From: Rhizobium leguminosarum
Lineage (GTDB): Bacteria; Pseudomonadota; Alphaproteobacteria; Rhizobiales; Rhizobiaceae
Reading direction: 5' to 3'
Assembly (NCBI RefSeq): GCF_001652265.1
Contig: NZ_LWBS01000417.1
Span: 190,128 to 254,127, forward strand
Length of the DNA stretch: 64,000 bases
Shown in pieces: positions 1-64,000 of this stretch (positions within the stretch are counted from its first letter, which is position 1; the number at the start of each line of letters is the position of its first letter). A model generated the notes under the pieces. That model did not search any database and was not told the DNA's origin. It worked only from the letters and a program-made list of their open reading frames with translations. Made by a program: the position numbers and the translations under genes.

Positions 1-717
1 GCCGTTTTTCATCAGGAGGTTGGCCGAGGTCGCCAGCGCGTCAGGCACCGAGTTCCAGATATCGCGATGGCCGTTGCCGTCGGCATCGACGGCATAAAGC
101 AGGTAGCTTGTCGGAATGAACTGGGTGTGGCCCATGGCGCCGGCCCAGGAGCCGGTCATCTCGCGTGCCGGCACGTCGCCGTTCTGCAGGATCTTCAGCG
201 CTGCGACCAGCTGCTTCTTGGCGAATTTGGCCCGGCTCGGATCGGCATAGGCAAGCGTTGCCAAGGCGCGCGGCACGTAATGCAGCCGGTCGTCCTTGTC
301 GAGGACCGCGCCGTAATTCGATTCCATCGACCAGATGGCCAGCAATATGGTCTTGTCGACGCCGAACCGCTGCTCGATCGCAGCGAGCGTTCTAGCGTGC
401 TTGACGGCCATCTCGCGGCCGATCTTGACAGTATAGGGATTGACGCGGGAATCGATATAGTCCCAGATCTTCGAGGTGAATTCCGGCTGGTAGGCTGCCT
501 TTTCGAGCACCGTTGGATCGGGCTCGCTCACCCCGGAAAAGGCCTTTTGATAGGTTGCCTTACTGATGCCACTCTGAGCGGCAGTCTGGTAAAAATCCGC
601 GATCCATTTCTGGAAGCGGGAATCAGCTTTCGCGTTGTCGGGGACCAGTGCCACCTGGGCAGCGACAACGAGGGCGAGAGCAAGACCACGAAGGGAGTTT
701 TTGTGATTCTGGGTCAT
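1..717 (-). CDS. Lytic murein transglycosylase (MltB-type), 3' end outside the window
   Basis: Cleaves peptidoglycan glycan strands in the periplasm. The visible 239 codons start with a short signal-like hydrophobic stretch (LALALVVAAQVALV). The slt-type domain follows, with the probable catalytic Glu in AIWSMESNYGAV, then the family pieces GSWAGAMGHTQFIPTSY and DADGNGHRDIW. The start is ATG at 717. The gene runs off the left edge, so any C-terminal peptidoglycan-binding domain cannot be seen. It is divergent from galU with about 200 bp between them. Family assignment is firm; the exact subfamily is less so. Confidence 0.85.
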   Translation of the reverse strand, partial: MTQNHKNSLRGLALALVVAAQVALVPDNAKADSRFQKWIADFYQTAAQSGISKATYQKAFSGVSEPDPTVLEKAAYQPEFTSKIWDYIDSRVNPYTVKIGREMAVKHARTLAAIEQRFGVDKTILLAIWSMESNYGAVLDKDDRLHYVPRALATLAYADPSRAKFAKKQLVAALKILQNGDVPAREMTGSWAGAMGHTQFIPTSYLLYAVDADGNGHRDIWNSVPDALATSANLLMKNG

Positions 718-921
718 CGACAGTCGTATCCGTCATCTTCAGTTTCTGGTGCAGCGGGGCATCATTTCCGCCCAGACCCGAGACTACAGGAACGGAGTCA
801 ACAAATTCTTTACCATGGCGATCCGCTGCGGTCACCATTTGCAAAACAGTAGCAATTCTATACTAGTTAAAGCTAAAAAACTCCATTTCCAAAGCGATAT
901 GATCGAAGCAGGAGGCCGGGT
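718..921. promoter_or_regulatory. Divergent intergenic region between the transglycosylase and galU
   Basis: About 204 bp with no credible gene, so it must carry the promoters for both divergent genes. The part next to galU (about 845-900) is AT-richer than its surroundings. An AGGAGG-type ribosome-binding site at 910-915 sets the GTG start of galU. I see no clear operator. Confidence 0.4.
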
Positions 922-1809
922 GTGGCTCAACACAACAAAGTTCGTAAAGCAGTATTTCCGGTTGCCGGGTTGGGAACGCGATTCCTTCCGGCGACAAAGG
1001 CTGTTCCGAAGGAAATGTTGACCGTCGTCGACAAGCCAATCATTCAATATGTCGTCGACGAGGCGATCGAAGCCGGGATCGAACATCTAGTCTTCGTCAC
1101 CGGACGCAATAAGCACGTCATCGAAGATTATTTCGACATTCATTTCGAGCTGGAACAGACGCTGCGCGAGCGCGCCAAGAAGGCGGAAATTACCCTTCTC
1201 GCCCAGCAATTGCCGAAGGCCGGCACGGTGAGCTTCACCCGCCAGCAGGAGCCTCTCGGCCTCGGCCATGCCGTGTGGTGCGCCCGCGAGATCGTCGGCG
1301 ACGAACCCTTCGCACTGTTGCTGCCGGATATGATCATGAAGGGCGACAAGGGCTGCATGAAGGGCATGATCGACCTCTATGCCCAGAGCGGCGGCAATAT
1401 CATTGCCGTCGAGGAATGCGCGCCGGACCAGGCGCATAAATACGGCATCGTCGGCGTCGGCGAGGCGATCGGCGACGGTTTCCGCATCACCGGCATGGTG
1501 GAAAAGCCTGCCAAGGGGACGGCGCCTTCCAACTTCTTCATCAACGGCCGCTATATCCTACAGCCTGAGATCTTCAAGATCCTCGAAACCCAGGAGCGCG
1601 GCGCCGGCAATGAGATCCAACTCACCGACGGCATGCTGAAGCTGCTGAAGGAACAGGTTTTCGCCGGCTACCATTTCCGCGGCGCAACCTATGATTGCGG
1701 CGCCAAGGACGGCTTCATCCTGGCAAACGTCGCCTTCGCCCTGGAACGCGCCGATATCCGCCCCTCCGTCGAAGGCGGCTTCAGGGAACTGCTGGCCGGC
1801 CTGAAGTAA
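922..1809 (+). CDS. galU: UTP--glucose-1-phosphate uridylyltransferase
   Basis: Makes UDP-glucose from UTP and glucose-1-phosphate, for exopolysaccharide, LPS core and cyclic glucan synthesis in the cytoplasm. The 295-aa length is normal. The N-terminal nucleotide-binding loop reads [18 protein letters not shown] (residues about 17-34). GMVEKPAKG and the following FINGRYIL are the sugar-phosphate part. Start is GTG at 922, preceded by GGAGG with 6-nt spacing. A strong terminator follows at 1842-1880. The gene stands alone. In rhizobia this enzyme is also named exoN; I use galU because no exo genes adjoin. Confidence 0.95.
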
Positions 1810-1841
1810 GGATCCTGCTCAGCGCAGCTTCAAAGTGATAG

Positions 1842-1880
1842 AGCGCCGCGCTTCCTATCGGACGCGCGGCGCTTCTCTTT
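1842..1880 (+). terminator. Rho-independent terminator of galU
   Basis: A perfect 10-bp stem (AGCGCCGCGC / GCGCGGCGCT, 1842-1851 with 1864-1873) is followed by TCTCTTTT. The sequence before it (TTCAAAGTGATAGAGCG) resembles the linker and second hairpin of repeat family B, so the terminator may be a decayed copy. Confidence 0.8.
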
Positions 1881-1920
1881 TCCCGATGCAAGCCGCTCCC
1901 GCACTTTTGCTGGAGTTGCT

Positions 1921-2028
1921 CTAAAGCACGTCGCGATCTTTCAGATTCGCTCCTCGCGCTTTAGGTCTTTGTTTTTACGCATGTCGTTGCCGCAAAACCG
2001 CGGCACACTTTTGCGCGACATGCTTTAG
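1921..2028 (+). repeat. RIME1-like palindromic intergenic element, copy A1 (108 bp)
   Basis: Ends are a near-perfect 14-bp inverted repeat (CTAAAGCACGTCGC ... GCGACATGCTTTAG). The interior matches the copies at 6365 and 38027 nearly base for base. Length and two-palindrome layout match what I recall of the Rhizobium RIME1 element. Its last bases supply the TAA stop of the minus-strand gene at 2025. Confidence 0.8.
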
Positions 2029-3584
2029 CGTTTCAGCTTGAGACCGACGCCGGCTCGCCATTCCTGCGAGTCGGTCCCTTCCTTGCGCGTCGTCAGCTCG
2101 TAGCCGAGCGTGCTGGTTAGATCGAGATAGCGGCTGATATTCCAGGTCAGGCCGGTTGCGGCGGTATAGACGAGCTCGTCGTTGATGGTGCTGTCCGTGG
2201 GATAATCGCGCCATATCACCCCGCCGATCATCGTCCCGACCAGATTGTCGCGCAGCTGGTGAGTGACCGTCGTCGTCAGCGCGTGCGAGACGTAGCCGCT
2301 TTCGCCTGCCGTGGTCGATGGCTGGATGCTGGTCAGCAGGTCGAGATTGACATCGGTGCCACGGATCGGCGACCAGAGCAGGCTCGCATCGAGCGTGGCG
2401 GTATCGATCGAGGACAGGCGGCTGTCTTCGAAATCCGCCATCTCGTAGCCGACGCCGACTTCACCCTTCAGCTTTTCACCGAGATCGACCTCGACGCCTG
2501 CCTTGGCGCCATAGCTATGGCCGGAACGCTCGTAACCGGCGGAATCTTGCGTTTCGTCATAGACCGTGCGGCCGATGTTGGCCTCGATGAACGGGATGAG
2601 CGCGGGTGACAGTTCGTAGCCGACACGGCCACGCAACGTGCCCGTCGTCTGATTGCGGTCGCTGAGGGAGACGGTCGTGCCGTTCGAAAGTTTAGCGTCC
2701 GAATAGATCGAGCGTGTCAGCGCAAGTGCAGTCGTGCCGCGCAGGATGCCGAAATCGCGCTGGACGGAGGCGCCGGCCGAAAATTCCTGGACGTCCGACT
2801 GCTGCGCGGCGTTGGTGATCGCGTCGGGATCATCGGTGTCCTCGCGGTAGAAATTATAGCCGGCGATGAGGTGCGCCGTGGTGTCGTCGGGAAGATCGAG
2901 CCTGAGATCGCTGTTGATCTTGAAGGAGGGCTGTTCCTCACCCTCGCCGCTGACATTCTTCTGCCAAGCGCCTTCCGAGGTCACGGTCAACTGATGCCGG
3001 CCCCAGTCCGAGGTCAGGGTCGCTGCTGCGTCGGTTTCAAGAAAGGCGCGCCGTTGCGTGGTATTGCCGTCCTTGGTGGTTTCGGTGTTGATGCTCTGGG
3101 TGACGCTCGGGCGGAGCACGAACGTGCCGATCGGGATTCCCGGCGTTTCCTCTGTCGAGGCACTTTCGGCAGCCCTGCGGCGTGGCAGTGTCTCGTCGAG
3201 CGGCGCTTCACGGGTGTTCAGCCGGCGTATGTCCTCGTCGAGGATTGAACCGGTAATGTCGTCGCCCGCTTGTGCATCCGGTATGGCGGGCCGCTGCTGG
3301 GTATCGTCCGCGTTTGCGGTCGTGCCGTTTGCCGCGGGAGCGGCGGTATCGTCGGTCTCGTCATCGAAACCGGCGACGGATGCGGCGCTGTACGTGGTGC
3401 GATTGTCCTGGGAGGCGGCGGAGCGGCTGTTTGCCGGTTGCGACGAGGCGGATTGCGCGAAGGCTGCCGTCTGGCTGAGAAGCAAGCAGCCGAACGCAGC
3501 AAAAGAGACGGCACGGCTCATGGCGCGGAGCGGCGTCACACTGCTCGTCTGGTTTGGCTGGCCCATGCAATTCGCGCCTGACAT
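2025..3584 (-). CDS. Outer-membrane beta-barrel protein (BBP2-like)
   Basis: 519 aa. A signal peptide lies near residues 22-43 (AVSFAAFGCLLLSQTAAFAQ). A low-complexity Ser/Ala/Asp/Thr-rich linker runs to about residue 150. After it come alternating amphipathic strands typical of a putative beta-barrel porin (RPSVTQSINTETT, LTVTSEGAWQ, AGYNFYRED, GRVGYELSPAL, GVGYEMADF). It is probably an outer-membrane protein of unknown cargo. The last residue is Arg rather than the usual Phe/Trp, and the stop lies in a RIME1 terminus. ATG 3584 has a weak ribosome-binding site; Met7 or Met22 are alternatives. Confidence 0.75.
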   Translation of the reverse strand: MSGANCMGQPNQTSSVTPLRAMSRAVSFAAFGCLLLSQTAAFAQSASSQPANSRSAASQDNRTTYSAASVAGFDDETDDTAAPAANGTTANADDTQQRPAIPDAQAGDDITGSILDEDIRRLNTREAPLDETLPRRRAAESASTEETPGIPIGTFVLRPSVTQSINTETTKDGNTTQRRAFLETDAAATLTSDWGRHQLTVTSEGAWQKNVSGEGEEQPSFKINSDLRLDLPDDTTAHLIAGYNFYREDTDDPDAITNAAQQSDVQEFSAGASVQRDFGILRGTTALALTRSIYSDAKLSNGTTVSLSDRNQTTGTLRGRVGYELSPALIPFIEANIGRTVYDETQDSAGYERSGHSYGAKAGVEVDLGEKLKGEVGVGYEMADFEDSRLSSIDTATLDASLLWSPIRGTDVNLDLLTSIQPSTTAGESGYVSHALTTTVTHQLRDNLVGTMIGGVIWRDYPTDSTINDELVYTAATGLTWNISRYLDLTSTLGYELTTRKEGTDSQEWRAGVGLKLKR

Positions 3585-3709
3585 GCTTTCGGTTCTTACC
3601 CAAAGGTAAAGCCTCGTGGTTAATCATTCGTTGCTGTCGGCGGGCGCTGTTTACAATTCGGAAAGAGCGCGGGGTGGACTTGGAAAGTGAAAAGGTCTAA
3701 CGCAATTTC

Positions 3710-4705
3710 ATGAACAGAAGAGCGATCAACCTTGTTGAAAACAGCGTGCTCGAGTCGGCAAAACGCACGATAGAGACCGAAAGACGCGGTCTTGAAGCGC
3801 TCGAACAGGCTTTTGACAACGGATTGGCCGGCCCGTTCACACGGGCCGTCGAAGTCATCGGCGACATCTCCGGACGCGTCATCGTCACCGGCGTCGGCAA
3901 GAGCGGGCATATCGGCGCCAAGCTCGCGGCGACATTCGCTTCGACCGGGACACCCGCCTTTTTCGTGCATGCGGCGGAGGCCAATCACGGCGATCTCGGC
4001 ATGATCGCGCGCGATGACGTCGTGCTGGCGATTTCCAAGGGCGGCGAGAGCGCCGAACTCAAGAGCATCATTTCCTTCACGCGGCGCTTCTCCATTCCGC
4101 TGATCGCGATCACCTGCAGCGAAGGGTCCTCGCTCGCCGCCGCCGCCGATATCGTCCTTCTGATGCCGAACGAGCAGGAGGCCTGCCCCAATGGGCTGGC
4201 GCCGACGACCTCGACGCTGATGCAGCTTGCAATCGGCGACGCGCTGGCGGTGGCGCTTTTGGAGGCCCGCGGCTTTACCGCTACGGATTTCCACGTCTTC
4301 CATCCCGGCGGCAAGCTGGGCGCGAGCCTGATGCATGTCGCCGATATCATGCATACCGGCGAGCGGCTGCCGCTCGTTGCCAAGGGCACGCCGATGCCGG
4401 AGGCGATCACGGTGCTGTCGCGCAAGCATTTCGGCTGCGTCGGCGTGCTGGACGAAGATGGGCGGCTCTGCGGTATCGTCACCGAAGGTGACATGGCGCG
4501 CAATCTGACACGCAATCTTTCAGAGCTTGCCGTCGACGACATCATGACGCGGACGCCGAAGACGGTGAAGCAGACGGTGCTGGCGACCGCGGCCCTGGCG
4601 CTGCTCAACCAGCATCACATTGGCGCGCTGATCGTCATCGACGACGACCGCCGGCCGGTCGGGCTGGTGCATTTCCACGACCTGCTGCGGATCGGCGTCG
4701 CCTGA
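3710..4705 (+). CDS. kdsD: D-arabinose-5-phosphate isomerase (KdsD/KpsF)
   Basis: Interconverts ribulose-5-phosphate and arabinose-5-phosphate, the first step of Kdo supply for LPS lipid A-core. The 331-aa length is usual. An SIS domain (residues about 40-175) contains VTGVGKSGHIGAKLAATF and the HAAEANHGDLGM segment. Two CBS domains follow (about 210-325), including MHTGERLPL and DDIMTRTPKTV. It stands alone, divergent from the outer-membrane barrel gene, consistent with an envelope role. No kdsC or capsule genes adjoin, so the general LPS paralogue is more likely than a capsule-specific KpsF. Confidence 0.9.
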   Translation: MNRRAINLVENSVLESAKRTIETERRGLEALEQAFDNGLAGPFTRAVEVIGDISGRVIVTGVGKSGHIGAKLAATFASTGTPAFFVHAAEANHGDLGMIARDDVVLAISKGGESAELKSIISFTRRFSIPLIAITCSEGSSLAAAADIVLLMPNEQEACPNGLAPTTSTLMQLAIGDALAVALLEARGFTATDFHVFHPGGKLGASLMHVADIMHTGERLPLVAKGTPMPEAITVLSRKHFGCVGVLDEDGRLCGIVTEGDMARNLTRNLSELAVDDIMTRTPKTVKQTVLATAALALLNQHHIGALIVIDDDRRPVGLVHFHDLLRIGVA

Positions 4706-4719
4706 TCAGAGTTGTTTGA

Positions 4720-5175
4720 TCAAACGGGCTCGACCGTCAGGTCGCGGCCGTTGCTCGAAACCACCTTCACCTGCGTTCCGACGGGCAAGTCGGGTCCCAT
4801 CACCTGCCATAGCGTATCGTCGAGGCGGATGCGGCCGCGGCCTTCGCGGATCGGTTCGTGCAGCGTCGCCGTGCGGCCGACGAGGCTAGCGCCGCGCTGA
4901 TTGAGGAAGGGCTCGTCGGTCGTGGCGTTGCGCAGCGTTAGCCGGCGGCCGGCGAAGGTCGTGGCAACGGCGAGAAGCGCAAAAAGGATCGCCTGCAACT
5001 CCCAGATCCAGAAGGGGCTGTCCCAGAAGAGCAGCGACAGTGCGCCGACAATCAAGGCAGCAAGTCCGATCCAGACCAGGAAGAAGCCGGGAACGATCAA
5101 TTCCGCGGCGAGCAGCACGAGGCCTGCGACCCACCAGCTCCACGGACCGAGTTCGGCGACGATCTTCGCCAGCAT
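4720..5175 (-). CDS. NfeD-family membrane protein
   Basis: 151 aa, the short NfeD type without the serine-protease domain. Two or three transmembrane segments fill residues about 8-75 (WWVAGLVLLAAELIVPGFFL, IGLAALIVGALSLLF, ILFALLAVATTF). A C-terminal OB-fold domain of about 65 aa includes GASLVGRTATL and GRGRIRLDDTLW. It lies 3 nt downstream of the SPFH gene. NfeD and stomatin-like proteins are a classic partner pair in membrane microdomain organisation, so an operon with a joint function is likely. Confidence 0.9.
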   Translation of the reverse strand: MLAKIVAELGPWSWWVAGLVLLAAELIVPGFFLVWIGLAALIVGALSLLFWDSPFWIWELQAILFALLAVATTFAGRRLTLRNATTDEPFLNQRGASLVGRTATLHEPIREGRGRIRLDDTLWQVMGPDLPVGTQVKVVSSNGRDLTVEPV

Positions 5176-5178
5176 GGC

Positions 5179-6219
5179 TTATCGCTCCTGCTCGGGGTTG
5201 AAAGGATTGGGGGTCGACGGATTGATCGGCGGTGTCGAGCGCGCCGGTGCGGGACGTGGACGCGGCGGCACGGGCAGCGGCGTTGACGGGCTGTTGCCGG
5301 CATCGCCGAAGACTTCGCGGGCAATGGCGCCGATGCCACCGAGCGAGCTCAGGATGGAAGAGGCTTCCATCGGCATCATCACGATCTTGGAATTGGGCGC
5401 CGAACCGATCGAGGTGAGTGCCTCGGTATATTTCTGGGCGACGAAATAGTTGATCGCCTGGATGTCGCCGGCGGCGATCGCCTCGGAGACCATCTTCGTC
5501 GCCTTGGCTTCGGCCTCGGCCAGACGTTCGCGGGCTTCAGCGTTGCGGAAGGCGGCTTCGCGCTGGCCTTCGGCCTGCAGGATGGCAGACTGCTTGGCGC
5601 CTTCGGCTCTCAGGATCTGGGCATTGCGCGAGCCCTCGGCCTCCAGCACCTGGGCGCGCTTCTCGCGCTCGGCCTTCATCTGGCGGGCCATCGCATCGAC
5701 GAGGTCGCGCGGCGGCTGGATGTCCTTGATCTCGACGCGGGTGACCTTGATGCCCCAGGGATGCACGGCCTCGTCGACGACGCGCAGCAGCCGGTCGTTG
5801 ATCGCATCGCGGTTGGAGAGCAGTTCGTCGAGATCCATCGAACCCATGACCGAGCGGATGTTGGTCATGGTCAGATTGAGTATGGCGTTTTCGAGGTTGG
5901 AGACCTGATAGGCAGCCTGGGCGGCGTTCAGCACCTGATAGAAGGAGACGGCATCGGCCGAAACGGAGGCGTTGTCCTTGGTGATCACCTCCTGGGTCGG
6001 CACGTTCAGCACTTGCTCCATCACGTTCAACCTGGCGCCGACGCGCTCGATGAAGGGGGTGATGAGGTTGAGGCCTGGCTCCAGCGTGCGGGTATAACGC
6101 CCGAAGCGCTCGATCGTATAGCGGTAGCCCTGCGGGACGGTCTTGATCCCGGCAAAGAGCACCAGGATGACGAAGATGACCAGCACGATCACGACGATGT
6201 CGAAGCCGCCGAACAGCAT
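5179..6219 (-). CDS. qmcA: SPFH/band-7 (stomatin-like) membrane protein, QmcA type
   Basis: 346 aa. One N-terminal membrane anchor (residues about 5-25, [16 protein letters not shown]) is followed by the SPFH domain starting [21 protein letters not shown] helical flotillin-like region follows (about 195-265) rich in Ala/Glu/Arg ([37 protein letters not shown]). The C-terminus is a Pro-rich tail. It forms ring-like scaffolds at the inner membrane and often modulates FtsH-type proteolysis. First gene of the qmcA-nfeD operon; a RIME1 copy sits upstream. Confidence 0.9.
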
Positions 6220-6364
6220 GAAAAATTCCTCCTATCGGCGCATGCGCGCCTGCCCAATTCATGTGGTGAGTTAGCACGTTCTTTGCGAGGAAGAAATGAT
6301 GGCACAACCGGCTAGCCTCCAAGCGAAAAGGAGGTTCCGTTTCGGCTAAGTCACTGGGTTGTCG

Positions 6365-6471
6365 CTAAAGCGCGTCGCGATCTTTCAGATTCGCTCCCGC
6401 GCTTTAAGTCTTTGTTTATACGCATGTCGTTATCGCAAAACCGCTTCACACTTTTGCGCGACATGCTTTAG
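6365..6471 (+). repeat. RIME1-like palindromic element, copy A2 (107 bp)
   Basis: Same family as the copy at 1921. It begins CTAAAGCGCGTCGCGATC and ends GCGCGACATGCTTTAG, with the conserved interior GTCTTTGTTT and CGCAAAACCGC. It lies between hemH (upstream on the minus strand) and the qmcA operon, so a minus-strand transcript leaving hemH would pass through it. Confidence 0.85.
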
Positions 6472-6506
6472 CTCCTCGTCCAATGCTGCTTTCTGAAGGC
6501 GGTTTC

Positions 6507-7538
6507 TCAGACCCAGCCCTGCAATTCGCGGCGGACGACCTTTTCCAGCACGTTCATGCCGTCCTCGCCGTCGTTGAGGCAGGGGATATGCGCGAACTTC
6601 TCGCCGCCATTCTCGTGAAAGGAATGGGCGGCCTGTTCGGCAATCTCCTCCAGCGTCTCCAGACAGTCGGAGACGAAGCCGGGATTGATGACGGCGATGC
6701 GCTTGACGCCGTCCCTGGCGAGCTTCTCCACCGTCTTGTCGGTGTAGGGCTGCAGCCATTCCTCCGGCCCGAAGCGGGACTGGAAGGTGACCATGAAGTT
6801 TTCCGCGTTCAACCCGAGCCGCTCGCGCAGCAGCCGGCCGGTCTTCTGGCATTGGCAGTAGTAGGGATCGCCCTGCTTGAAATAGGACATCGGTATGCCG
6901 TGGAAGGAGGCAAGCAGCATCTCGGGCTTCCAGTCGAGGGTCGAAAGATGCCTTTCGACCGACGCGGCGAGCGCCTCGATATAGGTCTCGTCGTCATGAT
7001 AGGCGGGAACGGTGCGCAGCGCCGGCTGCCAGCGCATCGAGAGGAGCTTCTGGAAGGCCTTGTCGTTGACGGTGGCGGTCGTCGCCGCGGCATATTGCGG
7101 ATATAGCGGGAAGAGCACGATACGGTCGCAGCCTTCTTCTTTCAACGCGTCGATGCGCGAGGCGATCGACGGCGTGCCGTAGCGCATGGCCCAGTCTACC
7201 TTGACGTTATCAAGATCCTTCAGGCGCTCCGCCATCAGCTCCGACTGGTTGCGGGTGTAGGTGCGCAGATAACTTTCGTTCCTCTCCTTGTTCCAGATCA
7301 GCTCATAGGCCTTGCCGACCTTCTGCGGGCGGGTCTTGAGCACGATGCCGAACAGGATCGGATACCACTTCCAGGGCGACCATTCGATGACGCGCCGATC
7401 GGTCAGGAATTCCCTGAGATAGCGGCGCATCGAGGTATAGTCGGTGCCGTCAGGCGTGCCGAGATTGACCAGCAGGACACCGACCTTGCCTGACTTGAAG
7501 GCCGGATGGTCCGCCGGGCGGAGTGAAATATCTGCTGT
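6507..7538 (-). CDS. hemH: Ferrochelatase
   Basis: Inserts Fe(II) into protoporphyrin IX, the last step of heme synthesis, at the cytoplasmic membrane face. 343 aa from the chosen start. Signatures are VGVLLVNLGTPDGTD near the N-terminus, LFPLYPQYAAATTATVND, SFHGIPMSYFKQGD with the probable metal-binding His, and FQSRFGPEEWLQPYTDKTV with the conserved Glu. An upstream ATG at 7577 would give 356 aa and has a reasonable GAGG site. I prefer 7538 because family similarity begins there. Monocistronic; no other hem genes nearby. Confidence 0.92.
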   Translation of the reverse strand, partial: TADISLRPADHPAFKSGKVGVLLVNLGTPDGTDYTSMRRYLREFLTDRRVIEWSPWKWYPILFGIVLKTRPQKVGKAYELIWNKERNESYLRTYTRNQSELMAERLKDLDNVKVDWAMRYGTPSIASRIDALKEEGCDRIVLFPLYPQYAAATTATVNDKAFQKLLSMRWQPALRTVPAYHDDETYIEALAASVERHLSTLDWKPEMLLASFHGIPMSYFKQGDPYYCQCQKTGRLLRERLGLNAENFMVTFQSRFGPEEWLQPYTDKTVEKLARDGVKRIAVINPGFVSDCLETLEEIAEQAAHSFHENGGEKFAHIPCLNDGEDGMNVLEKVVRRELQGWV

Positions 7539-7611
7539 CATTCTGGCCCCAAAGCTCTTTCTGTCTCTTCGGCTCATACGCAGCCTCGAGATTGCGGTTC
7601 ACCCTATAGAA

Positions 7612-7644
7612 ATAAAAGCCGGCCCGGGAAACCCCGGACCGGCC
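7612..7644 (-). terminator. Terminator of the 5'-nucleotidase/LysM gene
   Basis: On the minus strand a strong GC stem (GCCGG pairing with CCGGC, plus inner C/G pairs, 7618-7643) is followed by TTTTATTT. It lies just past the stop codon at 7667 and ahead of hemH. Confidence 0.75.
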
Positions 7645-7666
7645 AGTGGCATCGGGACAAATCGTC

Positions 7667-9586
7667 TTACTTGGCAGGGACCTCGATCTCCTTGCCGACC
7701 GTCAGGTGACGCGGGTTCGGCTTGCCATTGGCATCCGAAAGCTTCCGCCACATCGTGCCGTCGCCATAGAAGGTCACGGCGAGATCCCAGAAGGTATCGC
7801 CCGCGGCGATGACGTGGGTGGACGGCGTCGTTGCGGCAGGTGCGGAGGCTGCCGGTGCCGCCGGCGCTGGAGCCGGTGCTGCTGGGGCCGGGGCAGCGGG
7901 TGCGGGAGCCGGCTCGGTGGATGGAGCAGGAGCAGCCGGTGCGGCAGGCGCCGGCTCGGAAGCGGAGGGAGCAGGCGCTGCCTGCGCCAGTTCGGTGACG
8001 CGGCCATCCGTATATGGCTTGTAGGGCGAATGCGCGGCGACATATTCGGCGGTCAAGTCGGCAAGGTCCGGACCGTAATCATAGGCGTTCTTGCCTTCCT
8101 TAAAGATCGAATAGCCATCGCCGCCGGCCCGCATGAAATTGTTGGTGGCGACTTTGTAGGTCTTGGCGGGATCGATCGGAGCGAAATTGTCGCCTTCCTT
8201 CACCTGGACATCGCCGACGCGGCTGCCGACAGGCTTCGACTGGTCGAAGGAGAACTTCAGGCCGGCGACCTGCGGGAAGCGCCCGGCGCCCTGGTCGATC
8301 TGGCTGACACCATTTTCGAGCGCTTTGACGACATCTGCGCCAGTCGTCTCAAACGTAGCGAGCGTGTTCTGGAAAGGCAGGACGGTGATGACCTCGCCCT
8401 GGGTGATCTCGCCGCCGTCGATCGAAGCGCGCAGGCCGCCGCCGTTCTGAAAGGCGATGGTGACACCCTGGTTCCTGGTGCGATCGAGCATGGCGTCGGC
8501 CACCAGGTTGCCCATCGAGCACTCCTTGACGCGGCAGACCTTGCGGTCGCCTTCGATCGGGCTTTCGGAGGAGCCGATCACCTTCTTGCGCAGTTCTTCG
8601 ATCGGCTTTGCCAGTTCGGCGACACGGGCAAGGACAGCAGGATCAGGCGTGAAGGTGAAATCGATCAGGATCGGATCGCCCTTGGCATCCTTCACGACGC
8701 CGCTATCGTCGAAATTGACGACGAGATCGCCGAGATACTTGCTGTAGGAGGCAGCCTGGACGACCGGCACTTTATAGCCGCCGGGATTGTCGACCATGGT
8801 CGGATAGGGGCCTTCGGCCTTGGGGTCAGTGTTGGAGAGCAGGCTATGGGAATGGCCGCCGACGACGACATCGACATCCGCGATCTTGGCGATCAGGGCG
8901 AGATCGCGGGGGTAACCGACATGGGTGAGCGCGATGATCTTGTTGACGCCCTGGCCCTTCAGATCCTGAACGGCCGCGGTAATGCTCTGTACGTCATCGG
9001 CGATCGTGACGTTCGGGCCGGGGGAAGAAAGCTCTGGCGTGTCATTGGTGACGGCACCGACGATGCCGATCTTCTGGCCGGCGATATCGAGCACCAGCGA
9101 CGGCTTGATGCGGTCGCCGAGCTTGGAGGCGGCTGTCGCCTTGACATTCGCCGTCACGACAGGGAACTGCACCTTGTCGAGGAAGGTCGCAAGTCCGTCC
9201 TCGCTATCGTCGAATTCATGATTGCCGACGGTCATGGCGTCGAACTTCATCAGGTTCAGGAACTCGGCTTCGGCTGCTCCCTTGTAGGTCGTGTAGAAGA
9301 GCGAGCCCTGGAAATTGTCGCCGGCATTCAAGAGGAGGACGTTCTTGCCGGATAGCGCCTGGCGGCGCTGATCGATCGCGGTCTTCAGGCGGGCAGCACC
9401 CCCGAAGCATTCCTTCTTGCCCTCCTCTTCGGCCGAGCAGGTGGAGTCGAACTTGTTGATCGATTCGATGCGCGAGTGGAAATCGTTGATATGAAGAATA
9501 TTGAGTTCGTAATCTGCAAAGCCGGCGCCCGTGCTCAGCGCCAGCATGGACGCGGTCAAAAGACCGAAGCTGAAAGACTTCGTCAT
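7667..9586 (-). CDS. Secreted 5'-nucleotidase/UDP-sugar hydrolase family protein with C-terminal LysM domain
   Basis: 639 aa. Signal peptide residues about 1-24 (FGLLTASMLALSTGAGFA). The metallophosphoesterase domain has NILHINDFHSR, NAGDNFQGS, VGNHEFDD and VVGGHSHS, all metal-ligand motifs. The 5'-nucleotidase C-terminal domain includes FQNGGGLRASIDGG and RAGGDGYSIF. A linker of about 60 residues of Ala/Pro follows, then a LysM module (HVIAAGDTFWDLAVTFYGDG ... GKEIEVPAK). It probably hydrolyses nucleotides or UDP-sugars in the periplasm while LysM holds it on peptidoglycan. ATG 9586 is set by AGGAGA at good spacing; a longer N-terminal extension is possible but has no signal-peptide logic. 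Monocistronic with its own terminator. Confidence 0.92.
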   Translation of the reverse strand: MTKSFSFGLLTASMLALSTGAGFADYELNILHINDFHSRIESINKFDSTCSAEEEGKKECFGGAARLKTAIDQRRQALSGKNVLLLNAGDNFQGSLFYTTYKGAAEAEFLNLMKFDAMTVGNHEFDDSEDGLATFLDKVQFPVVTANVKATAASKLGDRIKPSLVLDIAGQKIGIVGAVTNDTPELSSPGPNVTIADDVQSITAAVQDLKGQGVNKIIALTHVGYPRDLALIAKIADVDVVVGGHSHSLLSNTDPKAEGPYPTMVDNPGGYKVPVVQAASYSKYLGDLVVNFDDSGVVKDAKGDPILIDFTFTPDPAVLARVAELAKPIEELRKKVIGSSESPIEGDRKVCRVKECSMGNLVADAMLDRTRNQGVTIAFQNGGGLRASIDGGEITQGEVITVLPFQNTLATFETTGADVVKALENGVSQIDQGAGRFPQVAGLKFSFDQSKPVGSRVGDVQVKEGDNFAPIDPAKTYKVATNNFMRAGGDGYSIFKEGKNAYDYGPDLADLTAEYVAAHSPYKPYTDGRVTELAQAAPAPSASEPAPAAPAAPAPSTEPAPAPAAPAPAAPAPAPAAPAASAPAATTPSTHVIAAGDTFWDLAVTFYGDGTMWRKLSDANGKPNPRHLTVGKEIEVPAK

Positions 9587-9761
9587 CCCTGTTCTCCTGA
9601 TTGAGGCGAAAGATCCCCCTGATCCCTCGCCGATCCCTTTCATCGTGCGCCGGGGCGGTTTCCCGGCCTGCGGATGTTCCATCAGACGATGTACGACCGC
9701 AAGAGAAAGCTGGGCCAGGCGGGACGCTTTCCAAGGGGGCGGGGCAAAAAAGCCGGGCTGC

Positions 9762-10082
9762 TTATGCCCGGCATTCGCCATCGGCGGCGTTTCGGTAGAG
9801 TTCGTGCACGGCCTCTGCGATATTCGGGACCGTGGCGAGCGCGATGATCAAGCAGAGAAGGGAAACGAGGCGATGAAAGCGCCGGCCGGCTCGATAGGCA
9901 AGGAGCGCGCCTACACCATAGATCAGGACCGCCGGCACGGCTGACATCAGCACCTGCAGCGGCCCGTCGCAATCGGGAGCGGCGATGCCCTGGGCACGAT
10001 ATTCGTTGGCTGGCGAAACGATCGCAAGCGCCGCAAACGGCAATGCGAGCAGCAGGACGAGGTAAGAGGCGACGGCCCGCAT
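9762..10082 (-). CDS. Small hypothetical membrane protein
   Basis: 106 aa, not recognised. An N-terminal hydrophobic segment (YLVLLLALPFAALAIV) could be a signal peptide or first membrane helix. Two more helices follow (VLMSAVPAVLIYGVGALLAY, LVSLLCLIIALATVP). Cys residues sit at about 38 and 104. Downstream of the omp10 gene on the same strand, 24 nt after its stop, so probably co-transcribed. Function unknown. Confidence 0.6.
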   Translation of the reverse strand: MRAVASYLVLLLALPFAALAIVSPANEYRAQGIAAPDCDGPLQVLMSAVPAVLIYGVGALLAYRAGRRFHRLVSLLCLIIALATVPNIAEAVHELYRNAADGECRA

Positions 10083-10106
10083 GCTGTTAGCCTATCGCCG
10101 CATCTT

Positions 10107-10475
10107 TCAGCCGCGGCGGGAAAGCGTGAACTGTGCGCCGGAATCGGAGGTGCAATTGAGCTGGCTCGGGTTGACGAGGGCGCAATTGACCTTGGACTGA
10201 GTCTTGCGCACCAGCGAGGTCATGTTGATCTCCACCAGGGTCGGTGAGGTATTCATATAGGTGCCCGAGGCAAGAAGCTGGTTGCTGTCGGTCGTGCGGG
10301 TGGTGAAAGTACCGCCCTGGAAGGTCGAAACGATGCCATTCGGATCGCTCCAGTTGCCTTCGACACCAGTGGCGGCGGGCGCGGTTGCAATCGGCAGGCG
10401 ACGCGGCTCTGATGAAACGCAGGCGGCGAGAGCGGCCGCTACACCGACAAGAACGAGACCAGTTCTGATTTTCAT
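10107..10475 (-). CDS. Omp10-like outer-membrane lipoprotein
   Basis: 122 aa. A lipoprotein signal peptide ends in LAAC, giving lipidated Cys19. The mature protein closely follows what I recall of Brucella Omp10: GVEGNWSDPNGIVSTFQGG, TRTTDSNQLLASG, LVEINMTSLVRKTQSKVNC and LNCTSDSGAQFTLSRR. The two Cys in KVNCAL and QLNCTS probably form a disulfide. ATG 10475 is supported by GGGAGAAG. Its exact envelope role is not known; Brucella Omp10 is a surface-exposed minor lipoprotein. Confidence 0.85.
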   Translation of the reverse strand: MKIRTGLVLVGVAAALAACVSSEPRRLPIATAPAATGVEGNWSDPNGIVSTFQGGTFTTRTTDSNQLLASGTYMNTSPTLVEINMTSLVRKTQSKVNCALVNPSQLNCTSDSGAQFTLSRRG

Positions 10476-10596
10476 AAGGCTTCTCCCGGCGAATCGGCGC
10501 GGCGGACAGCCGCCAAGTTCGGGCAAAACATGGCGCGCGCCCGGTATGAAGGCAAGCCTTGGAAGGGCGGCGAGCGGCATTTAGACAGCCGGCGTT

Positions 10597-10623
10597 ACAA
10601 AAATGCCCGCCTTGCGGCGGGCA
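10597..10623 (-). terminator. Terminator of hss
   Basis: On the minus strand TGCCCGCC (loop of 4) GGCGGGCA is followed by TTTTTGT, 24 nt after the hss stop codon. The 8-bp stem (604-611 with 616-623) is perfect. Confidence 0.85.
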
Positions 10624-10646
10624 TTGTCAAAGCCGTGCAGGCGATC

Positions 10647-12098
10647 TCAGCGAACCAGAATGTTCCTGAACTGCCACGGATCCTTGGTGTCGATATCCTC
10701 GGGGAAGAGGCCCGGACGGCCGTCGAGCGGGGTCCAGTCGGTGTAGTGGCCCTCGACCGGGCCGAGATAGGGCATCTGCACTTCGAGGCAGCGCTTGTAA
10801 TCGATCTCGTCGGCTTCGACGATGCCGGCATTCGGGTTTTCCAGCGCCCAGACCATGCCGGCGAGGACGGCTGATGTGACCTGCAGGCCGGTGGCGTTCT
10901 GATAGGGCGCGATACGGCGGGTTTCTTCCAGCGACAGGCGCGAGCCATACCAATAGGCATTCTTCTCGTGGCCGTAGAGCAGGACGCCGAGTTCGTCGAT
11001 GCCGTCCTCCAGCTCGTCCTCGTCGAGAACGTGATGGACTGGCTGCGAGGTGCCGCCATTGCCGAACATTTCATGCAGCGAGATCACGGCGTCGTTGGCC
11101 GGATGGTAGGCATAGTGGCAGGTCGGGCGGAAGGTCACTTCGCCGTCCTTGTCGCGGACGGTGAAGAAATCGGCGATCGAGATCGACTCGTTGTGGGTGA
11201 CGAGGAAGCCGTATTGCGGGCCGGGCGTCGGGCACCAGGTGCGCACGCGGGTGTTGGCGCCCGGCTGCTCCAGGTAGATCGCCGCCTTGTTGCCCTTCTT
11301 GTGCTTCTTGGCGTTCTTCGGCATCCATTGTTCATGCGTGCCCCAGCCGAGTTCGGCAGGCTGCAGGCCTTCGGAGATGAAGCCTTCGACGGACCAGGTG
11401 TTCCAGAAGACGTTGAGCGGCTTCGGATGCTTGGTGCGCTGGGTGTCGCGCTCGGCGATGTGGACGCCCTTGACGCCGAGCTTCTTCATGAGCTTTGCCC
11501 AGCCTTCGCGATCGTGCTGGTCCGGTTCGTCGAATTTGAAGCCGGTATCGTTGGCGAGGTTGACGAGCGCCTGCTTGACCAACCAGGAGACCATGCCCGG
11601 ATTGGCGCCGCAGGTGGAGACGGCGGTAGCGCCGCCCGGGTTCTTCGCCTTTTCCTTGCGCATGGTTTCGCGCAGCGCATAGTTGGTGCGGTCGGCATTG
11701 CTCATGCTCTTGTCGAAATAGAAGCCGAGCCAGGGTTCGACGACGGTGTCGATATAGGGAACGTCAAGTTTGCGGCAGAGCTTGATGATGTCGAGCGAGG
11801 AGGTGTCGACCGAGAGGTTGACGCAGAAGCCCTGGCCTTCGCCTTCCGTCAGCAGCGGCTTCAGCAGTTCCTTGTAGTTGTCCTTGGTGACATATTCCTT
11901 GATGTGGCGAACGCCGTGCTTCTTCAGGATCTCCATGTCGGAGGGTTCTTCCCGCGGATCGATGACGACCATCCGGCTCTTGTCGAATTTGAAATGGCGC
12001 TCGATCAGGGGCAGGGTGCCGCGACCGATGGAGCCAAAGCCGATCATCACGATCGGACCGGTAATTTCGGCATATACCGGATAGTTTTGTTCCGTCAT
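10647..12098 (-). CDS. hss: Homospermidine synthase
   Basis: Condenses two putrescines (or putrescine and spermidine) into sym-homospermidine, the main long polyamine of rhizobia, using bound NAD. 483 aa, the normal length. The Rossmann motif near the N-terminus reads GPIVMIGFGSIGRGTLPLI. Further family segments are CVNLSVDTSSLDIIKLC, GANPGMVSWLVKQAL and TWCPTPGPQYGFLVTHNE. A strong terminator follows. Upstream a long untranslated region holds a short ORF with a good ribosome-binding site. No other polyamine genes adjoin. Confidence 0.95.
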   Translation of the reverse strand: MTEQNYPVYAEITGPIVMIGFGSIGRGTLPLIERHFKFDKSRMVVIDPREEPSDMEILKKHGVRHIKEYVTKDNYKELLKPLLTEGEGQGFCVNLSVDTSSLDIIKLCRKLDVPYIDTVVEPWLGFYFDKSMSNADRTNYALRETMRKEKAKNPGGATAVSTCGANPGMVSWLVKQALVNLANDTGFKFDEPDQHDREGWAKLMKKLGVKGVHIAERDTQRTKHPKPLNVFWNTWSVEGFISEGLQPAELGWGTHEQWMPKNAKKHKKGNKAAIYLEQPGANTRVRTWCPTPGPQYGFLVTHNESISIADFFTVRDKDGEVTFRPTCHYAYHPANDAVISLHEMFGNGGTSQPVHHVLDEDELEDGIDELGVLLYGHEKNAYWYGSRLSLEETRRIAPYQNATGLQVTSAVLAGMVWALENPNAGIVEADEIDYKRCLEVQMPYLGPVEGHYTDWTPLDGRPGLFPEDIDTKDPWQFRNILVR

Positions 12099-12301
12099 TC
12101 TTTTCTCCTGTGGAAGGCGACGAAGGCGTTCAGCCCGAAGAATTATTTTGAAATTGCCGCAGAGATTGCGAAGTGACCGGCTCTAACCATAAAACGGCGT
12201 CACAATAAAGAGCGTTGACGGGGAAAGGCCAAATATCGAGCGGCGATAGAGGCCGGCGAAGCTGTCCTGGGGACCGGCAGCCCGCGTGGATTCGAGCTCT
12301 T

Positions 12302-12319
12302 TCAGATGAGATCATCCAT
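12302..12319 (-). other. Possible 5-codon upstream ORF (MDDLI) ahead of hss
   Basis: On the minus strand AGAGGAG precedes ATG at 12319 by about 7 nt, and the frame reads Met-Asp-Asp-Leu-Ile-stop. It lies about 200 nt before the hss start and 18 nt after the yciI stop. The segment between it and hss can form GC hairpins (GGCTGCCGG ... CCGGCC). It could be a translated regulatory leader or chance. Confidence 0.25.
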
Positions 12320-12336
12320 GATCAGCTCCTCTAAAT

Positions 12337-12621
12337 TCAGCCCTTCAGGATTTCCAGCCCTTCGACCACCGTCGTGACGGCAAGCTCGGTGATTTCGTGT
12401 TCGGCAACGCCATGGAGGGTGAAGGGATCGGCGGCGACATAGGCCTCCATCGCGGCGCGCTCGCCGATTGCAAGGATGACGCCGCCGGTGCGTGGCACCT
12501 TGCGGCCGGAAGCCAGAAACCAGCCCTTGGCATAACCCTCCTTCACCCAGGCCATATGAGGCTCCATGTGCTTGTCGGCTTCGTCGTTGGATTTCACATA
12601 GGTGAGCGAGAGAATGAACAT
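12337..12621 (-). CDS. YciI-family protein
   Basis: 94 aa with the whole small ferredoxin-like YCII fold: MFILSLTYVKSNDEADKHMEPHMAWVK (first strand and helix; given in parts, MFILSLTYV then DKHMEPHMAW), followed by ASGRKVPRTGGVILA and the C-terminal PFTLHGVAEHEITEL. The His in PHMAW and the Asp in ADPFTLHG are the usual putative active-site residues. Function of the family is mostly unproven. It starts 2 nt after the pabC-like gene, so it is the last gene of the pabB-pabC-yciI run. Confidence 0.85.
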   Translation of the reverse strand: MFILSLTYVKSNDEADKHMEPHMAWVKEGYAKGWFLASGRKVPRTGGVILAIGERAAMEAYVAADPFTLHGVAEHEITELAVTTVVEGLEILKG

Positions 12622-12623
12622 GG

Positions 12624-13253
12624 TCAGTTCCTGATGAGGTTTGCGCGGATCAGGCCGCGCAGCGAGTTGCCGATATAAAGCGCGCCGGCATCGAGATCGG
12701 CAAGCGTGATGCGGCCGACACGGGCCTTGCGCCGGCAGATGAGTTCGGTGCGCAGCACGCCGGCAAGCAGGCCGCAGGAGATGGGCGGGGTGCGCAGAAT
12801 GCCGGTTCCATCGTCCAGGAAGATCGAGGTGATGGTGCCCTCGCAGACTTCATCGCGTTCATTCAAAAGGATGACTTCGTCGGCCTCATCAGGCCTGTAT
12901 TCGGCCCGTGCGGCCTCGTAGACGGCACGGCGCGTGGTCTTGACGCGCAGCAGCCTGTCGGCGGAATTCAGACGGGTTTCGGCGAGGCGGGCGATCCAGG
13001 TAGTATCGGGCGCCAGGGGCACGAAAGCGGCGCTCGTCACCTCGATGCGGCCTTGCGCGTCGAAGGTCAGGCGGATGCGCAGCGGACCGGCAGCACCTGT
13101 AATGGCTTCGTCAAGCTTGGCCGCCGCCGCGATCGGTTGCGGGAAGCCAAGGCGACGGGCGGAGCGGGAAAGTCGGGCGAGATGCAGCCGCAGCCGGATG
13201 AAGCCCTCGCCGGGCTGCCACCGCAATGTCTCGATCAGCGAAAAATCGATCAT
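12624..13253 (-). CDS. pabC: Aminotransferase class IV, probable 4-amino-4-deoxychorismate lyase
   Basis: Likely releases pyruvate from aminodeoxychorismate to give p-aminobenzoate for folate. 209 aa. Fold-type IV PLP features include SLIETLRWQPGEGF at the start, VKTTRRAVYEAARAEY around the Lys that would bind PLP (K in VKTT), and NERDEVCEGTITSIFLDDG. The start ATG at 13253 overlaps the pabB stop as ATGA, so translation is probably coupled. That arrangement supports the pabC role over a branched-chain or D-amino-acid aminotransferase. Confidence 0.85.
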   Translation of the reverse strand: MIDFSLIETLRWQPGEGFIRLRLHLARLSRSARRLGFPQPIAAAAKLDEAITGAAGPLRIRLTFDAQGRIEVTSAAFVPLAPDTTWIARLAETRLNSADRLLRVKTTRRAVYEAARAEYRPDEADEVILLNERDEVCEGTITSIFLDDGTGILRTPPISCGLLAGVLRTELICRRKARVGRITLADLDAGALYIGNSLRGLIRANLIRN

Positions 13254-14410
13254 CGCGCAATCCATTGGTCGCCGACAGCGAAGCGGGCCTTGAGCAGGCA
13301 TTCCTCATATTCGGCCTCGGCGGTCGAATCGAAGACGATGCCGCCGCCGACATTGAAGACGGCCCTGCCGCCCTTAAAAAGGGTGATCGTGCGGATGGCG
13401 ACGGAAAAACGCATAGCGCCGGTGGGCGAGATCATGCCGATCGCGCCGCAATAGGCGTCGCGCGGGACATCCTCGAGCGCATGGAGGATTTCCATTGCCC
13501 GCATCTTCGGCGCGCCGGTGATCGAACCGCAGGGGAAGAGCGCGGAGAAGATGTCGCGGATCGAAAGATCGGGGCGGAGCCTTGCCTGGACATGGCTCAC
13601 CATCTGGTGGACGGTCGGATAGGTCTCGATGTCGAAGAGCTTCGGGACGTCGAGCGTGCCGACCTCGGTGATGCGGGAGATATCGTTGCGCAGCAGATCG
13701 ACGATCATGCGGTTTTCCGCCTGCGTCTTGATATCGCTGCGCATCGCCTCGATGATCTCGGCATCCTCGGCGGCAGTCGTGCCGCGTTTTGCCGTGCCCT
13801 TCATCGGATGGGTCTCGATCCAGCCCTGTTCATCGGTGCGGAAGAAAAGTTCGGGCGACCGCGAAAGGATGACCGGGCCGCCAAGATCGACCAGCGCACC
13901 GTATTTGACCGGCTGGCGTTCGATCAGCGACCAGAAGGCGGCACGGGGATCGCCGTTCCAGCGGGCCTCGATCGGCATGGTGAGGTTCGCCTGATAGGCG
14001 TCGCCGAGCCGCAGGTGCTTGTGGAGGCGGTCGAAGCGCTCCTTATATATAGGGAAATCCCAGGCGGCTTTCGGAGCGGTGAGGAATTCCTCGTTTTCGA
14101 GGCGCTGTTTTGGCTGGGCAAGCGGATGCGTATCCGGCTGCGGAGCGTCGAAGACGCCGAAACAGATGAGCGGGGTGTCGCGATGTTCCCCGGCGAAGGG
14201 AGCGAGTTTTTCCTCGAAGAGGTATCCGGCCTCATAGGCCATGTAGCCGGCAAGCCATTTGCCTGCGGCCTTGGCCTGCTCCATCCGGGCAAGGCCTGCA
14301 AAGAACTCGGCGCGCGTCCTGGCAATGATGATCTCTGCAGGCTCGGCGAAAAGCATCACCTGTCCGGTCACGTCGTCGCGGAAGAGAATAGTGGGTTGGG
14401 TTTCGGCCAT
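13250..14410 (-). CDS. pabB: Aminodeoxychorismate synthase component I
   Basis: Converts chorismate with ammonia from PabA to aminodeoxychorismate. 386 aa, the short rhizobial form lacking part of the N-terminal domain. The chorismate-binding core has FDRLHKHLRLGDAYQANLT, SRSPELFFRT, HPMKGTAKRG, MIVDLLRNDISRI and LFPCGSITGAPKMRAMEI. Overlaps pabC by 4 nt. pabA is not in the window. About 90 bp downstream of the pepF gene on the same strand, with a palindrome between, so separate transcription is possible. Confidence 0.92.
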   Translation of the reverse strand: MAETQPTILFRDDVTGQVMLFAEPAEIIIARTRAEFFAGLARMEQAKAAGKWLAGYMAYEAGYLFEEKLAPFAGEHRDTPLICFGVFDAPQPDTHPLAQPKQRLENEEFLTAPKAAWDFPIYKERFDRLHKHLRLGDAYQANLTMPIEARWNGDPRAAFWSLIERQPVKYGALVDLGGPVILSRSPELFFRTDEQGWIETHPMKGTAKRGTTAAEDAEIIEAMRSDIKTQAENRMIVDLLRNDISRITEVGTLDVPKLFDIETYPTVHQMVSHVQARLRPDLSIRDIFSALFPCGSITGAPKMRAMEILHALEDVPRDAYCGAIGMISPTGAMRFSVAIRTITLFKGGRAVFNVGGGIVFDSTAEAEYEECLLKARFAVGDQWIAR

Positions 14411-14443
14411 CGGCGGCGTCTTTTCTTGGAGCGCAATCCTTCG

Positions 14444-14503
14444 TCCGCCTGCCGGCGCCTCTTCCCGCTTGCGGGAAGAGGTTTGGCGTGGGGACAGGGC
14501 TGA
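14444..14503. repeat. Palindromic repeat-like sequence between pepF and pabB
   Basis: CCTCTTCCCG (loop of 4) CGGGAAGAGG forms a perfect 10-bp hairpin at about 14458-14481, flanked by CCGCCTGCCGGCG and GTTTGGCGTGGGGACAGGG. The style resembles short palindromic repeats common between rhizobial genes. Only one copy is visible here. It could act as a weak terminator after pepF. Confidence 0.4.
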
Positions 14504-16360
14504 TCAGGCCGCTCGGTCCAACGCTTCCAGTTCGTCGATCAGCCCCTCGATCATCGACAGGCCCTGGCTCCAGAACGACGGATCGGTGGCGTCGAGGCCG
14601 AAAGGCTTCAGCAGTTCCGAGTGATGCTTGGTGCCGCCGGCCCTCAGCAGTTCGAAATACTTCTCCTGGAAGCCCTTCTCGGCTTTCTGGTAGACGGCAT
14701 AAAGCGAATTTACCAGGCAATCGCCGAAGGCATAGGCGTAGACATAGAAGGGCGAGTGGATGAAGTGGGGGATATAGGCCCAGTAGGTCTCGTATCCTTC
14801 CGAGATGCTGATCGCCGGCCCGAGGCTTTCCGACTGGACGGAGAGCCAGAGTTCGCCGATGTCGTCAGCCGTGAGTTCTCCTGATTTGCGGGCGGTGTGG
14901 AGCTTGCGTTCGAATTCGTAAAAGGCGATCTGGCGCACGACCGTGTTGATCATGTCCTCGACCTTCTGGGCGAGCATCGCCTTGCGCTCGCGCGTATCGG
15001 TGGTCTTTTGCAGAAGGGCGCGGAAGGTCAGCATCTCGCCGAAGACGGAAGCGGTTTCGGCAAGCGTCAGCGGCGTCTGGCACATCAGCGCACCTTGCGC
15101 GCCGGCGAGGACCTGATGCACGCCGTGCCCGAGTTCATGGGCAAGCGTCATCACATCGCGCGGCTTGCCCATGTAATTGACGAGCACATACGGATGGGCC
15201 GAGGGAACCGTCGGATGGGCGAAGGCGCCTGGCGCCTTGCCCGGACGAACCGGGGCATCGATCCATTGTTCGTCGAAGAAGCGCCTGGCGATATCCGCCA
15301 TCTCAGGAGCAAAATTGCTATAGGCCGACAGCACCGTATCCTTCGCTTCCGGCCAGGAGATGATGGCGCTGGAGGTTTCCGGAAGGGGCGCGTTGCGGTC
15401 CCAGAAATTCATCTGCTCCATACCGAGCCATTTCGCCTTCATCTTGTAATAGCGATGCGAAAGGCGGGGATAGGCTTCGCGGACTGCCGCGGCCAGCGCA
15501 TCGACGACCTCGCGCTCGACACGGTTTGCCAGGTGGCGGCTGTCGGCGATGTCCTCGAAGCCGCGCCAGCGGTCGGCGATCTCCTTGTCCTTGGCAAGCG
15601 TGTTGGTGATCAGCGTGAAGGTGCGGATATTCGCCTTGAAGGTTTCAGCGAGCGCCATGGCCGCCTTGCGTCGCGCCTCAGGATCCTTTTCCTGCAGCCT
15701 GTTCAGCGCTACTTCGAGCGGCACTTTCTCGCCATCGATGTCGTAGCGAAGTTCCGCCATGGTTTCGTCGAAGAGGCGGTTGAAGGCGGCGGCCGATGTC
15801 ATCGACTTCTCGAGGAAGAGCTGTTCCAGCCTGTCGTCGAGCTGGTAGGGCTTGTCCTTCCTGAGGTCGAGCAGCCAAGGACGATAGTGCCCGGCGGCGG
15901 GATCATTCGCCATGCAGGCGTCGATCACCGCGTCGTCGATGCGGTTCAGTTCCAGCGCGAAAAACAGGAGATGGCCGGAAAATTCGGTGATCTTGGCCTG
16001 TACGTCGCCATAGAGCTTGCCGTTTGTCGGGTTGGTGGTGTCGGAGAAATAGGTGAGGCCGGCAAAGGAGCCGAGGCGGCCAATGATGTCGTCCAGCGCC
16101 TCATATTCCTTCAGGGCCGCGCCGATGCCCTCAGCGCCGGTCTTCGCTGCTGCCTCCGTGAGTTTGCCCTTCCACTTTTCTTCAAAGGCGATTGCGGCCT
16201 TGCCGGCTTTTTCCATGTCGGCGACGAAGGCGGTGGAGGTAGCGGAGGGATAAAGATCCTGCAGCTTCCAGACCGGCAGATCGCCGAGCGCCGGGTCGGC
16301 GGCCCCAGCTGGCACTGCTGCCGATAAAAGAAGGCCGACGTGCGGGAGCTTGATTTTCAT
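14504..16360 (-). CDS. pepF: M3-family oligoendopeptidase F
   Basis: Zinc metallopeptidase degrading short peptides. 618 aa, typical. The zinc site HELGH sits in TLAHELGHGVHQVLAG, with the third ligand Glu in LAETASVFGEML. The N-terminal PepF domain has KLQDLYPSATSTAF and YLTFSDTTNPTNGKLYG-like segments (SAGLTYFSDTTNPTNGK in part). The first 20 residues are hydrophobic and Ala-rich but not a convincing signal peptide, so a cytoplasmic enzyme is most likely. Stands first in a minus-strand run ahead of pabBC. Confidence 0.9.
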   Translation of the reverse strand: MKIKLPHVGLLLSAAVPAGAADPALGDLPVWKLQDLYPSATSTAFVADMEKAGKAAIAFEEKWKGKLTEAAAKTGAEGIGAALKEYEALDDIIGRLGSFAGLTYFSDTTNPTNGKLYGDVQAKITEFSGHLLFFALELNRIDDAVIDACMANDPAAGHYRPWLLDLRKDKPYQLDDRLEQLFLEKSMTSAAAFNRLFDETMAELRYDIDGEKVPLEVALNRLQEKDPEARRKAAMALAETFKANIRTFTLITNTLAKDKEIADRWRGFEDIADSRHLANRVEREVVDALAAAVREAYPRLSHRYYKMKAKWLGMEQMNFWDRNAPLPETSSAIISWPEAKDTVLSAYSNFAPEMADIARRFFDEQWIDAPVRPGKAPGAFAHPTVPSAHPYVLVNYMGKPRDVMTLAHELGHGVHQVLAGAQGALMCQTPLTLAETASVFGEMLTFRALLQKTTDTRERKAMLAQKVEDMINTVVRQIAFYEFERKLHTARKSGELTADDIGELWLSVQSESLGPAISISEGYETYWAYIPHFIHSPFYVYAYAFGDCLVNSLYAVYQKAEKGFQEKYFELLRAGGTKHHSELLKPFGLDATDPSFWSQGLSMIEGLIDELEALDRAA

Positions 16361-16671
16361 GGGCGCAATTCCTCTCCACTTTCATAACAGGTCTGATTGT
16401 CTACCGCATCGGCCCGAAAATCGGAATCGATTTTCGGTAAGCACGATGCGTCGATTCAAAGTGTTACAGCGTCCTTTGCGCGTCTGAAAAGACGCGCGGC
16501 GCTGTAAGCGCGCGAAGGCCTCGCATCAAGGGGTTTTCGGCGCATGAAAGGCGTCGCTTCGGCACGAAAATGACCCGTTCCAATCGTTAAAATGCAATTG
16601 TTTCTCAAAACTGGATGTTCAAGCCTTGCTGTCAGAGTGCGCTTTATGGTTTCGCATGAAGTGAGGCGACA
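16361..16671. promoter_or_regulatory. Divergent region between pepF and the NtrC-type regulator
   Basis: 311 bp. The left half is the family-B repeat at 16413-16507. The right half (16510-16671) holds no gene and should carry the promoter of the regulator. I see no sigma-54 -24/-12 pair. Family B between divergent genes is unusual, as the other copies sit between convergent ends. Confidence 0.4.
16413..16507 (+). repeat. Family-B two-hairpin element, copy B1
   Basis: Hairpin 1 is CCGAAAATCG GAAT CGATTTTCGG (16414-16437), a perfect 10-bp stem. A linker TTCAAAGTG follows. Hairpin 2 runs from TTACAGCG at 16464 to CGCTGTAA ending 16507, with an inner GCGCGTCT / AGACGCGC stem. It shares hairpin 2 almost exactly with copies at 40803 and 57928. 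Confidence 0.85.
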
Positions 16672-18216
<1,545 letters not shown>

Positions 18217-18394
18217 GCGCTTTTCGTTAAGATTAAGGCAACCACGTTTTGTTACTAGTCATAAACCACTTGTTAGTGGCGCGTTCACTATGTAAAGAAA
18301 AGGTTGATCATGTGTGGCATTTTTGCCATCGTGTGACCGCATTTGACAGTCATCTGAGGCAGTACGGGACATTGTCTGTCTGACGGGGATCGAG

Positions 18395-20236
18395 TTGCCG
18401 AATCTGAATGGGAATTCCAAGCCTTCGCGCTTGAGCTGGCGTTTGTTGTGCGCCGACATCTGCGGAAAGGCAATAAGGACGGTAGCGGCCGCCCTTCTTG
18501 CGCTCGCGGTTTCCTCACCGGTATTCGTTAGTACGCCTTCGCAGGCAGCGGGCGACACCCGCAGCCTCAAGCTCTATTTCATTCATACCGGCGAAAAAGC
18601 CGTCATCACCTACAAGCGCAATGGCAAGTTCGACCCCAAGGGTCTGGAGCAGCTGAATCGCTTCCTGCGCGACTGGCGCAAGAACCAGCCGACGAAAATG
18701 GACCCGCGGCTGTTCGACCTGATCTGGGAAGTCTATCGCCAGAGCGGTTCGAGGGACTACATCAACGTCGTCTGCGGTTTCCGTTCGCCGGGAACCAACG
18801 AGATGCTGCGTGGCCGCTCTCGCAATTCCGGCGTCGCCGAAAAGAGCCAGCATATGCTCGGCAAGGCGATGGACTTCTTCATTCCCGACGTCAAGCTGGC
18901 GACGCTGCGCGGCATCGGCATGAAGATGCAGGTCGGCGGCGTCGGCTTCTATCCGAAGTCGGGCTCGCCCTTCGTTCACATGGATGTCGGCGGCGTTCGC
19001 GCCTGGCCGCGCATGAGCCGCGACGAGCTGGTTCGGCTCTTCCCGAACGGCAATACCATCCATATTCCGGCCGACGGCAAGCCGCTGCCGGGCTACCAGC
19101 AAGCGATGGCCGACTATAAGCGCCGCGTCAGCGGCACGCAGATCCAGATCGCCAGCGCTTCCGAATCGGCGCCGAAGCACAAGACGCTGTTTGCCGCGCT
19201 CTTTGGCGGCGGGGCCGACGAGCAGGAAGACGAGACGGACGATTCCACCCCTGTTGCCGTTGCCAAGGCGACGCCGCCGAAGGCCGAGCCTGCTCCTGTC
19301 GAGCCGCAGCAGACCGATGTCGCCGATCTGAACGCGCCGGTGCCGCAAGTTCGCCCTGCGTTCAGCAACCAGCCCGCCGGTAGCGAAGTCGCGAGCGCGC
19401 TCGTAGCGCCGCCTTTGGGTAATGCCGCACAACAGGCTCTTACGGCCCTTCCGGTCGATCAGGCCCAGCCGCAGCAGTTCGCCGACCTCAGCGCCTACAG
19501 CATTCCGGTTCCCTCGCTTCTCGGCCAGCGCCGTGCGCCTGGTGACGCCGAAGTCGCGTCGACCGATCCCATGCTGACGGGCGCAAATGGGCTGCCGGTT
19601 CCGACGCCGGTCGAACGCCCTGCCGTTGCCGAGAACCTTCTTGCTGCGGCCGAGGCCGATCCGGAGGCAGAAGCCGACGAAGCCGATCAGGACGCGCTGT
19701 CTCCTGCCGTGGCCGACGCACTCGACCAGCAGCGGAACGATGGGGAAAGCCAGATCGCGTCGAAGGCGCCGCCGCAGACGGTTGAGCAGGCGATCAACGC
19801 CGCGATGACGCAAAAGGCGCCTGCCGCAAAGCCGCCGCTCGAACTCGCGGCATTGGCACCGATGACCAAATCGGCAAGCTTTGGCGATAGTTTCGACGAA
19901 CCGGCCGCCGAAAGCGCCGTGGCGCAGGGTCTTCCTGCCAAGGGTGGTCGCCCGACGCAGAAGGAAGCCGCCGCAGCGGATGCCAGCCGCACGACGGTGC
20001 GCACCGAGCCGAAGCTGACGGAAAAGATGATCTCGCAATGGGCGCTCACCAATGCCCGCCTGGAAATGGCCTCCAAGCAGGTCAAGGCGCCGCGGTTCGT
20101 CAGCCAGACGATGCGCGCCCAGCCGACCGCCGTCTATGCCGAGGGCTTCAACGTCAAGACCGCTTCAGTCGACCCGGCCCGCTTCAGCGGTACGGCTGTG
20201 AATTTCATGGAAGTGCGCAAGTTCAACACGAACTGA
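18395..20236 (+). CDS. DUF882/YcbK-like peptidase M15-family envelope protein with long disordered tail
   Basis: 613 aa. A signal peptide covers residues about 27-51 (VAAALLALAVSSPVF, then PSQAAG). A DUF882 domain (about 55-225), related to D,D-carboxypeptidase M15A, carries VCGFRSPGTNEMLR, SQHMLGKAMDFFIP and GSPFVHMDVG, with the expected His/Asp/His zinc ligands. The remaining about 380 residues are Ala/Pro/Glu-rich and low-complexity. It probably trims or binds peptidoglycan in the periplasm. The start is TTG at 18395 after a GGGGATCGAG stretch; no better start precedes the signal peptide. Ends at a strong terminator. Confidence 0.85.
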   Translation: MPNLNGNSKPSRLSWRLLCADICGKAIRTVAAALLALAVSSPVFVSTPSQAAGDTRSLKLYFIHTGEKAVITYKRNGKFDPKGLEQLNRFLRDWRKNQPTKMDPRLFDLIWEVYRQSGSRDYINVVCGFRSPGTNEMLRGRSRNSGVAEKSQHMLGKAMDFFIPDVKLATLRGIGMKMQVGGVGFYPKSGSPFVHMDVGGVRAWPRMSRDELVRLFPNGNTIHIPADGKPLPGYQQAMADYKRRVSGTQIQIASASESAPKHKTLFAALFGGGADEQEDETDDSTPVAVAKATPPKAEPAPVEPQQTDVADLNAPVPQVRPAFSNQPAGSEVASALVAPPLGNAAQQALTALPVDQAQPQQFADLSAYSIPVPSLLGQRRAPGDAEVASTDPMLTGANGLPVPTPVERPAVAENLLAAAEADPEAEADEADQDALSPAVADALDQQRNDGESQIASKAPPQTVEQAINAAMTQKAPAAKPPLELAALAPMTKSASFGDSFDEPAAESAVAQGLPAKGGRPTQKEAAAADASRTTVRTEPKLTEKMISQWALTNARLEMASKQVKAPRFVSQTMRAQPTAVYAEGFNVKTASVDPARFSGTAVNFMEVRKFNTN

Positions 20237-20262
20237 GCCTGCCGATTACGGAATATCGAATA

Positions 20263-20290
20263 CCGCCGGAGCGATCCGGCGGTTTTTCTT
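20263..20290 (+). terminator. Terminator of the DUF882 gene
   Basis: CCGCCGGA GCGA TCCGGCGG, an 8-bp perfect stem with a 4-nt loop, followed by TTTTTCTT. Confidence 0.9.
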
Positions 20291-20340
20291 TGGCCGCTTC
20301 GACGGGGTAATGTCACTGTTTAACTCGGCGCGTTCTCCGC

Positions 20341-20370
20341 AAAAGAAAAGCCGCCGGGCGGTCCGGCGGC
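20341..20370 (-). terminator. Terminator of gapR
   Basis: On the minus strand GCCGCCGG (loop of 5) CCGGCGGC is followed by TTTTCTTTT. It faces the DUF882 terminator, insulating the two convergent genes. Confidence 0.85.
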
Positions 20371-20399
20371 TTGTCGACATATCAGCGATGCTAGGCGGA

Positions 20400-20663
20400 T
20401 CAGCCTTCCGGCGGCGACTCGATCATGCCGAGCGCGAGCAGGTAGGTGTCGAGGATTGCTTCCTCTTCCATGCGCTCCTGCTCGTCCTTCTTGCGCAACG
20501 CCACGACCTTCTTCAGGATCTTGGTATCGAAGCCCGTTCCCTTGGCTTCGCCATAGACGTCCTTGATGTCGTCGGCGATGGTCTTCTTTTCTTCTTCCAG
20601 CCGTTCAATGCGCTCGATGAAAGCGCGAAGCTGATCGCGGGCGACGCCATGAGCATCAGACAT
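20400..20663 (-). CDS. gapR: GapR-family nucleoid-associated protein (DUF2312)
   Basis: 87 aa, nearly all coiled-coil: [20 protein letters not shown] then [20 protein letters not shown] and [12 protein letters not shown]. It matches DUF2312, the family of Caulobacter GapR. GapR binds AT-rich, overtwisted DNA ahead of replication and transcription machinery and aids topoisomerases. ATG 20663 is preceded by a GGAGAA-type site. Monocistronic with its own terminator. The gene symbol follows the Caulobacter name, inferred from family identity. Confidence 0.88.
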
Positions 20664-20754
20664 CGTGTTCTCCTGATTTTTCGGTGATCGATTTTGGATG
20701 CCAGTGACTGCCGCGAAGCGACGTCACGGTCAAGCCTGTTCGCGGCCAGCCAAG

Positions 20755-21060
20755 CTATTTGTGTGGGTTGTTCAGTTCAAAAGCAGCTTTTTGCACAGGT
20801 GAAGCCTCGTTCTGATGAAGATTCTTCCAGTCCTCATAGGGCACGCCATAGACCATTTCGCGCGATTCGTCCCTGGTCACCGCGACACCTTCGGCCTCGG
20901 CGGCTTCGCGATACCAGTTCGACAGGCAGTTGCGGCAGAAGCCGGCCAGGTTCATCAGATCGATGTTCTGAACGTCGCTGCGTTCGCGAAGATGTGCGAT
21001 GAGGCGGCGAAAGGCGGCGGCCTCGAATTCAGTCTGTTGTTCCTTGCTGAGCGCGGTCAT
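20755..21060 (-). CDS. DUF1244 family protein
   Basis: 101 aa. The family core is FRRLIAHLRERSDVQNIDLM, then NLAGFCRNCLSNWYREAAEA with the conserved Cys pair CRNC, then YGVPYEDWKNLHQNEAS. The CxxC suggests metal or redox chemistry, but function is unknown. ATG 21060 is fixed by AGGAAG. A longer in-frame upstream extension reads as noncoding. Same strand as the N-formylglutamate amidohydrolase, 32 nt after it, so probably co-transcribed. Confidence 0.88.
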   Translation of the reverse strand: MTALSKEQQTEFEAAAFRRLIAHLRERSDVQNIDLMNLAGFCRNCLSNWYREAAEAEGVAVTRDESREMVYGVPYEDWKNLHQNEASPVQKAAFELNNPHK

Positions 21061-21092
21061 CTCGCTTCCTTTCGTTAAAGTGGGGCCTTCGT

Positions 21093-21902
21093 TCAATAGG
21101 GGCCGGTGCGCGACAGGTGAACGTCGTATTCGTGCAAGGCGGGATCGGCATTCATCGCCGCAAAGATCGGCGCCAGGCGTTCGGCCCATGCCGATATGCC
21201 GGTTTCGTCTCCGATCAGATCCTGGCGCACTTCGAGCAGCGCATGCGGAATGCCGGTGATCATGCAATGGCGGTACATGGTATCGCCCTTCAGCGCGCCG
21301 TCATAGGGTTCGTTGTCGCCGACGGCGAGATCGGGATCGGCGCGCAGCATGTCAAGCAGCGGGCCGACAGCGCGATGGTCGCTGTCCCAGAGGACGGCGG
21401 CGTGCCAGGGACGGGGGATGCCTTTCCAGGCCGGCGTGAAGGAGTGCAGCGAGAGCACCAGCGGTGCCCTGCCGGTGGCATTCGCCACGCTGTCGATCGT
21501 TGTGGCCACGGCATGGTGATAGGGGCGATGGAAGGATTCGATGCGGTAGTCCCATTCCTGCGGCGTGATCGGATGATTGCCTGATATGACGGCGCCGTCG
21601 GAGATCTTCATGATCAGCGTCGGATCGTCTTCGCCGCGGTTCGGATCGATCAGCAGGCGCGAGAAGCCGCCGAGCACGGCGGGAACGCCGAGCCTTGCCG
21701 AAAGCTGCCGCGTCAGGCCCTCGATGCCGATGTCATAGGCGATATGTCGGGCGAAGGCCGCGTCGGGCAATCCGAGCCGGCCATATCGCGCGGGAAGGCG
21801 GTTCATCGCGTGATCTGCGAGGATCACCATGCCTTTGTCACGTTTGCCGGGTAGGATTTCGAAGGATTGGAAGTCGTCCATGAAGGAAATGCCGTTCGTC
21901 AT
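21093..21902 (-). CDS. N-formylglutamate amidohydrolase family protein
   Basis: Would hydrolyse N-formylglutamate to glutamate and formate, or act on related N-acyl compounds. About 269 aa. Core segments are MVILADHAMNRLPARYG, HIAYDIGIEGLTRQLS, LGGFSRLLIDPNRGEDDP, PLVLSLHSFTPAWKG and HALLEVRQDLIGDETG, typical of this zinc-dependent family. Starts at 21947 (TTG), 21902 and 21881 are all in frame with weak ribosome-binding sites; similarity begins near 21881. No hut genes adjoin, so a histidine-degradation role is not supported by context. Confidence 0.85.
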   Translation of the reverse strand: MTNGISFMDDFQSFEILPGKRDKGMVILADHAMNRLPARYGRLGLPDAAFARHIAYDIGIEGLTRQLSARLGVPAVLGGFSRLLIDPNRGEDDPTLIMKISDGAVISGNHPITPQEWDYRIESFHRPYHHAVATTIDSVANATGRAPLVLSLHSFTPAWKGIPRPWHAAVLWDSDHRAVGPLLDMLRADPDLAVGDNEPYDGALKGDTMYRHCMITGIPHALLEVRQDLIGDETGISAWAERLAPIFAAMNADPALHEYDVHLSRTGPY

Positions 21903-22091
21903 TGCGCCGTCGGGCGCAGTGATCGCATGTGCCTGCGGCAGGTTCAAGCGCGGCAGGCGGGGAGAGGTTGAGCCGGACCCTCGACAGGTGGTTATGAAAG
22001 GAAATATAATCGATTAGCATTGCGTTGACTTTCGCTTGACGGCGGCGCAAGAAGACACGGATACGAATAACCGTGGAGCTATTTGGGAGCC

Positions 22092-22568
22092 GTGTTGATC
22101 CAAGCCGCGCCAAGTTTCCTCACGCGGTCCGGGCCGCTGGTCCGTCTCGCTCTGTTCGCTCTTGCAGCCGCCATGCCGTTTTTCATCGCAGATGCCGCAC
22201 GCGCCGATTTTCGCGTCTGCAACGGAACGCAGAATCTCGTCGGCGTCGCGATCGGATACCGGGCCAAGGATGGTTGGGTGACGGAGGGCTGGTGGCAGGT
22301 GCCGGCAACGACCTGCGCCACGCTGATCGAGGGAGAATTACAGTCGCGATATTATTACCTCTACGCAGAGGACGCCGCCCGGGGTGGACGATGGACGGGT
22401 GACGTGCAGATGTGCGTGGCGGAAAACGAATTCAAGATCACGGGTGTCCAGGATTGTTATGCCCGCGGTTACCAGAAGATGGGATTCAAGGAATATGATA
22501 CGGGCCGCCAGGGTAGCTGGATGGTTCAACTCTCCGACACCCCAGGGACGCAAGAAAGCCAGAATTGA
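22092..22568 (+). CDS. DUF1036 secreted protein
   Basis: 158 aa. Signal peptide near residues 15-38 (LALFALAAAMPFFIADAARA). The mature domain includes DFRVCNGTQNLVGVAIGYRA, GWWQVPATTCATLIEG and YYYLYAEDAARGGRW. Several Cys suggest disulfides. Function unknown; the domain occurs widely in alphaproteobacteria. GTG 22092 is a choice among GTG/TTG codons behind GGGAG (TTG 22083, TTG 22095 also possible). Its TGA overlaps the pyk ATG (TGATG), so the two are probably translationally coupled. Confidence 0.82.
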   Translation: MLIQAAPSFLTRSGPLVRLALFALAAAMPFFIADAARADFRVCNGTQNLVGVAIGYRAKDGWVTEGWWQVPATTCATLIEGELQSRYYYLYAEDAARGGRWTGDVQMCVAENEFKITGVQDCYARGYQKMGFKEYDTGRQGSWMVQLSDTPGTQESQN

Positions 22569-24007
22569 TGAAGCGTAATCGCAAAGTTAAAATCCTCGCC
22601 ACCCTCGGCCCAGCCTCCTCCGAGGAATCGATGATCGAGAAGCTCCACCAGGCCGGTGCGGATGTCTTCCGCATCAATATGAGCCATGCGAGCCACGACA
22701 TGATGCGTACGCTGATCCAGCGCATCCGCTCGGTCGAAGCGCGCTCCGGCCGGCCGATCGGCATTCTCGCCGACCTGCAGGGACCGAAACTGCGTGTCGG
22801 CAAGTTCGTCGACGGCAAGGTGGATCTGAGGCCCGGCCAGACGTTCACGCTCGACAACAACGAAGCGCTCGGCGACCAGAGCCGCGTCTATCTGCCGCAC
22901 CCCGAGATCCTGGAGTCGGTGCAGCCTGGCCACCGCCTGCTGATCGATGACGGCAAGCTCGCCCTGCGCGCAGAAAAATGCGACGGCAAGAGCATCGTCA
23001 CGACTGTTATTTCGGGCACGCGCATCTCCGACCGCAAGGGCGTCAGCCTTCCCGACACGCTGCTCGGCGTCGGCGCGCTGACGGACAAGGACCGCGCCGA
23101 TCTCGACGCAGTGCTTGCCACCGACGATGTCGACTGGGTGGCGCTTTCCTTCGTCCAGCGTCCCGACGACCTCGCCGAAGTGCGCAAGATCGCCCGCGGC
23201 CGCGTCGGCCTGATGTCGAAGATCGAAAAGCCGCAGGCTCTCGAGCGCATCGAGGAAATCATCGAGCTTTCCGACGCATTGATGGTCGCCCGCGGCGATC
23301 TCGGCGTCGAAATGCCGCTCGAATCGGTTCCCGGCATCCAGAAGCAGCTGATCCGCGCGTGCCGCCGTTCGGGGAAGCCGGTGGTCGTTGCCACGCAGAT
23401 GCTGGAATCGATGATCTCCGCGCCGGTGCCGACACGCGCCGAAGTTTCCGACGTCGCGACCGCCGTCTTCGAAGGCGCGGATGCCGTCATGCTCTCGGCC
23501 GAATCGGCCTCGGGCGACTATCCAGTCGAAGCTGTCACGACGATGGCGTCGATTGCCACCGCCATTGAGCGCGAGCCGCATTATCCCGGCATCATCTATG
23601 CCCAGCGTGCCCAACCGGAAGCGACCGGTGCCGATGCGATCTCGCTTGCCGCCCGCCAGATTGCCGAGACGCTGAAGCTGTCGGCGATCGTCTGTTACAC
23701 CTCGTCGGGCACGACAGGCCTCCGCGCCTCGCGCGAGCGTCCGCAGGTACCGATCCTGGCGCTATCGCCGATCATCAAGACGGCACGCCGCCTTGCCATC
23801 GTCTGGGGCCTGCATTGCGTCGTCACCCATGATGCGACCGATCTCGACGACATGGTCAACCGCGCCTGCCGCATCGTCGCGGACGAAGGCTTCGGCAAGC
23901 CGGGCGATCGCATCATTATCTCGGCCGGCGTACCGCTCGGCACGCCCGGCGCCACCAACATGATCCGCATTGCCTATATCGGCTCGGACGGCCAGAGCGG
24001 CATCTGA
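22568..24007 (+). CDS. pyk: Pyruvate kinase
   Basis: Converts phosphoenolpyruvate and ADP to pyruvate and ATP. 479 aa, normal for the bacterial enzyme. Motifs include KILATLGPASSE at the start, MSHASHD, ILADLQGPKLRVGKF, catalytic Lys in LMSKIEKPQALERIEEI, ALMVARGDLGVEMP, and ATQMLESMISAPVPTRAEV. ATG 22568 overlaps the DUF1036 stop codon. A hairpin terminator follows at 24029-24060. Confidence 0.96.
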   Translation: MKRNRKVKILATLGPASSEESMIEKLHQAGADVFRINMSHASHDMMRTLIQRIRSVEARSGRPIGILADLQGPKLRVGKFVDGKVDLRPGQTFTLDNNEALGDQSRVYLPHPEILESVQPGHRLLIDDGKLALRAEKCDGKSIVTTVISGTRISDRKGVSLPDTLLGVGALTDKDRADLDAVLATDDVDWVALSFVQRPDDLAEVRKIARGRVGLMSKIEKPQALERIEEIIELSDALMVARGDLGVEMPLESVPGIQKQLIRACRRSGKPVVVATQMLESMISAPVPTRAEVSDVATAVFEGADAVMLSAESASGDYPVEAVTTMASIATAIEREPHYPGIIYAQRAQPEATGADAISLAARQIAETLKLSAIVCYTSSGTTGLRASRERPQVPILALSPIIKTARRLAIVWGLHCVVTHDATDLDDMVNRACRIVADEGFGKPGDRIIISAGVPLGTPGATNMIRIAYIGSDGQSGI

Positions 24008-24028
24008 TCCGATCGCATGCATCCGAAA

Positions 24029-24060
24029 GCTCGCTGCCTGAGAAGGCGGCGGGCTTTTTC
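24029..24060 (+). terminator. Terminator of pyk
   Basis: A 10-bp stem with two G-U pairs (GCTCGCTGCC / GGCGGCGGGC) and a 6-nt loop is followed by TTTTTC, 22 nt after the pyk stop. Confidence 0.8.
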
Positions 24061-24129
24061 GTTGATGGGCCGGCATTGCCAACGGCAATGGCGCATGCAA
24101 GTTTCGATCCCTGTATGGGGAGGATCGTC

Positions 24130-24765
24130 ATGGATTTCGTCACGCTTCTGGCTTTTGCAGCGGTTTCCTTTGTTGGTATCGCGACACCGGGGCCGACAGT
24201 GTTGCTGGCGCTGACCAACGGTTCGCGGCACGGCCTGCGCCGGGCGGTTGCCGGCATGATTGGTGCGGTGCTGTCCGATTTCGTGCTGATCGGCGCCGTC
24301 GCGATCGGGCTCGGTGCGCTGCTCGCCGCATCGGAACTCTGGTTCTCGATGCTGAAATGGGCGGGTGCCGGCTATCTCGCTTTTCTCGGCATCATGCTGC
24401 TGCGTTCGAAGGGCACGATCGATGCGGCGTTGAAGTCCGGAGCGCCTGCGGGCGCGACATCGCCCTTCTCAATCGGACTGAAGAGCTTCATGGTCGCGGC
24501 GACCAATCCGAAGGGTTATCTGTTCTTTTCGGCTTTCCTGCCTCAGTTCATTGACCCGATCCTGCCGCAGGTGACGCAATACGTGCTACTCGCCCTTGTC
24601 TTTGCCGCGCTCGATTTCCTCATCATGTTCGCCTACGCCTTCTTCGGCTCGCAGGCGGTGCGTTTCCTGAAAACCTCAGGCGCCATGTGGCTGGAGCGAG
24701 CCTGCGGTGGCGCGCTGCTGGCGCTTGCCGGCTCGCTGGCCATCTATCGCCGGGCAATCGTCTGA
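24130..24765 (+). CDS. LysE/RhtB-family amino-acid exporter
   Basis: 211 aa, about six membrane helices. The family N-terminus GIATPGPTVLLALTNGSRHG is clear. Further helices are AGMIGAVLSDFVLIGAVAIG, SMLKWAGAGYLAFLGIMLL, the loop ATNPKGYLFFSAFLPQFI, YVLLALVFAALDFLIM and GGALLALAGSLAIY. It exports amino acids or derivatives; the substrate cannot be told. ATG 24130 follows GGGGAGGA. Ends 2 nt before the convergent DUF4865 gene. Confidence 0.88.
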   Translation: MDFVTLLAFAAVSFVGIATPGPTVLLALTNGSRHGLRRAVAGMIGAVLSDFVLIGAVAIGLGALLAASELWFSMLKWAGAGYLAFLGIMLLRSKGTIDAALKSGAPAGATSPFSIGLKSFMVAATNPKGYLFFSAFLPQFIDPILPQVTQYVLLALVFAALDFLIMFAYAFFGSQAVRFLKTSGAMWLERACGGALLALAGSLAIYRRAIV

Positions 24766-24767
24766 GT

Positions 24768-25325
24768 TCAGGGTTGAGGCAGGGACAGGTGGCCGACACG
24801 ATAGGCCTGGGTGTGCTCGCCGATCTCGGGAATCTCTCGCCATAACCTGAAGCGTGCCCGCGTCCAGGTCGTCGGTTCGAAGCCGGAAACGGAGGCGAGC
24901 GCGCCGCCTGTCGCCAGGTCGGCTTCGGCGGCCGCGCTTTCGGTGCAGCGAATATCGGCGAGCGGCGCGTAGGGCTCCGTCTGCAGGACATCGCGTGTGG
25001 CGAACCTGGCTGAGGCGATATCAGGCGAGTTTTCTGCGTGCCAGACGATCCAGGTCCTCACCTGCGGCCAGCCAAAGGCGCCGGTGAGCGTCTCAAACCC
25101 TGGGCCGCAGAGGAAGTTGCTTGCCCCTTCCGGCCTCTGCCAGAGATAGAACGGCGCATAGAGATTGTCGTGGCTGCCGAACTCCCCCTTGAGGGCGCTG
25201 AGATAGGCTTTGAAGCCGAGATTGGGAAAGCCGTCGAGCAGCGGCCCCTTGTCGCGGATGCGGCGGTCGATGATCGACATGTCGTAATCGGCAGGCAGGG
25301 TAAAGCTGTACTGCATGGCGATCAT
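24768..25325 (-). CDS. DUF4865 family protein
   Basis: 185 aa, soluble. Recognisable features are AMQYSFTLPADYDM, IDRRIRDKGPLLDGFPNLGFKAY, LYAPFYLWQRPEG and GPGFETLTGAFGWPQV. The family has no known reaction; it resembles ABM-type monooxygenase-like folds. ATG 25325 overlaps the cupin stop (ATGA). Last gene of a three-gene operon (tautomerase, cupin, DUF4865) divergent from a LysR regulator, suggesting a small aromatic-compound or aldehyde pathway. Confidence 0.82.
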   Translation of the reverse strand: MIAMQYSFTLPADYDMSIIDRRIRDKGPLLDGFPNLGFKAYLSALKGEFGSHDNLYAPFYLWQRPEGASNFLCGPGFETLTGAFGWPQVRTWIVWHAENSPDIASARFATRDVLQTEPYAPLADIRCTESAAAEADLATGGALASVSGFEPTTWTRARFRLWREIPEIGEHTQAYRVGHLSLPQP

Positions 25326-25726
25326 GACTGTGCCTCCACCGGTTGCAGACATTCGACGATGCTGCCGTTTTCGGTCGGCTGGACGCTGATATAGCTGAAG
25401 AGGCTGTCATCGGCCGCGCCATGCCAGTGGCGGTCGCCGGGTGCAAACCAGACGGCATCGCCGGCACGCAATGCTTCGATCGGGCCGCCCTCGTTCTGCG
25501 CCAGCCCATATCCCGAAAGCACATAAAGTAGCTGGCCTCTTGGATGCGTATGCCAGCGGGTGATGGTGCCGGGATCGAGCGTGGCGCGCATTGCGGTGTT
25601 CTCGCCATCGGCGCTGCCTTCGAGCAGCATCTCGACCCAGAAAGGCGCAGTTGCGACGCCCTCAGGCGAGCGGATCGCCCCGCCGGGACGCCTGATGGTC
25701 ATGGTCTTCGGGTTCGAAGCACTCAT
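25322..25726 (-). CDS. Cupin-domain protein
   Basis: 134 aa with one cupin barrel. The first motif is RWHTHPRGQLLYVLSGYG (two His ligands), the second is PGDRHWHGAA. FWVEMLLEGSADGENTAMRA precedes the metal site. It resembles (R)-mandelonitrile-lyase-like and other small cupins, but the reaction is unknown. Overlaps both neighbours by 4 nt (ATGA), so the three proteins are made together. Confidence 0.88.
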   Translation of the reverse strand: MSASNPKTMTIRRPGGAIRSPEGVATAPFWVEMLLEGSADGENTAMRATLDPGTITRWHTHPRGQLLYVLSGYGLAQNEGGPIEALRAGDAVWFAPGDRHWHGAADDSLFSYISVQPTENGSIVECLQPVEAQS

Positions 25727-26142
25727 TGCCGGGCTCCAGCCAGACGAAGCCGCCAGTCTGGGTCGGTCATCTGGGCAATGCCGTCGCCGAAGGACCAGTC
25801 TTCCGGTGCGCTGGTGCTGATGACGATCATCGCATCCTCGGGCCGGAGGCCCGGCGATTGCGCCAGGAGTTCGGCGAGCCGCCGATAGAGCGCCTTCTTC
25901 ATCTCGCCGGTGCGAGGCCTGCCGATCGTGATCGAGATGTAGACGAAATCGTCAGAGCGCGGGCCGGCGAGATAGCTGCGATCGAAGATCAGTTCGTTTT
26001 CGTCATGCTGGTGAATGGCCTGGAAGCGGTCGTTTTCGGGCACGTCGAAGGTCTCGACCAGGGCGCGCTGGATATTGTCGGCCAGCGCCGCGAGGTAGTC
26101 CGGCGACTTGCCTTTGCGAAGGGAAATGCGAATGAAGGGCAT
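25723..26142 (-). CDS. Tautomerase-family protein
   Basis: 139 aa. Processing of the initiator Met leaves the catalytic Pro1 of the 4-oxalocrotonate tautomerase superfamily (MPFIRISLRKGKSP). Other features are NIQRALVETFDVPENDRFQ and YISITIGRPRTGEMKKALY. Length is that of fused double-unit tautomerases. ATG 26142 follows GGAG at the right spacing and gives the N-terminal Pro; the ATG at 26154 would bury it. First gene of the operon opposite the LysR gene. Confidence 0.88.
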   Translation of the reverse strand: MPFIRISLRKGKSPDYLAALADNIQRALVETFDVPENDRFQAIHQHDENELIFDRSYLAGPRSDDFVYISITIGRPRTGEMKKALYRRLAELLAQSPGLRPEDAMIVISTSAPEDWSFGDGIAQMTDPDWRLRLAGARQ

Positions 26143-26208
26143 CGGGATCTCCATGGTTCAGGCCGTCGATCGACCTTGACAGCAGAACCATCGCACGGCA
26201 CGATGATG

Positions 26209-26251
26209 CTGAAAATCAGAATTTTAAGGATCAACGATCCTGAAAACCAGG
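26209..26251. promoter_or_regulatory. Probable LysR operator between the tautomerase and LysR genes
   Basis: The 117-bp gap holds CTGAAAATCAG (26209-26219) and CTGAAAACCAG (26240-26250), 31 bp apart, about three helical turns. A palindrome GGATC-AAC-GATCC (26228-26240) lies between. Palindromic half-sites on the same DNA face fit LysR tetramer binding at a divergent promoter. Binding is inferred only. Confidence 0.55.
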
Positions 26252-26259
26252 ACTATATA

Positions 26260-27156
26260 ATGCGACGGACAATCTTCGATCTCGATGTGCTCCGAACCTT
26301 TTCGACCGGCATGGAGCTTGGCAATTTCGCCAAGGCGGCCGAGCGGCTCGGGCGTTCGACTTCGGCGGTCAGCGCGCAGCTGAAGAAGCTGGAGGAACAG
26401 GCGGGCACGCCGATCTTCCGCAAGGCGGGTCGCGGGCTGGCGCTGACCGATGCCGGCGAGACGATGCTCGGTTATGCCAGGCGGCTGCTGGAGCTCAACG
26501 ACGAGGCGGCTGCAGCCGTCAACAGCGTCGAGCTGGAAGGCTGGGTGCGGCTCGGCCTGCAGGAGGATTTTGGCGAGACCCTGCTGCCTGGTGTGCTCGG
26601 CCGCTTTGCGCGTGCGCATCCGAAGGTCCGGATCGAAGCGCGGGTGGTGCGCAATGCCGAGTTGCTTGAGCGCGTCACATCGGGCAAGCTCGATCTGGCA
26701 CTTGCCTGGAGCGATGGCACGCTGACGGCGCATTGCGAGCGGATCGGCGAAGTGCCGATGCGCTGGATCGGACCTGCCGAGGGGCAGCCGGACTGGCAAG
26801 CCGCAAGCGGCGAGCCGATGCCGCTCGCTTCCTTGGAGGCACCGTGCCTGCTGCGGAGTGCGGCGACCAAGGCACTTGATGAGGCGGGTATCTCCTGGCG
26901 GCTCGCCTTCGTCAGTCCCAGCCTCGGCGGTCTCTGGGCTGCGACGGCGGCAGGCCTCGGTCTCACCATCCGCACGCCGATCGGCCTGCCGGCGAAGGTC
27001 CGGCCGCTGGCGCCCGAGACGATCGGCTTGCCGGATTTGCCGAAGCTCGGTCTGGTCCTGCATCGGGCGGAGGCCGAACCGCAACCGGCTGCGGCCCGGC
27101 TTGCCGAGCTCGTGCTTCAGTCGGTGCATGGCGCGCTGCGCGAGGTGTTGGCTTGA
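26260..27156 (+). CDS. LysR-family transcriptional regulator
   Basis: 298 aa. N-terminal winged helix-turn-helix: DLDVLRTFSTGMELGNFAKA, then AERLGRSTSAVSAQLKKLEE and KAGRGLALTDAGETML. The effector domain (about 90-298) includes WVRLGLQEDFGETLLP and GKLDLALAWSDG. It most likely controls the divergent tautomerase-cupin-DUF4865 operon and itself. ATG 26260 is chosen because the family N-terminus begins there; the long in-frame upstream stretch overlaps the divergent gene and is not coding. Confidence 0.92.
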   Translation: MRRTIFDLDVLRTFSTGMELGNFAKAAERLGRSTSAVSAQLKKLEEQAGTPIFRKAGRGLALTDAGETMLGYARRLLELNDEAAAAVNSVELEGWVRLGLQEDFGETLLPGVLGRFARAHPKVRIEARVVRNAELLERVTSGKLDLALAWSDGTLTAHCERIGEVPMRWIGPAEGQPDWQAASGEPMPLASLEAPCLLRSAATKALDEAGISWRLAFVSPSLGGLWAATAAGLGLTIRTPIGLPAKVRPLAPETIGLPDLPKLGLVLHRAEAEPQPAAARLAELVLQSVHGALREVLA

Positions 27157-27166
27157 CATCTCCGCG

Positions 27167-27195
27167 TTGACCCCTCGGGCGCAAGCCTGTAGCCT
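27167..27195 (+). promoter_or_regulatory. Putative promoter of the leader peptide-PhyH transcript
   Basis: TTGACC (27167-27172), a 17-bp spacer and TAGCCT (27190-27195) resemble a vegetative sigma promoter. Transcription would start near 27202, only a few bases before the ATG at 27205, giving a near-leaderless small ORF. Confidence 0.5.
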
Positions 27196-27204
27196 CGAAT
27201 CGCT

Positions 27205-27255
27205 ATGAAGACGTTCACCCTCAATATCGCTTCGGTCTTCTTCTTGAGCCTCTAA
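27205..27255 (+). CDS. Putative 16-aa leader peptide
   Basis: Reads MKTFTLNIASVFFLSL then TAA. There is no ribosome-binding site, but the ATG sits at the predicted transcript start, as for a leaderless mRNA. The peptide ends in a hydrophobic FFLSL run. Its stop codon lies in the loop of a hairpin (GAGCC 27246-27250 with GGCTC 27256-27260), and 134 nt separate it from the PhyH gene. Judged a regulatory leader by layout, not by homology. Confidence 0.45.
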   Translation: MKTFTLNIASVFFLSL

Positions 27256-27367
27256 GGCTCTGCCTTCGGGCATCAGAAGATGCGGCCGCTGACCAGCCTT
27301 CGCGGCTGGCGTGTTGCCGTGGACTGTAACCACCCTGCATCCGGCCAAGGAAAGAGCCGGCAGGCTC
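27246..27367 (+). promoter_or_regulatory. Possible attenuator with alternative hairpins before the PhyH gene
   Basis: Stems are GAGCC/GGCTC around the leader stop (27246-27260), GCATC/GATGC (27270-27283), CCAGCC/GGCTGG (27293-27309), and a second GAGCC/GGCTC (27354-27367) just before the PhyH ribosome-binding site. The two GAGCC/GGCTC pairs can swap partners, making mutually exclusive folds. No T-run follows a stem, so translational control is more likely than termination. Confidence 0.45.
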
Positions 27368-27388
27368 GGCGATAGAGAGAGATATATC

Positions 27389-28201
27389 ATGACATCAGAT
27401 GTTTACCCGCCGGCGCTGAGCGTCGCGCAGATCGAGCAATTCATCGAGGATGGCTTCATCAGGATCGACGATGCCTTTCCCCGCGAGCTGGCAGCGGAAG
27501 CCCGTGCCATCATGTGGTGCGACATTCCCTTCGATGCGGATCATCCGGGAACGTGGACGCAGCCCGTCGTGCGGCTTGCCGGCTATGGCGGTGGGCCGTT
27601 CGAGAAAGCTGTCAATACGCCGGTATTGCGTTCGGCCTTCGACCAGTTCGTCGGCAAAGGGCGCTGGGAGCCGCGCAACGGACTTGGCAGTTTCCCGGTC
27701 CGCTTTCCCCATCCCGATGATCCCGGCGATGCCGGTTGGCATGTGGACCTGAGCTTTCCCGGTGAGGGTTCCAATCCGGATGAGCAGCGAGACTTTTCCG
27801 CCTGGCGGGTGAACATCACCTCGCGCGGGCGGGCGTTGCTGATGCTCTTCCTGTTCTCGGATGTTGGGGAGGAAGATGCACCAACCCGTATCCGTGTCGG
27901 TTCTCACAAGGATATCGCTCGCCTTCTGGCACCGGCGGGCGAGGCGGGGATGGCCCACCTTTGGCTGGAGCATGTCGGGGAAGAGCGGCCGCTGGCGTTG
28001 GCAACAGGGCAGGCGGGCACAGTCTATCTCTGCCATCCCTTCCTCATCCATGCAGCGCAGATGCATCGCGGCAAGGAGCCGCGTTTTATGGCGCAGCCCG
28101 GCCTTGTGCCTTCCGAACCTCTTCGGCTCGAACGGCAGGACGGCGCCTATTCGCCGGTCGAGATCGCAATCCGCCGGGCGCTTCACCATCAATCTATCTG
28201 A
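27389..28201 (+). CDS. Phytanoyl-CoA dioxygenase (PhyH)-family oxygenase
   Basis: 270 aa Fe(II)/2-oxoglutarate-type fold. Iron ligands are probably His and Asp in AGWHVDLSF and the distal His in LCHPFLIHAAQMHRG, with the following Arg in EPRFMAQPG for the co-substrate. FIEDGFIRIDDAFPRE is the typical N-terminal opening. Substrate unknown. ATG 27389 follows GATAGAGAGAG at good spacing. The 5' region looks like a leader-peptide attenuator. A 9-bp hairpin follows the stop. Confidence 0.85.
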   Translation: MTSDVYPPALSVAQIEQFIEDGFIRIDDAFPRELAAEARAIMWCDIPFDADHPGTWTQPVVRLAGYGGGPFEKAVNTPVLRSAFDQFVGKGRWEPRNGLGSFPVRFPHPDDPGDAGWHVDLSFPGEGSNPDEQRDFSAWRVNITSRGRALLMLFLFSDVGEEDAPTRIRVGSHKDIARLLAPAGEAGMAHLWLEHVGEERPLALATGQAGTVYLCHPFLIHAAQMHRGKEPRFMAQPGLVPSEPLRLERQDGAYSPVEIAIRRALHHQSI

Positions 28202-28212
28202 TTGGTGATCTG

Positions 28213-28236
28213 GCATCCGGCCCGAGAGCCGGATGC
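28213..28236 (+). terminator. Hairpin after the PhyH gene
   Basis: GCATCCGGC CCGAGA GCCGGATGC, a 9-bp perfect stem 11 nt past the stop. The following CTTCGG is not a T-run, so termination may be weak or may rely on the nearby family-B hairpin. Confidence 0.5.
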
Positions 28237-28250
28237 CTTCGGCTACTTCA

Positions 28251-28306
28251 TAATTCAGAGTGCTACAGTGTCCTTTGCGTGTCTGAAAAGACGCGCGGGA
28301 CTGTAG
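28251..28306 (+). repeat. Family-B element, copy B2 (hairpin 2 only)
   Basis: Carries AATTCAGAGTGCTACAG, then TCCTTTGCGTGTCTGAAAAG, then ACGCGCGGGACTGTAG. The first hairpin of the full element is missing. Lies between the convergent PhyH and threonine-dehydratase genes. Confidence 0.75.
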
Positions 28307-28323
28307 GGTGCCGGCACGTCATC

Positions 28324-29298
28324 TCAGCCGAAGCGTTCGAGCGCCATGGCGAAGATATCGGAATCGACATTGCCCCCCGAGGTGACGGCGATGACCGTGT
28401 CGCTTTCCAGAGCATCGCCATGGAAGAGGGCGGCGGCAAGTGCCACGGCGCCGCCGGGCTCGACGACGATCTTCAACCGCGAGAAGGCGAGTGCCATGGC
28501 GCGCAGCGCCTCCTCGTCGGTGACGACGATGCCGGCGCCGGCGAGGCGCTTGAGGATCGGAAAGGTGATGTTGCCCGGCTGCGGCGTAACGATCGCATCG
28601 CAGATCGAGCCCGATACCGCCGCGTTTCGTTCGATCCTGCCGGAGGCGAGCGAGCGGGTCGTGTCGTCGAAATCCCTGGGCTCGCAGGGACGGACGCGAA
28701 AGCCGGGAGAACTGGCTTCAAGGGCGAGCGCGATGCCGGAGGTCAATCCGCCGCCGCCGCAGGGAACAAGGACTTCGGCTGATGTCACGCCTTCCTCTCC
28801 AGCCTGCTCGGAGATTTCAAGACCGGTCGTGCCCTGACCGGCAATGACAAGCGGTTCGTCGAAGGGCTTGATCAGCGTCAGGCCGCGCTCGGCCGAAAGC
28901 CTGGCGCCGATCTCGTCGCGATCCTCGTTGACGCGGTCGTAAAGCACCACTTCGGCGCCGAAGGCGCGGGTGTTGGCGATCTTCAGCTTCGGCGCATCGC
29001 TCGGCATGATGATGACGGAGGGAATGTTGTGCAGCTTGGCCGCAAGCGCAACACCCTGGGCGTGGTTGCCGGAGGAGAAGGCGATGACACCTTTGGAGCG
29101 CACGGCCGGATCGAGGCCGGAGACGGCCGACCAGCCGCCACGAAACTTGAACGAGCCGGAATGTTGCAGACATTCCGCCTTCACGAACAGGCGCCGGCCG
29201 GCGATCTCATTGAGGAAAGGGGAGGAGAGAAGCGGCGTACGCCTGATATGACCGCGCAGACGGGCGCGGGCCGCGACAATCATTTCAATGCTGGCCAT
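28324..29298 (-). CDS. Threonine/serine dehydratase family protein (fold-type II PLP enzyme)
   Basis: 324 aa, without the C-terminal ACT regulatory domain of biosynthetic IlvA, so a catabolic-type enzyme. PLP Lys51 is in SGSFKFRGG. Others are SSGNHAQGVALAAKLH, VPCGGGGLTSGIALALE (phosphate loop) and VTSGGNVDSDIFA near the end. It deaminates threonine or serine to 2-oxobutyrate or pyruvate; a racemase or related activity cannot be excluded. ATG 29298 is chosen where family similarity starts. Confidence 0.88.
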   Translation of the reverse strand: MASIEMIVAARARLRGHIRRTPLLSSPFLNEIAGRRLFVKAECLQHSGSFKFRGGWSAVSGLDPAVRSKGVIAFSSGNHAQGVALAAKLHNIPSVIIMPSDAPKLKIANTRAFGAEVVLYDRVNEDRDEIGARLSAERGLTLIKPFDEPLVIAGQGTTGLEISEQAGEEGVTSAEVLVPCGGGGLTSGIALALEASSPGFRVRPCEPRDFDDTTRSLASGRIERNAAVSGSICDAIVTPQPGNITFPILKRLAGAGIVVTDEEALRAMALAFSRLKIVVEPGGAVALAAALFHGDALESDTVIAVTSGGNVDSDIFAMALERFG

Positions 29299-29453
29299 TC
29301 GGGAATCTTTCTGCTTGCGGGTTCGCCCATGCATAGGGCGAGGCAAGCCAATTGTGAACGGCGACTTTGTCACGGTGACATGAATGGTGCCACCGCTGCT
29401 TCTTCAGCCGCGCTGCGCTTCCACCGAGTGTTTGATCAGGCGATCCCGAAGCG

Positions 29454-31190
29454 TCAGTAGCCGCTTGCCGAACCTTCCGCTGCGCGGCTGTCCATGGCGC
29501 CGTTGTAGCGGGCGCCGCCACCTTTTTCGATGGCAGCAAGGGTTTTGCCGCCGACGAGGATGCCGGCGGCCTGGCCCCATTGCGGCGCGTCATTGCCGCC
29601 ATCGAAGCTGTAGCCCATCGCGGCGAGCGTCTTTTCCGTATCCGGCGAAAGTGCATAGGGTTCGAGAAAGACTTTGTCGGGCTGCCATTGGTGGTGGAGA
29701 CGCGGGGCGTTGACCGCCTGGCTGATATCCATGCCGAAATCGACGACATTGAGGATCGCCTCCAGCGTGATGGTGATGATGCGCGAGCCACCGGGGCTGC
29801 CGATCACCATGAAGGGCTTGCCGTCCCGGGTGACAATCGTCGGGCTCATCGAGGAGAGCGGCGTCTTCTTCGGGACAATCGCATTGGCCTCGCCCTGCAC
29901 CAGTCCGTAGAGGTTCGGCACGCCAGGCTTGGAGGTGAAATCGTCCATCTCGTTGTTGAGCAGCACACCCGTGCCGGGTGCTACGACGCCGGCACCGAAG
30001 GAGCCGTTCAGCGTATAGGTGACGGCAACCGCATTGCCCTCGTCGTCGATGATCGAATAATGCGTCGTCTCGGTGCTTTCCTTGCCGCCGAGCGGCTTCA
30101 GATTCGCCGAGGTGCCGGCCTTGTAGGGGTCGATCTTGGCGGCAATTTCCGATGCATATTTCTTGTCGAGCAGTTTCTCGACGGGGTTCTCGACGAAATC
30201 GGGATCGCCGAGCGCCGCATTACGGTCGACATAAGCATAGCGCATCGCCTCGACCATGATGTGCACGGTTTCGGCCGAGTTATAGCCGAGATAGGAGAGC
30301 GGATAGCCTTCGAGAACGTTGAGGATCTCGCAGATGATGACGCCGCCGGAAGAAGGCGGCGGCGAGGAGATGATGTCGTAGCCGCGGTAATTGCACTCGA
30401 TCGGCTTCAGCTCGCGCACGGCATATTGCTCGAAATCCTCCTTGGCGAGGATGCCGCCCTTGGCCTGGCTCGCCTTGACGATCGCCTCGGCGGGCGCGGC
30501 CTTGTAGAAGGCGTCGGGGCCTCTTTCGGAGATGTCTGCCAGGACGGCGGCAAGGTCCGGTTGCTGGAGTTTTTCGCCCGATGCATAGGGTTTACCATCC
30601 GATTTCAGGAAGATTTTCGCTGCCGCCTCATCCTTGGCGAGGCGCTTGGCGCCGCCGGCAAAGCTTGCGGCATCGCCCTGTTCCAGCGTGAAGCCCTCCT
30701 TGGCGAAGCGGAGCGCCGGTGCGATCAATTCCTGGCGAGGTTTGGTGCCGTATTTCTCGCGTGCGCTCTCGAAGCCCATCACGGAGCCCGGCACGCCGAC
30801 GGCGAGATAGCCGTCGAGGCTGGCGCGTGGCACGACATCGCCCTTGGCATCGAGATACATGGTTTTTGTCGCGGCAAGCGGCGCGCGTTCGCGAAAATCG
30901 AGAAAGGTCTTGGTGCCGTCCTTCAGGCGAATGGTCATGAAGCCGCCGCCGCCGAGGTTGCCGGCCGCGGGATAGACGACCGCCAGCGCATAACCGACGG
31001 CGACCGCTGCATCGACGGCATTGCCGCCGCTTTTCAGCACCTCGACGCCGACATCGGTCGCCAGATGCTGGGCGGTGACCACCATGCCGTGCTCGGCTTC
31101 GACGGGTGCAGGCGAGGCGGCGAAAGCCGAGGTCAGGCTCAGCGCGAATGCTGATATGACGGAGATCGTCCCGATATGCAGGCGGCCCAT
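29454..31190 (-). CDS. ggt: Gamma-glutamyltransferase
   Basis: Periplasmic enzyme that cleaves glutathione and other gamma-glutamyl compounds. 578 aa. Signal peptide residues about 1-24 (IGTISVISAFALSLTSAFAA). It is an Ntn hydrolase proenzyme: the predicted autocleavage and nucleophile is Thr376 in ETTHYSIID. Other motifs are KSGGNAVDAAVAVGYAL, GGGGFMTIRL, FGAGVVAPGTGVLLNNEMDD (substrate loop, in part) and MVIGSPGGSRI. ATG 31190 follows GGAGGGG. Monocistronic. Confidence 0.94.
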   Translation of the reverse strand: MGRLHIGTISVISAFALSLTSAFAASPAPVEAEHGMVVTAQHLATDVGVEVLKSGGNAVDAAVAVGYALAVVYPAAGNLGGGGFMTIRLKDGTKTFLDFRERAPLAATKTMYLDAKGDVVPRASLDGYLAVGVPGSVMGFESAREKYGTKPRQELIAPALRFAKEGFTLEQGDAASFAGGAKRLAKDEAAAKIFLKSDGKPYASGEKLQQPDLAAVLADISERGPDAFYKAAPAEAIVKASQAKGGILAKEDFEQYAVRELKPIECNYRGYDIISSPPPSSGGVIICEILNVLEGYPLSYLGYNSAETVHIMVEAMRYAYVDRNAALGDPDFVENPVEKLLDKKYASEIAAKIDPYKAGTSANLKPLGGKESTETTHYSIIDDEGNAVAVTYTLNGSFGAGVVAPGTGVLLNNEMDDFTSKPGVPNLYGLVQGEANAIVPKKTPLSSMSPTIVTRDGKPFMVIGSPGGSRIITITLEAILNVVDFGMDISQAVNAPRLHHQWQPDKVFLEPYALSPDTEKTLAAMGYSFDGGNDAPQWGQAAGILVGGKTLAAIEKGGGARYNGAMDSRAAEGSASGY

Positions 31191-31264
31191 GATTTCCCCT
31201 CCTATGGACAATGATGGAAAAACATATGGGACTGCAACGGTCCGAGGCAATGCAAGGGGTTGGC

Positions 31265-31338
31265 TTTAAAGCATGTCGCGCAAAACTATGTCGCGGGTTT
31301 GAGACGACGACATGGATAAAAATATATCCTAAAGCGTC
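31265..31338 (-). repeat. RIME1-like element, truncated copy A4
   Basis: Reads, in reverse orientation relative to A1-A3, TTAAAGCATGTCGCGCAAAA, then CGACGACATGGATAAAAA, then CCTAAAGCG. It corresponds to about the last 70 nt of the full element. Its right end provides the TAG stop (31329-31331) of the XRE regulator gene. Confidence 0.65.
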
Positions 31339-32174
31339 AGGAGTTCGGCGAGTTTCCGGTTGGTGTCGTCGTCATCGAGCGGGGTATAGACGATGAGCTT
31401 CATCTCCGGCCGGTTTGTCAGCGTCAGGCCGGTATGTTCGAAGGACATGCGGCCCTTGACGGGGTGGTTGATGCGCTTGATGCCGGATAGCGGGCTGACG
31501 ACCTCGTGGCGCTGCCACCAGTCGCGAAATTCGTCGCTTGCCTGCTTCAGTAGCGCGATCAGCCGTTCGAAATCCGGATCGCCGGCATAACGTGCGCTGT
31601 CGGTGCGGAACATTGCCAGCGAGACGCGGGCAACCGATTCCCAATCGACGAGCAGCCGGCGATGCGCCGAGTCGGCGAACAGACGATGCATGATGTTGCG
31701 TTCGTCGCGGTCGAGCGTGTCGTAACCACCGAACAGCATGTCGGCGGCGCGGTTCCAGGCGAGCACGTCCCACCGGCGGCCGAGCACATAGGCCGGTTGG
31801 TGGGTCAGGTTGGCGAGCATGCGTTGCAGCGGCTCGTCGACGCATTCGGGTGCGGACGATACAGCCTGCGGCGCAGGGCGATTGTTGAGGGTGAAGAGAT
31901 GCCGGCGTTCGGCCTCATCGAGGCGCAGTGCATCGGCAAGGGCGTTGAGCACCTGTGTCGAGGGCCTGATGTCGCGGCCCTGTTCCAGCCATGTGTACCA
32001 AGTGGTGCCGACGCCGGCGAGCATGGCGAGCTCCTCGCGCCGGAGACCCGGCGTGCGCCGACGGAAACCCTCCGGCAAGCCCACCTCGGACGGCGTCAGC
32101 CGCTCGCGGCGAGAGCGCAGAAAGGCTGCAAATTCACGGCGGCGGGCTTCGAATGTGTCGGCTCTCTGGTCCAT
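31329..32174 (-). CDS. XRE-family regulator with MmyB-like ligand domain
   Basis: 281 aa. N-terminal helix-turn-helix: AFLRSRRERLTPSEVGLPEG, then RTPGLRREELAMLAGVGTTW and YTWLEQGRDIRPSTQVLNAL. The remainder (about 110-281) is the MmyB-like/PAS-related ligand domain with LGRRWDVLAWNRAADMLFGG. Members usually repress an adjacent divergent oxidoreductase, and here a divergent SDR gene starts 128 bp away. The start may be 32174 or 32186; both lack a ribosome-binding site. The stop codon lies in a RIME1 fragment. Confidence 0.88.
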   Translation of the reverse strand: MDQRADTFEARRREFAAFLRSRRERLTPSEVGLPEGFRRRTPGLRREELAMLAGVGTTWYTWLEQGRDIRPSTQVLNALADALRLDEAERRHLFTLNNRPAPQAVSSAPECVDEPLQRMLANLTHQPAYVLGRRWDVLAWNRAADMLFGGYDTLDRDERNIMHRLFADSAHRRLLVDWESVARVSLAMFRTDSARYAGDPDFERLIALLKQASDEFRDWWQRHEVVSPLSGIKRINHPVKGRMSFEHTGLTLTNRPEMKLIVYTPLDDDDTNRKLAELLTL

Positions 32175-32302
32175 GGCGGTGATCATATCAGTATCGATAC
32201 CAGGATAAAACTGGAACTGTTTGCCGTTTCCGGGCCGCGCATGATGCCGGCGCCGCGGGTGGTTCAAACGCCTGCGGATCGATCAATTCAAGGAGCAGCA
32301 TC

Positions 32303-33021
32303 ATGTCTTTGCAGCATGTGGTCGTCATCGGCGGTTCTTCCGGCATCGGCCTCGCCACGGCGAAATTACTTTTGAAACAGGGTTATACGGTCACCATTGC
32401 GGGCCGCGACGGCGAAAAGCTCGCGGCGGCGAAGGCATCGCTCGATGGCGATCTGCGCAGCGTCGTGCTTGATGCGATGGAGCTTTCCACACTCGGGGAG
32501 GCTTTTGCCGCGATCGGCGCATTCGGTCATCTCGTGCTGGCGATGGGCAGCGGTCACGGTGCCGGAGCTTTTGCGACGCTCGACATGACGGACCTGCTTG
32601 CCGGCTTCCAGACCAAGCTCATTCCGCATGCCGCAGCAGCCCAGGCGGCACTGCCGCTGCTGCAGCCGGGCGGCAGAGCATCACCTTCGTTTCGGCGGTC
32701 AGCGCGCAGGCTGCGATGCCTGGCACGGCTGGGCTTGCGGCCGTCAATGCCGGCATCGAGGCGATCGTGCCGGTGCTTGCCGCCGAATTGAAGCCGTTGC
32801 GCGTCAACGGCGTTTCCCCCGGGGTCGTCGATACGCCGTGGTGGAGTTTCCTGCCGCCCGAGCAGCGCGGCAGCGTCTTTGCGGATTTCGCCGGCCGCAC
32901 GCCGGTCGGCCGTGTCGGCAGGCCGGAGGATATTGCAGAGGTGATTGCCTTCCTGATCGGAAACGGCTTCATGAGCGGCCATGTCGTTACCTGCGACGGC
33001 GGCATGCGTCTCGGCGCCTGA
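32303..33021 (+). pseudogene. Short-chain dehydrogenase/reductase, frameshifted
   Basis: The N-terminal half (from ATG 32303) has the NAD(P) motif GGSSGIGLATA and reads to QPGG near 32673. From there the SDR similarity continues in the next frame (SITFVSAVSAQAAMPGTAG ... RVNGVSPGVVDTPWW) to TGA at 33021. The break is at GGCAGAGCATC near 32670-32680 and looks like a 2-nt AG duplication (or 1-nt loss). It is either a pseudogene or a sequencing error. The catalytic Tyr-x3-Lys is not at the expected place (GLAAVNAG), so even intact it is an atypical SDR. Confidence 0.75.
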
Positions 33022-33048
33022 GGCAGGTTTCCGGGCGATGCTGAGGAC

Positions 33049-33117
33049 AAAATTATGCGGCAATTCAAAGTACTACAGCATGTTTTGCGCGTCGGAAAAG
33101 ACGTGCGGCGCTGTAGG
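33049..33117 (+). repeat. Family-B element, copy B3 (linker and hairpin 2)
   Basis: Shows GGACAAAATTATGCGGCAA, TTCAAAGTACTACAGC, then GGAAAAGACGTGCGGCGCTGTAGG. The first hairpin is gone. Hairpin 2 (33073-33116) lies inside the 3' end of the minus-strand hydrolase gene and supplies its stop. Confidence 0.75.
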
Positions 33118-34200
33118 CTCTAACGACAGTACGGCTGCGGCTCTCTGATCGCGTGAGGCGGCGGCAAGCCTCTCCTCGGCCCTGCGGGCGATTGCCTGCA
33201 GGTCGCGCGGCTTGCCGGCGATCTTCTCCATGGCGGCGATGGCGACATCGGTTGCGAGATAATCCGGCTTGTGGCCGACGCCGCTGACGGTGATGAGTTC
33301 GGAGCCTGATATATCGCGGGCAAGGCCGCGCGAGTGCAAGTGTTCCCAGACGATCTCGTCGCTGTCGCCTGTTATGATGACGGTCGGCGCTGTGATCTGC
33401 GAATAAAGCAGCGACTGCTCCTTCACATAGGCGAGCAGCCTTTTGAAATCGGCGGCGTTGTTATGGAAAGCGTTGGGTCGCAGCACCAGCGACGGCCCCG
33501 TTTTTTCGATGTAGTCGGCCGGGCGCGGATTGGGACGGAAGACATTCAGCGTGCCGCGCTCCAGCCGGCTCAGACCGAGAGGCACGACGATCGCGTGGTT
33601 GAAGAGCCAGCCGACGATCGGCACGGTTGCCACATGATAGTACCAGTCGATGCCGCCCGGCCAGGGATGGGTGGCGGGCGCGAGGAAGAGCAGGCCGGCG
33701 GTCTTATCAGGGTGGCGCAGGCCGAAGGCGGCGGTGATCGCGCCGCCGAAGGAATGGCCGACGATAACAGCCTTCTCGATGCCGCGTTTCTCCATCAGTC
33801 TGGCGATCGCATCGGCCTGGCCGGAGGGGACGGCGTTCTCAGGGCCGCCGCGCTCGGAATAGCCATGACCGGGGCGATCGACGAATAGCATTTCCGCCCG
33901 ACCTTCGAGTGCGGCGCGGAAGGCAACGACCTGGTCGAGCAAATTGCCGCTGGCGCCGTGAATGAAGACCAGTGCCGGCAGATCCGCATTTTCGGGACGC
34001 TCGATGTGGACGGCATTCATGCGGTAGCCGCCGACATCCGTCAGTTCGCCGATATTCGGATAGGCGTGTTCGAATTGCCGCGCCTTATAAGTGGAGTAGC
34101 CGATGGCGGCGGCGAGCGGCGCGAGAAGAGCGGAAACTTCTGCAAGCATGATCTCAACGAGCGATAATTGCGGGACGACCTGCTGGCGGACAACCGCCAT
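33073..34200 (-). CDS. Alpha/beta-hydrolase
   Basis: 375 aa. N-terminal hydrophobic segment about 18-35 (MLAEVSALLAPLAAAIGY), perhaps a membrane anchor. The oxyanion region is VFIHGASGNLLDQ; the nucleophile is Ser in VGHSFGGAI; Asp is in ITGDSDEIV; His is in VSGVGHKPDY. Substrate unknown. ATG 34200 is set by GGAGGG. The last 15 codons (EPTAPHVFSDAQNML) are encoded by the repeat hairpin B3, so the native C-terminus was probably replaced. Convergent with the SDR gene. Confidence 0.85.
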   Translation of the reverse strand: MAVVRQQVVPQLSLVEIMLAEVSALLAPLAAAIGYSTYKARQFEHAYPNIGELTDVGGYRMNAVHIERPENADLPALVFIHGASGNLLDQVVAFRAALEGRAEMLFVDRPGHGYSERGGPENAVPSGQADAIARLMEKRGIEKAVIVGHSFGGAITAAFGLRHPDKTAGLLFLAPATHPWPGGIDWYYHVATVPIVGWLFNHAIVVPLGLSRLERGTLNVFRPNPRPADYIEKTGPSLVLRPNAFHNNAADFKRLLAYVKEQSLLYSQITAPTVIITGDSDEIVWEHLHSRGLARDISGSELITVSGVGHKPDYLATDVAIAAMEKIAGKPRDLQAIARRAEERLAAASRDQRAAAVLSLEPTAPHVFSDAQNML

Positions 34201-34263
34201 ATCGTTCCCTCCATATGCTAAAATTGCGCGGCGCGATCCGACGTCAAGATATCAGACCAGGAA

Positions 34264-34899
34264 TCAGGTGCGGTTGCCGGCGAGTTTTTCCGCAAGCGTG
34301 TTGGCTTGTTCCTGCGCAGTGCGTTCGGCAGGATAAACGTCGAGGAAACGCTCCCAAGCCTTCAAGGTCAGCTGGTCGTTGCCGGAATTGCTGAGGATCG
34401 CGGCCATGCCGGAGAGCGCGCCGAAATGGCGCGGCTCGAGATCGAGCACACGTTCGATGTCGGACATCGACTTGCGATAATTGCCCATGACGAAATTCAG
34501 CGTGGCGCGGCGGTTCCAGCTTTCGGCATAATCGGGCTTCAGCGCGATCGCCTCATCGAGGAAATCAAGGGCGGCGGGATTGCGCTTTTCCTCGATCGCC
34601 TTGTCGGCCCACTGCATCAGCAGATTGACGGTGGCGCTACCGGAATCGTTCCATTCCATGCGGATTTCATTGGCGATGCCGCTGGCCTTTTCGGGATCGC
34701 GTTCACGCTTCAACTGGCTGAAGAGCTGGTCGAGGTGCTGCTTCGGCGAATTGTTGGCATCCGCCTGCTCGACGATAACCTCCTTTTTCGTGGCAGCGGC
34801 TGGCTTTTCCGCGGCGGCGGCCGGAAAGGAGGAGGTGAGCAAAATGAGGGCGAGCGGCAGCGCCGCTGATGTCAAAGCAAAAAAGCGCATGGCGGACAT
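34264..34899 (-). CDS. Exported TPR-repeat protein
   Basis: 211 aa. Signal peptide residues about 4-30 (FFALTSAALPLALILLTSSF, then PAAAAE). TPR-type helices follow, clearest in AALDFLDEAIALKPDYAESW, NRRATLNFVMGNYRKSMSDI and ERVLDLEPRHFGALSGMAAI. It probably scaffolds protein contacts in the periplasm. ATG 34899 (or Met4) precedes the signal peptide. Downstream of rpmJ on the same strand by about 110 bp. Confidence 0.82.
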   Translation of the reverse strand: MSAMRFFALTSAALPLALILLTSSFPAAAAEKPAAATKKEVIVEQADANNSPKQHLDQLFSQLKRERDPEKASGIANEIRMEWNDSGSATVNLLMQWADKAIEEKRNPAALDFLDEAIALKPDYAESWNRRATLNFVMGNYRKSMSDIERVLDLEPRHFGALSGMAAILSNSGNDQLTLKAWERFLDVYPAERTAQEQANTLAEKLAGNRT

Positions 34900-35011
34900 A
34901 TTAGCCCGCCAGCGCCGAAGATCAAACAAATTTGACGTGATCACCGCAGCGACCCACCGGATATATCTGCCGGCGCAAGCTCACGCGGCAGGGCGATCCG
35001 GACGCGCGAAA

Positions 35012-35137
35012 TCAGCCCTGACGAGCCTTGAAGCGCGGGTTCAGCTTGTTGATGATGTACATGCGGCCCTTGCGGCGAACCAGACGGTTGTCACGGTGAC
35101 GAGCCTTGAGCGACTTGAGCGAATTCTTGATCTTCAT
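35012..35137 (-). CDS. rpmJ: 50S ribosomal protein L36 (bL36), cysteine-free form
   Basis: 41 aa: it begins [18 protein letters not shown], then [18 protein letters not shown] and KARQG. It contains none of the Cys/His zinc ligands of classical L36, so it is the zinc-independent (C-minus) form. ATG 35137. A terminator of the purEK operon lies upstream, so rpmJ has its own promoter in 35138-35190. Very basic, as expected for a 23S rRNA-binding protein. Confidence 0.95.
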
Positions 35138-35190
35138 TTTTCTGATCCGCGATCTCTATGGGGGAATTCACATTCGCCCGTATCTTTAAC

Positions 35191-35217
35191 AATCAAAAGC
35201 GCGCCATCGGGCGCGCT
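35191..35217 (-). terminator. Terminator of purEK
   Basis: On the minus strand AGCGCGCC CGAT GGCGCGCT, an 8-bp perfect stem, is followed by TTTTGATT, about 85 nt past the purK stop. Confidence 0.85.
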
Positions 35218-35301
35218 GTTTAGGTGGGGGAGCAGATACCCCGTCACCTTTTCCGTGTCAACCACATGAAGGTGTTTTTCCCAAGGCGCAGGGGTGTTTT
35301 C

Positions 35302-36378
35302 TCAGGCCAAAACCGGCGGTTTCGGCGTCAAGGTGGTGACATGGCCCATCTTGCGACCGGGGCGCCACTCGGTCTTGCCATAGAGATGAACCAGCGTATC
35401 GGGGCGCCGCAGCCAGTCGGGAACCGCAAGGATATCGTCGCCGATCAGGTTCTGCATGATGCAGTCGGAATGGCGCTCGGCACTGCCAAGCGGCAGGCCG
35501 GCGACGGCCCGGATATGCTGCTCGAACTGGCTGACAACGCAGGCCGCTTCCGTCCAGTGACCGGAGTTGTGGACACGCGGCGCCATCTCGTTGGCGATCA
35601 GGCCGCCATCGGCAAGCACGAAGAATTCGATGCCGATGACGCCGACATAGTTCAACGCGGCAAGGATCTTTTCGGCTGATTGGCGCGCGGCGTCCGCCGT
35701 CGATGCAGAGATCGCGGCGGGAACCGTCGAGGTGTGAAGGATACCGCCGCGGTGCACATTCTCGGCGGGATCGAAGCAGGCGACCGTCCCGTCGGTGGCG
35801 CGCGCGGCGATGATCGAGACCTCGCGCTCGAAAGCGACGAAGCTTTCGAGGATGAGCGGCACGCCGCCGAGTGCGGCATAGGCGCCATCCGGGCTGTCGG
35901 CCGCCGAGCGGAAAACCTTCTGGCCCTTGCCGTCATAACCGAGACGGCGGGTCTTCAGCACGCCCTGGCCGCTGAAATCCTTAAGTGCCGTCTCAAGATC
36001 GGCCTGGCTGTCGATCGCGTGGAAGCGGGCGGTTGATATGCCGCAGTCATTGAGAAAGCGCTTCTCCACGAGGCGGTCCTGGGCGGCTTCCAGCGCCTTC
36101 GGCGGCGGAAAGACGGACACGCTCGCCGAGAGCCTTTCGGCGGCTGCGACGGGCACGTTCTCGAATTCGTAGGTGACGACGTCGCAGATATCGGCGAGTT
36201 CGGCCAGTGCCGCCGGATCGTCATAGGCGGCGGTAATCTGCCGGTTGGCGAGCTGGGCGGCCGGGCAGTCCGCCTGCGGCTCGAGGATGATCGTGCGATA
36301 GTTCAACCGGGCGGCGGCAATGGCCAGCATGCGGCCGAGCTGGCCGCCGCCGATAATGCCGATCGTTCTTGCCGTCAT
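35302..36378 (-). CDS. purK: N5-carboxyaminoimidazole ribonucleotide synthase
   Basis: Uses ATP and bicarbonate to carboxylate AIR in purine synthesis. 358 aa ATP-grasp enzyme: [20 protein letters not shown] at the start, [51 protein letters not shown] and [15 protein letters not shown] 36378 overlaps the purE stop (ATGA), so the pair is translationally coupled. Ends at a terminator. Confidence 0.96.
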
Positions 36379-36869
36379 AGGTCGTCCATCGGGTATTCGG
36401 CGACGGCAGCACTCTGGCGCTCGCGCCATTCGTCGAGCCGGTCGGCGATTTCTTCGTCGGACAGGGCAAGCACGGCAGCGGCGAGAAGCGCGGCGTTGAC
36501 CGCGCCGGCCTTGCCGATGGCAAGCGTGCCCACAGGAATACCGGCCGGCATCTGCACGATGGAAAGAAGACTGTCCTGGCCGGACAGGGCTTTCGACTGG
36601 ACCGGCACGCCGAAAACCGGCAGCGGTGTCATCGCGGCGGTCATGCCCGGCAGGTGGGCGGCGCCGCCGGCGCCGGCGATGATGACCTTGAAGCCCTCCG
36701 CGCGTGCGCCCTTGGCGAAATTGACCAGCCGGTCCACTGTGCGGTGCGCCGATATGATGCGCGCGTCATAGGGAATTTCCAGCGCCTCCAGCGTGTCGGC
36801 GGCGTTTTTCATGGTCTCCCAGTCGGACTGGCTGCCCATGATGATGGCGACGGGTGGTCTGTCTGTCAT
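36375..36869 (-). CDS. purE: N5-carboxyaminoimidazole ribonucleotide mutase
   Basis: 164 aa. Converts N5-CAIR to CAIR, the step after PurK. Class I signatures: [79 protein letters not shown] and [20 protein letters not shown]. Overlaps purK by 4 nt. A YdcH gene lies 18 nt upstream on the same strand and may be co-transcribed. Confidence 0.96.
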
Positions 36870-36887
36870 CGTTGCTGCTATTCCCTC

Positions 36888-37091
36888 TCAGGCGATGATG
36901 TCAGGGATGATCTGATCTTCCAGCTTGGAGAGCCTGTCCTTGATGACGAGTTTTTTCTTTTTCATTCGCTGGATTCGCAGAGCATCGCATCCGGTCTGGA
37001 TCATGGCGTTGATCGCGGCATCGAAATCCTCGTGCTCCTGACGCAGGCGCGCCACCGTGAGCCTGATTTCCGCCTGTTCCTGATCGGCCAT
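36888..37091 (-). CDS. YdcH-family (DUF465) small protein
   Basis: 67 aa, two helices forming a hairpin coiled coil: MADQEQAEIRLTVARLRQEH and DALRIQRMKKKKLVIKDRLS, then KLEDQIIPDIIA. GGGGA precedes ATG 37091; ATG 37097 is an in-frame alternative without that spacing. The function of DUF465 is unknown. It begins the purEK run on the minus strand and is divergent from a second YdcH gene. Confidence 0.85.
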   Translation of the reverse strand: MADQEQAEIRLTVARLRQEHEDFDAAINAMIQTGCDALRIQRMKKKKLVIKDRLSKLEDQIIPDIIA

Positions 37092-37318
37092 ATGCATTCC
37101 CCGTTACCGTCCCTGGACCTTGTCCGATCTGGCGATGATTTCCGCAAGCTCCTATCACCAAATACGGGTAACGGCTAGTTAGTCTTGATCATGAAATTGC
37201 CATCCAGTCTCCATCTTTTGGCCTTCGACAAGCCTTCAAAAATATGTCACAGTCCGGCCGTTGACACCTTGATCCCCGACGATGTTGGCCGGGGAGGGTA
37301 AGAGGAAGGAAGGGTCAT

Positions 37319-37492
37319 ATGACTGTTCAAGCTCATCTTGAGTCACTCCAGAAAAAGCATGTCGCTCTCGAGGAAGAGTTGCACGCGCTCAGAACATCTC
37401 CCTCTATTTCCGATACGGAACTTGCCGAATGCAAGCGCCGCAAGCTGCGCATCAAGGACGAGATTCAGCGACTTAAGTCATCCGTCCACTAA
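37319..37492 (+). CDS. YdcH-family (DUF465) small protein, second copy
   Basis: 57 aa: MTVQAHLESLQKKHVALEEE, LHALRTSPSISDTELAECKR and RKLRIKDEIQRLKSSVH. It has the basic second helix CKRRKLRIKDEI that is diagnostic of the family. ATG 37319 is preceded by GGAAGGAAGGG. It ends at a long hairpin terminator (37590-37630). Divergent from the first YdcH gene with about 230 bp between. Confidence 0.85.
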   Translation: MTVQAHLESLQKKHVALEEELHALRTSPSISDTELAECKRRKLRIKDEIQRLKSSVH

Positions 37493-37589
37493 TCTTCCCA
37501 AGGGTCGCCGGGCGATCATCTTGCGCAACAAGGTAAATCCATCCATTCCGCCAAGAATTAGCAAGAACCGGTGATTTGACACCAGATTT

Positions 37590-37630
37590 GCGCCAGTCCG
37601 ATGCATCCGGCATCGCGGCTGGCGCTTTTG
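37590..37630 (+). terminator. Terminator of the second YdcH gene
   Basis: GCGCCAG (37590-37596) pairs with CTGGCGC (37619-37625), with a second stem CGATGC/GCATCG inside, followed by TTTTGGG. Confidence 0.7.
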
Positions 37631-37698
37631 GGTCGCCACGTCTCACATGGCGTTCATATGATTTGCATGGTATCCCTTGATCTTATGGGAAACCTGCA

Positions 37699-37959
37699 TC
37701 AGGCCCAGAATTGATCCAGCCACAAATTGAGCTTGTCGAAGCCGCGGTTATTGACCGTGTAGATGCGTTTGGTGCCTTCTGAGGTCACGGAAACGAGATT
37801 GCTGTCGAGCAGCGCCTTCAAGTGTTGCGAGACAGCGGGGCGACTGATCGGCAGGCCTTCGGCGAGCTCATTGACCGTCCGTGGCGCGCGACGCAATTCC
37901 TCCAGCAGAAACCGCCGGTTCGGATCGGCAATCGCAGAGAAAGGGTCCGTGTTCGACAT
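37699..37959 (-). CDS. ArsR-family winged-helix regulator
   Basis: 86 aa, short form. The helix-turn-helix is FSAIADPNRRFLLEELRRAP, RTVNELAEGLPISRPAVSQH and LKALLDSNLVSVTSEGTKRI. No Cys cluster of metal-sensing members is present, so it likely senses something else or depends on a partner. Downstream of the TSUP permease on the same strand but separated by a RIME1 copy. The C-terminal part NNRGFDKLNLWLDQFWA suggests the autorepressor SdpR-like type. Confidence 0.85.
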   Translation of the reverse strand: MSNTDPFSAIADPNRRFLLEELRRAPRTVNELAEGLPISRPAVSQHLKALLDSNLVSVTSEGTKRIYTVNNRGFDKLNLWLDQFWA

Positions 37960-38026
37960 GACGGGAACGCTACGTCAAACCGGCCGCGCCAGCAAGGAAA
38001 TTGTGCATTGCAGCGTGCCGTGGTTT

Positions 38027-38132
38027 CTAAAGCGCGTCGCGATCCTTCAGATTCGCTCGTCGCGCTTTAGGTCTTTGTTTTTACGCATGTCGTTAGCGCA
38101 AAACCGCTCCACACTTGCGTGACATGCTTTAG
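38027..38132 (+). repeat. RIME1-like palindromic element, copy A3 (106 bp)
   Basis: Begins CTAAAGCGCGTCGCGATCC and ends TTGCGTGACATGCTTTAG, same interior as A1 and A2. It lies between the ArsR gene start and the TSUP gene stop, about 6 nt past that stop codon (TAG 38139-38141). Confidence 0.85.
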
Positions 38133-38138
38133 CGGTTT

Positions 38139-38903
38139 CTACCAGCCAAGGCCCTCGCGCACGATCAGGAAGGCGGCGATCAGCGCCATCGCATACATGA
38201 AGGGATAGAAGATCTGTGGCTTCATGCGGCGCACGCACCAGGCGCCGGCAATGGTGGCGAGCGGGGCAAAGGGCAGAAGCGTCGCGGAGGTCGCAAGATT
38301 CTGGGTGTCGAGCTGGCCGAGCGCGAAATAGGGGATCAGCTTGATGGCGTTGAGGATCGCGAAGAAGCGCACGCTGGTGCCGGTATATTCGCGTGGCTGC
38401 AATTTGAGCGGCAGGGCATAGATCTGGAAGGGCGCACCGCCGGCATGAGCAACGAAGCTGCCGTAACCGGAAAATGTCCCCCAGAGGCTGGCGGCCACCG
38501 GACGCTGGCCGCGCGGTGGGATCACCTTGCCGGCGCCCGGGCCGAAATTGTTCCAGAAATAGCGCAGGCAGAAGAGGATGGTCACCGCGCCGATGACGAT
38601 GCGCAGCATGTTGCCCGGAACCAGCGCCGAGGTCGCCCAGCCCAACGCAATGCCGAAGACGGCGCCCGGCAGCATGATCTTCAGCGTCGCCCAGTCGCCG
38701 TGCTTGCGCCAGATGACGAGCGAGATCATGTCCATGAAGACCAGGATCGGCAGCAGGATCGCCGCCGCCTCGACCGGCGAGACGACGAGGGCGAGGAAGG
38801 GCAAGCCGATCAGCGACAAAGCGTCGCCCATGCCGCCCTTTGCGAGGCCTACCAGCAGAACGGCGGGCACGGCGGCGTAGTAGAATGACAAATCCTGCGG
38901 CAT
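38139..38903 (-). CDS. TSUP (TauE/SafE) family permease
   Basis: 254 aa, about seven membrane helices. The family N-terminus is VPAVLLVGLAKGGMGDALSL, then FLALVVSPVEAAAILLPILV, and the second repeat has GTFSGYGSFVAHAGGAPFQI. Related proteins move sulfite, sulfoacetate or other sulfonates or organic acids; the substrate is open. ATG 38903 follows GAGGAGG. Divergent from a ThiE-like gene. Confidence 0.88.
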   Translation of the reverse strand: MPQDLSFYYAAVPAVLLVGLAKGGMGDALSLIGLPFLALVVSPVEAAAILLPILVFMDMISLVIWRKHGDWATLKIMLPGAVFGIALGWATSALVPGNMLRIVIGAVTILFCLRYFWNNFGPGAGKVIPPRGQRPVAASLWGTFSGYGSFVAHAGGAPFQIYALPLKLQPREYTGTSVRFFAILNAIKLIPYFALGQLDTQNLATSATLLPFAPLATIAGAWCVRRMKPQIFYPFMYAMALIAAFLIVREGLGW

Positions 38904-39010
38904 GCTTTCGACGTCCTCCTCTTGCAAGCCTCGTCTAACGGAACTACTCACACAAAACGAGTGTGGATCCCTCATTTCGAAGGGGAATTCGCAGGAAACG
39001 GAAAGACATC

Positions 39011-39664
39011 ATGACCGAACCGGAAAACCGCTGCCGCCTTGTGCTCATCGTACCTGATATCGCTGATGCCGATGAACAGGCAAAGGTCGTTGCCGACGCG
39101 CTGAAGGGCGGCGATGTCGCCTCGGTGATCGTGCCGCAATATGGGCTTGACGACGGCACCTTCCAGAAACATGCCGAAAAGCTGGTGCCATTGATCCAGG
39201 ATGCTGGAGCAGCCGCGCTCATTGCAGGCGACAGCCGTGTCGCAGGCCGCGCGAAAGCCGACGGCTTGCACATTTCCGGCAATGTAGCGGCGCTTTCGGA
39301 AGCGATCGACAAACACGCGCCGAAGCTGATCATCGGCGGCGGCAACGCGGCCGACCGGCACCATGCATTGGAGATCGGCGAAGCCAGGCCGGACTATATC
39401 TTCTTCGGCAAGCTCGATGGCGACATCAAGCCGGAGGCGCATCCGAAGAACCTTGCGCTCGGCGAATGGTGGGCCTCGATGATCGAGATCCCCTGCATCG
39501 TCATGGGTGGCACCGATCCAACCTCGGCGCTCGCCGTCGCCGAGACCGGAGCGGAGTTCGTGGCGCTGCGGCTGGCGGTCTTCGGTGAGCCCGCCCGGGC
39601 GCCGTCTCTCGTCGCCGAGATCAATGCGTTGCTTGACGAAAAAGCGCCACGGTTTGAGGATTGA
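39011..39664 (+). CDS. Thiamine-phosphate-synthase-like TIM-barrel protein
   Basis: 217 aa with a TIM barrel of the ThiE/TenI type: RLVLIVPDIADADEQAKVVA, AAALIAGDSRVAGRAKADGL, LHISGNVAALSEAI, YIFFGKLDGDIKP and PCIVMGGTDPTSALAVAETG. Phosphate-binding loops and the DG-L-HI segment match, but the ThiE pyrophosphate motif and other thi genes are missing, so true thiamine synthesis is not shown. ATG 39011 has only a loose purine-rich site. The next gene starts 11 nt later. Confidence 0.8.
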   Translation: MTEPENRCRLVLIVPDIADADEQAKVVADALKGGDVASVIVPQYGLDDGTFQKHAEKLVPLIQDAGAAALIAGDSRVAGRAKADGLHISGNVAALSEAIDKHAPKLIIGGGNAADRHHALEIGEARPDYIFFGKLDGDIKPEAHPKNLALGEWWASMIEIPCIVMGGTDPTSALAVAETGAEFVALRLAVFGEPARAPSLVAEINALLDEKAPRFED

Positions 39665-39674
39665 AATCGCGCTC

Positions 39675-40757
39675 ATGCCGATCCCACCCGTCCGCCTTTT
39701 GAAATATCTCCTTGCCAGCATGGCTGTCCTCGTTGCGGCCGGACCGGATGTCGTCTTGGCGCAGGCGCCGGACAGCGTCATCAGCCAGCCGGGCACGGGG
39801 CCGGCTTCGACCTTCCGCACCGACCGGCCTTCCGCCTCGGGCGCGGGGCCCTCCGATGGTGTCGGCGTGTTCGACCGTATGGGCGCGAAGCTGCCGGATC
39901 TGCCGCCGGAGAAGGATTACAAGGGGCCGATCGACGAGGCTTACGGCGCCTTCCAGCGCGGTTATTACCTGACGGCAATGGACAAGGCGCTACCGCGCGC
40001 CCAACTCGGTGATCCAGCGGCGCAGACGCTGATCGGCGAAATCCTCTCGCAAGGCCTCGGCGTCAAGAAGGACGTGAAGAATGCTGCCTTCTGGTACGGC
40101 AAGGCGGCAGAAGGTGGCGATGCGGCGGCGATGTTCAAATATGCGCTGATCCTGATGGAAGGCGAGGGCGTGCCGCGTGACAAGGTCAAGGCCGACGACT
40201 ACATGCGCAAGGCGGCCGAGGCCGGCAATCCTTCGGCGGAATTCAACTGGGCGCAGCTTCTCATCGCCGACAATCCCGGCGACAAGGGACTGAAGCTCGC
40301 ACTGCCGTTCTACGAGAAATCGGCCGAGCAGGGCATTGCCGATTCGCAATATGCCGTGGCGCAGATCTATGCGACGCTGAAAGAACTGCCGGAGGAAAAG
40401 AAGAAGCTCGCCCGCGAGTGGATGGCACGTGCGGCGCGCGCCGGGTTCGACACGGCCCAGCTCGATCTCGGCATCTGGCTGGTCAACGGCGTCGGCGGGC
40501 CGAAGGATTACGTCAAGGGCTTCGAATGGCTGAAACTTGCCGCCAATGGCGGCAATGTCGCTGCGCAGAACAAGCTCGCCCATCTCTATATCAATGCCAT
40601 CGGCACGGCGCCCATTCCGATCGAGGCGGCGAAGTGGTACGTGCTGTCGCGCCGGGCCGGGCTCGCCGATCCGGCGCTCGAGGATTTCTATCTCGGCATC
40701 GAGGAGGATCAGCAGAAGGCGGCGATCGAGGCTGCCAACAAATTCCGGCGGCGATAG
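39675..40757 (+). CDS. Exported Sel1-repeat protein
   Basis: 360 aa. Signal peptide residues about 8-29 (LLKYLLASMAVLVAAGPDVV, then LAQ). Then a Ser/Gly/Pro linker and at least six Sel1-like repeats, for example AQTLIGEILSQGLGVKKDVK, NAAFWYGKAAEGGDAAAMFK and NGGNVAAQNKLAHLYINAIG. It is a periplasmic scaffold of the SLR type; in rhizobia such proteins (ExoR and others) act in signalling, but this one is only a relative. Probably co-transcribed with the ThiE-like gene. Confidence 0.85.
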   Translation: MPIPPVRLLKYLLASMAVLVAAGPDVVLAQAPDSVISQPGTGPASTFRTDRPSASGAGPSDGVGVFDRMGAKLPDLPPEKDYKGPIDEAYGAFQRGYYLTAMDKALPRAQLGDPAAQTLIGEILSQGLGVKKDVKNAAFWYGKAAEGGDAAAMFKYALILMEGEGVPRDKVKADDYMRKAAEAGNPSAEFNWAQLLIADNPGDKGLKLALPFYEKSAEQGIADSQYAVAQIYATLKELPEEKKKLAREWMARAARAGFDTAQLDLGIWLVNGVGGPKDYVKGFEWLKLAANGGNVAAQNKLAHLYINAIGTAPIPIEAAKWYVLSRRAGLADPALEDFYLGIEEDQQKAAIEAANKFRRR

Positions 40758-40802
40758 CGGCCGCTTGGCGATCCGGCTGACGACAGGCGGACGGCCCACT
40801 GC

Positions 40803-40902
40803 GCAATTCCTTAAATCGGGATCGATTTAAGGACAAAATTATGCGTCAGTTCAAAGTGTTACAGCGTCCTTTGCGCGCCTGAAGAGACGCGCGGCGCCAT
40901 AG
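40803..40902 (+). repeat. Family-B two-hairpin element, copy B4
   Basis: Hairpin 1 CCTTAAATCG GGAT CGATTTAAGG (40809-40832). Linker ACAAAATTATGCG. Hairpin 2 TTACAGCGTCCTTTGCGCG to CGGCGCCATAG (40859-40902). It lies between the convergent Sel1 and receptor-like genes, 10 nt from the latter's stop. Confidence 0.85.
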
Positions 40903-40911
40903 CGTTCCAAC

Positions 40912-42654
40912 CTAAAAAAGCGCGTCGGCGAAAAGGTCTTCATCGTTTTCGGCTTTGGCGGCCTCGGCGGGGGCGGGAGTATTGCCCTCGCTTGCCGGGA
41001 TGATATCGCGATGAATGTTGCGCTCCTGGACCATCGTATAGTGCTTGAAGATCTTGCGGTCGAGCGGCGCGATCATCTCGGCGAGATCGGAAATATCGGC
41101 GACATTGGTGCCGGCGACGCCTTCGAGCAGATCGGCGCAGCCGGCAAGGACTTCGCCGAGGTCATGCTGGAAATCGAGCTTGCCGATCAGCAGGCTGATC
41201 TTTGTGGCGACCTCGCGACCGTTCTCGGCGAGCACCTTCAGCTCGTTTTCCATCAGGTTGGCTGCAGAGCGGATGTTGCCGACGGCCGACGTCAGGCTCT
41301 CTCCCAGGTTGCCGGCTCCGGCATCGGCGGCGGGGGCGACGCGCCCGGCCGCGGCTTCGAGCGCCGGCAGGCCATTGACGATGGCGTCGGCGGAATCGTC
41401 GAGCTTGCCGGCGAAGATGCGCAGCTCGGCGGTGACGACATTGATCGACCTGCCTTCTTCACCGAGGCGGCTGCAGCGCAGGTTGGTATTCAAAGCCATA
41501 TAGTGAATATCGGTCTTGACGGCGCGGATGTTGCCGATCGATTCGGAGAGCTTAGCGGCCGTGCCGATCGTCGACTGGCTGACCAGGTCGGCCTGACGGC
41601 TTGCCGCGTCGACCTGCTTGACGATTTCATGGGCGGCCGAAACGCTGGATTCCAGCGCGCGCATGAAGTTACCGCCGGCCCCGCCGCTCTCACCGCTCAT
41701 CTGATCGCGCAGCCTGAGGATCTCCCGCATATCGTGGTCGAAACTCGCGATCGTCTTGACGACGTTCTCAGAATCCCGCTGGAAATTTGCACACATGTCG
41801 CTCATCTGCGCTGCGGTCAGATGGTGAATGACGTTCTGGAGGCGCCGGCGCGCGCCGGCGTCGAGCTTTGCGCCATCCTCGCCGGCAAAGAAATCTTCAA
41901 GCAGCGAAAAAGTGGCCTGTACATGCTCGATACGCTGGCGAGTGATATCGCCGATCTGCAGGGCAGACAGCGTCGAGGCGACCTTGCTCTGCACGGCGCG
42001 GGCAATCGCGCCGACCTCGCGCGCAATGGCGCCGAGGTCCTTGCGGTGTTCGGCGATCTTGGCGGCGTCATCACGCAAGGCCCCGGCGACGGCCGGAACG
42101 GTATCGGCATAACCCTTGGAAACACTGGCGCCAAAGGAGGCGGCGAGCTTGACCTCCTTATCGAGACTGTCGAGATGTGTGGCGAAACGGTTGACCTCAT
42201 CGGTGCCGGAATAGATACGCTCCAGAATCTCCTGAGCGAAGCCGGCGAATTCGGCAATGCCGGCGCCGGTGATCTTCACGGTCACGGCGAAGGTTCTGAG
42301 ATAACGCATCGTCTCCTGCATGTCAGCGACGTGCTTGCGCAGTTCCCTGCCGGTATGCGCCAGCGAGACGAGCGCCTGCTGGCGGCCTTCCTCGGTGATC
42401 GGCAGCGCCGTCAGGCTCGCCACCGTGGCCCGGAGATCGGCGCCGGTGTCGCTCGCCTCTTTATTGTCGAGCGCCGTGGTGACGCTCTCGAGCGAGCTCA
42501 GCAAGCGGTTGAGAACATCCATAACCGACAGCAGCACGGTGCCACCTTCGAGGAAACGTTCCTCGACTTGGCCTCGGGCGGATTCCAGGGTCTGGCTGAT
42601 GTCCCGCCCTGATGTGTAGGCTGCAGCGTTCGGCGATACCAGAGCGTGTGCCAC
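40912..42654 (-). CDS. Soluble chemoreceptor-like protein with CheZ-like motifs
   Basis: 580 aa, all helical, with no signal peptide or membrane segment. Residues about 376-420 (KTDIHYMALNTNLRCSRLGE, then RSINVVTAELRIFAGK) align with the chemoreceptor tip of the three neighbouring Mcps but have lost the EAARAGE core. At 236-240 GDITRQ has the DxTxQ spacing of the CheZ active site. The last ten residues DEDLFADALF resemble the CheY-binding C-terminus of CheZ. Start is GTG 42654 after AAAGG. It is divergent from the che cluster by 340 bp, so shares its promoter region. A CheY-P phosphatase or sink is an inference; annotation as an Mcp-like protein is certain. Confidence 0.75.
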   Translation of the reverse strand: MAHALVSPNAAAYTSGRDISQTLESARGQVEERFLEGGTVLLSVMDVLNRLLSSLESVTTALDNKEASDTGADLRATVASLTALPITEEGRQQALVSLAHTGRELRKHVADMQETMRYLRTFAVTVKITGAGIAEFAGFAQEILERIYSGTDEVNRFATHLDSLDKEVKLAASFGASVSKGYADTVPAVAGALRDDAAKIAEHRKDLGAIAREVGAIARAVQSKVASTLSALQIGDITRQRIEHVQATFSLLEDFFAGEDGAKLDAGARRRLQNVIHHLTAAQMSDMCANFQRDSENVVKTIASFDHDMREILRLRDQMSGESGGAGGNFMRALESSVSAAHEIVKQVDAASRQADLVSQSTIGTAAKLSESIGNIRAVKTDIHYMALNTNLRCSRLGEEGRSINVVTAELRIFAGKLDDSADAIVNGLPALEAAAGRVAPAADAGAGNLGESLTSAVGNIRSAANLMENELKVLAENGREVATKISLLIGKLDFQHDLGEVLAGCADLLEGVAGTNVADISDLAEMIAPLDRKIFKHYTMVQERNIHRDIIPASEGNTPAPAEAAKAENDEDLFADALF

Positions 42655-42994
42655 TTTTATACCTTTTGTTAAAATCCAGGCAATTCAACTCTATTTTTAC
42701 GGGCAGGATGGAAACGTCCGGTAAACGCGCCGGACTCGCCAGCGTTGTGATTAACGAAAGATGTTGATGGCGTATCGGTAAAAGCCCAACGCTCGATTTG
42801 ATGATTCAACATATTGTTTTTATTTTATTTATTTCTAAATTCTGAGAAAAAAATACAACTTATCCCGGATGAGAATTGGGAGTCGCCGGACTCGCTATAC
42901 GGCAGTTTCCTACAACCGCTGTTTACCCCGCATTAACGCTGCCGTGAGAGTCCTTTTAGGGTCATCAAGTATTTCTCTGGCCCAGGAGGCTGCA
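42655..42994. promoter_or_regulatory. Divergent control region of the che cluster
   Basis: 340 bp without a credible gene. It contains an unusually AT-rich tract at about 42805-42860 (long T/A runs such as TTTTTATTTTATTTATTT), unlike the GC-rich surroundings. It should hold the promoters of both the STAS-che operon and the receptor-like gene. No clear -35/-10 was assigned. Confidence 0.45.
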
Positions 42995-43324
42995 TTGGAT
43001 ACTCAGAAGCAATATTACGAATCTATAAATTTGCCGGACGTGCTCAGCATTCGTAACGTGTCCGAACTATATTCCAAGCTTAACGACGAATTTCATAACC
43101 GCGATGCAATCATCATCAGCATTCCCGAAGGCGCAGAAGCGGATCTGAGTTTCATTCAACTCATCGAGTCCTCGCGTCGCCAAGCAAAGGTTAAGGGAAA
43201 GACGTTCGAGCTTTCTTTGCCGGCCAGCGGCTCTGTCCTGAAAGTACTTGAGCGCGCAGGTTTCATCGAATCCTTCGATCGCGAAGACGCAAAGTTCTGG
43301 TTGCATAAAGAGGTGACGTTATGA
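42995..43324 (+). CDS. STAS-domain protein, first gene of the che operon
   Basis: 109 aa single STAS domain: INLPDVLSIRNVSELYSKLN, DAIIISIPEGAEADLSFIQL, IESSRRQAKVKGKTFELSLP and VLKVLERAGFIESF. The usual phosphorylatable Ser sits near DLSFIQ. Such proteins are anti-sigma-antagonist-like switches; in che clusters they may carry receptor-array or output signals. TTG 42995 is preceded by AGGAGG at 5 nt, better than any upstream candidate. ATGA overlap with cheY. Confidence 0.82.
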   Translation: MDTQKQYYESINLPDVLSIRNVSELYSKLNDEFHNRDAIIISIPEGAEADLSFIQLIESSRRQAKVKGKTFELSLPASGSVLKVLERAGFIESFDREDAKFWLHKEVTL

Positions 43325-43689
43325 GTGCAAATATCCTGACTGTCGACGATTCCGCCAGCATTCGTCTGACCACCAAGGTCACGCTGACCAATGCCGGCTA
43401 TCGCGTCACCGAGGCGGTCAATGGGGCAGAGGGCCTCGCGACGGCGAAGGGCAGCAGCTTCGATCTGATCGTGACCGATCTGAACATGCCTGTCATGGAC
43501 GGGCTGACGATGATCGAGGAACTGCGCAAGCTGCCGGCGCAGGCCGGCGTTCCTATCATCTTCCTGACGACGGAATCGGACGCCGATCTCAAGGCGCGCG
43601 CCAAGGCCGCCGGCGCGACGGGCTGGCTGACCAAGCCGTTCGACCCGGAAAGCCTGGTGAAGATCGTGAAGAAGGTTCTTGGACGATGA
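43321..43689 (+). CDS. cheY: Chemotaxis response regulator CheY
   Basis: 122 aa single receiver. Asp53 in LIVTDLNMPVMDG is the phosphoacceptor; acidic pair in VDDSAS, Thr in FLTTESD and Lys in WLTKPFDP complete the site. No output domain. Overlaps STAS and cheA by 4 nt on both sides. It is the presumed partner of the CheA encoded next. Confidence 0.95.
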   Translation: MSANILTVDDSASIRLTTKVTLTNAGYRVTEAVNGAEGLATAKGSSFDLIVTDLNMPVMDGLTMIEELRKLPAQAGVPIIFLTTESDADLKARAKAAGATGWLTKPFDPESLVKIVKKVLGR

Positions 43690-45731
43690 GTACGCTCGAT
43701 CCCGTCGCCGTATTCCGCACGGAGGCTGCCGAATGCCTCGAAGCGATCGAGGCCGGTCTTCTCGACCTCACTCACCAGCTCGACAACAAGGATCTCGTCG
43801 ACGCCGTGTTCCGCGGGCTCCACACGCTCAAGGGCTCCGGCGCGATGTTTGGTTTCGAGGCGCTCGCCGCCTTCACCCATCATTGCGAAACAGCCTTCGA
43901 CCGCGTCCGCAAGGGCGAGGTCGCGGCGACCAGCGAACTCGTCGCCGCCGTCCTTGCCGCTCAGGACCATATGCGTGCCCTCGTCGACCAGCCGGACGCC
44001 GATCATGGCGATATTGGGCATAAGCTTCTGGCGCAGTTGCAGGCCGCCGTCGGCGGCAAGGAAGCGGTGCCGGCCGCTGTTCCGGCACCCGCAGCCGTGC
44101 GCGAGACGCCGGCGAAGAAGAAGAACAGCTGGCGCATCCGCTTCAGCCTGCCTGCCAATTCGATGGCCAACGGCACCAACCCGCTCGGTCTGCTGGACGA
44201 GCTGCGTGATCTCGGCGAATGCACCGTGCGCGCCAATACCTCGGCCATTCCGGCGCTTGACGAGCTCACTCCGACGGATCTCCATATTTCCTGGGACGTG
44301 ACGCTGACTAGCGAGCAAGACCGTTCGGCGATCGACGACGTCTTCATCTTCGTGCTCGATGACATGGAACTCAGTGTCGAGGAGATCGACGGGCCGACAG
44401 CGGCAGCCGTCGCTTCGGCCGATGAAAAGGCAGCCCCTGCGCCTGTCGCCGCGGCATCGGCGGCGCCCGTTCCGCCGGCGGCCGTCCCGGAATTCCGTCC
44501 TGTCGAGGCGGTTCCGGCCAAGCGCGAGGCGCCCGCCGCCGTCAGCCAGGCGAAGGCGGCCGAGAACGTCCGCGTTCCGGCCGAGCGTCTCGACGAGTTG
44601 ATGGATCGCGTCGGCGAGCTCGTCATCGCGCAATCGCGCCTCAGCCAGCTCGCCAGCGCCAGCACCGATATCGCGCTACGCTCCGTTTCGGAAGAAATCG
44701 AACGCCTCTCCGGCGAATTGCGCGACACGATGATGGTGTTGCGCATGGTGCCGGTCGCCACCCTGTTCTCCCGTTTCCGCCGCCTCGTCCATGATCTCGC
44801 CCGCGAGACCGGCAAGGTGATCGAACTGGTGACGGAGGGCGAGAGCACCGAAGTCGACAAAACAGTTATCGAGCGTCTGGCCGATCCGCTGGTGCATCTG
44901 GTGCGCAACTCGATCGATCACGGCCTCGAAACGCCCGCCGATCGCCTTGCCTCCGGCAAGATCGAAGCCGGCACGGTGACGCTTTCGGCCCGCCAGGCCG
45001 GCGGCGAAGTGATCATCTCGATCAAGGACGACGGCCGCGGCATCAATCGTGAACGGGTTCGCGCCAAGGCGGAATCCTCCGGCCTCATCCAGCCCGGCCA
45101 GCCGCTTTCCGACTCCGAGCTGCTGCAGCTGATCTTCGCCCCTGGCTTCTCGACGGCTGCCGCGATCACCAATCTGTCCGGCCGCGGGGTCGGTATGGAT
45201 GTGGTGAAGAAGACGGTCGAAGCGCTCCGCGGCGCGATCGATATCGTCAGCCTGCCGGGGCAGGGTTCGGAAGTGTCGCTGCGCATCCCGCTGACGCTCG
45301 CCATCATCGACGGGCTGCTGGTACGCGTCGGTTCCGGCCGCTACGTCATCCCGCTCTCGGCGGTCGAGGAATGCCTCGAACTGTCGCTCGAGGAAGATCT
45401 CCGCTCGCGCGGCCGCAGCTTCATCTCGCTGCGCGACAGCCTGGTGCCGTTCCTGCGCCTGCGCGATCTCTTCCGCACCGGCACCAAGCCCGACGTGCAC
45501 CAGAAGGTCGTCGTCATATCCACAGGCACGGAGCGCGTCGGTCTCGTCGTCGACCAGATCATCGGCGACCACCAGACGGTCATCAAGTCGATGTCGAAAC
45601 TGCACAATAACGTCGCGACCTTCTCGGGCGCGACCATTCTCGGCGACGGCAGCGTCGCGCTCATTCTCGACGTCGGGCACCTGGTTGCCGCGGGTCAGCA
45701 ACAGGAGGCGCAATTGCGTGTAGCAGGATGA
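43686..45731 (+). CDS. cheA: Chemotaxis histidine kinase CheA
   Basis: 681 aa. P1 HPt with His46 in RGLHTLKGSGAMFG. A P2-like domain follows (about 140-240; KKKNSWRIRFSLPA, DDVFIFVLDDMEL). The Ala/Pro-rich linker leads to the P3 dimerisation domain (PAERLDELMDRVGELVIAQS). P4 ATPase has LVRNSIDHGLETPADR, IKDDGRGINRERV and FSTAAAITNLSGRGVGMDVV. P5 CheW-like domain ends the protein. Reads as a full kinase. ATGA overlaps with cheY and cheW. Confidence 0.96.
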   Translation: MSTLDPVAVFRTEAAECLEAIEAGLLDLTHQLDNKDLVDAVFRGLHTLKGSGAMFGFEALAAFTHHCETAFDRVRKGEVAATSELVAAVLAAQDHMRALVDQPDADHGDIGHKLLAQLQAAVGGKEAVPAAVPAPAAVRETPAKKKNSWRIRFSLPANSMANGTNPLGLLDELRDLGECTVRANTSAIPALDELTPTDLHISWDVTLTSEQDRSAIDDVFIFVLDDMELSVEEIDGPTAAAVASADEKAAPAPVAAASAAPVPPAAVPEFRPVEAVPAKREAPAAVSQAKAAENVRVPAERLDELMDRVGELVIAQSRLSQLASASTDIALRSVSEEIERLSGELRDTMMVLRMVPVATLFSRFRRLVHDLARETGKVIELVTEGESTEVDKTVIERLADPLVHLVRNSIDHGLETPADRLASGKIEAGTVTLSARQAGGEVIISIKDDGRGINRERVRAKAESSGLIQPGQPLSDSELLQLIFAPGFSTAAAITNLSGRGVGMDVVKKTVEALRGAIDIVSLPGQGSEVSLRIPLTLAIIDGLLVRVGSGRYVIPLSAVEECLELSLEEDLRSRGRSFISLRDSLVPFLRLRDLFRTGTKPDVHQKVVVISTGTERVGLVVDQIIGDHQTVIKSMSKLHNNVATFSGATILGDGSVALILDVGHLVAAGQQQEAQLRVAG

Positions 45732-46237
45732 GTGCAACAGCAGCAGCCGAACGATTCGACAATCACTGGAGCTATGCCGAGGAAGTCGAGGTCCTGACCT
45801 TCGATCTCAACGGCGAAACCTTTGCGCTGGAAGCCGTCATCGTTCAGGAAATCCTGGACCTGCTTCCTGAGACCGCGGTGCCGGGCAGTCAGCCCTTCGT
45901 CGCCAGCGTCATCAACTTTCGCGGCAAGGTCATTCCGCTCGCCGATCTGCGTCTCGCCTTCGGGATGGAAGCAGCGGAGGCGACGATCGACAGCCGCATC
46001 ATCGTCATCGAGATCGATCTGCAGGGCGAGCAGACGCTCGTCGGCCTCAGAACCGACAAGGTGAACGAGGTGACGACACTTGCAAAGTCCGCGAGCGAGG
46101 CGCCGCCGAGCATCGGCATGCGCTGGCGCGCCGATTACATCAACTGCCTGGTGAAGAGGGGCGGAGAATTTATCATTCTCCCTAATCTGCAGGCGATTTT
46201 TTCATCGAGGCACAATGCGGCAGGAGCCGCCAGCTGA
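45728..46237 (+). CDS. cheW: Coupling protein CheW (copy 1)
   Basis: 169 aa. The CheW fold is clear from VEVLTFDLNGETFALEAVIV, QEILDLLPETAVPGSQPFVA and SVINFRGKVIPLADLRLAFG. It links receptors to CheA. Overlaps cheA by 4 nt. Mcp1 follows 31 nt later, so this segment is one transcription unit. Confidence 0.95.
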   Translation: MSATAAAERFDNHWSYAEEVEVLTFDLNGETFALEAVIVQEILDLLPETAVPGSQPFVASVINFRGKVIPLADLRLAFGMEAAEATIDSRIIVIEIDLQGEQTLVGLRTDKVNEVTTLAKSASEAPPSIGMRWRADYINCLVKRGGEFIILPNLQAIFSSRHNAAGAAS

Positions 46238-46268
46238 TGTCGGCTGAGTTCAAGTTGGAGTTAGACCG

Positions 46269-47978
46269 ATGCGATTGACAATCAAGACAAAACTGGTGAC
46301 CGCGTTCACCTTCATCATCCTCATACTCATGGGCACCGCTGCCTACGGCATCGTCAGCCTTGGATCGCTGAACGACACGATTGGCAACCTCCTCGCCGGT
46401 CCGGCAGCCCGTCTCGACCTCGCCCAGCAAATCAACATTGCCCAGCTCGAGGCCATCCGCCAGCAGAAGAACCTGCTCACCGCCCGCACTGCCGACGAAA
46501 CGGCGGCTGCGATCGCCAAGGGCAATCAGGCCCGCAAGGACTTTACCGATGCCTTCGGCCAGGTGCTGGCGCTGGCAACGGAAGAGGGCAAGGCGCGCTG
46601 GGCGCGCATCGCCGAACTTTCCAAGACCTTCAATGCGGCTGACGATCAGATCCGCGACTATGTGAAGGCCGGCAATGCCGAAGGCGCAAATACCATTTCC
46701 GTGACGGCTGCGCGGGCCGCTGCCAACGATATCGACTCGACGCTTGGCGAAATCCTGGCACTTGAAAAGCAGCGCATGAAGGCTGCCGACGATAGCGCCG
46801 ACGCGCAGTATGCGGCCACACGCATGATGATGATGGCGGTGGCAGCCGTTGCCCTGTTGGTTGCGGCCATTACTGCCTTCTGGATCGCCAGCACGATCAG
46901 CAGGGGCCTCAGCCGGGCCAACACCGTGGTTCGCGAAGTGTCGGAAGGCGATCTGACGAAAATGGCCGACATCACCAGCCGCGACGAAATCGGCGAGCTT
47001 CTGGGTAACGTCAACACGATGATCGAACGCCTGCGCGGCGTCGTCGCCGACGCACTATCGGCCGCCGACAATGTCTCATCCGGCAGCCAGGAACTTTCGG
47101 CGAGTTCGGAACAGGTATCGCAGGGCGCAACCGAACAGGCCGCTTCGGCCGAGGAGGCTTCTGCCTCGATGGAGCAGATGGCTGCCAACATCAAGCAGAA
47201 CGCCGATAACGCCGCCCAGACCGAAAAGATCGCCCGCCAGTCGGCCAAGGACGCGGAGATGAGCGGTGAAGCGGTGACGCGTGCGGTCGACGCCATGCGC
47301 ACGATCGCCCAGAAGATCGGCATCGTCCAGGAGATCGCCCGCCAGACCGATCTCTTAGCTCTCAACGCCGCCGTTGAAGCCGCTCGTGCGGGTGAACACG
47401 GCAAGGGTTTTGCGGTGGTCGCCTCGGAAGTGCGCAAGCTTGCCGAACGCAGTCAGTCGGCCGCTGCCGAAATCAGCTCGATGTCGAGCGACACGGTCAA
47501 AGCTGCCGCCGATGCCGGCGACATGCTCGGCCGGCTGGTGCCCGACATCCGCAAGACGGCGGAACTGGTCTCCGAGATCAGTGCGGCCTGCCGCGAACAG
47601 GATATCGGCGCCTCGCAGATCAACGAGGCGATCCAGCAGCTCGACAAGGTGACGCAGCAGAATGCCGGTGCTTCCGAGCAGATGTCGGCAACCTCCGAGG
47701 AACTCGCCTCCCAGGCGGAGGAACTGCAGACCTCGATCGCCTTCTTCAAGGTCGATACGGCAGGCAGCGCGCGGCCTGGTGCCCACAAGACCCAGCCAAA
47801 GGCTTCGGCCAAGGTGCTCAAGGCCCCGGACGCTGTCCGCAAACCCGCCCCGCAGGCCCACAGCCAGAGCCGTGGCCAGACGGTTTCGGCTCAGCAGCAG
47901 CGTCTCAAAGGCTTTGCTCTCGATATGTCGATGGGCGGTCCAGACGCCAGCGACGACGATTTCAGGCAGAGCGCATAA
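46269..47978 (+). CDS. Methyl-accepting chemotaxis protein 1
   Basis: 569 aa. Membrane helix 1 at residues about 9-31, a periplasmic four-helix ligand domain (32-184), helix 2 at about 185-208, one HAMP domain and the cytoplasmic signalling domain with the tip [20 protein letters not shown] near 352-375. The tail ends [19 protein letters not shown] without NWETF, so it has no classical CheR tether. Tip is intact, unlike the divergent soluble relative. A hairpin (GGGAGAG/CTCTCCC, 47988-48006) follows the gene. Confidence 0.95.
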
Positions 47979-47987
47979 GCGCTGCCC

Positions 47988-48101
47988 GGGAGAGGCTAGC
48001 TCTCCCGCGGAAAGCGCTTGAGCGCCTTCGCCTCAAAGTGATCCCTCGGGCTGCTCCGGCGGCCCGAGACGGGAATATCCCCCAACGCATGTAGGCGTTG
48101 G
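47988..48101 (+). terminator. Three hairpins between mcp1 and mcp2
   Basis: GGGAGAG/CTCTCCC (47988-48006), CTCGGGC/GCCCGAG (48045-48068) and CCAACGC/GCGTTGG (48082-48101). None has a T-run directly after it. They may stabilise or attenuate the long che transcript, or mark a boundary. The rest of this 266-bp gap has no gene. Confidence 0.45.
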
Positions 48102-48244
48102 CGCTGCGATCGATAGATTTCCGGCTGCCGGGAAGTGAATGTAGTCGCTTTCCCCCTTTTCAGACACATCACTTTCAAGCTCGACGCCCCACCGATGGGA
48201 CGTGTCTCTATCCATTCGTTTTGACCGCAAATAGGGGGTATCAC

Positions 48245-50167
48245 ATGCGTTTCACCATCAAGCTCAAACTGGGTCTTGCCTTCGGCATCATGACGCTGCT
48301 GCTGATCGGCATTGCGGTTTATGGAAGCCTGAGTCTCGGCACACTGAACGAGGCAAGCGGCAATATGATCGACGGCCCGATGCGCCGCCTGGAACTTGCG
48401 CTGAACGCCAATGTTGCCGAAGTCAACGCCATCCGCGCCCAGAAGAACGCGCTGCTTTCCACGGATCCCGACGCGACTGCCGGTTTCAACAAGGAAGCCG
48501 ACCAGAACTTGCAGGCCATGTTCGATGCTGTCGATGCCGGCCTTGCGATCGCCTCGCCCGAAGGCAAGCCCTATTGGGAAAAGCTGCTGACGATCGGTGC
48601 GAAATTCCGCGACAGATCCGCCGAACTGCAGCAGCTTGACGCCAGGGGCGATCAAGCCGGCGCACTGGCGCTGTCGCTCGGCGACCTGCGCGCGATGACC
48701 AACGACATGGGTGACGCGATTGCCGCACTCATCGAGATCCAGCGCAAGGGCATGAAGGCGACAGATCAGTCGAACACCGATCTTTACAGCTCGACGAAGC
48801 TGATCCTCGGCGCCGCTTCCGGTATCGCCGTGCTCATAGCTCTCGGCGCTGCATTGTGGATCACGCTCGGCATCAACAACGGTCTGCGGAAGATCACGAC
48901 CGTCGCAAACGCCGTCGCGATCGGCGACCTCAACCAGACGGTGGATGTCAAGACCAATGACGAGATCAAGGATCTCATCAATACGGTCAATGCCATGACT
49001 GCCAATCTGCGCGCCACGGCAGCACTTGCCGACCAGATCGCCATGGGCGACCTCAGCACCGACGCCAAGCCGCTTTCGGACAAGGATGCGCTCGGCATCG
49101 CGATGCAGAGCATGATCTCCAACCTGCGGACCACCGCCGGCATCGCCGACCAGATCGCGAACGGCGACCTGACGGTGTCTCCGAAGCCGCTCTCCGATAA
49201 GGATGCGCTGGGCATCGCGCTCGAACAGATGGTCGAGCGCCTGCGCGGCGTCGTCGCCGACGCGATCTCCGCTGCCGAAAACGTCTCTTCCGGCAGCCAG
49301 GAACTTTCGGCAAGCTCGGAACAGGTATCGCAGGGCGCCACCGAACAGGCGGCGTCCGCCGAAGAGGCGTCCGCCTCGATGGAGGAGATGGCCTCCAACA
49401 TCAAGCAGAACGCCGATAACGCCGCCCAGACGGAAAAGATCGCCCGCCAGTCGGCCAAGGATGCGGAAGCCAGCGGCGAGGCCGTCTCCCGCGCCGTCGA
49501 CGCCATGCGCACGATTGCCCAGAAGATCGGCATCGTCCAGGAGATAGCCCGCCAGACCGACCTTCTCGCTCTGAATGCAGCCGTCGAAGCTGCTCGTGCG
49601 GGTGAACACGGCAAGGGATTTGCGGTCGTCGCCTCGGAAGTGCGCAAGCTTGCCGAACGCAGTCAGTCGGCTGCTGCGGAAATCAGCGCCATGTCGACTG
49701 ACACGGTCACGGCTGCCCAGGAAGCCGGCGACATGCTGGGCCGCCTGGTGCCCGATATCCGCAAGACAGCGGAACTGGTCTCAGAGATCAGTGCGGCCTG
49801 CCGTGAACAGGATATCGGGGCTGCCCAGATCAACGAAGCGATCCAACAGCTCGACAAGGTGACGCAGCAGAATGCCGGTGCTTCCGAGCAGATGTCGGCA
49901 ACCTCCGAGGAACTTGCCTCCCAGGCGGAGGAACTGCAGACCTCGATTGCCTTCTTCAAGGTCGATACGGCAAGCAATCGCCAGCATCGCGTGCCGGCCG
50001 CCAAAGTCACCGTCCGTAGCCCGGCTCCGGCAGCACCACGCAAACCGGTCGGCAAAGCGCCCGCCAATACGATCGCCGGCCAGCAGGCCCGTGTCAAAGG
50101 CTTTGCTCTCGACCTATCGATGGGTGGGCCCGACACGACGGACGATGATTTCCGGGAAAGCGCATAG
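48245..50167 (+). CDS. Methyl-accepting chemotaxis protein 2
   Basis: 640 aa, the longest of the three. Helix 1 at about 9-31, periplasmic domain, helix 2 near 186-208. Then about three HAMP units in tandem: [40 protein letters not shown] and [20 protein letters not shown]. The signalling tip is the same [20 protein letters not shown] near 434-456. The C-terminal tail [19 protein letters not shown] matches Mcp1. Over long stretches the 3' half is almost identical in DNA to mcp1 and mcp3. Confidence 0.95.
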
Positions 50168-50185
50168 GGCTTCCCGTTCGCTCTT

Positions 50186-50213
50186 GTCGCGGGCCAGCCA
50201 GTGCGCCCGCGAC
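50186..50213 (+). terminator. Hairpin between mcp2 and mcp3
   Basis: GTCGCGGGC (50186-50194) pairs with GCCCGCGAC (50205-50213), a perfect 9-bp stem and a 10-nt loop, with no T-run after. It lies 19 nt past the mcp2 stop, parallel to the hairpins after mcp1. Confidence 0.45.
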
Positions 50214-50352
50214 GCATGCTTCCGGCGTTTGTGGGTGCCGGCACGGAGATCCGTGAACATGTCGTCGCCTGCCGGAACGTTTTGCTGCATGACGCCGCAT
50301 CAAGGAATAGCCGGTTCAAACTTATTACGTCGCTCTCACAAAGGATATTGAG

Positions 50353-52158
50353 ATGCGTATCACGATCAAGCTTAAGCTCGCGGCCGCGTTCGGCTTCGTC
50401 ATTTTGTTGCTGGTGGGCAGCGCGGTGTATGGGATCATCAGCCTCAGCTCGCTGAACGATGCTGTCGGCAACCTTGTCGCGGGTCCTGCAAAAAGCCTGG
50501 AACTCGCCCTGGAAGCAAAAGCTGCGGAGCTCAATGCCATTCGCTGGCAGAAGAATGCCCTCCTGGAAATGGATCCTGAGGTGGCCGGGAAGAATTATCA
50601 GAACTCGGCGAAGAGCATGGATGAAATGCTCAGCTTCGCGACGGCCGGCGAACAGCTCGCAACGGCTGACGGCAAGCCCACCTGGGACAGGCTGATCGAA
50701 CTGGCCAGACGTTTCACCGAAGGCTCTCACAAAGTCGCCTCCATCCAGGAAAGTGGTGACAGGGCAGGGGCCAATGCCCTGTCGTCAGGAGAGGTTCGCG
50801 CCATCGTTACGGAACTGGAAGACGTCTTTGCGTCGCTCGTTACGCAGCAGCAGAAGTCGATGGCACAGGCCGACGACGACACCGAAACCCTTTATGGCTC
50901 CACCAGGAACCTGCTGATTGGCATCGCTATCGGCGCTTCCGTCATCGCTTTTGCCGCCGCATTGTGGATCGCGCTCGGCATCAACAGCGGCCTGCGCAAG
51001 ATCATGAACGTTGCCGGCGCTGTTGCCGTTGGCGACCTGAACCAGAAGATCGAGATCAAGAGCAATGACGAGATCAAGGATCTCGTGAACACGATCAACA
51101 TGATGACGGATAATCTTCGCAACACTGCGGAGATTGCCAATCAGATCTCAAACGGCGACCTGACGGTGTCTCCGAAGCCGCTCTCCGACAAGGACGCGTT
51201 GGGCATTGCGCTCGAGCAGATGGTCGAGCGCCTGCGCGGCGTCGTCTCCGACGCGGCCGCTGCCGCAGAAAATGTCTCGGCCGGCAGCCAGGAGCTGTCG
51301 TCGAGCTCCGAGCAGGTGTCGCAGGGCGCCACCGAACAGGCGGCGTCGGCCGAAGAGGCTGCCGCCTCGATGGAAGAGATGGCCGCCAACATCAAGCAGA
51401 ACGCCGATAACGCCGCTCAGACGGAGAAGATCGCTCGCCAGTCGGCCAAGGACGCGGAGATGAGCGGTGAAGCGGTGACGCGCGCCGTCGACGCCATGCG
51501 CACGATCGCCCAGAAGACCGGCATCGTCCAGGAGATCGCCCGCCAGACCGATCTCTTGGCGCTCAACGCCGCTGTGGAAGCAGCGCGCGCCGGAGAGCAC
51601 GGCAAGGGGTTTGCGGTCGTCGCCTCGGAGGTGCGCAAGCTTGCCGAACGCAGTCAGTCGGCCGCTGCCGAAATCAGCTCGATGTCGGGCGATACGGTCA
51701 AGGCCGCTCAGGAAGCCGGCGACATGCTCGGCCGGCTGGTGCCCGATATCCGCAAGACGGCGGAACTGGTCTCCGAGATCAGCGCCGCCTGCCGCGAACA
51801 GGATGTCGGCGCTTCGCAGATCAACGAAGCGATCCAGCAGCTCGACAAGGTGACGCAACAGAATGCCGGTGCTTCCGAACAGATGTCAGCGACCTCGGAA
51901 GAGCTCGCGACCCAAGCGGAAGAACTGCAGGCCTCGATCGCCTTCTTCAAGGTCGATACGGCAAGCCATCGCCAGCATCGCGTGCCAGCCGCCAAGGTCA
52001 CGGTGCGCAGCACGGCTCCCGCCGGCCGCAAGCCTATCTCCAAGAAGCCGGCTGCCAATAGCGTCGCCGGCCAGCAGGCGCGGGCCAAAGGCTTCGCTCT
52101 CGATCTCTCCATGGGCGGTCCCGATGATGGGGACGCCGAGTTCAAGGAAAGCGCATGA
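50353..52158 (+). CDS. Methyl-accepting chemotaxis protein 3
   Basis: 601 aa, between Mcp1 and Mcp2 in length because it carries two HAMP-like units ([20 protein letters not shown] and [20 protein letters not shown]). Helix 1 about 9-31, helix 2 about 186-208. Tip [20 protein letters not shown] near 394-417. Tail [18 protein letters not shown]. Its stop overlaps the second cheW (ATGA). The periplasmic domain differs from Mcp1 and Mcp2 more than the signalling half does, so the ligands may differ. Confidence 0.95.
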
Positions 52159-52637
52159 TCATGGCCACGACATCTCTGGAAGCGCAATTCGTGACCTTCA
52201 GCCTCGGCGAGGAGATTTTCGCCGTGCCGGTTGAGGTGGTGCGGGAGATCCTCGACTATGCGGAAGCTTTCAAGATTCCGAATGGTCCCGACTATCTGCT
52301 CGGTCTGCGCGACGTGCGCGGGCAGGGCGTGCCGACGATCGATCTTCGCTTGAAGCTCGGCATGACGAAGACGGTGCCGACGCCGCACACGCGGGTGCTC
52401 GTCCTCGACGTGCCGATGGAAAGCCGGCTCCTGACCCTTGGCCTCGTTGCCGACCGCGTCTTCGAGGTCACGCCATTCCGGCACGAGCAGATCGAGGCGG
52501 CGCCTGATATCGGCGTGCGTTGGCGCTCGGACTATATCGCCGGCGTCGTTCGTCGTGAAAACGGCTTCGTCGTCATCATCGATCTCGCACGGTTGCTGTC
52601 GCGCGAGGACGCCTCGGCACTGCAATCAGCGGCCTGA
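52155..52637 (+). CDS. cheW: Coupling protein CheW (copy 2)
   Basis: 160 aa. CheW fold: [40 protein letters not shown] and [20 protein letters not shown]. Starts at ATG 52155 (ATGA overlap) or at ATG 52161. It differs clearly from CheW1 (different hydrophobic contacts near the C-terminus), so the two may favour different receptors or CheA. Confidence 0.95.
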
Positions 52638-52664
52638 CCGCATCAACTCGGAGTACTGCGTTCT

Positions 52665-53519
52665 ATGAGCATGGCAGCGGTGGAAACCCAATTGCCGGGC
52701 GACCGGATCAGCAAGCGCAATTTCGATAAGCTTGCCCGGTTCATCTACGATTATAGCGGCATCAAGATGCCGTCGACCAAGCTGACGATGCTTGAAGGGC
52801 GGCTGAGGCGCCGCCTTCGCGCAACCAACCATGCGACCTTCGACGATTATTGCGACTTCCTCTTCAATCATGATGGCCTCGACCAGGAAACCGTCTACCT
52901 GATCGACGTGGTGACGACGAACAAGACCGACTTCTTCCGCGAAGCCAAACATTTCGACTATCTGCAGACGGTCGCGCTGCCAACGATCGCCAACAGCGGC
53001 GTTCGGACCATCCGCACCTGGAGTTCGGCCTGCTCGACGGGAGCCGAGCCCTATACGATGGCGATGGTGTTGGCGGAATTCGCTGAAAGCCGCAATAACG
53101 TCTCCTACAGCGTGCTGGCCACCGACCTTTCCACCGATGTGCTGCAGACGGCGCGCCGGGGCATCTATCCGGAAGATCTGATCGCGCCGGTGCCGCGCGA
53201 CCTGCAGCGCAAATATGTGCTGACGGCCAAGCAGCCGGATCGGCGGGAGGTGCGCATCACGCCGAAACTGCGCAGCAAGGTGGGCTTTGCCCGGATGAAC
53301 CTGATGGACGAGAAATACCCGATCGGCGAGTTGATGAACGTCATCTTCTGCCGCAACGTGCTAATCTACTTTGACAAGCAGACTCAGGCCGGTGTTCTCA
53401 ACCGCCTCTGTGCCTGCCTGGCGAAGGGCGGCTACATGTTCATCGGCCATTCTGAATCGATCACCGGCTTCGATCTGCCGTTGAAACAGGTCTCGAATAC
53501 GGTGTTTCAGCGTATCTAA
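52665..53519 (+). CDS. cheR: Chemotaxis protein methyltransferase CheR
   Basis: 284 aa. N-terminal helical domain with [20 protein letters not shown] and [20 protein letters not shown]. The SAM-binding domain has [17 protein letters not shown] and [17 protein letters not shown], then [14 protein letters not shown]. Methylates the Mcps with CheB as the opposing enzyme. Stop codon TAA (53517-53519) is the first bases of a decayed RIME1 copy. Confidence 0.96.
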
Positions 53520-53572
53520 AGCGCATCACGTTATCCCAAAACCGCTGCGCACTTCTGGACGGCATGCATTAG
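53516..53572 (+). repeat. RIME1-like element, internally deleted copy A5 (57 bp)
   Basis: CTAAAGCGCATCACGTTATC, then CCAAAACCGCTGCGCACTT and GGCATGCATTAG keep the two termini of the element and lose the middle. It sits in the 61-bp gap between cheR and cheB. Confidence 0.65.
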
Positions 53573-53580
53573 GGGCATTC

Positions 53581-54678
53581 ATGGCTAAGAAAATCCGCGT
53601 CCTTATCATCGACGATTCCGCGAGCATCCGCCAGACGCTGACCCATGTGCTGGAGCAGGATCCCGATATCGAGATCATGGCGGTCGCATCCGACCCCTTC
53701 ATGGCGGCGCGGAAGCTGCAAGAAGAGATCCCGGATGTCATTACGCTCGATGTGGAGATGCCGCGCATGGATGGCATCACCTTCCTGCGCAAGCTGATGG
53801 CGCAGCGGCCGATCCCTGTCGTGATGTGCTCGTCGCTGACGGAGGCGGGTTCGGAAACGCTGCTCCAGGCGCTGGAGGCCGGCGCCGTCGACGTCATCCT
53901 GAAATCGAAGATCGGCGCCGCCGACAGCCTTTCCGACGACGCGATGCGCATTCGCGAAGTCGTCAAGAGCGCTTCGCATGCACGGCTTTCCAACGTCCGC
54001 CGCGCCGCCGGAACTATCCGCTCCGCTTCAGCGGAGGGGCCGGCCAAGAAACTGACGGCGGATGTGATGCTGCCGCCACCGACGGGGCGGGCCATGGCGA
54101 AGACGACGGAGATGGTCGTCTGCGTCGGCGCCTCCACCGGCGGCACCGAAGCACTGCGCGAGTTCCTGGAGGAACTGCCGGCCAATGCGCCTGGCATGGT
54201 GATCGTCCAGCATATGCCGGAGAAATTCACCGCCGCCTTCGCCAAGCGGCTGAACGGGCTCTGTGAGGTAGAGGTCAAGGAAGCCGTCGATGGCGATCCG
54301 GTGCTGCGCGGTCATGTGCTGATCGCGCCTGGTGACAAACATATGCTGCTCGAGCGCCAGGGTGCGCGCTACTATGTGAGTGTGAAGACCGGGCCACTGG
54401 TGTCGCGCCACCGGCCTTCGGTCGACGTGCTCTTCCGCTCGGCGGCGCGCTCGGCCGGCTCGAACGCCATGGGCATCATCATGACCGGCATGGGCGACGA
54501 CGGCGCGCGCGGTATGCTGGAAATGCATCAGGCCGGCGCCTACACGGTGGCGCAGGACGAGGCGAGTTCCGTTGTTTTCGGCATGCCGAAGGAGGCGATC
54601 GCCAAAGGCGGTGTCGACCGAATCCTGCCGCTCGATCAGATCGCTCGCGAAGTGCTGATGACGCAACAGAAGTTCTGA
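53581..54678 (+). CDS. cheB: Chemotaxis methylesterase/glutamine deamidase CheB
   Basis: 365 aa. Receiver domain (1-120) with Asp57 in [13 protein letters not shown]. Linker about 125-165. Catalytic domain with Ser in [15 protein letters not shown], His in [14 protein letters not shown] and Asp in [11 protein letters not shown]. Removes receptor methyl groups. The last che gene of the cluster. No cheD follows. Confidence 0.96.
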
Positions 54679-54875
54679 GATCGATTTCGACGAAACGGAG
54701 CATAGCCGCCGGTTTCCGGCACCGCAGGGCAGCCATGCGTGGCTCCCCTTGAAATTTCCGCGATTTTGTGGTCTTGAGGCCGCCAATCAATGCAGCGCTG
54801 CCTGTCATGCATGTTCAGGGACACTTCCCGCCCCTGGCAGCGCGCACCTCGTATCAGTCCCAAGGAAAATGCCCG
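54679..54875 (+). promoter_or_regulatory. Gap between cheB and suhB
   Basis: 197 bp, no gene. It contains a weak AGCCAT/GTGGCT hairpin near 54732-54745. The suhB start is set by AAGGAAA just before ATG 54876. I see no anti-Shine-Dalgarno CCUCC motif that would mark the alphaproteobacterial suhB-associated RNA family. Confidence 0.4.
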
Positions 54876-55676
54876 ATGGCTCGTTCAGCTCTTCTCAATG
54901 TCATGGTTCAGGCTGCCCTCAAGGCAGGAAAGTCGCTGGGGCGTGATTTCGGCGAAGTGCAGAACCTGCAGGTTTCCGTGAAGGGACCGGGCGACTTCGT
55001 TTCCACCGCCGACCGCAAGGCCGAAAAGATCGTCAGGGAAGAGCTGCTCAAGGCGCGTCCGACCTATGGCTTCCTCGGCGAGGAAAGCGAAGAGATCAAG
55101 GGCACGGACGGCGCGCATCGCTGGATCGTCGACCCGCTCGACGGCACGACGAACTTCTTGCATGGCATCCCGGCCTTCGCTGTCTCGATCGCGCTCGAAC
55201 GCAACGGCGAGATCGTTGCCGCCGTCGTCTTCAATCCGGCGACCGACGAGCTCTATACCGCCGAGCGCGGCGGCGGCGCCTTCCTCAACGATCGGCGCCT
55301 GCGCGTTGCCGCGCGCCGGGCGCTGTCGGATTGCGTCATCGGCTGCGGCGTGCCGGCGCTCGGCAAGCGCAATCACGGCAAGTTCCTGGTCGAGCTTCGC
55401 CACGTGATGGGCGAAGTGGCGGGCATCCGCCGCCTGGGTTCGCCGACGCTCGATCTTGCCTATGTCGCTGCCGGGCGGTTCGACGGTTTCTGGGAATCGG
55501 AGCTTGCGCCGTGGGACATGGCAGCCGGCATCCTGCTCATCCGCGAAGCCGGCGGTTTCGCCACCGACTGGGACGGTGGCGCGACGATGCTGGAGAGCGG
55601 CACGATTGTCGCCGGCAACGAGATCATCCACAAGGCCTTGATCGAAGTCGTCAAGCGGCCGGTTCCCGCCAAGTGA
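54876..55676 (+). CDS. suhB: Inositol-1-monophosphatase family protein
   Basis: 266 aa, Mg-dependent phosphatase. Motif 1 is WIVDPLDGTTNFLHGIPAFA, preceded by the metal Glu in LGEESEEIKG; motif 2 is WDMAAGILLIREAGGF. N-terminal LNVMVQAALKAGKSLGRDFG. Acts on inositol phosphates and possibly nucleotides or ribosome biogenesis (SuhB role in enterics). ATG 54876 is chosen because family similarity begins there. Downstream is the MotA/MotB-like pair. Confidence 0.92.
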   Translation: MARSALLNVMVQAALKAGKSLGRDFGEVQNLQVSVKGPGDFVSTADRKAEKIVREELLKARPTYGFLGEESEEIKGTDGAHRWIVDPLDGTTNFLHGIPAFAVSIALERNGEIVAAVVFNPATDELYTAERGGGAFLNDRRLRVAARRALSDCVIGCGVPALGKRNHGKFLVELRHVMGEVAGIRRLGSPTLDLAYVAAGRFDGFWESELAPWDMAAGILLIREAGGFATDWDGGATMLESGTIVAGNEIIHKALIEVVKRPVPAK

Positions 55677-55788
55677 CCGAACGAAAATCTGGCTGTTGTA
55701 AAGTCACGGTTTTCGCCCCGGCATACTTCAATTCGGCACAATGTTGTTCTAGTCTCCGCCAGCAGGGAATCCGGAGGCTGCGTAACCT

Positions 55789-56892
55789 ATGGAAAATGTG
55801 AATGTGGCGGAGATCGGCTCCACCGAAAAGACGGCGGGCATTTATGCCAACAGGCTTTCGAGCCCCATGCCCTTCCTCTGGACGATGCTGCTTTTCCTCG
55901 TCATCGTCGGTTTTATCGCCGCTATCCTCTTCCGCCAGACGCAGACCGCCTTCATGCACAATCCGGGCCTCAACGGCCTGATCGTCGGCGTTCTCGCGGT
56001 CGGAATCATCCTTGTTTTCAACCATGTACTGGCGCTTCGCCCCGAGGTGCGCTGGTTTAATTCGTTCCGCGCCGCCGGCAGTGCCGACAAGGTCAACCGC
56101 AATCCGCGGCTGCTTGCGCCAATGCGGGCGCTGCTCGGCAGCCGTAAGTCCTCGGTGTCGCTGTCGACGACGGCGCTGCGCTCGATCCTCGACTCGATTG
56201 CCAGCCGCCTCGACGAATCGCGCGACGTTTCACGCTACCTGATCGGCCTCTTGGTCTTTCTCGGCCTGCTCGGCACCTTCTGGGGCCTCATCGGCACGAT
56301 CGGTTCGATCAGCGTCGTCATCCAGTCGCTCGATGCCGGCTCGAACGGCACAGGGGACGTGCTCTCGGCGCTGAAGGAAGGGCTTTCCACGCCGCTTTCG
56401 GGCATGGGCCAGGCCTTCTCCTCCTCGCTGCTCGGCCTTTCAGGTTCGCTCATTCTCGGCTTCCTCGACCTGCAGGCAGGCCGCGCGCAAAACCGCTTCT
56501 ACATGGAGCTGGAAAACTGGCTGTCCTCGGTCACGGATGTCGGCTCCGATCTTGCCCCGGCTCTCGACGCCGTTTCCGGTGCTTCCTCGGACGACATGCG
56601 AGCTCTCTCCGATTATCTGCGCAAGGTCGCCGAAGAGGGTGGCGCCGGCAGCCAGCGTTCCGTCGCCGCCATGGCGAGCCTTGCCGAAGGTATTCAGGGC
56701 CTGGTCAAGAACATGCGCAACGAACAGCAGATGCTGCGCGACTGGATCGAGGCACAGCAGGACGAGGCGAAGGCGATGCGCCGCACGCTCGACCGGCTCG
56801 CCGAACGCATCGGCGTGCAGGAGCGTGCAGGCGATCGGGGCGAGCGTTTGCGCGACCGCGCCAGCCATGCGGAAAAGAGCGAGGGCAAGTAA
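55789..56892 (+). CDS. MotA/TolQ/ExbB-like proton-channel protein
   Basis: 367 aa. Membrane helices at about 28-48, 62-85, 148-175 and 205-230. The pore helices resemble the MotA/TolQ family (YLIGLLVFLGLLGTFWGLIG with T and G pattern; FSSSLLGLSGSLILGFLDL). A long cytoplasmic tail (about 235-367) is mostly helical and charged. It should form a five-subunit channel with the partner encoded 3 nt downstream. It is not the flagellar MotA, since no other fla genes are near. Start ATG 55789. Confidence 0.88.
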   Translation: MENVNVAEIGSTEKTAGIYANRLSSPMPFLWTMLLFLVIVGFIAAILFRQTQTAFMHNPGLNGLIVGVLAVGIILVFNHVLALRPEVRWFNSFRAAGSADKVNRNPRLLAPMRALLGSRKSSVSLSTTALRSILDSIASRLDESRDVSRYLIGLLVFLGLLGTFWGLIGTIGSISVVIQSLDAGSNGTGDVLSALKEGLSTPLSGMGQAFSSSLLGLSGSLILGFLDLQAGRAQNRFYMELENWLSSVTDVGSDLAPALDAVSGASSDDMRALSDYLRKVAEEGGAGSQRSVAAMASLAEGIQGLVKNMRNEQQMLRDWIEAQQDEAKAMRRTLDRLAERIGVQERAGDRGERLRDRASHAEKSEGK

Positions 56893-56895
56893 GCT

Positions 56896-57927
56896 ATGGC
56901 TCTTGCCCGCAACCGGCGCCGCGAACGCACGGTGGATTACTGGCCGGGCTTCGTCGACGCGCTGTCGACGCTGCTCATCTCGATCATGTTCCTGCTGACG
57001 GTCTTCGTCGTCGGGCAGTTCATCCTCAGCCGCGAGATCACCGGACGCGATGAGGTGCTCAATCGCCTCAACAGCCAGATCAACGAGCTGACGCAGCTTC
57101 TCGCGCTCGAAAAGGGCAGCAACCAGGATCTCCAGGATTCGGTCGCCAACCTGCAGGCCTCGCTTGCCAGTGCCGAAGGCGACCGTTCGCGGCTACAGGC
57201 GCTGCTGAATGCCGGTTCGGGCGGCCAGGATGCGGCGCAGAAGCGGATCGGCTCGATGACGCAGGAGCTTGACGAGCAGAAGCAGGTGAGCGAACGGGCG
57301 CTCAGTCAGGTCGAACTGCTGAACCAGCAGATCTCAGCGCTTCGCAGCCAGATTGCCGCCGTCGAAGCAGCCCTTCAGGCGTCGGAGGAGAAAGACCGGG
57401 TCTCGCAGACCAAGATCGCCGATCTTGGCAGCCGCCTCAACGTGGCGCTCGCCGCACGCGTGCAGGAGTTGAACCGCTACCGTTCCGACTTCTTCGGCCG
57501 TCTGCGCGAGATCCTCTCGGACCGCGAGAATATCCGCATCGTCGGCGACCGGTTCGTCTTCCAATCGGAAGTGCTGTTTCCCTCGGGTGGTGCCGATCTC
57601 AACCCGGAGGGGCAGACCGAGATGGCAAAGCTTGCCGCCGCCCTTCTCGATCTCGCCAAGGAAATCCCGCCGGAGATCAACTGGGTGCTGCGCGTCGACG
57701 GGCATACCGACAATGTGCCGCTTGCCGGAACGGGCCGCTATCGCGACAATTGGGAGCTCTCCTCCGCGCGCGCGATTTCGGTCGTCAAGTTCCTGATCGC
57801 ACAGGGCGTGCCGGCCGACCGGCTGGTTGCCGCCGGCTTCGGCGAGTTCCAGCCAATCGCGCCGGGAGATACGCCGGATGCGCGCTCTACCAACCGCCGC
57901 ATCGAGCTGAAGCTGACCGAGAAGTGA
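56896..57927 (+). CDS. MotB/OmpA-like peptidoglycan-anchored partner
   Basis: 343 aa. One membrane helix (16-41) begins YWPGFVDALSTLLISIMFLL and keeps the channel Asp21 that protonates in MotB. A long coiled coil (about 45-200) replaces the plug region. The C-terminal OmpA domain (about 210-343) has RVDGHTDNVPLAGTGRYRDN, WELSSARAISVVKFLIAQG and STNRRIELKL. Together with the upstream gene it forms an ion-driven stator-like complex. The stop TGA is followed immediately by a family-B repeat. Confidence 0.9.
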   Translation: MALARNRRRERTVDYWPGFVDALSTLLISIMFLLTVFVVGQFILSREITGRDEVLNRLNSQINELTQLLALEKGSNQDLQDSVANLQASLASAEGDRSRLQALLNAGSGGQDAAQKRIGSMTQELDEQKQVSERALSQVELLNQQISALRSQIAAVEAALQASEEKDRVSQTKIADLGSRLNVALAARVQELNRYRSDFFGRLREILSDRENIRIVGDRFVFQSEVLFPSGGADLNPEGQTEMAKLAAALLDLAKEIPPEINWVLRVDGHTDNVPLAGTGRYRDNWELSSARAISVVKFLIAQGVPADRLVAAGFGEFQPIAPGDTPDARSTNRRIELKLTEK

Positions 57928-58026
57928 TTACAGCGCCGTGCGTCTTTGAAGACGCGCAAACGACGCTGTAACACTTTGAATGGCTGCACAATTCCTTAAA
58001 TCGATTCCGATTTAAGGAATTATGCA
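57928..58026 (-). repeat. Family-B two-hairpin element, copy B5
   Basis: Reverse orientation. Hairpin 2 TTACAGCGCCGTGCGTCTTT to CGACGCTGTAA (57928-57971), linker CACTTTGAATGGCTG, hairpin 1 CCTTAAATCG ATTC CGATTTAAGG (57994-58017). Lies between convergent genes, 1 nt after the MotB-like stop. Confidence 0.85.
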
Positions 58027-58037
58027 GTGGGCTGACA

Positions 58038-59276
58038 TTACCGCTGCACGGCCTTTAACCGGCCGGCGAGAAAGTCGCGCACGGCGGAGCTGTCGCTGAG
58101 GCCGATCGCTGTCATATAGGCGTCGGCTGCGGCGGTCTTGTCGCCGGCCTGCGCCTGAAGATAGGCACGCACGGCCCAGTAAGGCTGATAGGCTGCGACG
58201 TCGCGCCGATCGAGCTTGTCGAGCTGCTCCAGCCCGGCAGCGGCGCTCGAGGCCCTGCCGATTACCGCAGCCTGGCTGACGCGTGCACCCAGCGTCGGCT
58301 TCATCATCACCAGCGCCGCGTAGAGCGTCGTCAGCGCCTGCCAGTCAGTCGTTCCTGACAGCCGGCGCGCCGCATGCACGGACTGGATCGCAGCCTGGCA
58401 CTGGAAGGGGCCGAAACGGTCGACGTTTCCGGCTTTGCGCAGCAGCGCATCCGCCTCGGCAATCATGATCGCGTTCCACGCGGCCGTATCCTGCTCGTCC
58501 AGCGGCACATATTGGCCGTTGCTGTCGCGCCGGGTGCTCCGGCGGGCTTGGCAGTGAAGCATCAGCGAGAGGAGGCCTTTCGCCTCCGGTTCGTCCGGCA
58601 GCACCGCCAGAAGCGCACGGCCGAGCCAGATCGCCTCGCCGGCCAGCGAATGGCGTTCGTTCTCCCCGTCGAGCCCGTCCCATCCGAGACCGTAGGCGGC
58701 GTAGATCGCCGAAAGCACGGCGGCGAGCCGCCCGGGCAAGTCGAGGCGAGGCGGGACGGCGAAGGGAATGCCGGCATCGCGGATTTTTACCTTGGCCCGC
58801 ACCAGCCGCTGGCTCATTGCCTCTGGTGCGACGACGAAGGTCCGCGCGATGGTCTTTGCCTGGATGCCGAGAACGGTCTGCAACATCAGCGCCGTATGCA
58901 CGGAGCTGTCGATGGCGGGATGGGTGCAGGCGAAGAGCAGCTTCAGCCGCTCATCGGGAAAGACGGCGTTGCCGGCTTCGTTCATGCGTTCCTCAGCTTC
59001 CTCGAAGGCGACCGATATCGTCGTTTGCGCATTGGCTTCGACGGTGCGGTGGCGGGCCGCCTGCATGAGGTTGCGGCGGGCGGCCACCAGCAGCCAGGCT
59101 TCCGGATTGTCGGGAACGCCGCGCTCCGGCCAGACGCGAAGCGCCGAAGCCAGCGCTTCCGACAATGCATCCTCTGCCGCCGGCACGTCGCGCGAGCGGG
59201 CAGCGAGGAAGGCGATCAGCTTGCCGTAGGACTGACGCGCCACCTTTTCGGCAGCGCGTCCGGCATCGGGCGGCAT
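58038..59276 (-). CDS. ECF sigma factor, ECF42-like
   Basis: 412 aa, long for an ECF. Sigma-2 and sigma-4 regions cover about 1-165 (AEDALSEALASALRVWPERG; SVHTALMLQTVLGIQAKTIA; VAPEAMSQRLVRAKVKIRDA). A C-terminal TPR-like domain (about 180-412) includes EPEAKGLLSLMLHCQARRST, YVPLDEQDTAAWN and LTTLYAALVMMKPTLGARVS. This layout, with a YCII/DGPF gene upstream, matches the ECF42 group, which has no anti-sigma factor. GAGG precedes ATG 59276, close to the DGPF stop. Confidence 0.88.
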   Translation of the reverse strand: MPPDAGRAAEKVARQSYGKLIAFLAARSRDVPAAEDALSEALASALRVWPERGVPDNPEAWLLVAARRNLMQAARHRTVEANAQTTISVAFEEAEERMNEAGNAVFPDERLKLLFACTHPAIDSSVHTALMLQTVLGIQAKTIARTFVVAPEAMSQRLVRAKVKIRDAGIPFAVPPRLDLPGRLAAVLSAIYAAYGLGWDGLDGENERHSLAGEAIWLGRALLAVLPDEPEAKGLLSLMLHCQARRSTRRDSNGQYVPLDEQDTAAWNAIMIAEADALLRKAGNVDRFGPFQCQAAIQSVHAARRLSGTTDWQALTTLYAALVMMKPTLGARVSQAAVIGRASSAAAGLEQLDKLDRRDVAAYQPYWAVRAYLQAQAGDKTAAADAYMTAIGLSDSSAVRDFLAGRLKAVQR

Positions 59277-59283
59277 TGCCGCC

Positions 59284-59622
59284 TCACATCTGCAGGCGCG
59301 GGCGCACCTCGACCGAACCCTTGTCAGAGATCGGGACGCGGGTCGCCCATTCGAGCGCGGTATCGATATCGGGAACATCGATCAGATAGAAGCCGCCGAG
59401 CTGTTCCTTGCCTTCCGGATAAGGCCCGTCCTGAACATCGTGTTCCTCGCCTTTGCGGCGCACGATCGTGCCCGTCTCCGGGCCGGTCAGCCCGGCGCCA
59501 CCGGTCATGATCCCCGCCTGAGCAAGCGCCTTGCTGTAGGCGACCCAGCCGTCGCGATAGGCGGGATCGCCGCGGCGGGCGAAATCTTCGGCGGCTTCGC
59601 GAATGATGAGAGCATATTGCAT
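59284..59622 (-). CDS. YCII-related DGPF-domain protein
   Basis: 112 aa: MQYALIIREAAEDFARRG, GIMTGGAGLTGPETGTIV, HDVQDGPYPEGKEQLGG, then DIDTALEWATRVPISD and VEVRPRLQM. The DGPYPEGKEQLGGF stretch is the family mark. In ECF42 loci, DGPF genes are direct sigma targets and may be the signal input. ATG 59622 follows AGGAG. The ECF gene starts 7 nt after its stop. Confidence 0.9.
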   Translation of the reverse strand: MQYALIIREAAEDFARRGDPAYRDGWVAYSKALAQAGIMTGGAGLTGPETGTIVRRKGEEHDVQDGPYPEGKEQLGGFYLIDVPDIDTALEWATRVPISDKGSVEVRPRLQM

Positions 59623-59888
59623 GGAAAACTCCTGATCTCGTTGTTTCGTTGATCCGGGCATGCCGATAGCGGGGATCGCGATCCCGAAAACCGTAAAGCC
59701 CGGCGGAGCGGCGCGGCCGTTCCGAAACAATGAGGCTCGGCCACCCGTCCTTTCGACATGGCTTTCAAAAAATATGCGAAAACGAAAAACGGCACCCAAA
59801 ATTGCAAGCGGGTCGGGCTCAAGGGCGCCAGCGCTGCTCAACGGCGCGAAAGGGCAGGGCGGCAATCACGCCGCCGCTGCCGGTCTGC
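59623..59888. promoter_or_regulatory. Gap between the DUF1508 and DGPF genes
   Basis: 266 bp with no gene I can support. It should contain the promoter of the DGPF-ECF operon, possibly one read by the ECF factor itself. I did not find a convincing -35/-10 pair by eye. Confidence 0.35.
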
Positions 59889-60077
59889 TCAGGACTCGGC
59901 CTTCGTCTGATCGACGACCTCGGCGCTAGGCGTGTTCTTCTTGATGGATTCGATGGCACTCATGGCGGACGCCTTCGCCTTGTAGCCCTCGGACGAGAAC
60001 ATGGCCTCCCCGTTCGATGCCTTGAAGCGGAAGCGGAACTCGCCGGCCTTATCTTTATAGACTTCGAATTTATACAT
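59889..60077 (-). CDS. DUF1508 (YegP-like) small protein
   Basis: 62 aa: MYKFEVYKDKAGEFRFRFKA, SNGEAMFSSEGYKAKASAMS and AIESIKKNTPSAEVVDQTKA. It is the single-repeat form of the YegP fold. Function unknown. ATG 60077 follows GGGAGA; the in-frame ATG at 60113 lacks a site. Monocistronic by spacing. Confidence 0.85.
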   Translation of the reverse strand: MYKFEVYKDKAGEFRFRFKASNGEAMFSSEGYKAKASAMSAIESIKKNTPSAEVVDQTKAES

Positions 60078-60184
60078 AGATGTCTCCCGAAATCCCAAAA
60101 CGCTGAATTGCAACCATCAGCTTAGCGGAGGCTAGATCAAAATGGCGAGCTTTTCCACTGCCTTAATGTGGATTGGGTTGCCTA

Positions 60185-60215
60185 GCGTCCAATTGCCACC
60201 GTTTCCATTGGACGC
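60185..60215. repeat. Inverted repeat between TctC and DUF1508
   Basis: GCGTCCAAT (60185-60193) and ATTGGACGC (60207-60215), 9 bp each, 13-nt loop. It has no T-run on either strand, so an operator or structural element is as likely as a terminator. Confidence 0.35.
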
Positions 60216-60251
60216 AAGTGAAGGAGGGATGCCGCTACATGCTCTTTCACA

Positions 60252-61244
60252 TTACTCCATCTGGATATTCGCGCCCTTGACGACCGGCCGCCATTTGGCG
60301 AGCTCGGCCTTTACATGGGCAGCCAGTTCCTCCGGCGTCGAGCCGACGATGGTGGCGCTGAATTCCTTCATCCGTTCAGCGACGGCAGGGTCGGCAAGCG
60401 CCTTTTTAGCCGAGACGTTGAGACGCATCACCACCTCGTTCGGCGTCTTGGCCGGGGCGAAAAGCGCGTTCCAGGTATAGGTCTCGTAACCTGGAATGCC
60501 TGACTCGGCGACGGTCGGCACGTCGGGGAAGGAGGGCGCGCGCTCGGCCGTGGTCACCGCCAGCGCCCGCAGGGTGCCGGCCTTGATGTGGCTCGACGAG
60601 GAGGGCAGGTTGTCGAACATGATCGGCACCTGGTTGCCGATGACGTCGTTCAATGCCGGACCGGCGCCCTTATAGGGGATGTGCTGCATGCTGACGCCGG
60701 CCATGGACTTGAAGAGTTCGCCGGAAAGATGCAGCGGCGTGCCGTTGCCCGATGAGGCGTAGCTGTATTTGTCAGGCTCGGCCTTCAGCAGCGCGATCAG
60801 CTCCTGCACGGTCTTTGCCGGCAGTTCCGGATTGACGACGAGCACGTTCGGCACGACGACGAGCAGCGAGATCGGCGCGAAATCCTTTTCGGCGTCATAA
60901 GGCGTCGATTTCAGGATCAGCGGATTGAGGGCGTGGGTCGCGACCGTGCCCATCAGAATGGTGTAGCCATCCGGTTCGGCGCGGGCGACGTTACCGGCGC
61001 CGAGATTGCCGCCGGCGCCGGCGACGTTCTGGACGATCACCTGCTGGCCGAGATCCTCCGACATCTTCTGCGCGACGATGCGGGCGACGACGTCGGTCGA
61101 GCCGCCGGCCGCGAAGGGCACGACCATGGTGATCGCGCGATCGGGAAAATCCGCAGCAGCGGCAGAGGCGCCGACGGCAAAGGCCGCAAGCACACCGAAA
61201 CCGAGCGCAAGGCCCGTACGTCGCGTTATATCGGAAAGCGCCAT
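60252..61244 (-). CDS. Tripartite tricarboxylate transporter substrate-binding protein (TctC/Bug family)
   Basis: 330 aa. Signal peptide residues about 10-31 (GLALGFGVLAAFAVGASAAA). Family segments: FPDRAITMVVPFAAGGSTDV, VAGAGGNLGAGNVARAEPDG, YASSGNGTPLHLSGELFKSM and VPTVAESGIPGYETYTWNAL. Binds a carboxylate in the periplasm. No TctA or TctB genes adjoin, so the membrane partners must be elsewhere, or this is an orphan Bug. ATG 61244 follows GGAGGAG. Confidence 0.92.
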   Translation of the reverse strand: MALSDITRRTGLALGFGVLAAFAVGASAAAADFPDRAITMVVPFAAGGSTDVVARIVAQKMSEDLGQQVIVQNVAGAGGNLGAGNVARAEPDGYTILMGTVATHALNPLILKSTPYDAEKDFAPISLLVVVPNVLVVNPELPAKTVQELIALLKAEPDKYSYASSGNGTPLHLSGELFKSMAGVSMQHIPYKGAGPALNDVIGNQVPIMFDNLPSSSSHIKAGTLRALAVTTAERAPSFPDVPTVAESGIPGYETYTWNALFAPAKTPNEVVMRLNVSAKKALADPAVAERMKEFSATIVGSTPEELAAHVKAELAKWRPVVKGANIQME

Positions 61245-61386
61245 TCCTATCTCCTCCCAAGGATTTCAGCAGCAATATCCCCACCTCGGGGAATGAAGAG
61301 GTTAGGGCGGGACGCGCGAAAAACAACTGCGGGGAGGAGTGGCGGGTTCAGACTTTAGTCGCTGTTGGCCGGAAAAGTGGCGCCGG

Positions 61387-63189
<1,803 letters not shown>

Positions 63190-63382
63190 ATCGTCTCCGA
63201 TCGCCCGCAGGACCCACGCAATGCGGCCTGTAGGCTCTTGTTATCTAGGCGTCCTTCATGTATAGGCACCGCATCCTAATGGGAAGCCGTAGCCATCACG
63301 ACTGCGGCTTCATTTATTCAATCGGTTCGGTGGCTGCAACTGCATGCGGCAAATTGAACTCCGGTATCGCAGGAAGATTGTT
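63190..63382. promoter_or_regulatory. Divergent region between the ABC exporter and rpmE
   Basis: 193 bp without a gene. Must carry promoters for the ABC exporter and rpmE. AGGAAG precedes the rpmE ATG. I see no zinc-regulator box, in keeping with the zinc-free L31 that follows. Confidence 0.35.
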
Positions 63383-63604
63383 ATGAAGGCAGGCATCCAT
63401 CCCGAATATCACATGATCAAGGTGGTCATGACCGATGGCACCGAATACGAAACCCGCTCGACCTGGGGTTCGGAGGGCGCTGTCATGAACCTTGAAATCG
63501 ATTCCAAGTCGCATCCGGCCTGGACTGGCGGCAACCAGCAGCTCATGGATCGCGGTGGCCGCGTCTCCAAGTTCAACAAGCGTTTCGGCGGCCTCGGCCT
63601 CTAA
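63383..63604 (+). CDS. rpmE: 50S ribosomal protein L31, cysteine-free form
   Basis: 73 aa: [39 protein letters not shown], then [20 protein letters not shown] and [14 protein letters not shown]. It lacks the four zinc-binding Cys of classical L31, like the L36 at 35 kb. ATG 63383. A strong terminator follows and a group II intron starts 12 nt past the stem. Confidence 0.95.
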
Positions 63605-63633
63605 TCGTTTTTGCTCGACGGAATTCGAAGAGA

Positions 63634-63656
63634 GCCCGGTTTTGCCGGGCTTTTTT
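63634..63656 (+). terminator. Terminator of rpmE
   Basis: GCCCGG TTTTG CCGGGC (63634-63650), a 6-bp stem followed by TTTTTT. The intron insertion point lies a few bases downstream. Confidence 0.9.
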
Positions 63657-63661
63657 GCGTT

Positions 63662-64000
63662 GTGCGCCCAGCACGGGCGTACTCTTGTGGGTGGAAGTCC
63701 CACCGTAAGCTGGTCATAGCGAGCGAAGAGAAGCGCAACTGCGGAAGGGCGACCAACCGTGGGGAGGAAGCGTGGATCGAAACTGCGGGCCGATGGACAA
63801 GAACCGGATATGAGGCGGTGCCGACCAGGGCGAGCGGGCAACGAACCGCGAAGCTCTTGTGACCAAGGGGCGGTGGCGTAAATCCGGCGGTCGTGCAGGG
63901 AAGGAGTGCGTTCTTACCTGGGGAGATCTCGCTTTGCGCCTGAAAGGGCGACGGTGTCGAGCCGGCGCGAGAAGTCAGCAGAGGCCGTAGTAGGGAGCGC
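63662..64000 (+). mobile_element. Group II intron, 5' part (probably terminator-inserting class C)
   Basis: Starts with the conserved GTGCG (63662-63666: GTGCGCCCAGCACGGGCG). It continues with GTGGGTGGAAGTCCCACC (a domain I stem) and many GNRA-like loops, and ends in the window at AAGTCAGCAGAGGCCGTAG, a stretch that usually precedes the intron-encoded reverse transcriptase. The insertion just after the rpmE terminator is typical of class C introns. The reverse-transcriptase ORF and the 3' end lie outside the window. Confidence 0.85.

Follow-up and report, generated by a model that had tools for sequence, protein, structure and literature searches.

The window analysed here (i.e., the whole stretch of 64,000 nucleotides from Rhizobium leguminosarum, contig NZ_LWBS01000417.1) carries a chemotaxis gene cluster with the order STAS-CheY-CheA-CheW-MCP-MCP-MCP-CheW-CheR-CheB, opposite which (divergently oriented) lies an open reading frame with a GTG start codon for a protein of 580 aa. 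The features relevant to this protein are the following, with coordinates given as positions in the window:

40912-42654 (-): candidate MCP-derived CheZ-like protein, 580 aa (open reading frame)
41863-42612 (-): N-terminal hairpin, residues 15-264 (AlphaFold model and Foldseek; homologous to the C-terminal half)
42253-42273 (-): N-terminal hairpin tip, residues 128-134 (the C-terminal half has its MCP tip in register with this one)
41923-41958 (-): CheZ-like active-site motif Q233-x-G-D236-x-x-R-Q240-R-x-E-H244 (8 invariant columns in 28/28 homologues)
41065-41862 (-): C-terminal MCP-like hairpin, residues 265-530 (PF00015, E=9e-4, below cut-off)
41449-41490 (-): degenerate MCP hairpin tip, residues 389-402 (N389 and G398 invariant)
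41152-41178 (-): second DFQ-like stretch, residues 493-501 (equivalent of the first motif in the duplicated half)
41011-41040 (-): Y-T-M-x-x-E-R-x-x-H segment, residues 539-548 (conserved)
40915-40950 (-): putative CheY-binding tail, a C-terminal peptide of acidic and hydrophobic type, residues 569-580 (type kept in 28/28 homologues)
42869-43324 (+): STAS-domain protein, divergent and conserved neighbour (STAS_2, E=4e-5, below cut-off)
43321-43689 (+): CheY, putative substrate (Response_reg, E=1e-28)
43686-45731 (+): CheA (Hpt, H-kinase_dim, HATPase and CheW domains)
45728-46237 (+): CheW
46269-52158 (+): three MCP genes (the first by Pfam, the other two by translation of the open reading frames)
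52155-54678 (+): CheW, CheR and CheB

As the best homologues bear the names of Rhizobium leguminosarum and species close to it, we regard the che cluster as the counterpart of Che2. The Che2 cluster of strain 3841 (Rlv3841) is classed as F8 in the accessible part of the source (PMC7617929), and we take the window's CheA to be of class F8 by analogy with this published assignment. The STAS-domain gene heads the F8 cheY-cheA cluster and is kept as a neighbour at most loci read. No match to Pfam CheZ was found in this genome (the assembly is 93% complete and the negative holds at Pfam's sensitivity), and a review states, in its available text, that CheZ is not encoded by S. meliloti, A. fabacearum or R. 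leguminosarum (PMC8429497). Of 100 genomes sampled from the genus, 86 encode a homologue of the 580-aa protein; the database names listed for the family are “chemotaxis protein”, hypothetical, or misleading (YukE, MlaD).

Several other genes were recorded nearby or at related loci. Downstream of che2 and an inositol-monophosphatase gene, the region 55789-57927 encodes a membrane protein that matches ZorA weakly and that we read as MotA/ExbB-like, together with a protein whose translation looks OmpA-like. In three other genomes, the gene immediately upstream of the homologue, on the same strand, encodes a response regulator that contains an HD_5 (HD-GYP-type) domain (L032, 7763-9025; L034, 7740-9062; L037, 6798-8027). 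A transposon screen gives RL4037 of strain 3841 as growth-impaired, according to the portion of the paper at hand (PMC5118466); judged by its number RL4037 is a neighbour of the che2 genes, and it is probably distinct from the gene of the 580-aa protein (8 insertion sites for RL4037 vs 23 TA sites in the gene studied here).

Tandem MCP hairpins, active-site-like motif and tail

The 580-aa protein consists of two MCP hairpins in tandem, so the preliminary description, which had called it receptor-derived, is well supported on this point. The predicted model shows two helical hairpins (the CheZ fold is a dimeric four-helix bundle of hairpins), and the structural matches listed for it are MCPs and generic bundles (those to pore-forming toxins, TTYH and SMC proteins were set aside as generic helical-bundle matches of low identity). 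When the N-terminal half was modelled alone with AlphaFold, Foldseek gave 8 matches with E<=0.001, all of them MCP cytoplasmic domains (including fusions and models). CheZ is not among the structural matches listed for either model, which excludes nothing. At the profile level the family matched solved MCP structures with E=4e-15 for the C-terminal half, and the two halves are homologous to each other (hhalign P=2e-5). The N-terminal tip coincides with a non-helical turn at residues 130-133 of the predicted model, and no Pfam sensor or HAMP domain was found in the protein.

The motif D236-I-T-R-Q240, with the spacing of the CheZ active site, is present as previously claimed. On its own it carries no meaning, since 1.27 such D...Q pairs are expected per protein from composition and two were observed (at 236 and 356). 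Conservation separates these two pairs. Specifically, all 28 homologues have both D236 and Q240, whereas at 356-360 D is found in 7 and Q in 5 of the 28. The homologues (L001-L028, all from the order) were collected by a whole-protein search, with BLAST identities to the query down to 23% and global identities of about 18-23% for the most distant ones. They share 19 invariant columns, 8 of which (Q233, G235, D236, R239, Q240, R241, E243 and H244) form the most conserved stretch; such packing into 12 columns occurred in 0 of 20,000 random placements, a descriptive figure as neighbouring columns are not independent. Our statements on invariance rest on these 28 sequences because a DNA pattern for the motif was used to retrieve the 80 named loci, which thus contain DxxRQ in 80/80 cases by construction. 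In CheZ, an F-Q pair directly precedes the active-site D (the AxxFQ motif; accessible part of PMC7750401); in the double-hairpin family the residue before D is G in 28/28 homologues and the F-Q is absent.

The second DFQ-like stretch noted earlier at 494-498 does exist, but it is neither conserved (F495 in 14/28 and Q496 in 11/28 homologues) nor a DxxxQ site, and we rejected it as an active site because of this poor conservation. It contains a helix break at 493-494 in the predicted model and is probably a relic of the duplicated motif.

The C-terminal sequence EDLFADALF is likewise as described. The tail ends with two large hydrophobic residues in 28/28 homologues (with an extra A in L028) and has between 2 and 6 acidic residues in its last 12 positions; the linker preceding it is variable, and pLDDT is below 50 at residues 556-580 of the predicted model. 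Closer to the hairpins, T540, E544, R545 and H548 of the Y-T-M-x-x-E-R-x-x-H segment are invariant in 28/28.

One way to read the clear MCP homology is that the protein has no catalytic role and acts as a cytoplasmic receptor or as part of an array, its hairpins joining CheA/CheW arrays and its motif serving in packing. The near-canonical tip retained by the single-hairpin relatives described below would fit this reading, which we nevertheless judge unlikely when the tip of the 580-aa protein is considered. In terms of the Tsr sequence and numbering, residue 393 (41476-41478) occupies the position of E385, a trimer-contact residue that, like E391, belongs to the tip residues controlling the kinase in Tsr. 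The E385 position is charge-reversed to R or K in 25/28 homologues and the E391 position is E in 8/28, i.e., the conserved kinase-control residues of the MCP tip are not retained in the double-hairpin family, while the DxxxQ segment is invariant. Moreover, a tail-type ending was found in 0 of 36 ordinary MCPs of related loci. The drift of the tip, as opposed to the motif, fits a receptor scaffold retained for a non-receptor task.

Linkage to F8-type chemotaxis clusters

Seventeen of 20 distant loci belong to che clusters, where the gene comes directly after cheB in 12 cases and beside STAS-cheY-cheA in 5. The remaining 3, all from one genus, have no che genes nearby; for two genomes of that genus we read the F8 cluster at another site, and five genomes of one genus have the gene apart from their F8 cluster (by neighbourhood in 3 and by position in 2). 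Across 297 genomes of the order, an F8-type CheA was found in 28, the family in 28 and both in 25 (Fisher p=7e-30, with genomes that are not independent). Here an F8-type CheA was defined by at least 54% identity to the window's CheA (two matches were partial) and family membership by E<=1e-130; as only 3 CheA candidates per genome were scored, misses are possible. The three genomes with an F8-type CheA and no family member (G212, G218 and G266) each carry a single-hairpin relative; in G218 and G266 this relative adjoins the F8 cluster, and in G212 it lies in another che cluster. Two of the three family-only genomes, G187 and G281, have a partly deleted che2 and correspond to loci L078 and L085. 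A Pfam CheZ match was obtained in 13 of the 28 family-bearing genomes and none in 15 (counts that may include single-hairpin proteins), meaning that at the genome level the family does not simply stand in for CheZ.

CheA is encoded within the fetched flank at 71 of the 80 named loci and absent from the flank at 9. At 7 of these 9 the inositol-monophosphatase gene that normally follows cheB is close by, as expected from a deletion within che2. Seven Rhizobium loci (L065, L070, L078, L085, L095, L113 and L115) appear to have partly or wholly lost che2, with a gap that runs from the inositol-monophosphatase gene to the gene of the 580-aa protein, the latter still in place.

The tail is kept at 77/80 loci, and its loss is confined to loci where CheA is missing from the flank (3/9 vs 0/71; Fisher p=0.001, with loci that are not independent). 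Two of the tail losers, L070 and L095, end differently, and L113 is only 376 aa long; all three retain D and Q, and L095 has kept QIGDVARQR with A in place of E243. This pattern favours the view that the tail functions together with the che2 cluster. At the other 6 of the 9 loci the gene is full-length with motif and tail intact, so the protein may act on other CheYs or have a role beyond Che2. The earlier suggestion that it acts on the adjacent CheY is plausible, given the linkage with F8-type CheA and the tail loss in some strains that lost cheA, but these 6 loci speak against exclusivity.

Conservation of the tail type, and the fact that the tail goes first where cheA is gone, would also be compatible with a protein that binds CheY~P without hydrolysing it (i.e., a buffer, sequestering adaptor or localisation factor), in which case the motif and the YTMxxERxxH segment could both be binding surfaces. 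We consider this distinctly improbable, as invariant D and Q residues at CheZ spacing within a conserved flanking frame exceed what binding through a tail needs.

Probable relation to CheZ through single-hairpin relatives

Direct similarity of the 580-aa protein to CheZ is weak and not significant. The Pfam profile PF04344 gives no match at E<=1. Against a profile of 29 alphaproteobacterial CheZ sequences the N-terminal half reached P=0.0059 and the whole family P=0.01, the latter with its best alignment off the motif and a second-best one (P=0.014) in register. When an HMM of the CheZ block was run on 27,432 open reading frames and reversed decoys, 53 of the top 60 places were taken by family members, but all E-values were 0.27 or worse and the family members are not independent; 128 open reading frames of the set bear the family motif. 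Membership of the 580-aa protein in the CheZ family is thus not established, the Pfam match and the FQ part of the motif both being absent.

An indirect link runs through single-hairpin MCP-like proteins with the motif LQFQDxxxQ, which were found with an FQDxTRQ pattern (5 matches in 150 genomes of the phylum, 3 of them used) and in F8 clusters without the family. Rejected along the way were L169 (an unrelated oxidoreductase-like open reading frame) and L171 (no motif-bearing open reading frame of at least 60 aa). These relatives have a near-canonical MCP tip, F-Q before D in most cases and tails of the types IELF, IEFF, IDLF, IQLF, VQLF and VELF; two of them (L170 and L172) contain the segment Y-x-M-x-x-Q-R-x-x-H. 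All 11 neighbourhoods considered are che clusters, with the gene directly after cheB in 6 and about 1 kb after it in one; two of the 11 (L164 and L165) had been found through their che context and nine by motif or profile, and L178 and L186 were left out of this count.

We built a profile from the post-hairpin part of 12 single-hairpin sequences, leaving out L187 (different tail) and L179 (same motif and tail segments as L178). Aligned with the 29 alphaproteobacterial CheZ sequences, it gave hhalign P=2.8e-7 and a probability of 93% over 129 columns, in register at FQDxxxQ with FQD on FQD. Controls were far weaker: P=0.16 for reversed CheZ, a best P of 0.031 over 40 column shuffles, and P=0.0037, off the motif, for the post-hairpin regions of 37 ordinary MCPs. 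Masking the 8 motif columns reduced the signal to P=0.0014, meaning that it stems mostly from the motif and that convergence is possible. We regard a common origin of the single-hairpin relatives and CheZ as likely on the basis of these profile comparisons. The N-terminal half of the 580-aa protein in turn aligned with the single-hairpin relatives at P=1.1e-10, with QxGDxxRQR on QFQDxxxQR, whereas ordinary MCPs reached only P=0.055 against it. Pfam CheZ was reached by 1 of 5 single-hairpin relatives scanned (E=8e-4, below cut-off), and 1kmi (E. coli CheZ) ranked only 21st among the 23 matches to the single-hairpin profile, with E=0.58, too weak for use.

H244, invariant in 28/28 homologues and located beside the motif, is the only candidate phospho-acceptor for a phosphate sink, the other role that the preliminary description had offered, or for a phosphotransfer protein. 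Such a role finds little support and seems to us very improbable: the 580-aa protein has no Hpt or receiver domain, and where it has H244, several single-hairpin relatives have N and the CheZ block mostly has K.

Proposed function and comparison with known systems

Sequence conservation, the tandem MCP hairpins, linkage to F8 che clusters and a profile similarity that reaches CheZ transitively are the observations from which we propose, with somewhat better than even confidence, that the 580-aa protein is an MCP-derived, CheZ-type putative CheY~P phosphatase of F8 chemosensory systems that works like CheZ. The CheZ-like phosphatase suggested beforehand is thereby upheld in terms of conservation, tail, gene context and the transitive profile link, and not in terms of direct CheZ membership. 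CheZ tethers CheY~P by its tail and uses its Gln to position a water molecule for attack on the phospho-Asp. In the proposed scheme, a soluble chemoreceptor would have been duplicated head to tail into a single chain with two MCP hairpins, the N-terminal one having its CheZ-type active site on the second arm, close to the base, and a flexible linker would end in the CheY-binding peptide. The tail is predicted to bind CheY~P, and Q240 (with D236), acting as in CheZ, would be placed at the phospho-aspartate and speed up its hydrolysis, which would reset the class-F8 (Che2) pathway. CheY binding, catalysis and the choice of substrate CheY are all predictions for this protein.

A broader generalisation appears to us possible though rather doubtful, namely that many cheZ-less che clusters of Pseudomonadota encode a chemoreceptor-derived, MCP-hairpin phosphatase with a CheZ site and tail, often directly after cheB, which in F8 systems of Hyphomicrobiales takes the form of a double-hairpin single chain, and that CheZ itself may likewise stem from a receptor hairpin.

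If the proposed function is correct, a dedicated off-switch made from receptor parts would fill the missing phosphatase component of F8 systems, suggest how receptor hairpins and CheZ are related, and account for a gene family with uninformative or misleading database names. In a literature search that covered few subscription journals we found no description of the double-hairpin family. Rhizobial class-F8 clusters are described without a phosphatase in the accessible parts of two sources (PMC8429497, PMC7617929), the second of which reports that Che2 of R. leguminosarum influences bacteroid development.

Compared with CheZ (PF04344) of E. coli and alphaproteobacteria, the 580-aa protein has the same D-x-x-x-Q spacing with similar flanks (motif segments: ACNFQDITGQRI in alphaproteobacterial CheZ vs ALQIGDITRQRI here), as well as a helical hairpin, a variable linker and an acidic, hydrophobic C-terminal peptide. 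It differs in lacking the Pfam match, in having G instead of Q before D, and in being built as 580 aa from two MCP hairpins, with a tip-to-motif arm of about 105 residues in the model. The corresponding arm of E. coli CheZ is about 40 residues long.

A precedent for a DXXXQ protein that is hard to recognise by sequence is CheT of S. meliloti, which, compared here by description only, belongs to an F7 che cluster and is reported to enhance dephosphorylation of one CheY~P; the available text of the review describes it as having no clear sequence similarity to known chemotaxis proteins and a CheZ-like predicted structure (PMC12654446). The differences, again by description, are the F7 cluster and the MCP hairpins, which that text does not mention for CheT (PMC12654446).

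With MCPs (PF00015) the 580-aa protein shares the MCP-type cytoplasmic hairpin in both halves, and it departs from them by its tandem duplication, drifted tip, additional motif and tail, and lack of a Pfam sensor or HAMP domain. Closest in motif, tail and che-cluster position are the single-hairpin LQFQDxxxQ proteins, which differ in having one hairpin, a near-canonical MCP tip and FQD where the 580-aa protein has GD; these MCP-like proteins of che clusters are an unnamed group, recognised here.
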